Both the position numbers and the translations under genes were made by a program. From assembly GCA_904066235.2 (NCBI GenBank), contig CAJFCV020000002.1:1798001-1862000 (forward strand): DNA of 64,000 nt. Reading direction: 5' to 3'. Positions 1 through 64,000 of the stretch are shown piece by piece; the first letter of the stretch is position 1; each line of letters opens with the position of its first letter. This DNA is from Bursaphelenchus xylophilus (taxonomy: Eukaryota > Nematoda > Chromadorea > Rhabditida > Aphelenchoididae). The notes beneath the pieces were generated by a model, which saw nothing but the letters and a program-made list of their open reading frames with translations, made no database searches and was not told the origin of the DNA.

Positions 1-58
1 CGAGGACAGTAATTGCGAATTGCAGCTGGCCAATCCGGTGATTATTGAACGACGCTAG
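1..58 (+). CDS. 3' end of a GT92 (DUF23) glycosyltransferase, partial
   Basis: Only the final 18 codons and the TAG stop are inside the window (reading frame from base 2). They read EDSNCELQLANPVIIERR, which aligns with the C-termini of the two complete GT92 genes downstream (NCKLPLGRPVIFER and GCELKIESPAIFEL). The alignment keeps the Cys and the P-x-I-[IF]-E pattern. An AATAAA polyadenylation signal follows at 109-114. I infer this is the third member of a tandem same-strand GT92 array that continues to the left of the window. The fragment is too short for independent family assignment; confidence comes from the paralogue alignment and position. Confidence 0.7.
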   Translation, partial: EDSNCELQLANPVIIERR

Positions 59-932
59 GAGGATGTAAAGGTTATAAAGATTAATTGAATGTTGTGTACA
101 TAGATTGGAATAAAGCTTTAGAAAAAGTTCAAGGCTTTTCGTCAGAAAGTTGACCAAAATTCGGCATCCATTTTCGAGTGTCCGATTTTTATAACAAGGG
201 CAAGTGAAGTTCTTTGTTGCGAGTGTTGGGTATTACAAGGTTGCCGTCAGACACGCCAATAAAAGTTAGAAAAAATGGCTGCATCAACAAATCTCAAAAG
301 GTGGAAACAGGCATGATACTTTCTAGGCTAAAATTCATAATGAACTCTAATTTTTTTGGGCAAGTTTTGACCTAAAAATCAAATATGTACACATAACACG
401 TCTAAAAGTATGACCCCTCCGTTTTTTGGATTTTATACAGCTTGGAAGACAACTTTACAATTTATGTTCACAACATTTGAAAGAACGTTAAAAACGCTAT
501 CTAACGGTATACACATCGTATAGCAAGGCCTTATATAACGGTTTTTATAAAGCTTCAAAGACGACCAACTTCATCTCAAGAAAATGTCACTTGCGGGAGA
601 CTTCATTCTTCGCGTGTAATGTGAGATAAAGCGCAAGTAATGCATCAAACGCTTACAGAAGCTTGCATGTGTGTTGCATGCAGGCCAAATTTCAAGAAGT
701 TTGAGAAGCCTTGTTTGGTTTGTATATCTTATAAAATAATACACCGCCGCCTATATTGATTTCTGATTTCTCCATAAATCTCCCGAGTAATGAGTTATTG
801 GTCTGGAGCTTTAGATATGATCGCCAACGCAAAACCACCTTCACCGGCGGCGGATAACATCTGCCTCTAGACTCTCGTTGGAGTTTCAAAGAGTTTACCT
901 TACCCAATTACCACTACTTTCACTTTTCCCGA
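59..932. other. Intergenic spacer between GT92 genes
   Basis: This 870-bp spacer holds the polyadenylation signal of the upstream GT92 gene (109-114) and the presumed promoter of the next one. I see no convincing coding exon; the reading frames here are short and lack splice or homology support. Confidence 0.6.
109..114 (+). terminator. AATAAA polyadenylation signal
   Basis: Canonical AATAAA lies 51 bases after the stop codon of the partial GT92 gene. Confidence 0.6.
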
Positions 933-3900
933 ATGTTATTTAGGGTCTCGACGCTTCAGAAACACACCAAACATGGAGCTGTTCTGGTGGTCGCTGGGAT
1001 TGTTTTGCTCTGTCTGGTAAGAAGGCATCTACAAATTTGGTTATTTATTGTGTGAAATTTTAGGTCTCCCTTCAAATGTGGATCCTAGACAACGAAGTTG
1101 AGCAACAGAGGAATCCGATTGATGTTTTTGTGGCTTCAGTCCATGCCGCCAATTTTAATAAGTAAGGGATTACTAGGTCAGTGGCGAAATGATCATACCG
1201 TCTAAGGAAGATGTATCTTCCCATGGCGTCGTGACTCTTGCGGGCGATCACCACCATTTACCGATTAGAATTACGATTTTTTTCCGCAATCAATAGGGTT
1301 TGCTGAATTTTGAACTCTATTGATGCAAAACATGTTTTTCTATTTATATCAGTCTGTTGGGAAAATAGTGACGGATCGTTGCAGCAAAATATTTCTCTTC
1401 ATCGAAAAAGGGGTCCATTGGCGCGCCAATTTGCAACGTGTTAGAAATTTACTTGCCCTTTTTCAACGTCAGCTCTATCGAAAACCCCGAATGAACCCGG
1501 CATTTATTTCTTGATGATTTTCAACTGAAAAACACTGGGTTTTCGGGGCAGAAATGCCCCTACTTCAGAAGGTCGTAACGATCTCCGTTTGCAGTTTAAG
1601 ATGTTGATATTACATAGACTAAAGTTAATGTCGCTTAAAAATACATATTCCAAAAACGAAGCCTCTGCGCCACCTCCGCCGGAAGTTATAGCCTCCGACT
1701 TTCCTTCACGTTTCTCGAAAGACCCTGTATTTTATTGACGTGTAGTTTAGCGATTACACATATTCGGAGAATTGTGCTTTAATCTCTGGCAGATTGCATT
1801 ACAATTCTTTAAAAAAAAAAGCCTTTTGGATCTTCTATAAAATAAAAATTCTGCTTTAGTCTCTTGCGGCCCTACGCCGTGTTTCTCAACACAATGCTGC
1901 CGGATACACCCCGCTACGAGTGGAGACGACGTCAGCAGCTGAGCTTCAGATGTGTCAGCGATAAGAATGAAGTGGCTGATGCAGAATACCGAGACTCTGA
2001 TGGCGGAACGGACTGTTCTTGGAAAAATTATTACTTTGTTTGCGAATTCACAAAACCGGCTTTGTCCGTTCGGCTGGTCGATCAGGAAGGGTTTGGGCCG
2101 AGAGTAAGTACAATGTAGCTTAGAGAAAAACGGAATTATTTACTATTTTGACTGCGATTGAAAACATTTGTGATTCAGTCAGACATCCCCAAATGATGGT
2201 CTAAAAACTTTGGCCGTGCATTGGCACTTTGATCACCGAACCTATTCGCAAAAAATATCAATTTCGATTTTGCCCCTGCAAAGGGCAAGCCAAAAATCCC
2301 GTATTTTAATGCATGGCCCAGGAAGACTACGCAAGCAAACCTCTGCCCAAATAAAACCCTGCATGCACAAACTCAACCACCTTTCATTGATGACTTTAGG
2401 TCCTAGTCAAACAACCAGTCACCGGCAAAATCCCTCTGGTCGCTTGCCTCTCCCGAACCTTTTACTACGAGAACTGGCAGGTAATGTTGACCGTTCTGGA
2501 GATGTACAAAGCGATGGGAGTTTCCGAATTCTCCATTCATATTCTCAACATTGTCAAAGAGGTCTACGACATCCTAAAACTATATGAAGATGAGATAAAT
2601 TTGAAAATCCACCCGGGATTTTTGATTCCAAAGATCCGTGGGCGCTTTGAGAATCCGAATTTCCAGACCGAGACGATGAATCAGATCATGTGCTACAACG
2701 ACTGTCTTTACAATTACCGCGAAGCCGCTGACTTTCTGATCTTCACGGATATGGATGACTTGATAATCCCCGAAAACGGAGATTTGCTGTCGAAAGCGCG
2801 CCAATTCCTACAACGGTTTCCGCTGGCGGCGTCGATGGAATTCGCGTGGACGACCTCCAATTTCAACGGAGGTAGGTGGAGGTGTGGAGCGGGGAAATTG
2901 AAAAGGTAGCAGGGTAACCGTGGAGGGATTGAAGAAAAGAAGAAATATTGCAAAATGCCTATATGTGGATGAAATTAAGTCTAAGTTTATAGGCAATGTA
3001 TGCTATGTGAATAGCTGCAATTATGGTGAAATTTGGGGCTAAGAAATTTTTATATGTAACAGTATGCAGTAATTTGAAGGTCATGGTACATGGCCTTACA
3101 CTATTTACAGTAGGTCGTAAAAATTTGAAACCAGTCGGACAGCACGACAACTCAAAACATAGCAAAAATGTCTTCCTCCCATTCGTGACTTTCGACCAAA
3201 CGAAGTGCCGCAAGCCCAAAAAAACAAAATCATTTCGTAAAAAAATGTTTTTCGTAAAACCCCCATGAAAAATTCATTTTTGACATTTCGTTTGACTACA
3301 ACCGATAATGAGTGGGCGAAGTGCCGAAACGGGGCCGGCCTGGGTTGCCGTGGACCGCGGCAGTCTGGGAGTTTAAAAAAATCAGGCTGTCGGGAAAATA
3401 ACGAGCACAATGTCGTGGCGCCACATTGTGCTCCGTACATGAAAGTTTCCGTATATTTATAATGAATCGCTACACACTATAAATTATTTCTTCCTTTGAA
3501 AAAGTCCTTCTAGTCCCGCATCCCAATCAGTTCTCCATCCCCCGCCTTCTCAGCGGCGTCACCAATCACGTCGAAGCTTACGGAAAATCAATTGTTATTC
3601 CGAAGCGAATGCTGAGAGCCATCATTCACAACACCGAATTTTACACAGCCAGAATCAGGGGATATACGAATGTGAATGCAAACCAGACTGCCGGGCATGG
3701 ATTGACATTGCATATGAGGGAAATGGTCATGATGTCTTTCAATGAGAGTCTGGAGAACGATCGCAGTATTGATCAAGTAAATCTGGATGTGGTTAACTTA
3801 GACGCCATGAAGAGGGCTGATAAGGCGTTCAGGAAGAGGATGAATGGGAAGTTTAAGGATGTAAGTCCAAGTCATCACTTTTTAGGGTAAAGCAAAACTA

Positions 3901-4798
3901 GCTGCTATCACAGTGACGGACTTGATCCAATGGCAAAATACCTAACTTTTTGGGAAGTATCAAAAAATGCGGCAAAATGCCTCCATTTCTTACTAAAAAA
4001 CTCCCGTTTGTAGAGCGCGACCCGTTTTTTTTACTTCGAAGGGGAGGTATTTTGCTACATTTTTTGATACTTCCGGATGCCAGTTGGTACGTTTTTTACC
4101 ACTGGATTAGATCCGCCATTGTATGTAGATTCAAACCTTGCCTGCGCTGTGCAGAAACGAAACAAATTTTTTGACCGAATGCTGGGAAAAGTGACGTTTT
4201 TTTGCGAATTTTGGCATGAGGAGGTAGATACCTATATAGTTCTTCTGTAGAGCGTCATGAATCTGCAAAAAAAATCTATTTTTTCTACGGGAAACCGGCA
4301 ATTATACGACCACATCTTTTTTTCTGTAACCGTTCTCCACGTTTTGCGTGCTCTCTCGGCCAAAAAAATTGTTCAGAATTCTTGTAAGGCGCGAGCTTAG
4401 ATTTTCAGAGCATTAATAAGTGTCCTGTACCCGAAGTATGTGCAAAATGTAAAAAAATCTGGACGTCATACCAAGGGACCTTCCTTATTAGAGTATCATA
4501 CCTATACGCTTCCTTTCAGACCTTCAACGCCCTCCCTCACAGTCTCTTTTTTACCCCACAACTCCGACAATGTTATATTGATATTACTGCCACTCGACAT
4601 AAAGGCGCCAATCTCTGCGCCAGCATCAATAACTGCAAAATTGATTACGAAAACAGTCCTGGTTGTGCGACTGTCTCCGCAGAAGATGAAGCATACATCA
4701 ACGGGAAAGTAAACTTTTACGTGCAGCGCAACCTGCGAATACTGGAGAAAGCCAACTGTAAACTTCCTTTGGGTAGACCGGTGATTTTCGAGCGATGA
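933..4798 (+). CDS. GT92 (DUF23) family glycosyltransferase, copy A
   Basis: Six exons, 933-1016, 1064-1161, 1860-2103, 2400-2871, 3514-3860 and 4520-4798, join in phase to a 507-residue protein. The start MLFRVS is followed by a hydrophobic stretch (GAVLVVAGIVLLCL), the signal anchor of a type II Golgi membrane protein. The lumenal part contains PIDVFVAS, then LNTMLPDT, then CLSRTFYYENWQ. The GT92 signature is TDMDDLIIP, whose Asp cluster is the likely metal/nucleotide-sugar site. The C-terminus carries conserved Cys residues. GT92 enzymes such as worm GALT-1 add beta-1,4-galactose to core fucose of N-glycans; the substrate here is inferred only at family level. Start chosen because it supplies the anchor and matches copy B (MLKRVP). 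Introns 1 and 3 are absent from copy B. Intron 5 carries a MITE. Confidence 0.88.
3909..4123. mobile_element. Family 1 MITE in intron 5 of GT92 copy A
   Basis: Inverted-repeat element with ends like CAGTGACGGACTTGATCC and GGATTAGATCCGCCATTGTA. The inner arms give 'CGGGAAGTATCAAAAA' in one orientation and its complement in the other. It is a diverged copy of the family abundant in this window. Confidence 0.75.
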
Positions 4799-5194
4799 AG
4801 AGCTTATGAATTTGAGTTTATTGTGGGCTACGAGTAATAATACACTAAAAATTGAGCTTATTTCATTCTTCAAGATGTCATAATGATATTAACAGAAATA
4901 ATAATGCATAATCATATTAATAATAATAAAAAAATAATAAATTCATGAAAAAGATACTACAGAGTTGGATCTTGGAGCTCAACAAATTTGTTCGAAGTAC
5001 ACTGTTAGCCAGGCTGTCTAATAGAAAGCGTAGTAAGGCCTAGGAATATTAATATTACTCTTTATTCCAGAGGTCTGCTCTGCACCCCTACATCTCTCTC
5101 TCTCTCTGTTTCTTCGGGGAGCCGGCGGCGAGTTCGGGTCAGACGTCGGGGAGACTCCGCCTTCTCTTTCGATCCGGCTTTGTCCGCCGCGACA

Positions 5195-5280
5195 CTGCCA
5201 ATTTGGATTACATGTCATAGTAATAAATAGATCAGGTTTGCCATATGTTTTCGTAAGAGTCAATATGTCATCATCGTCAA
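5195..5280 (-). pseudogene. Fossil Helitron Rep/helicase fragment
   Basis: The minus-strand frame gives DILTLTKTYGKPDLFITMTC followed by NPNW. The KYGKPDLFIT-x-TCNP-x-W motif is a hallmark of the Helitron Rep-helicase N-terminal region. Only about 28 codons remain, and the flanking residues in the same frame do not fit the family, so this is a decayed fragment. Helitrons are rolling-circle transposons common in nematodes. The adjoining family 4 element starts at 5276 and may have disrupted it. Confidence 0.7.
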
Positions 5281-5485
5281 ACTGAGATAAGCTGAAATAG
5301 TCCGGTGAATGAATTGGCAATCTGCCAAAGAAAGAAGCGAAAAATCTTTTTGTCGGGGAAGAAATGGGGAATTTTGGGGGTGAGAGAGCATGGTCTTTTT
5401 CTCTGTCTTCTCTGCGAGATCAAGACGAAGTGTAAAAGACCGGTAGCGAAGAGTTTATTTCAGTCACCGGACTCCTCAGTTTGAC
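5276..5485. mobile_element. Family 4 MITE (GTCAAACTGAG ends), copy 1
   Basis: The element starts GTCAAACTGAG and ends CTCAGTTTGAC. Internal sequence shares CGGGGAAGAAATGGGGAATTT and the CTTCGTCTTGATCTCGCAGAG complement with a second copy at 53907-54125, in opposite orientation. About 210 bp; no coding capacity. Confidence 0.8.
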
Positions 5486-5845
5486 ATTTTTATAATAAAA
5501 ACTCAGGTTGTCCAAGCCGTCTAAGAAAGCCTTTGTACTAGAAAAAGGCCTCCATCTTATTCCCATTACCTCATAATCCGGCTTCTTACCGGTAATTAAA
5601 TGGATGTTTGGTTAAACAAGGTTCCTTCAACAATAAAAATCCTGGTAACCGGAAGACCAAAAGGCGCATTAGTTATCGCAAAATCTCACCTAAATCACTC
5701 TACCTCAAATTTCACCAAAATTACAAAAGATGCAATCAATCTTCGCGCCAGCAAAACAAGACTCACTCTCCGCGGCGCCATTTCAACCGCTATTCTGTTC
5801 ATGGCAATGTGCAAAGCCTTTGTTCCGCTAAAGGCTTCTAGTCGG

Positions 5846-7817
5846 ATGCTGAAACGAGTTCCCGCTTCGTTCTGTTTGATACTGATTCTTGGCGTAATAT
5901 ACGTTCTGCATCTGTGGGTTTCTCGAGCGCCTAAACTTTTACCACATGACAGGACCAACAGCATGGAGAAGGTTTATCGCCCTGCTCCTCCAATCGATGT
6001 GTTCGTAGCGTCGGCTCATCTGGCAGTGTTTGAAAGGTAAATGAATCATTTGACTTATATAACTTTAAACATGTGCGTTTTCAGCTCCAGTTATTTCATC
6101 TCCGCCTATCCGTACTCTGTCTACCTAAACACAATGCTGCCGGATACGAACCAAACAGAACCTGAGCGGAGAGAGCAAATGAAGTTCAAGTGTATCAGCG
6201 ACTCCGGTGAAGTCGCTGACTCTGTTGTTGTTGGAATCGACGGTGGACAGGACTGCTCGTGGAAGAATTATTACTTTATCTGCGGATTCTACAACCCACT
6301 CAGTACTGTCCGACTGGTTGATGACCAAGTATTTGGCCCTGAGATTACCGTGAAGCAACCAATTGCTCGCAAAATCCCACTGGTTGTTTGTTTGTCCCGA
6401 ACCTTTTACTACGAGAACTGGCAGGTGATGTTGACCGTTTTGGAGATGTACAAAACCATGGGAGTCTCCGAATTCTCCATTCATATCCTCAATGTTGTCA
6501 AAGAGGTCTATGATATCCTAAAACTATACGAAAGGGAGATTAATTTAAAAATCAACCCTGGATTTATAATCCCGAAGATCGATGGGCGCCTTGAGAATCC
6601 GAATTTCCACACCGAGACGATGAACCAAATCATGTGCTACAACGACTGCCTCTACAGTTATCGAGAGGCCGCTGAATTTATGATTTTTTCGGATATGGAT
6701 GACTTGATCATGCCGGAGAATGGAGATCTGTTGTCGAAAGCAAGAAGCCTTTTGGAGGCGTTCCCAATGGCAGCCGGTTTTGAATTTGTATGGGCGACAA
6801 GTCATTTTAGGCTGGGTAAGAGAGTCAGTCGTCTATTATAATTATAAAAAAAGAAGATATACGGGCTTCAAGACCTTTTGTCGAACATACGTTATTCCAC
6901 GATAAGTTTTAGCCATCTTAAGGCCACAAATGGTGATTTCTGCCCTGAAGGGTGGTCTTGTAACGGTTTTGTGACAGTCCAACTTCCTTTCCGAGCCTTT
7001 TAGCCACCGTCTACAGCGTTTTTTGCGTCTCTTACTGTCCCATGCCTCGTTAACGACTTTACGCTGACCTGAATTGTCGTGGACCCCTTTAAAGCAAGAT
7101 TTTGCAGTGCTTCAGTCCTTTCGCGACCAACAACCTTATTTCAGCACCATCGCTCGACCAGTTCTCAATCCCTCAGCTCTTCAAAAGCCTGACTGTCAAA
7201 AATCTCGAAGCCTATGGGAAATCAATAGTCATTCCGAAGCGAATGAAATCCGCGATTATTCACAATGTCGCCGGCGAGTCTACTAGAGTTTTTGGCTACG
7301 AAAACATAAACTCCACATTTACCGTTGATGCTGGGAGAACAGTCCATATTAGAGGAGCGGAAACGAAAGAGCAGGACGCTGCGGATAAAAATTCGGATTT
7401 TTTGACGGAAGAAAAGGCAATTTTGAATAACAAGGCGATCAAACTTGCGGATTCTGCTCTCAAATCTAGAAGCAGAACTGACAAGAAGTTTGAAGATGTA
7501 AGTGTAAGATTAGTGGCCATTTTCCTCCTTCTCTTTAGGCACTGCGCTCCCTGCCACCAACTTTATTCTTCACCCCGCAATTCAGGCAATGCTACACGGA
7601 TATAACGATGATTCGCAACGCGGGCACCAGTCTTTGCGCCAGCATGAGCAATTGTCGAATTGATCACAGAAATGGCCCCAAGTGTGCGACGGCGAACGCG
7701 GACTATGCCGGATATATCAACGGGAAACTGAACTTTTATGTGGCGAACAACTTGAGGATTGAGGAGGACACGGGTTGTGAATTGAAAATTGAGAGCCCTG
7801 CGATTTTTGAGCTGTAA
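5846..7817 (+). CDS. GT92 (DUF23) family glycosyltransferase, copy B
   Basis: Four exons, 5846-6036, 6085-6815, 7145-7497 and 7539-7817, give a 517-residue protein. It starts MLKRVPASF and has a signal anchor (LILILGVIYVLHLW, about residues 12-25), the type II topology of Golgi glycosyltransferases. Domain landmarks match copy A in order: PIDVFVAS, LNTMLPDT, CLSRTFYYENWQ, SDMDDLIMP (the GT92 acidic motif), EAYGKSIVIPKRM and a Cys-rich C-terminus. Two introns of copy A are missing here, so the equivalent exons are fused. An in-frame ATG lies upstream (near 5801), so the N-terminus could be longer. AATAAA at 7855-7860. Product role is inferred from family: transfer of galactose or a related sugar to glycans. 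Confidence 0.88.
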
Positions 7818-8354
7818 TACAGATATTATTCACCAAGTATCTTGATTTTTAAGCAATAAAAAGTCGAGTTTTGGCATTTTTGAAAAATGGGTCAAGTCTT
7901 TTTCCGGATTGGGGTTAAGTGTTTCTCTCGGATGGCAATCGCCGAAATATAGTTTTCAATAAACGCAGACTGGTCCAGGACAATTTTCACCACTTTTATT
8001 GGACGCGTAATATGCTTTACTGGCTCGTGTCAAGTGTCCTTCAAGTTGAGTCAACTCTGTTTCTTGGATGAAAAACATGGAAAAAAGCGTTTTTTTTTGG
8101 TAAATGGTAAATCTAGACCAATCTTTATCATGTGTTTTGGATGTGTCATGTGTTTTCCCTGTGGGGTCAAGTTTTTCCTTCAGCGGGAAAAAGTTCGTAT
8201 TTTACCTTGAAATCTACTTTTTCGATTTTTTTCATTTTTCGGCATTGCCATTCTTGTTCATCTTATTTTGAAAATCAAAAATTGGTCATTTCCATTTTTC
8301 ATCCGTTCAAAAAAGCGGTCAATTTTCGAATTTCTTGGTGGTGGCAGCGTAACG
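7818..8354. other. Intergenic spacer
   Basis: About 540 bp between GT92 copy B and a small gene. It contains the AATAAA of copy B at 7855-7860 and otherwise AT-rich DNA in which I see no supported feature. Confidence 0.5.
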
Positions 8355-9001
8355 ATGAGTGAGAATCAAGCACCTCAGCAAAAGGTCGCCAAAGATGTAA
8401 GTCAAATTAAATAATTAGGTCCTAAGAGTAGAATTAGCGGGGAATCATCGGAAATTTTGAAATCAAAATGAATTTCAAGCCGAAGCTCGGGCGCAGCTTG
8501 GAAAATTTTCGAAAAACATTTTTTTCTGTCAGTGGCGACCTACATGCAACTCGGGCGCAGCTCTTTATCAGAACGCCAAAAAATCACATTAAAAAAATTC
8601 GAATTCTTCTAACTTATTTTCCGACCTGCGCCCGACCATTTCCGCCGAATTTTGAATTAGAAATCGGCCAGAAAAGGACTTTTTTCTATAAAATTAAAAT
8701 TATTTTGTTCAGGAAGATGACTCCGATTTTGAAGAGGAAATGCGGATTACAGAAGCAGTGGAGGGCTTTGAAAACCACGGCCCTCCGAAACAGTTGAAGC
8801 CAGTGCCCGAGGCTGAAGTTCAAAAACTTCAAGAAGTCAGCTATACTTTCATTTTTATGCTTTGCGTATTTTACCTTTCTTTAGTCAACTTTTATTTTAC
8901 AGTCAGCGAAGAAACCAAAAGGTCCGAATTACCCGGAATCGCCAGAAAACCAGCAACGACCGGCTGAAGACGCCAATTTCGGTGAGAAGGAGAAGAGCTA
9001 G
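8355..9001 (+). CDS. Small acidic hydrophilic protein, function unknown
   Basis: Three exons, 8355-8396, 8713-8835 and 8903-9001, join in phase (GT-AG) to an 87-residue protein starting MSENQAPQQK. The middle exon is strongly acidic (EDDSDFEEE). The C-terminal exon is rich in Pro, Lys and Glu (KKPKGPNYPESPENQQRP). There is no signal peptide or membrane segment, and it is probably intrinsically disordered. An AATAAA follows at 9019-9024. I do not recognise the family. Support is the splice structure, the open frame through all three exons and the polyadenylation signal. It could be wrong in its first exon. Confidence 0.6.
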
Positions 9002-9063
9002 AGATTGATTTCTCTGTGAATAAATACGTCTTTAATTATGCTTGCTTTCTTTACTTTACTTAT

Positions 9064-9140
9064 CAGTCTGTCGGGAAAATAATGACCTTTCTGTCGCTGC
9101 GAAAATCGCATCGCCGCTGAGCATAGTTGCAGAATGAAAA
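9064..9140 (+). repeat. Half copy of family 3 MITE
   Basis: Begins with CAGTCTGTCGGGAAAATAAT and continues with the GTCGCTGCGAAAATCGCATCG section typical of the left half of this family. The right inverted end is missing. Confidence 0.6.
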
Positions 9141-9254
9141 TTTATTTCGAAGCTATGATAATGCACATTCAATAAGAGTTTCGTACATACCATGACCAAT
9201 TACTTGTATATGATAATAGAATAGATACTATTTACACTTTTTTTCATGTCGCTT

Positions 9255-12200
9255 CTAATTCTCCATCCAACTTGAGTGTTCTACAAACTTCTCCAAGTTA
9301 TATTTCTTGATCAATCCTCTCGCATTCACAATGCTCTGTTGAATTCGGTGGGTGAGGATTCCGAATCTGGGCTCTGTGGTTCCCATTTGCTTGTGGGAGA
9401 TGTCAATCATTGAGGCGAAGAGCATGGTCTGGACACTTTGCTGGACCAGGCATAAATGGAACATTTCGAGGCCCTAAAACCGCGTTTGACAGTTAAAAAA
9501 ATTTTTTTAAATCTCGGATTCTCTTAGTTATATTGCTACTTTTCATTCGGCTGCATTTAAATTGCGCATTTTACGACTTTCAGCACTGCAGCCTGCAAAT
9601 CCTCGGGCGCAGCTCGCCCACTGCTAATCCTTTTGAAATTCGAATAAATCATCAAAAAAGGGTTTAATATGAAACGATATCGTATTTCACCATCAAAAAT
9701 ACCGATTTTCCGTGTTTCCCCTCCGCAGTCTGCGAACCCTCGGGCGCAGCCTGCCAACTTCAAAACTATACTTCAAATTCAAAATTTAATCAAACTAACC
9801 TGTTCGTAGGTGAATGGAGGTTTCGAGCACGATTTCCCATACAAATTAGTCAACGTGTTGTAATAGATGTCATAATATTTTTGCTCACATTTCTCCCGAA
9901 CATTCATATCCGCACCGAGGACCAAAAATCGGGCCAAATCAAGGCCGGGAGAGGCTGGAAGTCAAGATATTTGATATATTTTAGGATGATGGCACCCAAA
10001 ATTCTGTCATACTTACCATAAAAACACAGCTGCCAATCAATGATTCCGGCAAGCTCGTCCGTTAAAGAGCCATCTTTTTTGGTTTTGAACATGATATTAT
10101 TCGGTTGAGTGTCTCCGTGCGCCATTGTTAAAGCTCCTAGAAATCATCAGCAATTCTTTTAAACGTATTTTACCTTACCATATTCTATGGGCCGCTCTCT
10201 AATTGCATACAGCGAATATTCTTTATTCTGCACGATTTTCGCCGTGTCCATGATGCTTTTGAAGTCTAAAAGCAAGAAAATCAGGCTCGTCCTTAAGTAC
10301 GCATTACAAGGAAAGAATCCCTCAGGGCTTAAGCCACATCTAAATTCCTGAAAATTTTTGCTTGTGCTTCTCAGGGACGGCCAAGATAAAAAAAAAACAG
10401 TCTTTGAAGCCGTGAGAGCACGTAAAAGGCGGAGAGCGCCCCAAAAATTTTTTTGGCCATTTCTTTGCCAGTTTCGCTTGGAATACAGTGGCGGACCTGA
10501 TCCATTGACCAAAAACGTACCATTTTGCACTCGGGAAGTATAAAAAATGTGGCAAAATGCTTCCCAAAAAAAAACTCCGATTTCAAAAGTGCGCCCGCTC
10601 TTTTTGTGAGGGCAAGACCTTCAAAACGGAGGTTTTTATAGTTGGAGAGGGTGGCACTTTGCCACATTTTTGATACTTCCCGGATGCAAAATGGTCGTTT
10701 TTTGCCACTGGATCAGGTCCCTCACTGTAAATAGACTTTTTATGGAGATTCTATATACCGAAAATTAACTGCCGTTCCTAGCTATCGGCAGGTCAAGATG
10801 ACCTTTTCTAGCCCCTGTCAAGAGCATAGAAAGAGCATAAAAAGAGGTCTTACCTTCCATCTCATAGCAATGTTCCCATAATGCCTTCACCAGCTTCAGA
10901 TCAAAGTCGACATGCATATTCTTGTCAAACTGCATCCACCACCAAGTGTGTCTTGGAGCGAGTGCATTGAATTGTAAATGGGCAATCGATTTGGCTAGCT
11001 GAAAACAAAATTACGTTTGTATAATTAGCGAAATGGAATTTCTCGTGGTTCTAATACGGTGGGGGACCTGATCCGTTGGCAAAAAACGTACCATTTTGGT
11101 TCCGGGAAGCACCGAAAAGGTAGCAAAATATCTCCCTCTTCAACTAAAAAAACGACTTTAAAAGCGCGCCCTCTCATTTCCTAACTAGGGAAGTTTAGAT
11201 ACGAACTCTCACCGAATGATAAGTGACATACGTCATTGAAGAGCCCTTGAAAAATGGTACAAGACACCATTTTCATTTTTCGAGGAATGCCTGCCCGCGG
11301 CGACACACTGTCAGAAAAAGGGAGCGCCCTTCAAAACAAAATTTTTTCACTTGGAGAGGGAGGCATTTTGCCACATTTTTGATAGTTCACGGATGCAAAA
11401 TGGTACGTTTTTTGCGACAAGATCAGGTCCTGACTGTAGATAGATTTTTTATGGAGATTCTATATACCGAAAATTAACTGCCGTTCCAAGCTATCGGCAT
11501 GTCAAGATGACCCTTTCTGGCCCCAGCTGGAACATTTCCCTCACAAAAAGAGTGGGTGCGCTTTTGAAATCGGGGTTTTTTCACTTGGAGAGGGAGGCAC
11601 TTTGCCACATTTTTGATAGTTCCCGGATGCAAAATGGTACGTTTTTTGCGACTAGATCAGATCCGTCACTGTACAGTACAATAACAAAAATTTTTTTTGT
11701 TTTTTTGACTACTCTAAGAGCTCACCTCATAGCACTGGTTTTCCGTAGCGCTTCGATAGAATCCTAATGGCTCAGATTTTAGATTCATGTTTTCCATCAA
11801 GATTAGGCCACTGTTTCCCCCTTTCAAATCAATTTTCTCCGTGTAATAGACTTCCGGAAGTGGAACGTTCCTCAGATATCCGAATTGCTCGTAAAATTCG
11901 CATTCAATCGAATGCTGATCGTAAGGTTTGGTGTCTGGAGAGGAGTTCTCTTTGTCCTAAAAAAAGTTTTTTTATTTTGGCAGTTTCCCCACCTCATCAA
12001 CATTGTCCAGCCCACAGCAGTCGAACAATCCGTTAATCAGAGGGATCTTGGCAATAACGGAGACGGTTCTTCCATTGGAAAAATGACAGTCGACGGAGTA
12101 AATCTTGGACTGGAATCCGGCGCTGACTCCAATCTGTTTGTGGTTTATCTGAAATGTGAAGAATAATTATACTATTGGGCCGAACTATATGTATATATCT

Positions 12201-12636
12201 TTCAAGTCAAGCACAACAGGGTAAAAAATTACTTTAAGATTAGAAATTTTTCTGACTTTCTTATGAAAGCACGAGGCAAAAAAACTTTTTCACAGTTCGT
12301 TTTTTCAACAAAACGTATTCTGTCAAAGCTTATCCGGCGTGGTAATAGTACACTAATGTGTGTCATTGCCAGATACGACTTATTTATATTGACAATTACA
12401 AAATTTACAGCAATTTTTAAAGGTCGGTTATAATTACGATCAGCACTTAATAACTGTATTCTCACCTCATCCAAGTCGGCCAATTCACGCAGCTTTTTGA
12501 AATGCTTGTTATGCTTCGATAACAACGAAATCAGTCTTGCATTTGTGAAATCCGAATCAGCAAAAGTTTTGTTCAGCTGAACACTTTTGGTGTTGACGAA
12601 GCGCTCCAGTTCCTCTTGCAGCGGCGTCAGATACAT
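9255..12636 (-). CDS. DUF1679/CHK kinase-like protein, copy C
   Basis: Eight minus-strand exons, 12466-12636, 11993-12148, 11726-11956, 10854-10998, 10179-10265, 10017-10136, 9800-9954 and 9255-9473, make a 427-residue protein, the usual size for this nematode family. Kinase-like landmarks are FSNGRTVSVIAKIP (N-lobe Lys strand), GLILMEN (hinge), the catalytic loop HGDTQPNNIM, and IIDWQ, which replaces the DFG region as in choline/ecdysteroid kinases. The family belongs to the protein-kinase-like superfamily and is expected to phosphorylate small molecules; no substrate is known to me. A TTTTGCAG acceptor two bases before the ATG suggests spliced-leader addition. The 231-nt exon and others match copy D. 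Introns 3 and 4 hold MITEs and a direct repeat. Confidence 0.88.
10484..10729. mobile_element. Family 1 MITE in intron 4 of copy C
   Basis: A full-length element. It starts TACAGTGGCGGACCTGATCC and ends GGATCAGGTCCCTCACTGTA. The inner arms read CTTCC..GGCAAAATG and its complement. Flanking TA is compatible with a Tc1/mariner-type target site. Confidence 0.85.
11054..11438. mobile_element. Family 1 MITE, composite copy in intron 3 of copy C
   Basis: The left end ACGGTGGGGGACCTGATCCG and right end GATCAGGTCCTGACTGTA are those of family 1. The interior is longer than usual (about 385 bp) and contains unrelated sequence between 11190 and 11320. Confidence 0.7.
11535..11673. mobile_element. Family 1 MITE, right-half copy
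   Basis: Only the inner spacer and right arm (GGAGAGGGAGGCACTTTGCC to GATCCGTCACTGTA) are present. It lies about 100 bp from the composite copy at 11054-11438. Confidence 0.7.
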
Positions 12637-14799
12637 GGCTGCAAAATTGAAGAGCAGTGGATTAGCAAATTTCAAATTTTTCTTTGAAGAAACTGAATTG
12701 TTGCTCGTTGCACATCGTATGTTAACACGGAAGAATTGGATTAAAAAACATTGGGAAAGAAGGCTACAGTAATCGAAAAATGATGACGGGCTAGCGAAAA
12801 TTAAGGAAGTAAAGCAAAACTGGATCAATTGAAGAGTTTCACAGTAAATTGTTGGTTGGAAAAATGTCCGCCAAAAGATTTTAGGATAGTGAATAGGCTT
12901 TACAGGAAGATTGTAGTAAAAATTCAAAGTATCTCTCAAACTCAACGCTCATATTTTGTTTCACAAAAATGTAGATAGCATGCTTTTTCAAACCTGTAAA
13001 CGACAATAATTCTTTCAGCTTCTTCAGAAACTACCGAGTATTTCTATTCGGTTGGAAAATCGGCAATCTTTTTGACAATTCTTGATACAAAATATTTACA
13101 ACTTACTTCGGCCAAGGCAATGCATCCACAAAAAATCAATTTTTTACGCATAAACTTGGCACAGACACCACCGAAAACACTTTTTTCCGGCCTTCTCTAA
13201 CCAGTCTTTGCATTCAGCGCACTCTCTCGCCAAATATGCATTATGGAATGTCTCGGCCATTGCTACAAATGTGGGCCAAAATGTTAAAAAATCGAAATGG
13301 ACTAGGTCTGTAAGCGCAAAATTTTGAAAAAATTAGCGCCTTGCATGGTCAAAAGAACTTTACTCTCTGACCGTACATTCGGTTTACTCTCTGGTCAAAA
13401 ATGGTCCTTGATAATCTGCTGGGAAAAAAGAATTTATTTGTAGATCTGGTGCAGCGTGGGCGCTAAATTTAAAGAAAATCTCTCCGTTACACGTTGAAAA
13501 CTTCCTATGTAAATCGTTACCTATACTTCAGCCAGTAAAGCAGTTTGAAAGAAAACTTTCCAATTTTCAAATTAAAGAACAAATGTTTTCACAACCACAA
13601 AAAAACATTTATCTTTCCCTTCCCAATTCGTTAAGACACCAATTGTCATCGTCTGCGCGGTCAACTGCTTGGGAAAGCCAATTGTAATAAAAAAGGAAAT
13701 TTTACAAACTCTGTAGTTGCATTCAATTAGTTTGATGATCCGAAAAAATGATTGTCGGATCGACCACCTTTCTGTTACGTCAGTCGTTGATGAAAGCCTA
13801 TTTGAGGGCTATAAAAATTTTAAAAATCAAATTGCTTCTAATAGAATGGCGTCATAAGTTGCTACTCGGCGCACAAAATTCTGTGAACTTGGACAGTGCA
13901 GATTTGGCGCAGTGTTGACACTTCGTCTACCCAGTATCGGTTGAATTCAAACGAAATGTCAAAGATGAAATTTTCGTGGGTTTCCGACCAAAAAAATTTT
14001 TTTGTAGCTCGTTTGGATGAAACTCAAAAGTAAGCCGAGCTACTCAAAAATTTGAGCATTTAGTTATATAGTAGTTCAAAAAAGGTCTTTGAATTTAGGT
14101 TTTGGGCAATTATTACAGTAATTTTTAGATCAGCAAAAACATTTTAGATGCTAGAAATTACCTACATGTATATATGTCAAATCGACCAGGCTAATTTTAC
14201 AGATAAAAACCGAAAGAAAATTTTAAAAACAATTTTTCCGATAAATTTTTGGACAAAAAGCCATTTCAAAAAGTTGCTGAAAACTACTGTATATTTCTAG
14301 TTGTGAAACATTCCACCTCCACTAAGTTTTGGACAGAAAAAATCAAAAATCCTGCAACACCCACAATCTTTCCGATTGTTGTTAAAATCACAAAAACGAA
14401 TCCTTTTTGATCAATTTTCGCGGGGTTAGTCAAATAAAAAGGACAAAAGAACAAGGTAAATAAACACTGTAAACTGCACCTTTAAAAAATCGAGAATGTC
14501 ATGTGAGATAACGGTAAAACTACAGTATTTCCGAGCATTGAAAAGTTAGTTGAATTCAATTTCAAACAAAAAATTTAACTCAAAATAAACTGGTCTCTCT
14601 CATAAAAAATTTTTGTAAATGAAGGTCGTAGAGTTAAGCCGATCTCCAGACTTTTAGGGAGTTGAAAATTAGTGTTTTGTTACATTCAAACTGTTTTTTG
14701 CAAGAGTTAGTCAAGTGCAAATAAATGTACAAAATTTGAATCTTAAAATTCGTTCGGTTTACTGCGCTTCTCGAAGTGAAACATTTCGCGTCCCGACCT

Positions 14800-15030
14800 T
14801 TCGGGTCGACGAAAGCTGGTCGCCGCAAAATGGATTGATACGGTGTGCAAAAAAAATGTAGAAGGTGCCCACGAGGCCTGGCAGAGCCGTTGAATTGTGG
14901 GCGGACATTCGGCGAAGGCCCGGCGGAGATTTTGGCGAAGACTTGCAATATGTTCAATTTTCCTAATTTTTGCAATTATATAATACTAAGGTTAGATTTT
15001 TTATCCTAAATTATTATAACATATAGAAGA
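14800..15030. repeat. Dispersed repeat, copy 1 (see 59857-60078)
   Basis: Shares blocks GGCCTGG-AGCCGT, GGCGGAGA and TTGGCGAAGACTTGCAATAT with 59857-60078 in the same order and orientation. Both copies then run into AT-rich sequence containing TTATTGTAACATA-like text. GC-rich compared with its surroundings. Confidence 0.6.
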
Positions 15031-15150
15031 CCAAAAATCAGCAAAGTTTGCCGAGTGCTGTGAAGCAGAATTATTATTTTATGATGCAGGGCCTGTCACT
15101 AATTACAATAAATTTGAAGCCATGTTAACACTTGTAAAAACTAATTAACA

Positions 15151-15595
15151 GGGGAAGTACCCCAAGTGCGACGCTCAGATTTTCTTTAAATTTTGCACAC
15201 GCGTCGGGCATAAACTAAATATCGATTCCTGAAAGTTTTAGCTCGCGCTTTGCAAGCTCCACCGAGATATGAAACTGTTTTTGTCGCCGAGAAAGTACGC
15301 GAAACGCGGAGAGCGGTCAGAGAGAAAAACGTTTTTTGGCCATAACTTTGGCAGTTTCGTTCGGAAAAATTTTATTTTTTGTAGAAAAATTATCCTTTAC
15401 GGTAGAAATCGGTATGAAACTTTTCGTGCCGGAATTCGGCAAAAAGTGTAAATTTTTTGCCGACTTTCGATCTAAAAATCTCGGTGGTTTCTGCAAAGCG
15501 CGAGCTAGGATTCTCGCATATATCTTAGAAAAAATTATTCTAAATTTGTGCCAAGTTTCATCAAAATTTGAGCTTCGCACTTCGGGTACTTCCCA
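15151..15595. mobile_element. Family 2 inverted-repeat element, full copy
   Basis: A ~445-bp element. It begins GGGGAAGTACCCCAAGTGCG and ends with the near complement (GCTTCGCACTTCGGGTACTT). The interior contains AGCTCGCGCTTTGC in both orientations and a conserved GCGGAGAGCGGTCAGAGAG block. No long coding frame. Confidence 0.8.
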
Positions 15596-15605
15596 TGTAA
15601 ATTAT

Positions 15606-15764
15606 GTCAGTCTGTCGGGAAAATAATGAGCAAAATGTCGTAAGATAATCAATCGCGTCGCTGCAGTGAAAAGCAGATGATTTACCGTTACAAAATCTAT
15701 TTTCTTGGTAAGGGAGGGGAGATGAGATTTTCAATGCTCATTATTTCCCCGACAGACTGGTAGA
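15606..15764. mobile_element. Family 3 MITE, full copy
   Basis: It begins CAGTCTGTCGGGAAAATAAT and ends ATTATTTCCCCGACAGACTG, giving terminal inverted repeats of about 25 bp over a 160-bp element. Confidence 0.85.
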
Positions 15765-16713
15765 ATTGTGATTCCGTGTTAGTTCAAAAAAATCACGATT
15801 TCCCAAAAGTTTCAAAAATCAAGGCATTATTAAAGTGTCCCTTTCCACTTGCCTGCAATACTGTCTGAATCCAACAATATCTAAATACGAAAGCTTGAAA
15901 ATTGGCTTACAAAAAAGTGCGTTGAACTGCCTTCAAAAACAGTTGCAGTTCTATTTTTACCTCTCTGTTTTTATCCAATTAGCCCGGGCATTCAAATTAC
16001 ACACAAGAGTGGAGGAAAAGACCTTGTGATCGGCCGGATCAGAGGCCCGAAATAAGTTTTTTTCGGAAAACATTTTTTTACTTTTTGATTCTTTTACTGT
16101 ATAAAACTTACTCCATTTTCCAGCTAACCTTTTGCCTTTACTTCAGTATCATTTTTCACTGTATAAACATTAATTTTTCCATTGAAATGTGATTTTCAAA
16201 GATTAAAGGGGCTTTTGAAAAGAGGAGAAAAGCGTTTTAAAATAGTTGCAGAATCGCTAAAAAGGCTATAAAATACAATTACTGTAATAAAAAAAATTTT
16301 ACTGTAACAAAAACAAATTCAAAACTACATAACAATGCATACGTTTTGCTTGAATTTTTGGTAAATACACATGTTTTGCTTGCAGCTTTCGATTTGTAAA
16401 ATACGATTTATTGACATTACCGTATATAAGATTTTGACTTTCGCATGGCTGTATATCCTGAGTTTTTAACGATTTTTTGCTTATTGTCCCAGCACTGCAC
16501 AACACACTTGTTCGTTAATAAAGTTGATTGGTTGTATACAGGGTTTCACACTTCACGACTTCATAGTTAAAGTTCAGATTTATGTGACAATTAAAACCAT
16601 CAAAGAAGCTATTATATTATATCCTTTATCAGTCTACACAAAAGTATTTACTTTATTTATTTTTGCCATATATATGTCCAATGATGTGTACATGTAACTG
16701 CGACAATATTAAT

Positions 16714-19939
<3,226 letters not shown>

Positions 19940-21166
19940 TATGGGAGCTGAAAATTGATTTGAAGACAGTCTGTTTAAGGTTCTGGACTGAAGGCGGTAT
20001 CATGGACGTAAAAAAGGATGACTATTCGTACTTTTATAAATTGGTGAGGAGAAGCACAAAAATAGGAATCCTGTGCACCATAAAGCTTTCTTACCCATTA
20101 AGGTTGCATCTCAAAAGGAAAAGGTTTTTTTGATAGTGCAATTAGAGAGAAAACGCTTTTCTCTACCGTAGAGTTACGTATAGTTATGAAACTTTTAATG
20201 CCAAAACACGCCAAAAATGCCACATTTTTGATAGCTTTTGATCCTAAAATTCAGGCTATTTTTCCATATGGCTATATATCGAAAAAATGTCATAGAAAAA
20301 AATTATCTATATTTGTACCAAGTTTCATCAAAATCTGTCAATTTTTGAGTTTTCACTTGGGGTTTTGAAGCTTCCGGCTTGAACAAAGAATATATAAGTA
20401 ATATTTTGGAACCCTTTGGCAACATGTCACTAGTCGGCCTTGCTCTGCATCTGCACAGTTACCACCGCCACACAGCCCCGGTATTATGCTACATTGAGCC
20501 GACCGAACAATAATTGTAGAAGACTTTCCCGTTTTATAGCCGACTCAACGCGACCTTGAAAGTGACAAGGGTTCGTTTTCTGGATCAGAAAACTTGAAGC
20601 CGGCGTTCGGTGCAACAAAAAACCAATTCTTTGGGAAAGTTTCCGCTAATTAACCTTAAGTACCAATGTAGTTGAAGACTCCATGAACCTTGAGTTCAAA
20701 TTAAAATTATTCGATTTAAACATTTGCTTTTGATGTAACAAGCTTAACTAGGGAACAAGTCATTCAGCAGTCTTGGGGAGTCAGGCGATTCTCTTTATTT
20801 GTCATCATTTTTTAAATGATGACATTAAAATGAAGTTCTTCTTCTGCCAAGCTCTACAGCAGCGACTTCTTGAAGATTTGTGACGATCTACATTCCCAAT
20901 GATCCTAAAGCTGATCTACAGTGAATTTCAGACCACATTTTTGGCGACAAAAAGAGAGTAATTTTTCCGCTTGACTTGTCGTTTTACCGTTCCGCTGATG
21001 TTTCAAAAACTTGCTCTTTTGACCTCACGAGATCGTTAGTCTTTAATGTAGTTCTTTGATTGAGGCGTGAAAGTAAAAGCAGAGATCTCCTGAAACGTTT
21101 CAAATCGCCATACTTTAGATGCAAGTCCTGGTCGGAAGGAGGCATTGAAATCAAGGAATTGCTCAC

Positions 21167-21614
21167 AGGGGAAGTACTCCAAGTGCGACGCTCAGATTTT
21201 CTTTAAATTTTGCACACACGTTGGGTAGCGATTAAATATCAATTCCTGAAAATTTTAGCTCGCGCTTTGTGGGCGCCGCCGAAATATCGAACGATTTTTG
21301 CCGCCGAGAGAGCACGCTAAACGTGGAGAGCGGTCAGAGAGAAAGGCGCTTTTTGGCCATAGCTTTGGCAGTTTCGTTCGGAAAAATTTGATTTTTTGTA
21401 GAAACATTATCCTTTACAGTTGAAATAGGCATGAAACTTTTCGTGCCGAAATTCGGCAAAAAGTCCTAAATTTTCGCCGACTTTCGATCAAAAAATCTCG
21501 GTTGTTTCTGTAAAGCGCGAGCTAGGATTCTCGCATATATCTTAGAACAGATTATTCTAAATTTGTGCCAAGTTTCATCAAAATCTGAGCGTCGCACTTG
21601 GAGTACTTCCCCTG
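21167..21614. mobile_element. Family 2 inverted-repeat element, full copy
   Basis: It begins AGGGGAAGTACTCCAAGTGC and ends with the complement (GCACTTGGAGTACTTCCCCT). The interior is nearly colinear with the copy at 15151-15595. Near-perfect ends suggest a young insertion. Confidence 0.88.
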
Positions 21615-23085
21615 TCAACCAAATCTAGAAAGCCCACCAATCTGATGGGAAAAATGCGGATATGTCGGAGAAAAATGGACCGTCTTGTCGCCCATTTTGT
21701 GATGATAACATTGTTTTACGAAGGCATATGTCCCGGAAGCCCGGACAGTACAAAGGGTTTGTTCATACTAGGCCTTTTGGAAAGCCGCCGGACTGAAATG
21801 AACAATTGAAATGAACAACACGCACTTCGAGGAAATTCATTTACTTTTACTCCTTTTCTGCTGCGTTAGTCGGCTTTTCACCTGCTCAAAAATGCAAAAA
21901 AGTTTACTGCTTATGCGGCAGGAATTGTAATTGCAATAGCCTAATTTAATAGGCTTTGTAACAATAAAGTTTTCCAGGTTTCTGTCATCGCTCACGTTTC
22001 TGCTCAACCCTCGATTTGATTATAATTTCTTTCATGCATCCCGTTTTTTGGCCGCTACCAATTTGATTACAGTACTCTTTATAAAACTACATTTTCTATA
22101 AAATCCCCCTCTGTTCTTTGAAATTTCAAACGAACAAAATCGTACGTAGATCCGGCAAAAATTATTGTAAATCCCTTGCACTCTGAAATTTACATGCAGA
22201 CTCGTCGAGTTACTAGTGGATTAACCTTTGAGAAACTTCCAAAAGTCGATGTAAATGGTTTGAAATGCGGATTACTGTGCGATTCATCTTCGAATAATCA
22301 GGTTTGACGGGGAAATGAATGATCACATGTATAGCATGGACTTGTTTACCAACGGAAACTCGTGAAATAATCAAATCCGGAAAGCAAGAAAAAAGTTTTG
22401 TTATGGTATTTAGGGAGTAGCAATGTTAGTGGTAAGTTCGTATTTGGGTTTGTGAGAGAGCTTTGGTCAGCATTGTAGTGGTCGTTTCGAGCGCTTCTCT
22501 TGTTAACATCGTCATTGAGACTTTTGCGGGTACCCGACATTTACCGATTATAATTACATTCTTTCTACCGTAACCTACGTAGTATGAGAGAATTTTTCCG
22601 CTAACAACTCCCTGGCACTGATACGTAGACGAATCGGGGCAAAGGTAGTACAAACCCCAGTCCAGCTCAGACCACCATGACCCAGTACAAAACCCCTTAT
22701 TCAATTTGAAAAAGTGTGTCGTCAGTAAGTTTTTTTTTGTGAATGCTGTCGAAGCTCCAGACAACGGATCATCTTTGCTCTAAAACGACTCTGAACTCGG
22801 AAAGCCCCGACGAATCGATGGCGGGCCCACACTTGCGGCACTTTGCGGGCAGCTAAAAGAACCACGGAGATTCTGCTGGCATATTTGGAAATCTGCCAAC
22901 ATTTGCTTACAACAGGAAACACAAACAATATATTTGGCAGTTAGATGTCGCCAGTTAATTTCCGGATGTATAAGTGGGTTGAATGGTTACTATAAAGTTA
23001 AGTATGCATTTTTAAACGTTCAGGAGCCATTTTTTTGGAAAAAAACCCCCAAAAAATCCCAACGCAGAAAAGGAGGTTTGCTCAC

Positions 23086-23541
23086 AAGGGAAGTACTCCA
23101 AGTGCGACCCTCAGATTTTGATGAAACTTGGCACAAATCTAGAATAATTTTTTCTAAGATATATGCGAGAATCCTAGCTCGCGCTTTGCAGAAACAACCG
23201 AGATTTTTATGTCGAAAGTCAGCGAAAATTTAGGACTTTTTGCCGAATTTTGGCACGAAAAGTTTCATACCTATTTCTACCGTAAAGGATAATGTTTCCA
23301 CAAAAAATCAATTTTTTCCGCACGAAACAAGCAAAGTTATGGCCAAAAAATGTTTTTCCCTCTGTCCGCTCTCCATGTTTAGCGCACTCTCTCGGAGGCA
23401 AAGATCGTTCAATATCTCGGCGGCGTCGAAAAAGCGCGAGCTAAAACTTTCAGGAATTGTTACATAGTTCATGCCCGACGTGTGTTCAAAATTTAAAGAA
23501 AATCGGAGCTTAAAATCGGAGAATTTGAGGTACTTCCCTTG
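23086..23541. mobile_element. Family 2 inverted-repeat element, full copy, opposite orientation
   Basis: It starts AAGGGAAGTACTCCAAGTGC and ends GAGGTACTTCCCTTG. The interior reads as the reverse complement of the copies at 15 and 21 kb (GCGAGAATCCTAGCTCGCGC early, AGCGCGAGCTAAAACTTTCA late). Confidence 0.85.
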
Positions 23542-24313
23542 TCAGTTTGCATCGGCCATTTCGAGCACTTATCCTGTTACCGTTGCTCCTCTAAAGCCTG
23601 TATTAAACCCATAAAGTACATCATGGTCGGCTTTGTCACATGCAACTTCTTTACCTCAAGTATATGTTTGTGTATGTGTATGATATACGTGACATTATTT
23701 GACATTGCCCTTTCCTAACTCTTTGTAGAATATGCAATTACTCGAATTACGCCTAGCATAGAAATAAGTCTATGAAATTATAATTTGAATATTAGGAAAT
23801 GTCTGAACGGCTGCAACGTTCGCCAGGCCGTTATATGGTTATAATTACCGTCTTCTTGCCGCTTTTCTAAGAATCGACAACAGTGTTTTGTGATGTCCCG
23901 AACTGTCACAGTCTGTAACTTCATCCTTGGAGACGACAACAAAATTTCTTGTTTTGAAATTAGGCTACAAAATTATGTTTTTGAAGGCTAGACGAATAAT
24001 TTTATGCGTATACAAGTAGACGTGTATGTAGAAGAGTCCAGAAGAGTAACCGGGGGAGGGCTACGTTCAGATTTTGAAGAAACATTTTTTACAAGATGTA
24101 TCCGAGACCTCTAGCCTCCAATTTGCTGAAACAGTATTTTTGGGTAAAAATTTTGAAAAAATGCGACGCTTTTCTTGCGAATTTTAATTATAAATTTTGT
24201 CATGAAGAGTTTCATGACTATTTTTGCCCCACCGTTACTGTAAGGAATAATGTTTCCGTAAAAAATCAATTTTTCCAATGCGGTTTTCTCTCTGACTGCT
24301 CTCCACGTCTAAC

Positions 24314-24529
24314 GTACTGTGGAGGACCTCATCCAGTGGTAAAAAAAGTATCATTTTGCATCCGGGAAGTATCAAAAATGTGATAAAATGCTTCCCTCTC
24401 CAAGTGAAAAAACTCCGATTTCAAAAGCGCGCCCGCTCTTTTTGTGAGGGGCCCTTCAAAACGGAGTTTTTTCACTTGGAGGGGGGGGCATTTTGCCACA
24501 TTTTGATGCTTCCCACAAAATGCTACGTA
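24314..24529. mobile_element. Family 1 MITE, right end truncated
   Basis: The left arm CTGTGGAGGACCTCATCCAG and both inner arms are present. The right terminal segment with GATCAGGTCC is missing, and the sequence runs into AT-rich DNA. Confidence 0.75.
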
Positions 24530-24554
24530 ATAAAATTTTTTGATAAATCATATA

Positions 24555-24782
24555 TACAGTGGAGGACCTGATCCAGTGGCAAAAAACATACCATTTTGCA
24601 TCCGGGAAGTATCAAAAAAGTGGTAAAATGCTTCCCTCTCCAAGTGAAAATACTCCAATTTAAAAGCGCGCCCTTCAACGCGAAGTTTTTTCACTTGGAG
24701 GGGGAAGCATTTTGCCACATTTTTGATGCTTCCCGGATACAAAATGGCACGTTTTTTGCCACTGGATCAGGTCGCTCACTGT
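24555..24782. mobile_element. Family 1 MITE, full copy
   Basis: It starts TACAGTGGAGGACCTGATCC and ends GGATCAGGTCGCTCACTGTA. It sits in tandem with the truncated copy 25 bp upstream. Confidence 0.85.
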
Positions 24783-25447
24783 ACTTTCTCCACGGGAAAG
24801 ATGGTTTGATAGTAAAGCCGATCCTGTGCATAAAGTGCAAGCTAAACTTTCAGCAATTGAAATATGGTCTATATATACTTATTTTAATACGGGTCAAGTT
24901 TAAAGAAGATCTGAATGCCGCACAGGGAAGTTTTCCTTTTGTTAGCTATGCCATATAACATTTCCTTTGTAGTTTCCTTTGTTTTTACTTTCAACGCCAC
25001 TACGCTACTTCCTTGGTCTAAAAATTTCATCAAAAAAATGACCGATTTCGTTAGCAAAATGACCACCAAAGGTGTTCCAGAATTGGCAGGTGTTGCTGTG
25101 TTTATTAACAAAAGATTTCGTCCTTGAACGTGTGCTTTAGACCATGTTCTCTGACATTTGGCGTAGTTTTATTACTTCCGCGGTTATGTGTAAAATTCGG
25201 TGTCATTATTCAAGCGATTAGAAGTACATTAAAACACGTTTTCCTCCGCTTTCGCAGGTGTACGGCAACGTATAAAAACGCATTGTACGATGCTAGTTTA
25301 CTGTTTTTTCGATTTTGATAATGTTCTTTTACTTATATGAAAATATCGAGAGGAGTGACGTCATGTTTGTTTTGAAAGATGACGAGGAAAATGCCGCGAA
25401 GTGAAGCGTTTTTATTATAAAAGTTTTATAAAATTTTTGTTTCAGAA

Positions 25448-28722
<3,275 letters not shown>

Positions 28723-28735
28723 CTGGGATTACTAT

Positions 28736-29631
28736 TAGGGTGGTCCAAAAGTCTTTTCGTTTTTTTGTTAAAACTTTAAACATAATTTTACAACAAACGA
28801 AAACTAGTTAAGTTTCGAAGTAAAGGCCATTTGAATCTATAGCTTGAACCCATCTATCGGCAAGTTGTGCGATCCCGCTGCGGTACCGCTCCTTGTTCAT
28901 AGAGGCGAAAAACTCGCGGCACCCGTTTTCGACATCGTCCAGATCATTCAAGCTACGACCACGCAGAAAGTGTGCCATGGAGCGAAAAAGGTGATAGTCG
29001 TGTGACACAATGTGCAGACTATTCGCTGGATGTGAAAGAAGTTCAATGGCGTCGAGAGTTTTGATTTTTTCCTTCGTTTGTTTGGCGGTGCGAGGTTTTG
29101 CGCTGTCTTGTTGCAGGTGTTCGCGGGTTCGATTGATCAAAGCGGGATATTTTTTGCCAATCGCTGCATACATTCGATCGAGTGGAGCGTAGTAGAGGTC
29201 TGCGTCGCTAGTCCGACCATTTGGAACCAACTCGAAGTGAATTACGCCTTCAAAATTGTTTTTTAAGACGTCTTGCCCTCGAGGTCCGTGTCGCCGTCGT
29301 TGAATCGTTTGAACCAATCGCGCAGTACGATCTGAGACTACATTGCAGCCTTCAACTTCGCTTATCTTCTTTGCTGCTGCAGTTGCGTTGAAGCCTTGTT
29401 TTCGGTAATAACGTAAAAAAACACGAATTTCGGATTTTTCCATGTTCTTTCTACAGCTTAACAGATTTTAAATAAAAGACCAATTAAAATTTTTAATATA
29501 TATTATGATAAAGCAGCTCAAGACCTTTAAAAATATATATAATACATTCATCTAAAAGTCTTTATTTTGTACAAAAACAATTGGACAAAAAGACACCTGA
29601 AAAAACGAAAAGACTTTTGGACCACCCTAAT
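28736..29631 (-). mobile_element. Mariner-like transposon with internal deletion
   Basis: An ~896-bp element. The left end GGGTGGTCCAAAAGTCTTTT has an inverted partner at the right end (AAAAGACTTTTGGACCACCC). Both ends are flanked by TA, the mariner target site. It encodes one truncated transposase frame. It sits 14 bp beyond the stop codon of the receptor gene and so may supply or disturb its 3' UTR. Confidence 0.92.
28808..29443 (-). pseudogene. Truncated mariner transposase
   Basis: The 211-codon frame starts MEKSEIRVFLRYYRKQG, the N-terminal helix-turn-helix region of mariner transposases. It passes abruptly at about residue 53 into the catalytic half (GVIHFELVPNGRTSDADLYY). A normal mariner protein is about 340-350 residues, so roughly 130 residues including the first catalytic Asp segment are missing. 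The second Asp region survives as LQQDSAKPRTAK and the third as SHDYHLFRSM. The frame is open but cannot encode an active DDD/D enzyme. It is likely a non-autonomous copy mobilised by an intact relative. Confidence 0.9.
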
Positions 29632-30292
29632 AATAATAAAAACAAACCGAAAAAAATAAAATGATAAGTTCACTTTATTGTTAAGAATACATGTTGGCAA
29701 GTAAACATGAGGATTTACAGTGTGAAATTTCTATGAAACATGATAGTAAGTCGAAAAAATAGAATTTACAAGATGTACAAGATAAGTAGAAATTATTTTG
29801 AAAATACTGGCAAAATTACTGAGTGGCTTGAAAAAAAGGTAAAATACGAAATAAACATCTATTTTTCACTGTCAAAAAACAGCAATAAAGTTTATAAAAT
29901 TTGTCAAAAACATCAAAAACTTCAAAAAATTTTGTTTTTTCGGATAAATTAGATCGTAAAACCGTTCAGAAATAACCGTAAAGCCTTCTAAATATTATTA
30001 AAAATCTTTTACAGTCTTTTTCTTTCATTTTCATCCCAAAAACCGCCTCTTCTGACAAAAAAATTATATTACACTAGGCATTTTTGGTCAAAATTTGAAA
30101 AAAATCCCAAAATCTTGTTCCAAACTCCCAAAAACACAATAAAATTAAAAGAACCTTCTATAAATCACCTAATTTCCCTCAAAACACCCCAGTAATTTCC
30201 AATATTTCCAAGTACAAGGCAAAAATCGGCAAGAATCTTCAAAAAACGTTCAAAATTCCAAAACCTGTATAACAGCTTCATTTTTTGCAGTC
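29632..30292. other. AT-rich intergenic DNA
   Basis: About 660 bp between the mariner element and the 3' end of the Rab11-FIP gene. Very AT-rich; I see no supported feature. Confidence 0.5.
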
Positions 30293-33200
30293 TCATTTAA
30301 TCGGTGGTACCTGCAGAAGGTCTGGGTTAGATTCCATAATTCTGGACAACAATCCTCCCGTATATTCTTCCAGATCTCTGATTCTATTCTCTTTTAGTTG
30401 TAGCTCTTTTCTCAAGTGTCTAATCACATTCAGCAGGTGTTCCTTCGAAGTGTTGTCGCTCAAATCGTCCAAAATTCCGGGCCCTCCGTTCGAGGCGAAT
30501 CCCGAGGACGACGCGATACTCTGGGCGCGGGAATGGCGCTTCGAATTCGCTTCATCAAGGTTGTCATCCACGGAGAGGACGGATTGACGGTTGTGGTTGC
30601 GATTTAGGAGCTTGTCCGCCTTCTGCCGGAGCTGAAAAATCAAAGGGAATTTAAAAAAAATTTTTGTGCTGCAGTGACGGACCTGATTCAGTGGCAAAAA
30701 CGTAACATTTTGCATGCGGGAAGCATCAAAAATGTGGCAAAATGCCCCCCTCTCCAAGTGAAAAAACTTCGTTTTTAAGGATTTGCCTTCACAAAAAGAA
30801 CGGACGCGCTTTTGAAACCGGATTTTTTTTCATCTGGAGACGGAAGCATTTTGCCACACTTTTTATACTTCCCGGATGCAAAATGGTAATTTTTTTCCAC
30901 TCTATCAGGTCCATTACTGTAGAATAAAAAGCGTATTTTACCACTCCCCCAATTTATAAAGCCCTCCCTGATTTTCAGGGTTTTCGTGGTGGGACCCAAA
31001 AATTAAATAAAAATTCGAATTAAAACTCCGGCTAAACTTTCCAACAGATCAAAAGGGGCTTAGTAATTCCCAAAATAACATATTCACTCCACCTCAAAAG
31101 TTTTCGCTTCGAGAGCCACCAAGATTCCCAAAATTCTGGTCCCGCCACGAAAACTGGACAAAATTAAACACTCTCACAAATTCACTAAAACCACTCACTT
31201 TAGTTGCAAAATTCTTCTTTCCACTGTCGGGATTCGCATTCTCTTCGGCGATATTCATCGAATACTGGCTTATTGTGTCTTCTTTCGGGTTGGGGAAGGC
31301 GCTGAGCATGGCGGAGCTTCTGGCCGAGACATCCCGGTTCAATGGGACGTCCGCAAAAGCTGGGTGTGGATCGGATGGAGTCGATTGAGGGGATTCAAAC
31401 TGAAATTAGGGAAATAAAATTCGAAAAAAATTTTTGGGTCCCACCACGAAAACCTTCAAATATCAAAAAATTGGTCAGAAATCGCTAACAATCTAAAGTC
31501 TGTATACAATTTTCAAGCTATATTCAGCACTTCTACTGCTCATTTATCATTCCCTTCGCTTAAAAAAATTTAAAAAAAAATTCTCTAGGTCCCGCCACGA
31601 AAACATCTTAATCTTCAGAACTCGCCAGAAATCAATAAAAATATTGGTAAATCCCATCAACAACAATTTCAACACCAAAAATACCCATTTTATACACTTT
31701 TTTTTAAAGCCTTCGGGTCTCACCACGAAAACTTGACAACCCTCAAAAAAGCGGTCAATCCCCTCAAACTCGTTCCTACCTGTAGTTCCTGTTGTGGATG
31801 TGGCGAGGCAATTGGTGAGAACGCAATGGCCGACGAATTTGAACAGATCGAAGAGCGCCTCGAGATCGCGTACGAGGCCATGGACGCACGGTCCAACTGG
31901 GCCTTCTTCTTGTTGCGGAATGGGATGTGGCGCTTGAATTTGTCCATTTTATTCTCTGCAAAGGCGATTTTTTATAATCGAATCAATTTTTATTCGAATA
32001 TCAATCGAATAAAAGAAATGCAAATACTTCTTGGCCTTTGGGAGGAAATTTTCGAAAAAATCAAGACTTTTGGCCAGTTTAGAGAAAGGCTAATTGAAAT
32101 TCAGGGTTCTTGAGAAATCTCAAGTAATAAAACAACACTTGCCAAGAAAACAAAAACCCTGTTTTAACAGAAAAAAGCGAAAAATCAATTTCGGCGCAGA
32201 AATTTTCAAGTATTACCCAAAAATTCCCCAAAAATCTCAAAAAACCTGCCTTTTTCAATTTCATTCAGCGAGAACTGCGAGATGGAGGTGTTAAATTGAT
32301 TGCTGAATTCATAGGACATCAAGATTTGCCCTCGCAACATGTCTTCTTTGCCTTTTTTATGGAGATCATACCACTTGGCCGATTGCGTTTTTGGCATGTC
32401 CGCGAGTCGAAAACTTTTGGTCGCCAACGTCTCAGCATTACCTAATTTGGCCTTGTACTTGATGTTAATCAACAATTCGCTGAAGGTTTCGTTCACATTG
32501 CTGAAATCCGCAAGATTTTTTATATTATACTAGACAGTCCTGGTGGAAATGGCAAAAAATTGATTTTTCACTAAAAAAATCGGTTCGTAGTTAAGCCAAA
32601 TGATTACAAATATCACAACAAAGGTGTGTAGCTGCTGTAAAATTGATTTACTCACAATTCAAGATGCTCATTCCAGTCGCAAACTCCATTTTCCAATCGA
32701 GTCGTGTTGGTGTCGACCTTGGCGCGAAACTTGCTGTGGCCGATCAAATTCAATGAGCAATACGAATCCAAGGCTCTGCCGTTCTTCGTTGGAACATCTC
32801 GCACTCGGATTACTGTAAAATTATTTTATTTTTTTCGTATTTTTGGCAAAAATGTTAATTTATTTTTTAACTTCCAAATTTTCTAAATTTCCTCCAAAAA
32901 ATCGGTAAAACTCAAGTCAAAAAATGATTTTTGACTTGAAAAATCATTTTTCTTACTGTGCACGATGAGTGTGTTGTATTGCGAGGACATTCCGGCAGCT
33001 TGTCGGGCCTTTATCGCCGGTTTGAACGTGTTTTTGAAGGCCTTCGAGAGCTTGGTGGCAATGAAAACTTTAACCGAAGAAAACTTGAGCTTCTTGAGGA
33101 AACGCTTGTCTCGGCGGTTAGATTGAGCAACTGCGGGGTCTGAAATCTCATAATCTTAAGTATTACGGACTAAATAAATTTGAAATTTTCTAAAAAAAAT

Positions 33201-33472
33201 GCATTTTCTCCCACAACCCAAAAATTTTAGGCAAAATTAATATAAACCATCTATTTTTTGTGGTCCTAAGCCAATAAAACACTCAAAAACAATTTTAAAT
33301 CAAAAATTCATCCACATACTTCATTACAGCCACCAAAAGCAATCCAAATTTTACCTGAACCACCTTGAGAACGCTCTTCGAGGGCGGGAACGTTCGGATT
33401 TCGTCGATTTTGTTCAAGTCTGGCCTTTAGCGACTCGAAAACCTGTGATTGAACAACATTCATTTTCGACAT
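30293..33472 (-). CDS. Class I Rab11 family-interacting protein (C2 + FIP-RBD)
   Basis: Seven minus-strand exons, 33355-33472, 32957-33139, 32656-32812, 32250-32500, 31780-31955, 31199-31399 and 30293-30631, encode 474 residues beginning MSKMNVVQSQ. A basic region precedes a C2-type domain at roughly residues 95-215 (IIRVRDVPTKNGRALDSYCS, then VCDWNEHLEF). The middle is Ser-rich and probably disordered. The C-terminus is the Rab11-binding amphipathic helix: LLNVIRHLRKELQLKENRIR, DLEEY, then the LLQVP hallmark. Class I FIPs link Rab11 to recycling-endosome membranes through the C2 domain and dimerise through the C-terminal coiled coil. The intron after 32250 uses a GC donor. Three introns carry copies of a 17-bp motif and one carries a MITE. 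C. elegans has rfip genes of this type; direct orthology is inferred. Confidence 0.88.
30671..30921. mobile_element. Family 1 MITE in last intron of the Rab11-FIP gene
   Basis: It begins GCAGTGACGGACCTGATTCA and ends CTATCAGGTCCATTACTGTA; inner arms are intact. Confidence 0.85.
30978..31732. repeat. Five copies of a 17-bp intronic motif
   Basis: The consensus GGTCCCRCCACGAAAAC occurs at about 31138, 31437, 31588 and 31716 on the plus strand and once inverted at about 30979-30996. All lie in three consecutive introns of the Rab11-FIP gene. Neighbouring sequence between copies is not repeated. Confidence 0.85.
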
Positions 33473-33932
33473 TCGGTAACAAAGCCAACCGCGATATTAA
33501 AAATCCAATCAAATTGATAGAAAATTTAAAAAAATATCAAAATTTGCATAAACCCCCCAAAAAATTTCAAAAAAGTCAAAGAATTCTAAAAAAACAGCTA
33601 CAAAAATATAAAAAAAAGACAAAGTAGACGTAGACAAAGACTTTTAACGCTTTCCTCCATCTTGAACAACAAAAATTTATTGGATTCAAACAAAAAATCG
33701 GCAACAAATAACAAAGAACAATGAAATAACGGATGTCGTAGGAGAAATTGGCCAATTTCTCAATCAAAAACAAAAACAATTTTATTGAGAGTGGCCTTGT
33801 TAATATTTTGAAACCCCCTAAAATTCCGCAATCACTTTGAAAATTCGAAAAACCGCCAAAAATTGTGATAGTTCGGCAGAAAACTCAAAAATCGCCCATT
33901 TCAACTCAAAATTTGAGAAAAAAAAATTTTTT
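33473..33932. other. Short spacer between Rab11-FIP and rrp-9 genes
   Basis: 460 bp of AT-rich DNA lie between two same-strand genes: rrp-9 upstream, Rab11-FIP downstream. The distance is compatible with an operon-like arrangement but is long for one. No other feature seen. Confidence 0.5.
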
Positions 33933-36900
33933 TTAGTTTTCATCAGAATCTTCCTCTTCAATTAGCTCTTCTTCACTTTCCACGTCCACCTCGGCTCCCG
34001 AGTCCTCTTCAACACCATTTTCTTCAGCCTTTCCATTACTATTTCTTCTTGCTTTAGGCAATTTTTCGTCTTCTTCTTCGCTTTCCTCATCCGAACTTGC
34101 GCCCACTTCATCTCCCGATTCAAAAGCCATTTTGGCGTCCGGCCCATCGGCTTCGTATTGTAATCGAAGGAGGACGATGCTATTCTTGGCCTCCGGGACT
34201 TTGAACCATCTTCCGTTTTTGTGTTCTTGGCCGACGGCAATGGCCAAGGTTCGGCCGTCCTCGCTGAATTTGATCGAGTTGACGAAACCGGCCTTAAAAT
34301 TCGAGGATATTGGGAGGAAATGGTTTCCTACACTACACTTAAAATTTCATTTTTTTCAACTTTTTATATAGTAAAATACGACTTGTTGTTGATCGGTATT
34401 AATCAAGGTGTTTTTATTTTAATAAAATATGTATTTGAAAGAAGCTGGGAGGGAAAAACTTTCATGGGTAATACAGTGGCAGACCTGATCCAATGGCCGA
34501 AAACGTACCATTTTGCACCCGGGAAGTATCAAAAAATGTAGCAAAATATCTCCCTCTCCAAGTAAAAAAGACTCCAATTTCAAAAGCGCACTGTGAGGAA
34601 AGGGCGCTCTCTTCAAAAAGGAGTTTTTTAGTTGGAGAGGGAGTTATTTTGCTACATTCTTTGGTACTCCCCGGATGCAAAATGGTACGTTTTTTTGCCA
34701 CTGGATGAGGTCCGTTACTGTATTACTCATAAAAATTTCTTTGCCCAAATTTTATCCCAACTTCTTTCAAATACATATTTTATCAAAATAAAAACACCTT
34801 CTTGATTAAAACCAACCAACAACAAGTCCTATTTTACCACTTTCACCCACTAAAAACCAAATTTTTTACTTTATTTTAGATCTCGACACCCCCAAAAACC
34901 TCTAAATTTCTCGTTAATCAAGCGTTTTCTATTATTATCAATCTATATCAAAGTCGATTTCGGAACACTCTCCCTCTATTTTTTACAACACACTTCAATT
35001 TTTCAAATTCCTCGAACAAAAAACAGTCGAAAAACGTTTTCACCAGTAATTCAGGAAGAAGAGCGCGATAGACGTGAAACCACAAATATTTTCGGTAAAC
35101 ATAAAGTTCAATAGACGATTTTAAGAGGGTATTATCATCCGACGTGTATTTTACTTCATTCATAACTGTGCAAAACCAAAAGGTAAACCAAAAATACCTA
35201 TTACAATATAAAACCCATACTTTTTGGTCAAAGGTTAGCTATTTTTGATGAAAAAAAAACATCTATACAGCTGATATAAGCCCCAAAATTTCTGATTTAC
35301 AATCAAAGCCCTTTCAGGTCATTGATCGATTATGAAATTCAAATTTCCGATGAGAAACAAAAACGGAAATAGGCGAGTCTGCGTTCCCCTTGCCTCCATT
35401 GCCCTATTGATAAGCCGAAGTCAACAAGAGCCTTCGAAACTATCGGAAACGCCATGATCTTTAAGAAAAAATCAAAATCACACAAGGCATATCAAAGAAG
35501 TTTTACCTTATTTTGACTTGTCAACTACCAAGTCAAAATAAGTTAAAACTGCCTTCATCAAGTGAGACTCCGTAAATAGCACCTGTTAACCCGATTAAAC
35601 CACCCGCTGGCAGGTGAGGAATTGACGAAAGGCTTTTCAACGCGTAATCCGGTCAAGACTTAGAGCAATATCAATCAATTTTGCCTTCAAGACACTAGAT
35701 ATCTCATGGATAATACAAATAAAGCTTCTTAATCACCAACTTCTCTCAAGTCGATCATAAGGAGAGGCCAAAATTTTTTATGATAAAACTCAAAAAAGCA
35801 AATAACAAATCGGTTTGATTCGAGGAGAAAAACATAAAAAGCACGCCCTTTTCCCTTGAGGCAGCAATTTTGAGGAATTCTCGAGCAAATGTCAATCAGT
35901 GGAGGACAAAACGAAGAATAAATTGAGGTCTGGAATAAGGGCTCTCGCGAAAAATACGACAATTTCGCGCGAATGGCGTGAGGGTCAGAGGGATCGGAAA
36001 ATGGAGAATATGACCTTCTCATGTTATTGAATACTATTCAAAGACTGACCTCTTTGCATTTACTATCCCTGGAGTCAAAACACACAAAAGACCAGGCGTT
36101 CTTTCAGCGACAGACTTTGGAATTTCATGATCAATGAGGCGTTCCATAAAATCATTGAATATTGCCTACTCATAGTTCAAAACCTCATAAACCACAGAAC
36201 GAGAGAGGTTTTAGACCTGCTCCGTCAAAGCAGTAAAGAGTTTCATGGAAAACTGTTGAAAACGGCTAACTTTGTCGTTTTCACAAGGCATAATGAGCGC
36301 TTCCATGTGAGAAAGCCCTCATTATGCATTCTAATCAAGAATTCCGGACATTTCTTCCTCAAAACCGCTTTGTAAGACAGATTGTTACTCATTCTTCAAG
36401 ACTCAAATAATTTATGAATCTCAATTTCGCAATATAAAGATTGTAAAAGGGCGGAAGATAAGACTCCAACGCCAATGACGATGAATACACAAGAGAACAT
36501 GATATTTATTTTATTTACCGCGCGAATAAACCCGTACACTACAGAAGCAAGATAAATGGAGTAATCAGTTGGGAAACAATGCGGTATCATACTAATCGCG
36601 CTCAAAAGTCTTGACAATTTTCGCACCGTGCATTCTTCTTTCATTTCGCATTTGTCGCCGCAATTTCCCTTTTTTCACTAGCGACATGCACTTTTGCGCG
36701 CGACGAACCCGAATTTGCAGGGGCGACGTCCAAAACCCAAAGTTTCGCACGGTGCGAAAATTGTCAGGACTTTTGAGCGCGATTAGTATTCTAGAACAAA
36801 AAGTCGGAGTTTCAGGGTCCAACCATCCGCTTAATCCAAAACATCATATAGCATTTTACGACCAGAAAAAAACTACTTCCAATTCTCTCAACCAGGCTCT

Positions 36901-39900
36901 AATTTCTCCTCGAAGTTGGGGGAAAAGCGTCTCTCTTCCAGTGAAAGCTCATTCCCCTTGCAAATGTTAATTGGGATCTCGGATCGAATTACGCAACTAC
37001 ATTAATTTTACGACAAGAACTACTCGCAGGCATCAAAAACCGCAAAAAAATTGGGTAGAAAAAAACGGGTGAGTTAAATATATTGCGCGACGGTTCTGCT
37101 GTACATCTTCTACATGATGTTTCCTTCGGGTTTTTTGCGCTCGATCGCCTTCGATTTCTGGGGCCTCAAAAAGCAAATAAAACAAACTTGCTTCAGACTT
37201 ATTCCGCTCGTGCAAAAAACACACGACTAAATCGCCGATGGGGGCGTCTTTGAGCGGCTTAAGGGCTATTATATACACTAAAAACCTCGGGCGCTATTAT
37301 AAGGTATTGTTTCGCAATTTTATGGCATACTACGCAGGGTTAAGGGAAAATTTAGAGGAACTAATGGGGAAAATTAAGATTTCGTTATCAAAACTAGTGG
37401 TGTCTATCATTCAACGAGCAAAAAATCTACGTATACTGTTAGTATAGTGATGATAAGTCTATCCTTAAGCCGATTTGATATTAGTAATACGAACGAAATT
37501 TAGATGACACCTTCATTCAATGGGCGAATAAATGATCCACATGTGTGGTGATGGACAAGACGAACAAAATAAGGAAGACATGTTCCGCTTTCCGCTTCAT
37601 AATGTCATCAAAGGACAAAAAAATCTGCCCATTTCGAACAAACTCCTTTTCGATTCCAAAAAACCCTCTAATTCATCCAAGATATCACGTATAAAGAACA
37701 AAATCGGCATTTCAACCATCCCAAGAGCCTTTTCGCATCCGTTGAGACATCAAATTACGCTAATGGACTTCCAAAATGTACAAAAAATCTTTGTTATCAT
37801 TTCCAGTTTTTGCAGCAAAATAAAAATTTTGCGGAAAAAACATCCATCCAGAAAACAAAACATTTCATCGCATTCAAGATCTGGAAGTGGAGTGAGAAAT
37901 CGGGTTTGAAACCGGGATTGCGTAACGCATACAGGGATGTTTACGTTTTCGGGTCGAGTCTTATTCAAACTCAGAAACCTACGGAAAAGTAAAAATTTTC
38001 CTGTTCCTTTTATGAATAATCAAGAGCATTCAGCAGCACAAAACTGAATGGCAAAACGGAATGCAAAAGAGGGAGTCTTTTGTAGCTTGTAATTTCGGAG
38101 AAACAGGAATAATACCGCGAAAACTCGAGATTTCGAGGAAGAGAGCTGCAGAATTTGAATGACAATCGGGAATGCAAACGACAACAGGGATTCGACAAAA
38201 AAAAATTAGTCCAAGCGCCATGAATGAAAAAAAGAGGCTCAAAATCAGGGTGTCGTTGGTAAAAAGGCCAAGAAAGAAGTCAGAATGAGCTCGAAGTTGA
38301 TATGAATGACTGACTTTCATATCAAACCCGAGCCCATTCTGACTTCTTTCTTGACCTTTTTATCGACTAAAACCGTACAGAAGATTAACCCCAGCGGTTG
38401 TTCGAGAAACTGCTATTCATGCAACCATTATCGCAATTCTTAGAATCAAAGTCAACTCTCTTCTACAACAAGAGAGTTGAACTTGATTCTAAGAATTGCA
38501 ATAACGATACGATTGTCATACCTCTTTCCAACGTCTCGTGCTATTTCAATTCAACACGGAACGTTGGAAAGAGATATGACAATCACTCTTCTCAAAGCCA
38601 AATGAGCACCGATTTCACCGTTTATCCCTCGGTCTAAACGTACACAGAACGAGACATCCTACTTTACGAACACCAGTCAAATCGAACATCTCTTTCCACA
38701 ACGGAATCATTACAAATTTCCGCTCACTTCCTTTACAACCTCAAGACTGTAATTATTTCTTCGAACCCGCTATTTTCTCCGCTGCGGAGAGCGGAAATCC
38801 ACCACGCAACGAAATTGCCGTGAGGGATCTCTTACTTCCCAACGTAACGAGTACTTGAGCGATTCTAATCTCGATTCGTTCCCATTTTTTCGCACCTTGT
38901 GCCCTCCGGGAAAAGGGAAAAAGTCGGATTCCTTTCATTTCGAGACGCACAAAAGAAATTAAACGGAGCGAGGGCGAAGACAACGCTGGGCGATTCAAGA
39001 GGGCGAGAAAAAGTGAGGGAAAGTCAGAGTAAAAACTTGGTTTCATCCTTGAATTCTGTGAAGCAAAACGACGATCGAGGAAGTAAGAGGACACTCCTAT
39101 CATGACAAATCAGACCTCAACGACTCAAGATATCAGAATTCAAACTGATTTTTCATCAAAAAAATCATCGTTTCCTTCATTATCTCATCCCTAGTATAAT
39201 ATTCCACAAAAAATATCTCTCCGTTCAAGCCAAAGACGCAAGTCAATCAAGTCAGAAGACATTCAGAGGGATCCAGAAGACATCAAAATCATCAGCTTAT
39301 TACGCAGCAAGATTCCTGACCACTTCCGATTATCCATTTCTCACGCTTGTTCTTGCAGCCGCAAAAAAGCAACAGGAACTTCTCAAAAAACCAACAATCC
39401 GCGCTATCATGCCTAATTAACCTCCATTTCGACTTGATTTCTCAATTTTTTTCGGATATCCATTAGACCTCTGCCTTTTGTCAAATACGTCATGGAATCC
39501 GATTTTATGGCTCTGTTATTGTTTGTACAGACGTTTCAAAGGGTTTATGGGTTTTTGGAATGAATAAAATTGCAAAAAAATAATGGAAAACAGCAAACTT
39601 AATTCTCTTTTATATTATTCATGAAAAAAAATTTTTCTTCAAAGTGCTTTCTAAAACACTTTATCTACCGTAATCCTTCTATATCAGCCCATTCCTATCT
39701 ATTCCACCATGTTGTGAGTAGAATTTTGCCACATCTTTCTCATCTAATCTCAAAATCAAGAGCTTACCACTTCTCCACTTACAATTTCGAATGTATCCAC
39801 CAGCGTCAAGGTCTTATAGTCCTCACCGACCTTCCATAATTTGAGCACACCATCTGACGAGCCCGAAACAACAAGATCACTGTAAGGTCGAGCGGCAATC

Positions 39901-41497
39901 GAAGTTATCCATCGTGTCTCGCCAGTTTTTTCATCCGTTCCATGAGCATCACGGACCAAGCAGACGGGCTTTTTCTTGAACACCGACCACACATATATCG
40001 ACCTAAAGGCCAAATAACAAAAGATAAATTATCTTACCCATTCATCTGGCCTGAGACATAATGATCTTCATTTATCATGGCAACACAATCCACGCTGACC
40101 GCATCGACCATTCCATTGAATACAAGCTGACTACTGTGTTCAATCTTGAAAAGATGAATTGTCCGTGCAGTTCCTCCAGCTGACACCAACTTAGGTTTGT
40201 TTAGCATGTCAATTTGTGTAATGGGGTCTGAATGTCCATATAAAACTTCGACAAAACCCATCTGCTCCAGATTCCATGACTAAAAAGAACTTAATTCATA
40301 ACTTTTATCAAGAAAAACATTAGAACAACTTCAAAAATTGAAATTTCCGCATATGATGTCAAGTGCAATATAAAAATTCCGACTTACCCTAATGGCCTTG
40401 TCTGTACTCGCTGAATAAAGCTCATTTGTCCCTGTTCTAAACGCCAATGACGTTATTGGCCCTCTATGACCCCTTAGATTTTTGACATGCTTCAAATTGG
40501 ACAGCTGATATACTCTAATTAAAGTGTCATCTCCACCCGAAGCAATGTATCGATCGTCTCCTGATATAGCTACACATTTGATTTGGCCTTTGTGTAATGT
40601 CTTGTCAGGATTTTTCTTTTGTGGCGCTAGTTTTCCAACAATCTTTTTCGTCTTCTGATCATCTGAAAGGTCATGGATGAGAGATAAGTGACCGATGAGG
40701 ACCCAAAAAAAATAATCAAAAAACTAACTAACATTTAACAATACTTCCATCTTTTGAGCAACTAACAATATACCGCCCATTATTGGAGATGGCCACAGAA
40801 ACCGGTGAAAATCGATGTGGCCGATAGACAATCGTCTTCTCTTCGTCGACAACAACTGTGTCAGCCACCCGTCTATGGAATTTGACAGTCTTTTCCAAGG
40901 CATCCTGCTTCAATCTATGAGATATTGCATCATAATCGGCATCTTCTTCTTCATCCGAATCTTGGACTTCAGGCTTTCGAGGTTTGTTGTCTTCCTGAAG
41001 AAGTGAGCGATAAAGGCCGTAAACATAAAAAACAAGAACGCTCTTGACGCTTCACATCCTTCTCTGCCAGCCAAAAATAAAAAGAACTCGGTGAAAGAAC
41101 GAAAAATCGTCTGTTGGACATTGTGTAATAAAATTGATGCCAAAAACACCGATAGCCCGCTCTAACCAGTTAATAACCACTATTAAAAAGAAAATTAAGC
41201 AACTTCCTTGCTTCTATTACAGTCTCCTTCACGTTTTACTCCTAAATACCAAGAACAAACAAAAATTAAAAACCATACCTTCAATTTCTCCAGAAAATTT
41301 TTGGATTCTCTGTAGGCTTTGGCATGAGCATCCTCAAAGTCGTCCTCATCGCTAACATCAGCAAGAGGATGCCTCTCTACCTCATCCTCATCTGACGAGA
41401 TCTCTTCGTCAAATTTCGGCTTTTTCACCTTGTCAACGGCTTTCTTCGGGCCTCTCCCCCGTTTTTTGGGACCACCACGTTTCAGAAAGAAGGACAT
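33933..41497 (-). CDS. rrp-9: U3 snoRNP-associated WD40 protein RRP9 (U3-55K)
   Basis: Six minus-strand exons, 41279-41497, 40733-40994, 40388-40662, 40038-40279, 39783-40002 and 33933-34292, encode about 525 residues. The N-terminus MSFFLKRGGPKKRGRGPKK is basic and followed by acidic runs, typical of nucleolar proteins. At least six WD-type repeats follow (for example GQIKCVAISGDDRYIASGGD, GHRGPITSLAF, GFVNSIKFSEDGRTLAIAVG). AVGQEHKNGRWFKVPEAKNS is a diagnostic RRP9 C-terminal motif. The protein binds U3 snoRNA for 18S rRNA processing. The tail ends in a long Asp/Glu-rich stretch. The fifth exon has a second in-frame donor at 39768, five residues longer. The last intron is about 5.5 kb. TTTCAG|GCATG at the start suggests trans-splicing. 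Confidence 0.9.
34472..34722. mobile_element. Family 1 MITE in rrp-9 intron
   Basis: It starts TACAGTGGCAGACCTGATCC and ends GGATGAGGTCCGTTACTGTA. Confidence 0.85.
35497..35554. ncRNA. Candidate pre-miRNA-like hairpin 1
   Basis: The arm GTTTTACCTTATTTTGACTT faces CAAGTCAAAATAAGTTAAAA across an 8-base loop, with one mismatch in a stem of about 21-24 bp. Strand of expression unknown; the host intron is transcribed on the minus strand. Confidence 0.4.
36288..36327. ncRNA. Candidate hairpin 2 (short)
   Basis: GCATAATGAGCGCTT pairs with AAGCCCTCATTATGC, 14 of 15 positions, around a 10-base loop. Shorter than a typical pre-miRNA. Confidence 0.25.
36591..36787. repeat. 197-bp element with 41-bp terminal inverted repeats
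   Basis: The left arm begins ACTAATCGCGCTCAAAAGTC and the right arm ends GACTTTTGAGCGCGATTAGT. The arms are 41 bp and match at 40 positions. Each arm's inner end is GCACCGTGC or its complement. Only one copy is seen in the window. Confidence 0.85.
38260..38362. ncRNA. Candidate long hairpin 3
   Basis: A stem of about 47 bp: AAGAAAGAAGTCAGAATGAG on one side and CCCATTCTGACTTCTTTCTT on the other, with a few mismatches and a loop of about 8 bases. Could be a long-hairpin RNA or a decayed fold-back element. Confidence 0.4.
38433..38499. ncRNA. Candidate pre-miRNA-like hairpin 4
   Basis: The arms GCAATTCTTAGAATCAAAGT... and ...ACTTGATTCTAAGAATTGC pair at 28 of 30 positions around the 7-base loop CTACAAC. 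Total length is 67 bases, close to nematode pre-miRNA size. Confidence 0.5.
38511..38584. ncRNA. Candidate pre-miRNA-like hairpin 5
   Basis: Starts GATTGTCATACCTCTTTCCA and ends TGGAAAGAGATATGACAATC. The 30-base arms match at 27 positions with a 14-base loop, giving 74 bases in all. It lies 11 bases after hairpin 4, like clustered miRNA precursors. Confidence 0.5.
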
Positions 41498-41776
41498 GCC
41501 TGAAACGAGTATTTTAGATATTTAAAACCCGCGAATCTACTCTCAAACAGTGCCTTACAAGCAAAAAGTATCGAAATTTACCAAAAATGCAAGAAAATTC
41601 ACTTGCAACGGAATGCCAAAACAATTGTTTTCGCGCCAAGGCGCAATTAAAGTCTCCGTGCAATCTCTAACTTCCAGACCAAAGTTTCACAACTTGTTTA
41701 CAAAGCACGTGGCTTTATTTACACCGAGATCAAGATTAGGTATTCGTGGTTACAACGTATCCTCCGTCGACTCGGG
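41498..41776. promoter_or_regulatory. Divergent promoter between rrp-9 and pcm-1
   Basis: 279 bp separate the two start codons, which point away from each other. It must carry both promoters or a shared bidirectional one. No specific site recognised. Confidence 0.55.
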
Positions 41777-42814
41777 ATGTTTGAAAGTCCGTCTCGCAGT
41801 AACGCCGATCTGGTCGAGTTATTGAAGAGTAAGTCGATAGAATCTTCTCAAAAAGTCATCGAAAGGGTACTGTAAACATCAAAGGTCATATTTACTATAA
41901 AAAGGGCATGTCACTTATCGGTGATTTTTAGGAAAAGGTGCATATACGTCTGATGTGGTGAAGAAGGTGTTGCTATCGGTGGATCGTGGTGATTATGCCA
42001 GAGTCGCGCCGTACTGTGACATGCCACAGAGCATTGGGTTTAACGCAACAATCAGCGCTCCTTTCATGGTACGGTTTCCCCTTTTTTGATAAGATTTTTT
42101 GTTAGTTTAGGTAAAGAGCTGGCGCTTTATTAAAAATAGCTGTAACTTTGTAACGCTATTACTAAGAGTCTTCAAATTTGGACTGAAGATGCCTCAAATA
42201 ACCTTTTTTGATTCCTAAGAATGTCAAAAGTTACAGTAGCCTACATTTTTCAGCACGCTCAATCTTTGGAACGCTTGGCTCCAGTAATAAAAGAGGGCTC
42301 ACGAATTTTGGATATTGGCTGTGGTTCTGGTTATTTGACAGCTTGTCTTGCTAAGATGGTTGGTCCTAATGGCAAAGTGGTTGGTATCGATCACATCCCA
42401 GAGCTAGTGGAGCTCTCAGAAAGGAATATTCGCAAAAATAATGAGGATTTACTGGAATCCGGGCGAATTATTTTGGTGGTTGGGGATGGACGTCTTGGCT
42501 ACGCTGAGGAAGGACCTTATGACGCGATTCATGTGGGTGCCGCTGCTCCGAAGATCCCACAGGAGGTGAGGATTAATATCAAAATTTTTTTTGTCAAATA
42601 CGCGGTTTGTTCCCCGAAATATATGGCCTCGTTTTAGTTAGTAGATCAACTAGCTCCCGGCGGCCGAATGTTGATCCCAGTTGGAGTCGCAAATCAGGAA
42701 TTTTTGCAAGTTGACAAGTCAGAAGATGGAAAAGTAACTGCCAAGAATTTATTCGGCGTCATCTATGTTCCATTGACCAGTCGAGATCATCAAATGAAAG
42801 GTCGTCAATTCTAA
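41777..42814 (+). CDS. pcm-1: Protein-L-isoaspartate O-methyltransferase
   Basis: Four exons, 41777-41828, 41932-42068, 42254-42565 and 42638-42814, encode 225 residues, the normal PIMT length. Landmarks are [33 protein letters not shown], the SAM-binding motif [40 protein letters not shown] and [12 protein letters not shown]. The enzyme methylates isoaspartyl residues in aged proteins and starts their repair; it is cytosolic. The first donor used is AGA|GTAAGT, because only this keeps phase 1 into exon 2. The start [17 protein letters not shown] is the only in-frame ATG after a stop. AATAAA near 42966. Divergent from rrp-9 and convergent with tubulin cofactor B. Confidence 0.93.
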
Positions 42815-43108
42815 AATTGCAGAACAAATAGGCAATAACTCACCAAGATCTCCAAAAGTTTTGGTTTATAGTCCAACATGGTGTCTAATCGCTGAAAATC
42901 AGCTAAAAACTTTGTAAAATCTCAAACATAAAATGTCTCTCACTCAACTTCCGGCCATATATGGTTAATAAATTTAATCACAAGCTAATTAAGGGCGTAT
43001 CTTCGGGAGATATTCGTTATTGAGACCAAGAGTTGCACAAGTGATGAAAAATTGAATAAATAGGACGGCATAAGGCGTAATTCGCCGCAGGCACAGCTTC
43101 ATAAGGGC

Positions 43109-43975
43109 TTACAATTCCATTGGCAGTTGGGTTTGGTGCGAGTTTCCATTTATTGGGATCGTGTCCAGCGGATAAACCGAACGAGCAGTAACAAATACAC
43201 CGTGATTCGGAGCGCATTGGAAATACCTAAAATTTTAGAAGAATAAATAGGAGAAAAAAGGTCCTACCGTCTTCCTTCCACTTCTCCGTCGTTTTTGCCA
43301 GTCGCTTGATCCAGTTCAACACCAACCATAAGTTCGTTCGGCTTGAAATGAACCTCACCAACATATCTTATAGTTCCAACACGATCCTCTTTTCCTTTCA
43401 CCTTCACTATCACTCGACTGCCGAACTTTACGAAGGGCTTGGGTTGCTCCTTCACCTTAGCAAGGAAAGCGCGGGCGTTATCTACAAAAAGATATATTAC
43501 CAATGACGTTGAAGTAGACCAAGGAAATTTCTGAGAACCTAGAATTTAAACAAGAAATATGAGAAAGGTACCTTCACGTTCGGCATATTTGTCATCAGGG
43601 ATGTTGAACTTCTCAGCACCATCGAACTTCAAAAGGTCTCCATTTTTATTCGTAACCTTGATGATCCAATCATTTCTCGCTCCAATTTCTTCCAAAGTAG
43701 CTCCTTCTTCAACTATATCCCTCTCAAACTTTCCTTCGGGGTTCAGTAAAGAGAGAACCATGTCGTCCTTGTACATTCCCACAACCAACTCGAGTTTTCG
43801 CTAAAATTATATTATTTTAGGTATCAAATGGACAAAACACTAAAAAAGAGGACAACATAAATATAATGATGCTAATTACCTTTAATTCCATGACCAAAGT
43901 CGACGGAGCAAACTGTTTCAACGAGTTGAACTCCAAAGAAGGCGATTGAATTTGAATATTCAGATGTCCAGCCAT
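43109..43975 (-). CDS. Tubulin-folding cofactor B (Ubl + CAP-Gly)
   Basis: Four minus-strand exons, 43880-43975, 43572-43800, 43268-43481 and 43109-43226, encode 218 residues. The N-terminal half is a ubiquitin-like domain (MELKRKLELVVGMYKDDMVL is its start region). The C-terminal half is a CAP-Gly domain with the defining GKNDG motif (VELDQATGKNDGEVEGRRYF) and FGSRVIVKV. TBCB captures alpha-tubulin after the chaperonin and acts with TBCE in folding and dimer recycling. It ends ...THQT-like hydrophilic residues and PMEL, slightly shorter than relatives. The frame stays open upstream of the ATG into a possible extra exon. It is convergent with pcm-1. Confidence 0.9.
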
Positions 43976-44495
43976 TTCGGGGTTATAGTCAAACAGAACT
44001 GTTCCCTGGTCCGAAACTATGAGACAAACGAGGCCGGAAGAGCGCTCGAATAGCTATTTGCAAACGTAAAACGTCAACAAAAATGTTGAAATCTGTAAAT
44101 ATTTTTTTGGCGAGAAAATAAAAAAAAAGTTGCGAAATGTCAAAATTGGACGAAGTGTCGCAGAATTATAGATTCCACTTTTTCGTGGGAAATCGAAAAT
44201 TTTTTTGTCTGATGCAGTGAGAAGCTCTATAATCCATCAAATTCTGTTGTTTGAGAAGATCTTTGGGCTCATTCTTTCGCTAATTTTATTTTAGATTTAG
44301 GTTTTCCCAAAATTTTGAGGTTTTTGCGATTTTATATATTAATTTAAGTTTATAAAGCGTTGAGCTGTTGCTAAAAGGACTCTACGAGATCTTTCTCTTC
44401 TTTCCTGAACTTATCTGATAGTTTTTCCTTTTGATAATCTGTGAATTTTCATTCTTCTCTCACTTCTGTCTAGTCTAAGGTGCAAAAGCTCGTTT

Positions 44496-44938
44496 CAAGT
44501 TGAATCTGTCACTGGGACTTCCAAAGAACACGTACACGCTCAGGGAGACATTTGTTATGTCCATGGGAGGGATTAGCGGTATTGGCCAACCTATTTCCTC
44601 GCAAACTTGTTTTTCGTCTCAAGTGCATCCGAAATTCTGTTATAAATGGCAGATTTGTACTGTCATACGGGTGGAGCGCCGTGTTTTTTATGAATTTCGA
44701 TGCTCGAGGGTGTCCGGTGAGAGATATTCGATATGAGAAGAGAGGTCGTGCCAAACGAAATTTGATTCGAAAAGCCGATGAACTTTTGTTTATTACTCAC
44801 AAAATATTGTCGTTATTTTTTGAATCGAGCGGAGATTTATATGAAATTTGTGTTGATAATGAAGATTATGATCTGTTTTGTCAGAAGACATCCGATCATG
44901 GGCTTAGAGGCAGATCTAAGGCCGGTTTTGACTTTTAA
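44496..44938 (+). CDS. Possible gene or exon, unknown protein
   Basis: An open frame without a clear start runs to the stop at 44938. The first part gives LANLFPRKLVFRLKCIRNSV. The later part is charged: RGRAKRNLIRKADELLFITH, then DLYEICVDNEDYDLFCQK. Amino acid composition is protein-like, but I find no upstream exon with a good splice junction and no family match. The last 15 codons run into the left arm of the palindrome, so the C-terminus would be repeat-derived. Confidence 0.3.
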
Positions 44939-45580
44939 ATACCTAAAATAGGGTGAAAATTGTCGTTTTATGGGGAGATCTGGGTGGTGAAGAGCCGGTG
45001 GATCTTCAAGTTTTGTCAGGATGACATAATCTGCTCTATAATATTAATATTCTAGCATTTTGAGCGTTCTAAGACTAATTTTATACTTGAGGTTTTCCAA
45101 AATCTCAACATACAGTGAGGGACCTGATCCAGTGGCAAAAAACGTATCATTTTGCATCCGGGAAGTATCAAAACTGAGGCAAAATGCTTCCCTCTCCAAG
45201 TGAAAAAAACTCCGATTTGAACTGCGCGCCCTTTCTCTCACAAATAGAGTGGGCGCTCTTTTGAAATCGGAGTTTTTTTCACTTGGAGAGGGAGGTATTT
45301 TTCTGCATTTTTTGATATTCCCGGATGCAAAATGGTTCGTTTTTGGCCAATGGATCAGGTTCCTCTCAGTATTTAGTATAGTTTTGGAAAAGTGAAGTAT
45401 AAAATTAGTCTTAGAACGCTCAAAATGCTAGAATATTATCTTATAGACCAGATTACAGCATCCTGACAAAAGTTGAAGATCCACCGGATGTTCACCATCA
45501 AGATCTCCCCAGAAAACGGCAATTTTCACCATATTTTAGGCATTTTTAAGTCAAAAACGACCTTCGATCTGCGTCTATGG
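44915..45580. repeat. Large palindrome centred on a MITE
   Basis: The arms at about 44915-45108 and 45375-45580 are inverted copies. AGCATTTTGAGCGTTCTAAG occurs left and its complement right, as does GGTGGATCTTCAA-TTTTGTC. The middle 260 bp is a canonical family 1 MITE. The right arm's outer end reads TTAGGTCCTCCACTGTA, resembling another family 1 terminus. Confidence 0.85.
45111..45371. mobile_element. Family 1 MITE at palindrome centre
   Basis: It starts TACAGTGAGGGACCTGATCC and ends GGATCAGGTTCCTCTCAGTA. Long inner arms CTTCCCTCTCCAAGTGAAAA and complement. Confidence 0.88.
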
Positions 45581-45606
45581 ATTAGGTCCTCCACTGTAGG
45601 ATAAAT

Positions 45607-46280
45607 TTCCCTATAGCTCCTCAAAACTCGACTTTTTTGGTGTCCGATGCCTTTCCTTCGCCCTCTTCTTGTCTTTAGCGGATTTCTGGGGGCAACGAGA
45701 GCTCATGAGAATCGCTCTCGGCTTGATTATAGACGGAAATGATACGTTTTACGAGCTCATAATCGGTCGGAGGCCGGCCTCGAATTGTCCCGTTGGAACA
45801 CTCTCGGCGGCGGCCGCTCGCGTCTGGCGTTCCTGTCGGGACGAACGGGACTGGGAAAACGTGCCATTTCTTCCCCAAATATATTGCATTTTCCCTCCTC
45901 TTCTCTCATTCTTATCCGCCTTCCCCTCGTCGTCGCCTCGGGGCATTCTCTTAGCCGAAGAATGTGTGTGGCTGGCTTTTTCGGGGTGTTTATTTCAAGT
46001 GGCGAATAATGGGATTTTTGGCGCTGACCTTTCCGCCGGATAACAATATCTAATTCAATTATAATGGCGGGAAAGCGCAATAATAGCCGCCGGGATTCTT
46101 GGTCCCAGCGGGTTTTTGTGGTTGGTCGGGGGTCATTGAGAGGTCAGAGTGGGACGGGGAAGGAACGTTGAGCATTTCGAAATGTTTTTCGTCTCCCGAG
46201 ACCACGAGTTCGGCTTGGGTTCGGGCATAATTTGTCATTGGGGACGAGGATTTGTCCGACCCGGAATCCCGAAACATCAA
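45607..46280 (-). CDS. Possible uncharacterised gene, exon structure unresolved
   Basis: Three minus-strand segments look protein-coding by codon pattern. One is 46280-46059, with text such as TNYARTQAELVVSGDEKHFE. Another is around 45946-45749, frame MPRGDDEGKADKNERRGGK. The third is a short basic tail ending at about 45607 (KSAKDKKRAKERHRTPKK). I could not join them with consistent splice phases, so this may be one gene, parts of two, or chance. No family recognised; the region is GC-richer than its surroundings. Confidence 0.25.
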
Positions 46281-46999
46281 AACGTCCTATCAAACCGAAC
46301 GTTCTGCGAATGTAGGGTATATAGCTTGTGGGTTTGAGTATTTGAATACCGCAAAGATCGGCGGCGACACCTGTCTTTGTCAGATCTTTCAGTTGTTTGT
46401 TCCAAAAATTATTGTTTTTGAAGAGGAAGTGGTCGGATAGGCGGATATTTCTTGATTTCATGTGTATTAGAGTATGTTCTTACAATTAGATTGTACTGAA
46501 GCTAAGTTTATTAGCGTTGGATACCAGTATATTCACCTTAACTTCAGCCTTCACTTTTGGTGTTCAAGTGTAATATAAAGTTTATTTTTGTGATGTTATC
46601 GACTAGAATGGTTTCTTACTGCTATGTAGCGTTGAAGAGTATGATTTTCTTGTCATACTGAGCATAAAATATTTGGTTTTTGACGAGTTTGAGATATCTG
46701 GCTGGCCCATTTCTTTTCAGCCCTTATTTTTGGTGCTCAAGTATAATATAAACTTAAATTTCATGACTTTTGCGATTGAAAATTCAGTTGGTTTTTGTAT
46801 AAAACGAAAGCTAATTGTCTCCCCGTTCTAGCGAGCACAAAGCCGATTTAAACTGATCGCATTTTCCCATCGTTCCACGACGACTTTCACGACGAACTCC
46901 ATTCGGAACAACGCGGCTCAAAAGGTCAATCCCGTTCTGGTGGTGTGGCTGTTGGGCAACGGCTGAAGAATCTAATGAGGTTTTATCAACTGCGTCCTC

Positions 47000-49900
47000 A
47001 TGAACGCCGCTGATGTGCTCTATCGTGCGAGACGGTCACATTCTACCGTACAGGTTAGTTTATATTATACATGGCATTTTGATGATGTTTTGGGAAAATT
47101 TGGGGATTTACTGTAAAAATTGGTTGTAAAAAACAAAGACGATTAAGACGAATACTAAAATAGGTGACTGTCCTGTCTGAAATTGGATTTATAGGGCGTT
47201 AAATTGCGTTTAAATCTGAATAGATAAGATTTCCCTTGGGAATTTTGGCCAAAAACCCTTAAATAGAAGTGCAAAATGGCTGAAACGGTATGAAAAAGGT
47301 TTCAAAATACGATTAGCTTCTTGAAAAATTGATAGTTCCCCTAAACTACTAATTTCATCAAGTATAACATAAAATTTTTATTGTTTTAGACCATCAAGTA
47401 TAACATAAAAAAATTTTATCCGAACATGCCTCAGAGGCTCTCATATGCCATAAACTACCTTGATATTGCCTCAGATATCTGAATTTTCAAGGGTTTCCAG
47501 AAAATTTATGGTATTTTTTCGAATACTCTTCACCAAAAAAATCCCTTTTTTGTCAATTTATTCCAAAAAAGAGTCAAAAATTAATCCGTCCGAACAGTCT
47601 TATTATTTAGTATTCTCAATTCTTCGCGCTTCACCATGTTTTGCGGCCCAGTAATCCGATGCATTGGCGCTTAATTGGATTCGAAGGGTTTTTTCTTTAC
47701 ATTTTTATCAAATTTTCACGCTGAGATGGCCAAGTACCCTCGGAATCTCGGTTGAAATGAGTGTTTTCCACCGAGATTTCGCTAATTTGTATGGTCATGT
47801 GTCGCCAGAGGTAAGAAAATGGCTATTTTTTCCGATATTAGATGCTGTTCTTGCGATTTTTTATCAAAAAATGATAAAAATGGTGGACTTTTGGCGTAAA
47901 AAAAGTTGTTTTATGACAACTTCAGGACTTTTTTGAGCTTAAAGTTCTGAAATTTTTCTGTTTTAATTCAAAAAATCTCAAAATTTCCGACGGATTTTAA
48001 TTTCATCCCTTTGTTTATCATTTTTATGCGTGCAAAGTCCTCCTTCGTCAGAAGACAAGTCTTCTTGGCCTAAAAACAACAAAAAAATAGGTCTGGAACC
48101 TAGATTTTTACGCCTCGAGGCGGTGCAATCTCGGCCGTTCCAAACGTCAAGTTGAATCCCGAAAGAAGTTGCGGCAATTTGAGAGCTCAATTTGAGGAAT
48201 TTTGGGGAGTAAATGAGAGAGTGTTGGGTTAGGATAGGAAGAAAAAAGTTGGGTGAAACTTGGCCCAAATTTAAAATGAATTCCAGGAAAGGTTCATTAC
48301 AGGGGCATCCCAAGAAAAATTTTCGATAACGGAGTTATTCAAGCATCTTTGCCGATCGTAAACTATGGAAATTGAGGAGAGACGATTAGAGAAAAAAACT
48401 TTCAGTAATCTTTGCGTATTTTGGTTAACAAAAATTTATTTTTTGGAGAAATTTTGCGTTCCACACATCAAATAGAATACGTCAAAAAATACAGTGCAAT
48501 TTGAGAGCTCAATTTGAGAAATTTTGGGGAGTAAATGGACAGAATGTTGGGTTAATCATATAAGCTTATCGTTAGGTAAAAAAAAAGTTGATGAAACTTG
48601 GCCCAAATTTAGAACAAAATTTTCTTTGACATAAGCCAGATTTTGGGGTCGAAACTTTCAGAAATTTGACATACAGTACGAGAAGGGATCCAGTGGTCAA
48701 AAATTCTTCTAATTGCATCCGGAAGGCATTCCAAATACAACTAAATATCTCCCTATCTGACCGAGAATAGCGTTTTTCTGAAGGCGAAAAAGTTTACCTT
48801 TTGGAAAGAGCAGAGAGGGAGGCGTTCAATGCTTCACCGAAACGTTTCCCCCCTCTACTCCTTCCAAACTTTCTTGTTCTCACTTCAAAAGAACGCTATT
48901 TTCGGTGAGAGAGGGAGGCGTTTAGTAGTATTCTAAATGACTCCCGGATGCAATCGGAAGCACTTTAGACCACTGGATCCTGTCCCGCACTGTATGGCAA
49001 ATTTCTGAGAGCTTTGACCTCAAAATCCGAGTTATGTCAGAGAAAATTTTGTTCTAAATTTGCGCCAAGTTTCACCGATTTTTTTTTACCTATGCTTATT
49101 TGATTAACCCGACATTCTATTTACTCCGTAAAATTTCTCAAATTGAGCTCTCAAATTGCATTGTATTTTTTGAGATATGTATTCTATTTGAATTCTGGAG
49201 TGGGAAATTTCTCCAAAAAATTTATTTTTGTTGACCAAAATACGCAAGGATTACTGGAAAGCTTTTTTTCGCTAACCGTCTCTCCTCAATTTCCATTGTT
49301 TCCTATCGGCAAAGATCTTCGAATAACTCTGTTATCGAAAATTTTTCTTGGGGTGCGATGACTTTTCCTGGAATTTAATTATTGCCTCAGGACAAGTGGC
49401 TCTAACCATCGGAAGTTACGACTATTTTGGGAGTTTTGGAGACGCCGCTTGAGGGAAATTTGAACGCCTGCCCTTTAACCCTCACTTAAACTCGTCTTTC
49501 GGGCCGCTTGAAAGTCCGCCAAATTCTCCAACGAAAATATGAATAGGTTATTTTTTGAGCAAAAAAGCGCAGCAGGACGTCATTTTCGGAATTTAAATCG
49601 GCAATATTGGTCCAAAAAGTATTGATTTTGATGAGTAGGTGAGTTTTGGATGCGAAAATATGTCTCAATTTTTTCAAATTTCAGCCTCCCAAGCTGGATA
49701 CGGACCAAAGTACGGTCCATGTGCAGTTCTTCCAGTACAAGACCACCGATTACCTGTACGACCTAAGGGAGTGCTCGTCGGATAGATTGTATTCGGATAC
49801 CAATGTGAGTTGACTTACCGAATTTTTATTTGATTTTAGAAAAAAATGTTTTTGTCTACGTTAACATAAAAATTTTTGATTTTGATGTCTAAAGAAATAT

Positions 49901-52900
49901 ATCCATGGTCTAAATTTTAGTTCAAAGAGAAATTGAAGAACAAATGGCACGAATGCAAGGACAAAGGTGGAGTCATCAACTATGACCTGAACTGCATGTA
50001 CAAATTGCTGGATGGAGATTACAATCTTTCCATTCAGGTGAGAAAAAATTATTTTTCTCCCGCCATTTTTGCGGGGGAAAGGGCGCGCTCTTCAAAAAGA
50101 AGTTTTTTCACTTTGAAAGGGAGGATTTTGCCACATTTTTCATACTTCCCGGATACAAAATGATACATTCTAAAAATCGAAATTTAATTTTCCCTTCACA
50201 GTCGAGCCCAGTTTGAATTTTTTTTATCTTCAGCTGAACGTCGAACGAGGCACCCTGCGTCGGAAGCCGATGCGCTTTCAAAGCATTGTCCAGCCCTTCA
50301 ACATGCATCGATGGAATTTCACGAAGCTGAGACCTTCAGAAGTGATGTTCTATGCCCGCTGCACTGACAACCACTACACGAACGACCCGCTGGACACGCA
50401 CACGATCTGCGTGAATGCCTCTCCCATCGAAAGTGGCCACTTTTTATTTGTGCCATCGCTTTCGAAACGGCTTCCGCAAATCATGACCGAAACGGGAATA
50501 CGAATGGCCACGGACCTGATGCTCATCGTGGAAGACGAGAACTTTCACGTGCTGTATAATTCGCTTCTAGGACAGGCCTCGCTGAATCACTTACATCTCC
50601 ATGGATTGTTCTGGCCTTATGAGTCGGATCTTATTCATAGGGTAGGTTTGTGGGGAGTTGAGAGGATTTTTGAAGGTTTTTGGGATTAAAAAAAGAAGAA
50701 TTTAGGTTCTAAACTTACTTTTTTCGCTGAAAAAAGACATTTTTATAAGAAAAAAGTTCGAAAAATGGGATTTTTTCATCAAAATTCGTTTGGGTTTTAC
50801 TGTGGCGGACCTGATCCAGTGGCAAAAAACATACCATTTTGCATCCCGGAAGTATCAAAAATGTGGCAAAATACCTCCATTTCCAAGTGAAAGACTCCGA
50901 TTTCAAAAGCGCACCCGCTCTTTTTTGCTTTTTTAAAGGTGCGCTCTTCAAAACGGAGTTTTTCCACTTGGATAGGGAAGCATTTTGCCACATTTTTGAT
51001 GCTTCCCGGATGCAAGATGGTACGTTTCTTGTCACTGGATCCGGTCCTCTACTGCATTTAAAAAAAAAGGTTTAATTTTCCAGCGCTTCGAGCTTCTCGC
51101 CGGCGATTGTTACGTGATCCGCCGCCCCGACTGGTACATTCATTGCTTTTGCTACCAACTCCAAGGACCCGACTCCTTCGATTCGTTCGTGAAAAACGTG
51201 TGGCACACCCTGAACTTTTTGACGGTCCACAACGTCGCTCACAACATGTTCTTCACGCGCGCTCCACCCCTCCGAACCCAGCCGCCGGTCCGCTTCGAGC
51301 AGCCCCGAGACGCACCTTCACTTGTTACCGTTTACATATTCCCAAGGCAAAGCCAGGCCGGCGCCAAGCCCATGAACAATTTCAATCCAGCCGCACTGGA
51401 GCTGGCTGGATGCTTGATGGCTTATAGTAAGGGATTTTATAAAAAAAAATATATTTTTTTTTTGAATTTTTTTTTGACTTTTAGGCCAAAATAAGGTTGA
51501 ATAGAAGAAAATTTTGAGGGTTGTTTGGAGTTTTTTGGTCTAAAAGTTTTCCGGAAATTGTGTTTTCCGGATGTTTTTTGAACAATTTTATATTGCACTA
51601 TGTTAAATCTGCTAGAATTTTTTGACCTTTGGTCGAAAACCAGGTGGAATATTGAATTTAGAGACTGAATTTTTAAAATTGTCTAGTTGGTGGTAAATAA
51701 TTTTTTTTTTGATGATTTTGATATGTAAAATAAGGTCGAATTTTGAATTTTCAACTTTGGTGTGGTCTACCTTGCTTATTTTTAGATCTGAAATTCTTCG
51801 AAACGGCCACTGAACAAAGTTGTATCCGGACCTTTGACGAGGACGCTGCCTTGGATGATCTTCACTTTGAAACGGTAAATGTGATTTTTGGTCCGTTTTT
51901 ACAAGGGAATTACCCCAAATGTGCGACACTCAGATTTTTTTAAAATTTTGCACGCAAGTCGGGCATGGACTAAGTATCAATTCCTGAAAGTTTTAGCTCG
52001 CGCTTTGCGGGCGCCGCCGAGATATTGAACGCTCTTTGCCGCCGAGAGAGCACACTAAACGTGGAAAGCGGTCAGAGAGGAAAACGCTTTTTGGCCACAA
52101 CTTTGCCAGTTTTGTGCGAAAAAATTTGATTTTTTGTGGAAACATTATCCTTTAGAGTTGAAATAGGCATGAAACTTTTCGTGCCGAAATTCGGCAAAAG
52201 TCCTAAATTTTGTTCCTGAAAATCGCGAGCTAAAAATTCCTGAAATTTTTAGCTCGCGCTTTGCAGGCGCGGCCGAGATATCGGACGATTTATGCCGCCG
52301 AGAGAGCACGCTAAACGTGGAGAGCGGTCAGAGAGAAAAGCGCTTTTTGGCCATAACTTTGGCAGTTTCGTGCGGAAAAATTTGATTTTTTGTAGAAACG
52401 TTATCCTTTACGATAGAAATGGGCATGAAAAGTTTGGTGCCGAAAGTAGGCAAAAAGTGTCAAATTTTCGCCGACTTTCGATCTACAAATCTCGGTTGTT
52501 TCTGCAAAGCGCGAGCTAGGATTCTGGCATATATTTTAGAAAAAATTATTCTAAATTTGTGCCAAGTTTCATCAAAATTTGAGCGTCGCACTTGGGGTAC
52601 TTCAATTGATAGCTATTAAGAAATTTTTTCAAAAAAAAACATTTTTGACAAAATTTTTTTTTTTTGAAAAATTCAAATTTTTTTAAAAATAATTTCAATA
52701 TTTTTCCAGCTAGCCCTAGAATTGGCCCAACGCCTGCTCGGCCGCGTCCCCTGGGCCGCCCAAGTTCCGCCTCCATCACTCCGGGTCTCCTCATCCGACG
52801 AGTATGAGCTAACTGAGCTTGAAGAACTTTGCGACTCTTTCCACACGGTCTCAGTCCCCGTTCCGTTGAAGCCCCTCAAACACCATCGATCCTTTAATTT

Positions 52901-53015
52901 TGGCCAGAAATCTTCGGAACATTCCTTGTTGGACGATCTCCCCACCCAACGAAAACGCAGCCACACCACGGACGCGGCCATGGAATTCACAATCCATGAG
53001 GGAAAGGAGTCATAA
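47000..53015 (+). CDS. mcp-1: GDP-D-glucose phosphorylase (GDPGP1, HIT-like)
   Basis: Seven exons, 47000-47053, 49685-49804, 49921-50037, 50234-50641, 51084-51426, 51786-51874 and 52710-53015, encode 478 residues. The short first exon (MNAADVLYRARRSHSTVQ) is the least certain. Family landmarks are YDLNCMYKLLDGDYNLSIQL, RRKPMRFQSIVQPFN, NASPIESGHFLFVP and NSLLGQASLNHLHLHG, whose HxHxH is the HIT-type catalytic triad. The enzyme phosphorolyses GDP-D-glucose to GDP and glucose-1-phosphate, clearing misloaded nucleotide sugar in the cytosol. The C-terminal 100 residues are Ser-rich and hydrophilic (LRVSSSDEYELTELEELCDS). Introns hold three repeat families. AATAAA at 53149-53154. Confidence 0.9.
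48282..49372. repeat. 1.1-kb palindrome centred on a diverged family 1 MITE
   Basis: The arms (about 48282-48671 and 48995-49372) are inverted copies. CAAGAAAAATTTTCGATAAC in the left arm faces GTTATCGAAAATTTTTCTTG in the right, and AATTTGAGAGCTCAATTTGA faces TCAAATTGAGCTCTCAAATT. Small differences and short indels throughout suggest moderate age. Confidence 0.88.
48672..48994. mobile_element. Diverged family 1-type MITE at palindrome centre
   Basis: It starts TACAGTACGAGAAGGGATCC and ends GGATCCTGTCCCGCACTGTA. Inner arms (CTCCCTATCTGACCGAGAAT versus GGTGAGAGAGGGAGGCG) differ from the common subfamily. A further internal inverted repeat contains GGCGTTCAATGC / GAGGGGGGAAACG. Confidence 0.78.
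50060..50170. mobile_element. Family 1 MITE, right-half fragment in intron 3
   Basis: Only the inner part and right arm remain (GGGCGCGCTCTTCAAAAAGA through CATACTTCCCGGATACAAAA). The terminal GATCAGGTCC is lost. Confidence 0.65.
50799..51055. mobile_element. Family 1 MITE in intron 4 of the GDP-glucose phosphorylase gene
   Basis: It starts TACTGTGGCGGACCTGATCC and ends CACTGGATCCGGTCCTCTAC. Confidence 0.85.
51903..52605. mobile_element. Family 2 element with partial tandem duplication
   Basis: One copy starts at AAGGGAATTACCCCAAATG and breaks near 52210. A second partial copy (52229-52605) starts inside the family at AAAAATTCCTGAAATTTTTA and runs to the right terminus GTCGCACTTGGGGTACTTCA. 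Located in intron 6. Confidence 0.8.
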
Positions 53016-53159
53016 AATTGGGGAATTTTTTTGGGAAAAAGTGTTTTTTTATTTCTTTTGATTGAAATTTGAATTTTTTTATCGTTATTGGAGAATATCT
53101 TGGATTTTTGGATTTTTATCGAGGTTTTATTGGGATTTTTTTTGTTGTAATAAAGTTTG

Positions 53160-53506
53160 AAGTATCTAAAAAATCGAGTTTTTGACCACCATTTTTTGAT
53201 TGAAAGTTGGAAAAAATGCGCCATTTTTTTTGCAAATTTTGGCGTGAAAAATATGTCTATTCCTAGCGAAGAGGGTAATGTTTCCACAGAAGAGCAATCT
53301 TTCCCATGTGAAACCGGTAAAGATACCGTCAAAAGGTGTGTTTTCGATCTCTGAACGCTCTCCGCTTTTCGCGCACTCTCTCGGCTGCAAAGTCATATGA
53401 ATATCACGACTGTGACCGCAAAGCGTGAGCTAAGATTTTTAGGCATTGATATGTGGCCTATGCTCGAAGTGTGTGCAAAATTTAAGGAAAATCTGAGCGT
53501 CGCACT
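53160..53506. repeat. Degenerate family 2 element
   Basis: Recognisable by CTCTCCGCTTTTCGCGCACT, AAGCGTGAGCTAAGATTTTT and the terminal GAGCGTCGCACTT. It abuts a family 1 MITE at 53507. Confidence 0.65.
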
Positions 53507-53731
53507 TACAGTGGCCACTACTGGGGAACTTTTTCCAAAAAAAATGTGGCAAAACGCTTCCCTCTCCAAGCGAAAAAACTTCGTTTTGAAGGGCGCCCCA
53601 TAAAACAGAGTGGTCGCGCTTTTGAAATCAGAGTTTTTTCACTTGGAGAGGGAAGCATTTTGCCACATTTTTGGATACTTCCCGGATGTAAAATGTTACG
53701 TTTTTTTCCACTGGATCAGGCCCCCATTGTA
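53507..53731. mobile_element. Family 1 MITE, left arm shortened
   Basis: It starts TACAGTGG, then departs from consensus for about 35 bp. The remaining inner arms and right end (CACTGGATCAGGCCCCCATT) are intact. Confidence 0.75.
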
Positions 53732-53795
53732 CGAAGGGAAGTGCCCTAAAACAACTTGTAGGCTCTTACTGTAGCCAGGCCTCTTCCTATCCAGT

Positions 53796-53900
53796 CCGTC
53801 GGGAAAATAATCAGCAAGATTTCGCTTCGAAAATGGTATCGCCGACAAGAATATGAATTGTGTCGCGGCAAAATCAAGTTGTTTTTTCACTTCAGGGGCA
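53796..53900. repeat. Left half of a family 3 MITE
   Basis: CAGTCCGTCGGGAAAATAATC begins a truncated copy interrupted by the family 4 element that follows. Confidence 0.55.
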
Positions 53901-53906
53901 CTTCAC

Positions 53907-54125
53907 GTCAAACTGAGGGGTCCGGTGACCGGAATAGACCCTTCGCTATCGGTTTTTTACACTTCGTCTTGATTTCGCAGAGAAAGAGAGAAAAAAGACA
54001 CGCAAACGCGCTCTCTCTCACCCCAAAAATTCCCCATTTCTTCCCCGACAAAACGTTTTTTCGCGTCTTGTTTTGGCAAACTGCCAACCCATTCACCGGA
54101 CTCTTTTATCTTATCTCAGTTTGAC
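53907..54125. mobile_element. Family 4 MITE, copy 2
   Basis: It starts GTCAAACTGAGGGGTCCGGT and ends CTTATCTCAGTTTGAC. Reverse-complement relative of the element at 5276-5485, sharing CCCCATTTCTTCCCCGACAA. It abuts the left arm of a long inverted repeat. Confidence 0.85.
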
Positions 54126-54129
54126 GTGC

Positions 54130-55579
54130 CACTGCAGGTTGACGCCAAGTCTTTCCCTGATGTGTCAAGTTTCTCTCTCCTGAAAATAATTATTTTTATT
54201 TTCTTGACATATTGTGCAGCCTGTTTCTCCATGAAGATGGACTGAAAAGTGGTCAAGTAAGTTATTATTAGCAAGATTAGGTGTTCTTCTTTCATTTTAT
54301 GCCAAAAATCTTGATTTTATTTCAGGGAAACATACAGAATTCATCCAATTCGCAGAGCTAGTTTTTAGTGATCATAAATAATGTAAGTCCGCTTATTTCA
54401 TTTTTTCGTGGTTAAGTAGCAGTTATAAGTTTGCCTAAGACTTAGAGGAGACCTCACTCTTTCGGGTTGTTATGGTTTCCATGCATAAGATTCATCAAAT
54501 GTTTCGCCATAATCAGTTTAGAAATTGACCAAAATAGATGTCATGGAGAAGATAATCAAGGCGGAAAGGTCAAGAAAAAGGCGAAATTGTCTCCCAGCAA
54601 GAGGAGAGAGGACATTTTCGAACTAATGGAGAGGCTGAGATGTTCTAACAAAGCAAAACAGGCCATTTGGAGACGGTTTTAAAGTTGGAAGTGGACCTCA
54701 TGGAGAAGATAAAAAAATGGAAAAATTGCCAAGAATAGGGCCCAATATCTCGTCATTAAAGCCGGAAAAGAGCAAACACGGCATGAAAATCGCATTTAGA
54801 GCTTTGTTCAAGGTCCAGGGACATCTGAAATTCAGCAAGTTCAAAATGGTCAACAAAGACTTCATGGAGAAGATAGAAATGGACGCAGTGGACATAGTCG
54901 GCCCTCGTTTACACCCTCTGAATGGGGTAATCAAGTTTGGAATGAGATGTATTAGCCATTTGTTTGAATTTATTCTTGCCAATTTTTCCATTTTTATCTT
55001 CTCCATGAGGTCCACTTCCAACTTTAAAACCGTCTCCAAATGGCCTGTTTTTCTTTGTTAGAACATCTCAGCCTCTCCATTAGTTCGAAAATGTCCTCTC
55101 TCCTCTTGCTGGGAGACAATTTCGCCTTTTTCTTGACCTTTCCGCCTTGATTATCTTCTCCATGACATCTATTTTGGTCAATTTTACCTAAACTGATTAT
55201 GGCGAAACATTTGATGAATCTTATGCATGGAAACCATAACAACCCGAAAGAGTGAGGTCTCCTCTAAGTCTTAGGCAAACTTATAACTGCTACTTAACCA
55301 CGAAAAAATGAAATAAGCGGACTTACATTATTTATGATCACTAAAAACTAGCTCTGCGAATTTAATGAATTCTGTATGTTTCCCTGAAATAAAATCAACA
55401 TTTTTGGCATAAAATGAAAGAAGAACACCTAATCTTGCTAATAATAACTTACTTGACCACTTTTCAGTCCATCTTCATGGAGAAACAGGCTGCACAATGT
55501 GTCAAGAAAATAAAAATAATTATTTTCAGGAGAGAGAAACTTGACCCATCAGGGAAAGACTTGGCGTCAACCTGCAGTG
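54130..55579. repeat. 1.45-kb inverted repeat with 608-bp arms
   Basis: The arms 54130-54737 and 54971-55579 are near-identical inverted copies with only a handful of differences. CACTGCAGGTTGACGCC opens the left arm and its complement closes the right. The spacer is 233 bp. Each arm contains what looks like a small intron (GTAAGTTATTATTAGC ... TTTATTTCAG) and further GTAAGT donors, so it probably derives from genic sequence. The CATGGAGAAGATA word recurs three times on the plus strand, near 54541, 54697 and 54861. Confidence 0.9.
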
Positions 55580-55721
55580 CGTGCCCTTCCCTTGTAAGCA
55601 ACAAAATCATTTTACGTTGTAGCTGTTCGGAGAGATGCGACAACTTCTTCTCAACGTGCAGCCCGACACTTTCAGACTTATATTTGTTGTGCAGAGACTC
55701 CACTGTAATCCTGATCTTCAA
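55464..55721 (-). CDS. Possible exon fragment overlapping the inverted repeat
   Basis: The minus-strand frame KIRITVESLHNKYKSESVGL continues as HVEKKLSHLSEQLQRKMILL and is coiled-coil-like outside the repeat. It then enters the right arm (VDAKSFPDGSSFSLLKI) and stops at 55464. The left arm holds only the inverted copy of the end of this frame. This suggests the right arm is the parental locus and the left arm a duplicate. No family recognised, no start codon found. Confidence 0.3.
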   Translation of the reverse strand: MKIRITVESLHNKYKSESVGLHVEKKLSHLSEQLQRKMILLLTREGHALQVDAKSFPDGSSFSLLKIIIFIFLTHCAACFSMKMD

Positions 55722-56159
55722 TACTTTCTAGTGGTCTCTCGATATCTTGTTTTCACCATCCTTTCCTATCCTTACTCTTACAGCCTCAACTTTTTCTACA
55801 ATGCTGCAAAATGTATGCAAGGCTCTGGATTTGTATCAAATTAGAAAAAAATGATGACTCTTCTTACTCATGAAGACATAAAAAACTGCAATTAACTTTT
55901 ATGAGACTTGAAAATGAGTAAGTCTGCTGCGAATGAAGGAAATTGGATGACAACTCGGTCAAGTGGAAAAAGACGGTCGACCTTTGTTTTGTTGGCTTTT
56001 GAAGGTGTTGGAAAGGGTTGTAAAACACGAGTTGCGCCGCTGTTGCAATTCTCAGGAAAATGACATCTTTGAAATGAAAAGCTTTCAGGACGAGAATAGT
56101 TTTTTTATGGTTTCGCGGTACCATATAAGGCCGGTTTTTGCAAAATATAACTTACATGG

Positions 56160-56520
56160 GCGGTGGTACCCCTAGCGCGATTCTGAAATTTCGATGAAAG
56201 TTTGCAAAAATATGGAATAATTTTTTGAGGCACATACGACCGCCATAGCTAGCGCTTCGCAGAAACGATCAAAATTTTTAGGCCGCAAAGCTCCCCAAAA
56301 TGCTCCATATTTTTGCGAATTTTGACATGAAAAGTCTCATTCCCCTTTTTACCACAGTAAGTAAGGTTGTCACAAACAATTTATTTTTTTCGCACAATAC
56401 TGGCAGAAGTACGGCCAAAAGGTGCGTTTTCTCTAACCGCTCCCCGCGTTTCGCGTACTCTCTCGGCAGCAAAAGAACGTTGGATATCTCGGTTGCCCAT
56501 GAAAAGCGTGAGCTATCAAG
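56160..56520. repeat. Degenerate family 2 element
   Basis: Carries CGCTCCCCGCGTTTCGCGTA and the AAGCGTGAGCT motif. Termini lost. Confidence 0.5.
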
Positions 56521-56638
56521 AAGAATATTTTTATAAATAAATCTTCTGATTTGTTTTTACAGTGCTCTTTTAGTAAGTTTGGCTGCATTCGAGGGTCTTT
56601 TCATCCGCTTTTTCGGCAACTTCACTGACAGGAGTAGT

Positions 56639-57075
56639 ACTGTAAGTGCGACGCTCAGATTTTGATGAAACTTGGCATATGTTTAGACTGATTTTTTTAT
56701 AGGGCATATGAGAGATTTCTATTCCGCACTTTACAGAAACGAGGAAGATTTTTAGATCGAAAGTTGACAAAATTAAAAAAAATTTTTTTTGCTAATTATG
56801 TCATCAAAAGTTTGATACTTATTTATACCATAGAGGGAAATACGTCCGCAAAAAATCAAAATTTTCCGCGCGAAACTGTCAAAGATATGGCCAAAAAATT
56901 TTTCTCTGGCCGCACTCCGCATTTCGCATCCTCTCACGGCCATAAAAATCGTTGAATATCTCTGCTGCACGTGCAAAGCGCGAGCTAAAATCTTCAGGAA
57001 TTAATACGTCCCCTATACCCGAAATGTGGGCCAAATTTGAAGCAAATCTGAGCTTCGCACGTCAAATACTTCCTT
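56639..57075. mobile_element. Family 2 element, diverged
   Basis: It begins TACTGTAAGTGCGACGCTCA and ends GAGCTTCGCACGTCAAATAC. Interior motifs GCAAAGCGCGAGCTAAAATC and CGCACTCCGCATTTCGCAT present. Confidence 0.75.
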
Positions 57076-57539
57076 TCCGAATAGATTTCAAAAATTTCTT
57101 CGAAAAAAATTCCCGATCCGCCCCACAAATTGCAGCTTTCGAGCGCAATTTGTGAGCCCAATCTCCCGCTTCTCCCGCTCTTTTTGCCCTAAAAACACAC
57201 GAATGACGTCATGCTGTGGGCCCTCGAAAGGGCGTTGCAGAAAGCGGATTACTAAAAATAACTGCAGACGTGCCTATTTTTAGAAACTCGATATAAAAAA
57301 AGGAGAAAGAAAATAAAAAACAGCTTTGGGCCGCGAGGTCGTTTCCCCCCGTTTTTCCCGTTTTGGTGGCCAAGAAAGCGGGCCAAGCGGACGGGTCCTG
57401 GTGGTTGTAACGGGCTGAGGGTTCGGGATTTGCATTTTGTTTATTCTTGGACGTGTAGTTTGGAATTTTGGGAAGATTTTGGTGTGTGGAAAGATGTTGA
57501 AGTGACTTACTGTAGGGGCCATTTGTCATCATGAAGCTG

Positions 57540-57930
57540 ACGGGGAAGGTGCTCCAAGTATAAAGCTGAAATCTTGATGAAACTTATTACATGTTTAGAA
57601 TGATTTTTTTGTGAAACCTAGGCGGGACTCCAAGCTTTTACTTTATAAAAACGACCGAAATTTTTAGGTCGAAAGTTGCCAAAATTACGGTGTTTTTTGG
57701 GAACTTTGTCATAAAGTTTTGTACCTATTCCTCACATTCAGCGCAGTGTTTCCGTAAAGATATATTTTTATACTAGAAAGTATATGATCAAGTTATTATC
57801 TCCAACCGCTCTCCGTGTTTTGCGTACTCTTTCGGCCGCATAACATGGTCGAATATCCCGGTTGCGCCTGCAATGCGCTAACTAAAACTTGAGAAATTTA
57901 TATTCATCCTGCGAACTGTGTAAATAGGAC
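57540..57930. repeat. Degenerate family 2 element
   Basis: GGGGAAGGTGCTCCAAGTAT opens a decayed copy with AACCGCTCTCCGTGTTTTGC inside. Confidence 0.55.
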
Positions 57931-58884
57931 TTCTACTACTCCGTCGGAAAAATAGTTTCGAAGCTAGGGCATGTCTTTGGGCCGGCTGGCATATCTCGAC
58001 TCTGCCCCGGTCCCTGCCTGGTTGAAATGTTCAAACGGCCCGGCCGGAAACACAATGACCCGATAGGGTTTTCTGATCTAACAAAAATTGATATTTCCTG
58101 GCAAAGGTGCCAAAAAAATCAAATCAAGAACTGTAAAAAATGTTGCTAACTCGAAACTCCGGCCTTTGGGAGCTATGTCTGATTGCAGAGGCGGAGTTCA
58201 TAACATTGCTGCGAAAAGATACATTTTTCACTTGCCGATTTTTCGACACGACATCAGAGACGACCTCCAAAAACGTCTTTATTTCAAATTTCTATATAAA
58301 CCTTACATAATTGCCATATGACTTCTTCTCTTGTAAAAAAGATTTCTATTTTCTCCAAAGATTATCAAAGCAAGTCTCAACACGCAAAACTTCCTTCGCA
58401 AAGCGGGATTATGACGCCTAAATTTTAGTCTTTCGTCTGTCTGGCAAATTAATTTGCAATATTCCCTCCGTAATTGAAACTAATCCACAACCCACGTGTC
58501 TACGGCTTATAGCCTTGCGAAAAATATATTTCGTTCTTGCACGTAAATAACTGTAAATTGCTGCCGTTTACGGGCCTGTAGACAGTTGCGTATTCAAAAT
58601 TCTGTCATCAGTTTCCGCGGAATTTTAATTTGATTATCGCCGGTGCACGGAGGGCTTATTGACGGCGGATATCCGGTAATTAATCCTGTTTACGGGAGCC
58701 AATGGCGAGGAAGCCGCCAGAGTTTGTAATCTTCGGGCGTCTTTCGTGAATTTTTTTGTTGAATTTGCTTGGCCATTGGTGGAGTCAACAATCTGCATAA
58801 GGCATTGCAAGAGGCCGAAAAATTTGCTTCGTTTTAGAAGGGCTTTGTTGTAGAGAGGTGGATTTTCTCTAACATTTTTAATAA
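57931..58884. other. Intergenic DNA, nothing recognised
   Basis: About 950 bp with a possible family 3 remnant near 57940 (CTCCGTCGGAAAAATAG). No supported gene. Confidence 0.45.
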
Positions 58885-59058
58885 CTAGTCCGTTTGCAAC
58901 GTCGCTGGAGTGATTTTTGCGACATGTTTTGTGCGAAAAAAGGTCCATCTTCCTGTGTATTTTCTTGCAGTTTGCACCATGCAATCTTTTTTTTTAGGCT
59001 GTCGGTGGCACCCGGAAATTTTTTGCCGAAATCGCTCCAGAGATTACGAACGACTAGT
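58885..59058. mobile_element. Family 5 MITE (ACTAGTC ends), copy 1
   Basis: It starts ACTAGTCCGTTTGCAACGTC followed by GCTGGAGTGATTTTTGCGAC. It ends with the near complement (AAATCGCTCCAG, then ACGAACGACTAGT). About 174 bp. Confidence 0.72.
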
Positions 59059-59274
59059 ATGACTTGTGAAATAGTTTGTTCTAGACAGTTTTTGTTGTAT
59101 TGGGGTCCTTCTGATAGGGTTTCACTGTCCTAAAATTGGTTGATTTTTTGGATTTCTGATTTTTTCTAGCAGAAATTCGGTGTGCGACTGTGGCGAGGCT
59201 CAGCAGTTTGCTGCAAAAAATCCACATTATTCTCCTGACGTGCTGAAATTTATAGGTAAATATTGGTTTAAATC

Positions 59275-59420
59275 GGTCTGTCGGGAAAATAATGTGGATT
59301 CGTCGCGCCTTGGAATCGCCCATCATCACTTTGCGACACTAGCCGCATCTGTTGATTTGGTACGCGACTGCAACAAAGCAACATTTTGCTGCGACAAATC
59401 CACATTATTTTCCGAGATAC
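59275..59420. mobile_element. Family 3 MITE, diverged
   Basis: CGGTCTGTCGGGAAAATAAT opens and CCACATTATTTTCCGAGATA closes it. GTGGATT replaces the usual GAGC after the ends. A related right-half fragment lies just before, at 59200-59245. Confidence 0.65.
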
Positions 59421-59856
59421 TGAAAACGTGCATTTTTATTTATGGCTGGTAAATTACCCTACTTTTCTAAATTCCTGTTTGTTTTCCGTAAAAAATTGAC
59501 CCGGTAATAAAACAGCACGTACATATAACATTCATTTTTTGCTCTTGCTCAGTTTGCAAAACAAGTTATGTCGATTCTGAATTGTTTGTTTTGCACCACA
59601 TTGATGTGTGTAGGAGAAGAGGAATTGACCTGGAAAATTCAGAAAACACTCCTGCTGACAGCGAATTCTAACAGACATAATGTTCAAAATATGATGCCAA
59701 AATTTTGATGAAATTTGGCACTAGTTCAGATTCATTTTTTTGAAGGCATAGGCGATATTCCAAAAATTGAAAAATATTGACTTTATTATCATTTTACTTT
59801 TAAATTTTTTCATATTAATATTTTGGCGACGACATCCCATTTCTGGCTTTCCAACT

Positions 59857-60078
59857 TTTAGGTCAACGCAAAATCGATGGTTACTGGGCGTAAGGCAGGC
59901 GGATACCCAAGAAACGGTTGTAGGAAATGCCTATGCGGCCTGGAAAAGCCGTAGGATGGTCGGCGGAGACTTGTTGAACGGTCGGCGGAGACTTGGCGAA
60001 GACTTGCAATATGTCAACTTTTTCCAGTTTTAGCTCTTATTAACGTTAGTTAACTTTTCCTTGAGTTATTGTAACATA
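59857..60078. repeat. Dispersed repeat, copy 2 (see 14800-15030)
   Basis: Contains GGTCAACGCAAAATCGATGG, GGCCTGGAAAAGCCGT, two GGTCGGCGGAGACTT blocks and GGCGAAGACTTGCAATATGT, colinear with 14800-15030. The GGTCGGCGGAGACTTG block is tandemly duplicated here. Confidence 0.6.
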
Positions 60079-60326
60079 CCGTATTTCACCCACAATTGAG
60101 ATTCTAAAATCGTTTTTACTTTTTTGTCACCAATTCCAATAACGTCAAAAAAAGAAGTGCAATTTGTGAACATTTGCACTCCCCGCTTTGATACAATGAT
60201 ATTATGTTTCGCATGTTTTGCGTCGGGGCACCTGTTCCTGTATGGTTTTTGGTCGGTCATTTTCCCCGCTTCTTTTCGGCCCGCCGTCTTTTTTCCTCCG
60301 ACTGGCTCTAAAAATAGAGCCATCAA
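60066..60326 (-). CDS. Possible small ORF, unknown
   Basis: 86 codons from ATG to stop on the minus strand. The text is hydrophilic and plausible as protein (MTDQKPYRNRCPDAKHAKHN, then FFDVIGIGDKKVKTILES). No splice context, homology or polyadenylation signal supports it, and its 3' end overlaps the dispersed repeat. Confidence 0.2.
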   Translation of the reverse strand: MMALFLEPVGGKKTAGRKEAGKMTDQKPYRNRCPDAKHAKHNIIVSKRGVQMFTNCTSFFDVIGIGDKKVKTILESQLWVKYGMLQ

Positions 60327-60986
60327 CCTCGTTTTGGACGTCAGTTTTATAAATAGAGGTTTTGGTCAAGGAGTTTTGCAACTTTTGCTGGAGGAATTTG
60401 GAACAGAGCGGTTTGGAGGAAATAACGGGGATATTTGGGGATGTTTTATCAGTATGTCGAGGAACTAGTGGAGGGTTGTCCAGGAGCGTAGCTGACCCAA
60501 AATTCCGAGGGAGGAGGTCGCCTGGGGATCCCCATTACAACATTTTAATATTATATCTTGCCCCCCCCCCCTTTACCATTTTTTTTCCTTCAACGTCGGC
60601 CTGGGGGTACCTCCGTGTCCCAACTTCCTAGCTTCACCCCTAGATTCGTCGCAGCAAAATGTTTCGCCTGGTCGAAAAAATGGTGCAGTCGCGCACCAAA
60701 TTTCCAGCCGTCGCAAAGCGATGATGTTTACCGGGACCCTGATATAATTACAGCAGACGTCTTTTTGTATATCGAATTAAGAACTCGATGAATCGACCGC
60801 TCTTTACCTTTGAAAATCTCGGTTGCCACCGGAAAATATGAGCTAAAGTCTTGAGTAATTGATATGTCGGCCATGTCTGATGCCTGGGCAAAAATTGGGT
60901 AAAATCTAAGCATCGCACTTCTGGTCATTGGCCTTGCAAGTTTTGGTCACTGGCCTTGCAAGTTTTTACTGTAAGCATGCCCCTTC

Positions 60987-61139
60987 CTATCAGTCTGTCG
61001 GGAAAATAATGAGCACAATGTCGCATCGAAAATCACTTCGCCGCCGAGAAAATGAATTGTGTCGAGGCATCATCACGGTTTTCATTTCAGCGACACCATC
61101 GGCGCAGCGACATTGCGCTCATTATTTTCCCGACCGACT
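60987..61139. mobile_element. Family 3 MITE, full copy
   Basis: CAGTCTGTCGGGAAAATAAT starts and GCTCATTATTTTCCCGACCG ends the element. The interior shows GTCGCATCGAAAATCACTTC. Confidence 0.85.
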
Positions 61140-61580
61140 TATTAATCGATTTTTCTGCAAAATTGATTTCTTTCTTTTATGATCTTTTATTTACAACCTC
61201 CTTTGCTCCCTTTTCCCTCAATCTTTTTTCAAGATACACCTTCCAAAAAAGGGACTTCCGAAAATAGGCAATCCCTTTAGCAGGATGAATAAATTTCGAG
61301 GATTAATTTGGAAGGGGTTTAAGGATTTCCGGCAACCGTAAAAAGGGAAACAATGAGGAAGTTGTGTGAGTAATAAAAGTAGTCAAAAAAGATAGTAGAA
61401 AGTGGCGATAAAAGCGATAATGGAGGTTAAAATTAGAAGGAAAGAATAGTTTGTCGGATAAAATTTGGCTTTTCTTTTTTTTGCAAAATTCTGGCTCGTT
61501 TTTCTTCTCTATTTTTGGTGTGTTAGTCTTTTCAAATAGACTTTTAAAGGTAGAAATTTTGAAAATAAATTGAAAAGCAA
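61140..61580. other. AT-rich intergenic DNA
   Basis: Between two family 3 MITEs; I see no feature in it. Confidence 0.45.
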
Positions 61581-61581
61581 A

Positions 61582-61720
61582 TCTGTCGGGGAAATAATGA
61601 GCAAAATGTCTACCAAAAATTGCATCATCGCTGTTGAATTGAGTCGAGGCAAAATCAAATGTTTTTCACTTCAGCAAGTGGGACAGCGACATTGTGTTCA
61701 TTATTTTCCCGACGATCTAA
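61582..61720. mobile_element. Family 3 MITE, full copy
   Basis: It begins ATCTGTCGGGGAAATAATGA and ends TTCATTATTTTCCCGACGAT. Confidence 0.82.
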
Positions 61721-61976
61721 CATAAGAAATTTCAATCTTAAAATCTCGGAGGTTTCTGCAAAACGCAAGCCTGAAATCTTGAATCGGTCTTATTTCTAAA
61801 TAGAAAGGACCACTTCTAATTGTAAGGCGTGCCAAGTTTTGTCACAACCAGAACGTGTATTATTTTTTTACTTTATGAACTCCCCTGTGATTTTTCAATG
61901 CTGATTTTTATTATATTTTCTGCGGGTTTTTCAAGCCTTTTAGAGAAAAAGTGCAACTCTAATAAGATTCTTGTAC

Positions 61977-62223
61977 TACAGTGACGGACCCGATCTAGTG
62001 GCAAAAAACCTACTATTTTGCATCCGGGACGCATCGAAAATGTGGCAAAATGCTTCCCTCTCAAAGTGAAAAAAACTTTGTTTTGAAGGCCTTTCCCTCA
62101 CAAAAAGAGCGCTTTTGAAATCGGAGTTTTTTCACTTGGAGAGGGAAGCATTTTGCCACATTTTTGTTACTTCCCGGATGCAAAATGGTACGTTTTTGCC
62201 ACTGGATCAGGTCCATCACTGTA
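61977..62223. mobile_element. Family 1 MITE, full copy
   Basis: It starts TACAGTGACGGACCCGATCT and ends GGATCAGGTCCATCACTGTA. The right end abuts a family 5 element. Confidence 0.87.
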
Positions 62224-62413
62224 GCCCGTCCGTAAAGTTGCAGGAGTGATCTTTGCGACGCTCATTACGTGTCAAAAGTAAGAGTTTGAGCGACAGCCCG
62301 AAAAACTCTATTGCACGGTGCAGAAAGCAACGTTGCACAGTGCAAGGTGACCTTTTCTTTTTGCACAGTGCATGTCGCAAAAATCACTCTAGCTTCTTCG
62401 CGGGTGGACTAGT
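62224..62413. mobile_element. Family 5 MITE, copy 2
   Basis: The left end GCCCGTCCGTAAAGTTGCAG is followed by GAGTGATCTTTGCGAC. The right end is GTCGCAAAAATCACTCTAGC, then GGTGGACTAGTA. The interior includes TTGCACAGTGCA palindromes. Confidence 0.75.
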
Positions 62414-62444
62414 ATCACAAAGATTATTCTAAAAATCGTTTCTA

Positions 62445-62631
62445 GTTTTTTTTCGGAAGCCATACAACCTTTTTGAATTCGAAAATCATGAAAAAGATGA
62501 TTTTTATGACCTCAAAACACCATCGAACCCGGGAAACATCTCCCACCTCCAGATGGTCATGCCTTGCGGGCTGGGTTTTAGAGTGATGGACGGTGGAACG
62601 ACGCATGGGCCAAGAAGAATGGGGCCACATT
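62445..62631 (+). CDS. Possible exon, unknown protein
   Basis: After the acceptor TCGTTTCTAG the frame reads FRKPYNLFEFENHEKDDFYD. It continues LKTPSNPGNISHLQMVMPCG and ends in a TAA at 62629-62631. Composition and codon use are protein-like, unlike the flanking AT-rich DNA. I found no partner exon and no family. The true 3' boundary may be an earlier donor rather than this stop. Confidence 0.3.
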
Positions 62632-63275
62632 AATTCCCCCTTTTTCCCATTCTTTTTGGGGATAAATGCGAAAAAGCGGGGCCGTTTTCCGCCGCTTGCC
62701 CTCCGGCGCTTTCTCCTCTCTTGTTCGCTCGTAAAATTGGTTTTTTTTTCGTTTTTCGTCGGTGTGAAAGAAGGAAGGAAGAAGACACCGAGGACATTTC
62801 ACACCTCTGATGGGATTCGAATTTTTGGCGAATTTTTTGAATTTTTGAAATTTTTTAATTTTTAGGCTAATTACTGGAGGTGTAAATTTAACTTTTTTTT
62901 AAATGTATTACTTTAAAATAGCCACGTGACAATTTTTGACAACCTTAGCCCGCAATTTGAAAGCGCAGCCAAGATATTCAACGGTATTTTTGCGAGAGAG
63001 CACGCAAAATGAGGAGAGACGGCCAGAGAAAAGACATTTTAGGCTATATCTTTTTGGGGTTTTCTTGGAAAGAATTAATTTTTAGCAGTAATATTGTATT
63101 TGCTAGGTAGACCAAGCCCCGAAATTCTCGCTTTAAAATTTTCAAAAAAAAATGGCAAATTCTCCGCAACTTCCAACCAAAAAATTTTGATTTTCCCGCC
63201 AAAATTTTTGTGTGAAAATTACTTTTTTTGCCTTTGGCAACTTTTTTTAAAATCTGCTTCAAGTTTGGGCGAAAA

Positions 63276-63716
63276 CTATTTAGCAATTTTTCCTATCCCT
63301 CTCCTCATGTCTACTGTAATATAACCTATTTTTCCTCGCGGCAAAAGTTCATTTGTCCGTCTAAATTGTCCAGCATTGTCGTCTAACCTTGGCCAATATT
63401 CGCCTTCTTCGCTGTTTTCTCGCCCTTCTAATAGTGGCCAATTTTGGCGGCCATGATCTTCTCGTAAACCCACGGCTAATTTGGGCCAAGTGGAACGCCC
63501 AAAAACGGGGGCTTTGCGGAAGTCATTGCCAAAAACAGATTGCAAGTATATTCTGCGTCTATTTTGCTGTCTAAAAAAGAAACGTATTTGAAAAAAACTA
63601 TCTGAAAGTTGGTGAAAAATCGATAGTTGGGGATTTGGAGAAACCTGTTTTGGAATTTGATTCAGATCCGAAGGAGCTCTTCTGCTGGTTGGTTTCATAT
63701 ACATATTAGAATACAC
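63276..63716 (-). CDS. Possible gene with WPxL repeats, unknown
   Basis: A 146-codon minus-strand open frame. Its best part follows a TTTTTTAG acceptor near 63570 and contains three spaced motifs: TWPKLAVGLRED, NWPLLEGRENSE and YWPRLDDNAGQF, 15-16 residues apart. The N-terminal portion (MKPTSRRAPSDLNQIPKQ) could be a separate exon, but the splice phases I tried do not join cleanly. It could be a repeat-containing secreted or disordered protein, or chance. The upstream end may lie beyond the window. Confidence 0.3.
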   Translation of the reverse strand: MYSNMYMKPTSRRAPSDLNQIPKQVSPNPQLSIFHQLSDSFFQIRFFFRQQNRRRIYLQSVFGNDFRKAPVFGRSTWPKLAVGLREDHGRQNWPLLEGRENSEEGEYWPRLDDNAGQFRRTNELLPRGKIGYITVDMRRGIGKIAK

Positions 63717-64000
63717 TATATCCTATAGGAATTTGTGGTGATTGCGGCTTCCAAAGCTGGTATCAGCTGGCTTTAATCAGCTTGGAGTCTGAAGAAATCA
63801 GCATATTATACTTGACCAGTAAATTGAGCTGTGGTCAAACTTTGATTCTAAATATCTGGCGAGTGAGAAGACACTGGACAATAAGTCAGCCGGCGTTGGA
63901 ATCTACAAGAAATCAGCTATAATATCGGCCGAAAAAATTGTCTACCATCACTGCAACAATCAAGGATTTTTTGGATTTTAACTTTCTCATCCGATTTTTG

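What the first reader, a model, noticed from the sequence alone, without database searches (positions are those of the whole stretch)
38433..38584. Two adjacent pre-miRNA-like hairpins in the giant rrp-9 intron
Hairpin 38433-38499 (28/30 arm matches, 7-base loop) and hairpin 38511-38584 (27/30, 14-base loop) are separated by only 11 bases. Their lengths (67 and 74) fit nematode pre-miRNAs, and internal mismatches sit where miRNA duplexes often have them. The two stems are unrelated in sequence, so this is not one fold-back repeat. I recognise no known seed. Seeing the pairing is direct; the miRNA interpretation is inference.
Basis: partly seen in the sequence, partly recalled or inferred. Interest (0 to 1): 0.8.

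Follow-up and report, generated by a model that had tools for sequence, protein, structure and literature searches.

The report
Three miRNA-like hairpins in nematode intron
An intron of a ribosome-assembly gene in what appears to be the pine wood nematode carries a tight row of three strong RNA hairpins that look like young microRNA genes, but only small-RNA sequencing can show whether they are used.

Summary
The hairpins are real. H1 (38428-38504, 32/35 arm matches) and H2 (38511-38584, 27/30) fold far better than shuffled sequence. All three lie in the predicted last intron (5,490 nt) of rrp-9, encoded on the minus strand; the genome is almost certainly Bursaphelenchus xylophilus. Genome searches found no second copy of any, although the window is full of a different fold-back repeat. 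No comparable row occurred in 240 kb sampled elsewhere. All three fold better as minus-strand (rrp-9 sense) RNA; of 11 arm mismatches 8 are G-U on that strand, 1 on the other, 2 on neither (modest evidence). H1's 42-pair stem is close to the ~41 bp preferred by the C. elegans Microprocessor. Against the miRNA reading: stems are more perfectly paired than known B. xylophilus pre-miRNAs, H0 is too long, no known family matches, and no small-RNA or comparative data could be reached. Best reading: a young, sense-intronic, miRNA-like hairpin cluster (about 0.5). Live rivals: unprocessed fold-back DNA (0.3) and siRNA-type hairpins (0.15). New member of a known kind; expression unproven.

The parts
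34293..39782 (-). predicted last intron of rrp-9 (5,490 nt), donor GTAAGT at 39782, acceptor AG ending at 34293; splice sites predicted by eye, not by transcript
   Evidence: flanking exons match human U3-55k/RRP9 residues 346-418 and 421-465
38511..38584 (-). H2: hairpin, 27/30 matched arms; 35 pairs and 8-nt loop as minus-strand RNA; first in transcript order
38516..38577 (-). [quoted passage not shown]
   Evidence: rule from passages of PMC9976908
38428..38504 (-). H1: hairpin, 32/35 matched arms, 7-nt loop; 42 pairs as minus-strand RNA with flank (4 of them below a 3-nt bulge)
38435..38495 (-). [quoted passage not shown]
   Evidence: rule from passages of PMC9976908
38260..38362 (-). H0: third hairpin, 42/47 matched arms, 9-base gap between arms; 54 pairs as minus-strand RNA with flank
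35491..35558 (-). further short hairpin in the same intron (21/22 core arms at 35499-35550, loop 8), no second copy found; possible outlying member, not counted in the cluster
36288..36327 (-). further small hairpin (about 16 bp) in the same intron; too short for a pre-miRNA; not counted in the cluster
39756..40028 (-). open frame holding the penultimate rrp-9 exon
33933..34346 (-). open frame holding the last rrp-9 exon

Best explanation
A young, single-copy cluster of at least three miRNA-like hairpins lies in sense orientation in the last intron of rrp-9 in B. xylophilus. It would be transcribed as part of the rrp-9 pre-mRNA (minus strand) in the order H2, H1, H0. Drosha/Pasha would cut H1 and H2 about 25 bp below their loops and Dicer would then release ~22-nt guides that load into Argonaute and repress targets by seed pairing; H0, with a longer stem, would be cut less precisely. 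Shown: the hairpins, their non-random stability, the lack of other copies, their clustering, the intronic position (predicted) and better folding of the sense strand. Inferred: transcription, processing, silencing, and their youth.
For: Far more stable than shuffles. No second copy by DNA or pattern search. Row of three short-loop hairpins seen only here in 304 kb scanned. Minus strand, the rrp-9 sense strand, folds better for 3 of 3; mismatches 8 G-U on minus, 1 on plus, 2 other, against 69 to 72 in 42 control hairpins (one-sided P 0.02). H1 stem 42 pairs and H2 35 against the ~41 bp preferred by the C. elegans Microprocessor (passages of PMC9976908). Intronic nematode miRNAs are mostly sense: 15 of 17 in Brugia and 5 of 5 in H. 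contortus (passages of PMC3282659).
Against: No small-RNA reads and no related nematode genome could be reached. Stems are more perfectly paired than known B. xylophilus precursors: 0.93 (H2), 0.94 (H1), 0.89 (H0) against 0.69-0.86 in 4 measurable controls; fewer interruptions and a more extreme energy index than 5 known ones. H0 (54 pairs) is too long, and H2 (35; 40 with weak basal pairs) falls short of 41. The 6-nt H2-H1 spacer leaves little single-stranded flank. Arm divergence (9-11%) is like that of the decaying fold-backs in the window. Within-hairpin lopsidedness of G-U is common in controls too (94 majority, 47 minority). No Rfam family at gathering score. Most nematode miRNAs are intergenic (passages).
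Confidence: 0.5

Rival explanations
1. Unprocessed fold-back DNA: local inverted duplications, for example by template switching during replication or repair, in a long and weakly constrained intron, now decaying neutrally. The RNA hairpins exist in the pre-mRNA but make no small RNA.
For: Fold-backs are common in this genome: 42 control hairpins of score 18 or more with loops up to 80 in about 304 kb, 26 stable folds at z below -6 in 240 kb. Arm divergence of H0-H2 resembles that of the fold-back repeats. The three have similar divergence, as one mutational episode would give. The same intron holds at least three further fold-backs.
Against: Most control fold-backs have larger loops or belong to one repeat family; only 2 of score 18 or more with loops up to 20 in 240 kb, one low-complexity and one long and AT-rich. 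Consistent G-U direction on the sense strand, though weak.
Confidence: 0.3
2. siRNA-type hairpin RNA (like Drosophila hpRNA or nematode endo-siRNA sources): near-perfect stems cut by Dicer alone into one or more siRNA duplexes that act on near-perfect targets.
For: Near-perfect stems; H0 long enough for two duplexes. A 22-nt stretch of the H2 arm recurs with 1 mismatch at C1:4134399-4134420 and would pair with the H2 3' arm at -30.1 kcal/mol.
Against: No target-derived longer match: similarity at C1 stops at 22 nt, the site is in AT-rich DNA with no assigned transcript and the mismatch is central. At up to 3 mismatches the reversed control pattern had 3 hits against 2 non-self hits. No comparable site was found for H1 or H0. 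hpRNA stems are usually much longer (recalled).
Confidence: 0.15
3. Transposon fold-backs (MITE) like the many in the window.
For: The window has ten copies of one MITE-like fold-back, one of them in the same intron at 34500-34693.
Against: H0-H2 share no sequence with it and have no second copy in whole-genome searches; the tool warns that such counts are lower bounds.
Confidence: 0.03
4. H/ACA snoRNA: two hairpins with hinge and tail in a ribosome-assembly host gene.
For: Two adjacent hairpins in an intron of the gene of a U3 snoRNP protein; such introns often host snoRNAs (recalled).
Against: No ANANNA motif in the minus-strand linker and no ACA tail seen after H1 (minus) or H2 (plus); no internal pocket; no Rfam snoRNA at gathering score, only sub-threshold hits such as snR83, 17.7 bits against 75.
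Confidence: 0.02

Closest known systems
Nematode intronic miRNAs and miRNA clusters (Brugia pahangi, Haemonchus contortus; PMC3282659, passages read)
   Same: Several hairpins within a few hundred bases, in sense orientation in an intron of a protein-coding gene
   Different: Those have sequenced small RNAs; here none could be checked. H0-H2 stems are more nearly perfect than the B. xylophilus precursors measured
Known B. xylophilus miRNAs (PMC2953492; outline, Results parts 1-2 of 3 and section 13 read)
   Same: Same species by exact matches of its species-specific miRNAs; hairpins of similar size and, for H1, similar pair number (novel-09 39, let-7 41)
   Different: None of the miRNAs printed in the parts read resembles these arms by eye; the 761 novel candidates are in Table S2, which could not be read
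Drosophila hpRNA / endo-siRNA hairpins (PMC10292708, PMC10317233; search listing only)
   Same: Near-perfect stems; possible near-perfect target
   Different: H1 and H2 are short and pre-miRNA sized; no target-derived long match found
Plant MIRNA genes born by inverted duplication (PMC3237417; search listing only)
   Same: Young, near-perfect, lineage-specific hairpins
   Different: Animal host and pathway; no parent locus found for H0-H2 beyond the 22-nt C1 match
The window's own MITE-like fold-back family
   Same: Inverted repeats of about 10% arm divergence; one copy in the same intron
   Different: Many copies, mostly longer arms and larger loops

Membership tests
animal miRNA gene | stem-loop precursor, at least 50 and under 200 nt, at most 7 mismatches and no asymmetric bulge over 3 nt in the duplex (criteria from passages of PMC12594335) | tested here: met
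   H1 and H2 well inside, H0 103 nt
animal miRNA gene | two arms sequenced as a duplex with 2-nt 3' overhangs, 20-26 nt, at least 10 reads, at least 75% precision (PMC12594335) | not testable with these tools
   no small-RNA reads reachable
animal miRNA gene | imperfect stem-loop as in known precursors | tested here: inconclusive
   paired fraction 0.93, 0.94, 0.89 against 0.69-0.86 in 4 of 5 known B. xylophilus miRNAs
animal miRNA gene | stem near the ~41 bp preferred by the C. elegans Microprocessor (PMC9976908) | tested here: inconclusive
   H1 42 met; H2 35 (40 with weak basal pairs) near; H0 54 not met
animal miRNA gene | membership in a known miRNA family or seed | tested here: not met
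   0 Rfam matches at gathering score; 38 sub-threshold matches up to E 10. Not required for a novel miRNA: only 1 of 5 known B. xylophilus loci reaches a gathering score
animal miRNA gene | conservation of the hairpin in related species | not testable with these tools
   no nematode genome other than the window's own is held
siRNA-type hairpin RNA | near-perfect or parent-derived target elsewhere in the genome | tested here: inconclusive
   one 22-nt 1-mismatch site for H2, none as close for H1 or H0
siRNA-type hairpin RNA | phased or multiple siRNA duplexes | not testable with these tools
   no small-RNA reads reachable
MITE / transposon fold-back | multiple copies in the genome | tested here: not met
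   (lower-bound searches)
H/ACA snoRNA | ANANNA hinge, ACA tail, internal pocket | tested here: not met

The most novel reading that the evidence does not exclude
A newly born, lineage-specific small-RNA polycistron: three sequence-unrelated, near-perfect hairpins of similar arm divergence that arose together in one rrp-9 intron and are processed from the host pre-mRNA as a tightly packed array, between miRNA and hpRNA in kind, with at least one near-perfect target site elsewhere (the C1 site). It would be a snapshot of several small-RNA genes being born at once.
Probability: 0.15. Interest if true: 0.65.

Novelty: new member of a known kind. Interest (0 to 1): 0.42.

Why it matters
If the hairpins make small RNAs, they add a lineage-specific miRNA cluster to a nematode that is a serious forest pest, and tie its expression to a ribosome-assembly gene. 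Three unrelated hairpins of similar arm divergence side by side would also be a useful case of how new small-RNA genes arise. If they make none, they are a good warning against calling miRNAs from folding alone in a genome rich in fold-backs.

Tried and rejected
Transposon fold-back: disfavoured for H0-H2. Whole-genome DNA searches returned only the loci themselves. Pattern searches returned the arms plus these other places: for H2 one with 1 mismatch (C1) and one with 3; for H1 one with 3; for H0 none with up to 3 for one stretch and one with 2 for another. The tool calls its repeat counts lower bounds.

H/ACA snoRNA: rejected. Known miRNA family: none at gathering score; the 38 sub-threshold matches up to E 10 are spread over unrelated, mostly miRNA, hairpin models and were not taken as evidence. 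Literature: six 15-17-nt arm fragments, in U and in T spelling, found in 0 papers; this covers main texts of the held library only. Supplements could not be read, so earlier sequencing of these arms (for instance among the 761 candidates of PMC2953492) is not excluded.

Stability scan as sole evidence: not enough. At z below -6 the scan gave 26 places in 240 kb of other sequence, 17 of them without the repeat's marker words (copy number of those not tested), and 14 in the window. Rows dropped: novel-23 from the paired-fraction comparison, because my helix picker returned a 7-bp helix; L031, a chance match of a degenerate pattern, from the known-miRNA controls. The C1 site was followed up but no transcript could be assigned; my chance estimate of about 0.002 for a 1-mismatch hit was worked by hand. 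The G-U direction test was made after seeing the data. An earlier count said 9 of 11 mismatches are G-U on minus; one search shows 8, and 8 is used here. The 2,000-base C6 stretch L030 was fetched but not analysed.

Full report
What is there. H1 at 38433-38499 and H2 at 38511-38584 fold into long hairpins; 0 of 200 dinucleotide shuffles was as stable in each of four folds. An inverted-repeat scan extended H1 to 38428-38504 (32 of 35 matched) and found a third hairpin, H0, at 38260-38362 (42 of 47, arms 9 bases apart). Three Markov shuffles of the window gave no inverted repeat of score 18 or more. In the genome search with 38380-38640, H1 and H2 matched only themselves and their own reverse complements, not each other.

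Where it is. Minus-strand open frames on both sides match human U3-55k/RRP9: 39756-40028 aligns to residues 346-418 and 33933-34346 to residues 421-465 of chain 7mq8_SG. The last frame matched RRP9 chains only (3 of 3 hits); the other two frames match many WD-repeat proteins, RRP9 among them. The hairpins therefore lie in the last rrp-9 intron, predicted as 34293-39782. The genome (78.25 Mb, 8 contigs) is unnamed, but three species-specific miRNAs of B. xylophilus from Table 4 of PMC2953492 (novel-09, -06, -23; 3 of 3 searched) occur once each, let-7 occurs once, and the first 22 bases of novel-18 were found. The neighbouring PIMT exon is 71% identical to B. okinawaensis; no B. xylophilus protein was among the 120 listed.

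Is it a repeat? The window holds ten copies of one MITE-like fold-back, but H0-H2 are not of it. DNA searches returned only the loci themselves. Pattern searches allowing 2-3 mismatches returned the arms plus four isolated places: for H2 one with 1 mismatch and one with 3, for H1 one with 3, for one of two H0 stretches one with 2.

How unusual is it? In 20 regions (200 kb) the scan with loops up to 40 gave 5 hairpins, four MITE-like and one low-complexity. With loops up to 20 and score 18 or more, 24 regions (240 kb) gave 2, one low-complexity and one long and AT-rich; the rest of the window gave 4, two MITE-like, one in the same intron (35499-35550) and one at 52215-52267. With loops up to 80 there were 42 control hairpins in the same sequence, so fold-backs as such are common, and 26 stable folds at z below -6 appeared in 240 kb, so stability alone is not rare. 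A row of three short-loop, unrelated, near-perfect hairpins was seen only here. The sample is about 0.4% of the genome.

Which strand? All three fold better as rrp-9 sense RNA. Of 11 arm mismatches, 8 are G-U on minus, 1 is G-U on plus and 2 are neither. Controls are balanced overall, 69 to 72, though single control hairpins are often lopsided (94 majority, 47 minority). One-sided binomial P is 0.02: modest, and made after the fact. Transcription-linked mutation bias could mimic it (recalled).

Is it like a miRNA? Passages of PMC9976908 give a C. [quoted passage not shown] H1 has 42 pairs, H2 35, H0 54. Passages of PMC3282659 show intronic nematode miRNAs mainly in sense orientation and miRNAs often clustered, though most nematode miRNAs are intergenic. 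The structural criteria of PMC12594335 (passages) that need no reads are met; those that need reads could not be tested. The stems are more perfect than known precursors: paired fraction 0.93 (H2), 0.94 (H1), 0.89 (H0) against 0.76, 0.86, 0.85, 0.69 in 4 of 5 controls; energy index on minus -1.36 to -1.88 against -0.65 to -0.94 in 5 known miRNAs. New precursors are expected to look so, but so are siRNA hairpins and fresh fold-backs. Rfam has no match at gathering score, which says little, since only let-7 of 5 known B. xylophilus loci reaches one.

A possible target. A 22-nt stretch of the H2 arm has a 1-mismatch copy at C1:4134399-4134420, without similarity beyond it. It lies in AT-rich DNA about 2.4 kb before an open frame that reads like a GPCR exon (name by eye). 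The H2 3' arm would pair there at -30.1 kcal/mol with a central mismatch. The reversed control pattern had 3 hits at up to 3 mismatches against 2 non-self hits, so only the closeness of this one hit is notable. It is a lead.

Verdict. The best reading is a young, sense-intronic, miRNA-like hairpin cluster in B. xylophilus (0.5), with unprocessed fold-back DNA (0.3) and siRNA-type hairpins (0.15) as live rivals. Mapping existing small-RNA libraries would decide it.

Noticed in passing
window 3953-4074, 24375-24504, 24555-24783, 25734-25875, 30661-30930, 34500-34693, 45181-45301, 50807-51047, 53540-53672, 62004-62197; also L004, L005, L009, L020: A common MITE-like fold-back family with arms around GGAAGTATCAAAAAATGTGGCAAAATGCTTCCCTCTCCAAGTG, in the window and in sampled loci on other chromosomes.
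   Followed up: partly
window 36587-36790: Inverted repeat in the same rrp-9 intron with arms of about 45 bp starting TACTAATCGCGCTCAAAAGTC and about 110 bp between them; looks like another MITE. Copy number not tested.
   Followed up: no
window 35491-35558 and 36288-36327: Two more small hairpins in the same intron, both folding better on the minus strand; no second copy of the 911-base stretch that holds them was found.
   Followed up: partly
L029:4399-4420 (C1:4134399-4134420): 22-nt stretch with one mismatch to the H2 arm in AT-rich DNA, about 2.4 kb before an open frame that reads like a GPCR exon.
   Followed up: partly
window 42212-42637: PIMT exon whose best database match (95%) is a record labelled UNVERIFIED_CONTAM from a penguin (Eudyptes) assembly, probably nematode contamination.
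   Followed up: no
L027:7431-7591 (C2:1757431-1757591): A long fold-back (70-bp arms, 21-base loop) about 40 kb from the window, without the common repeat's sequence in its arms. Copy number not tested.
   Followed up: no
window 16900-17300: Long simple tandem repeat giving spurious open frames of alternating residues (HIHIHI / TYTYTY).
   Followed up: no
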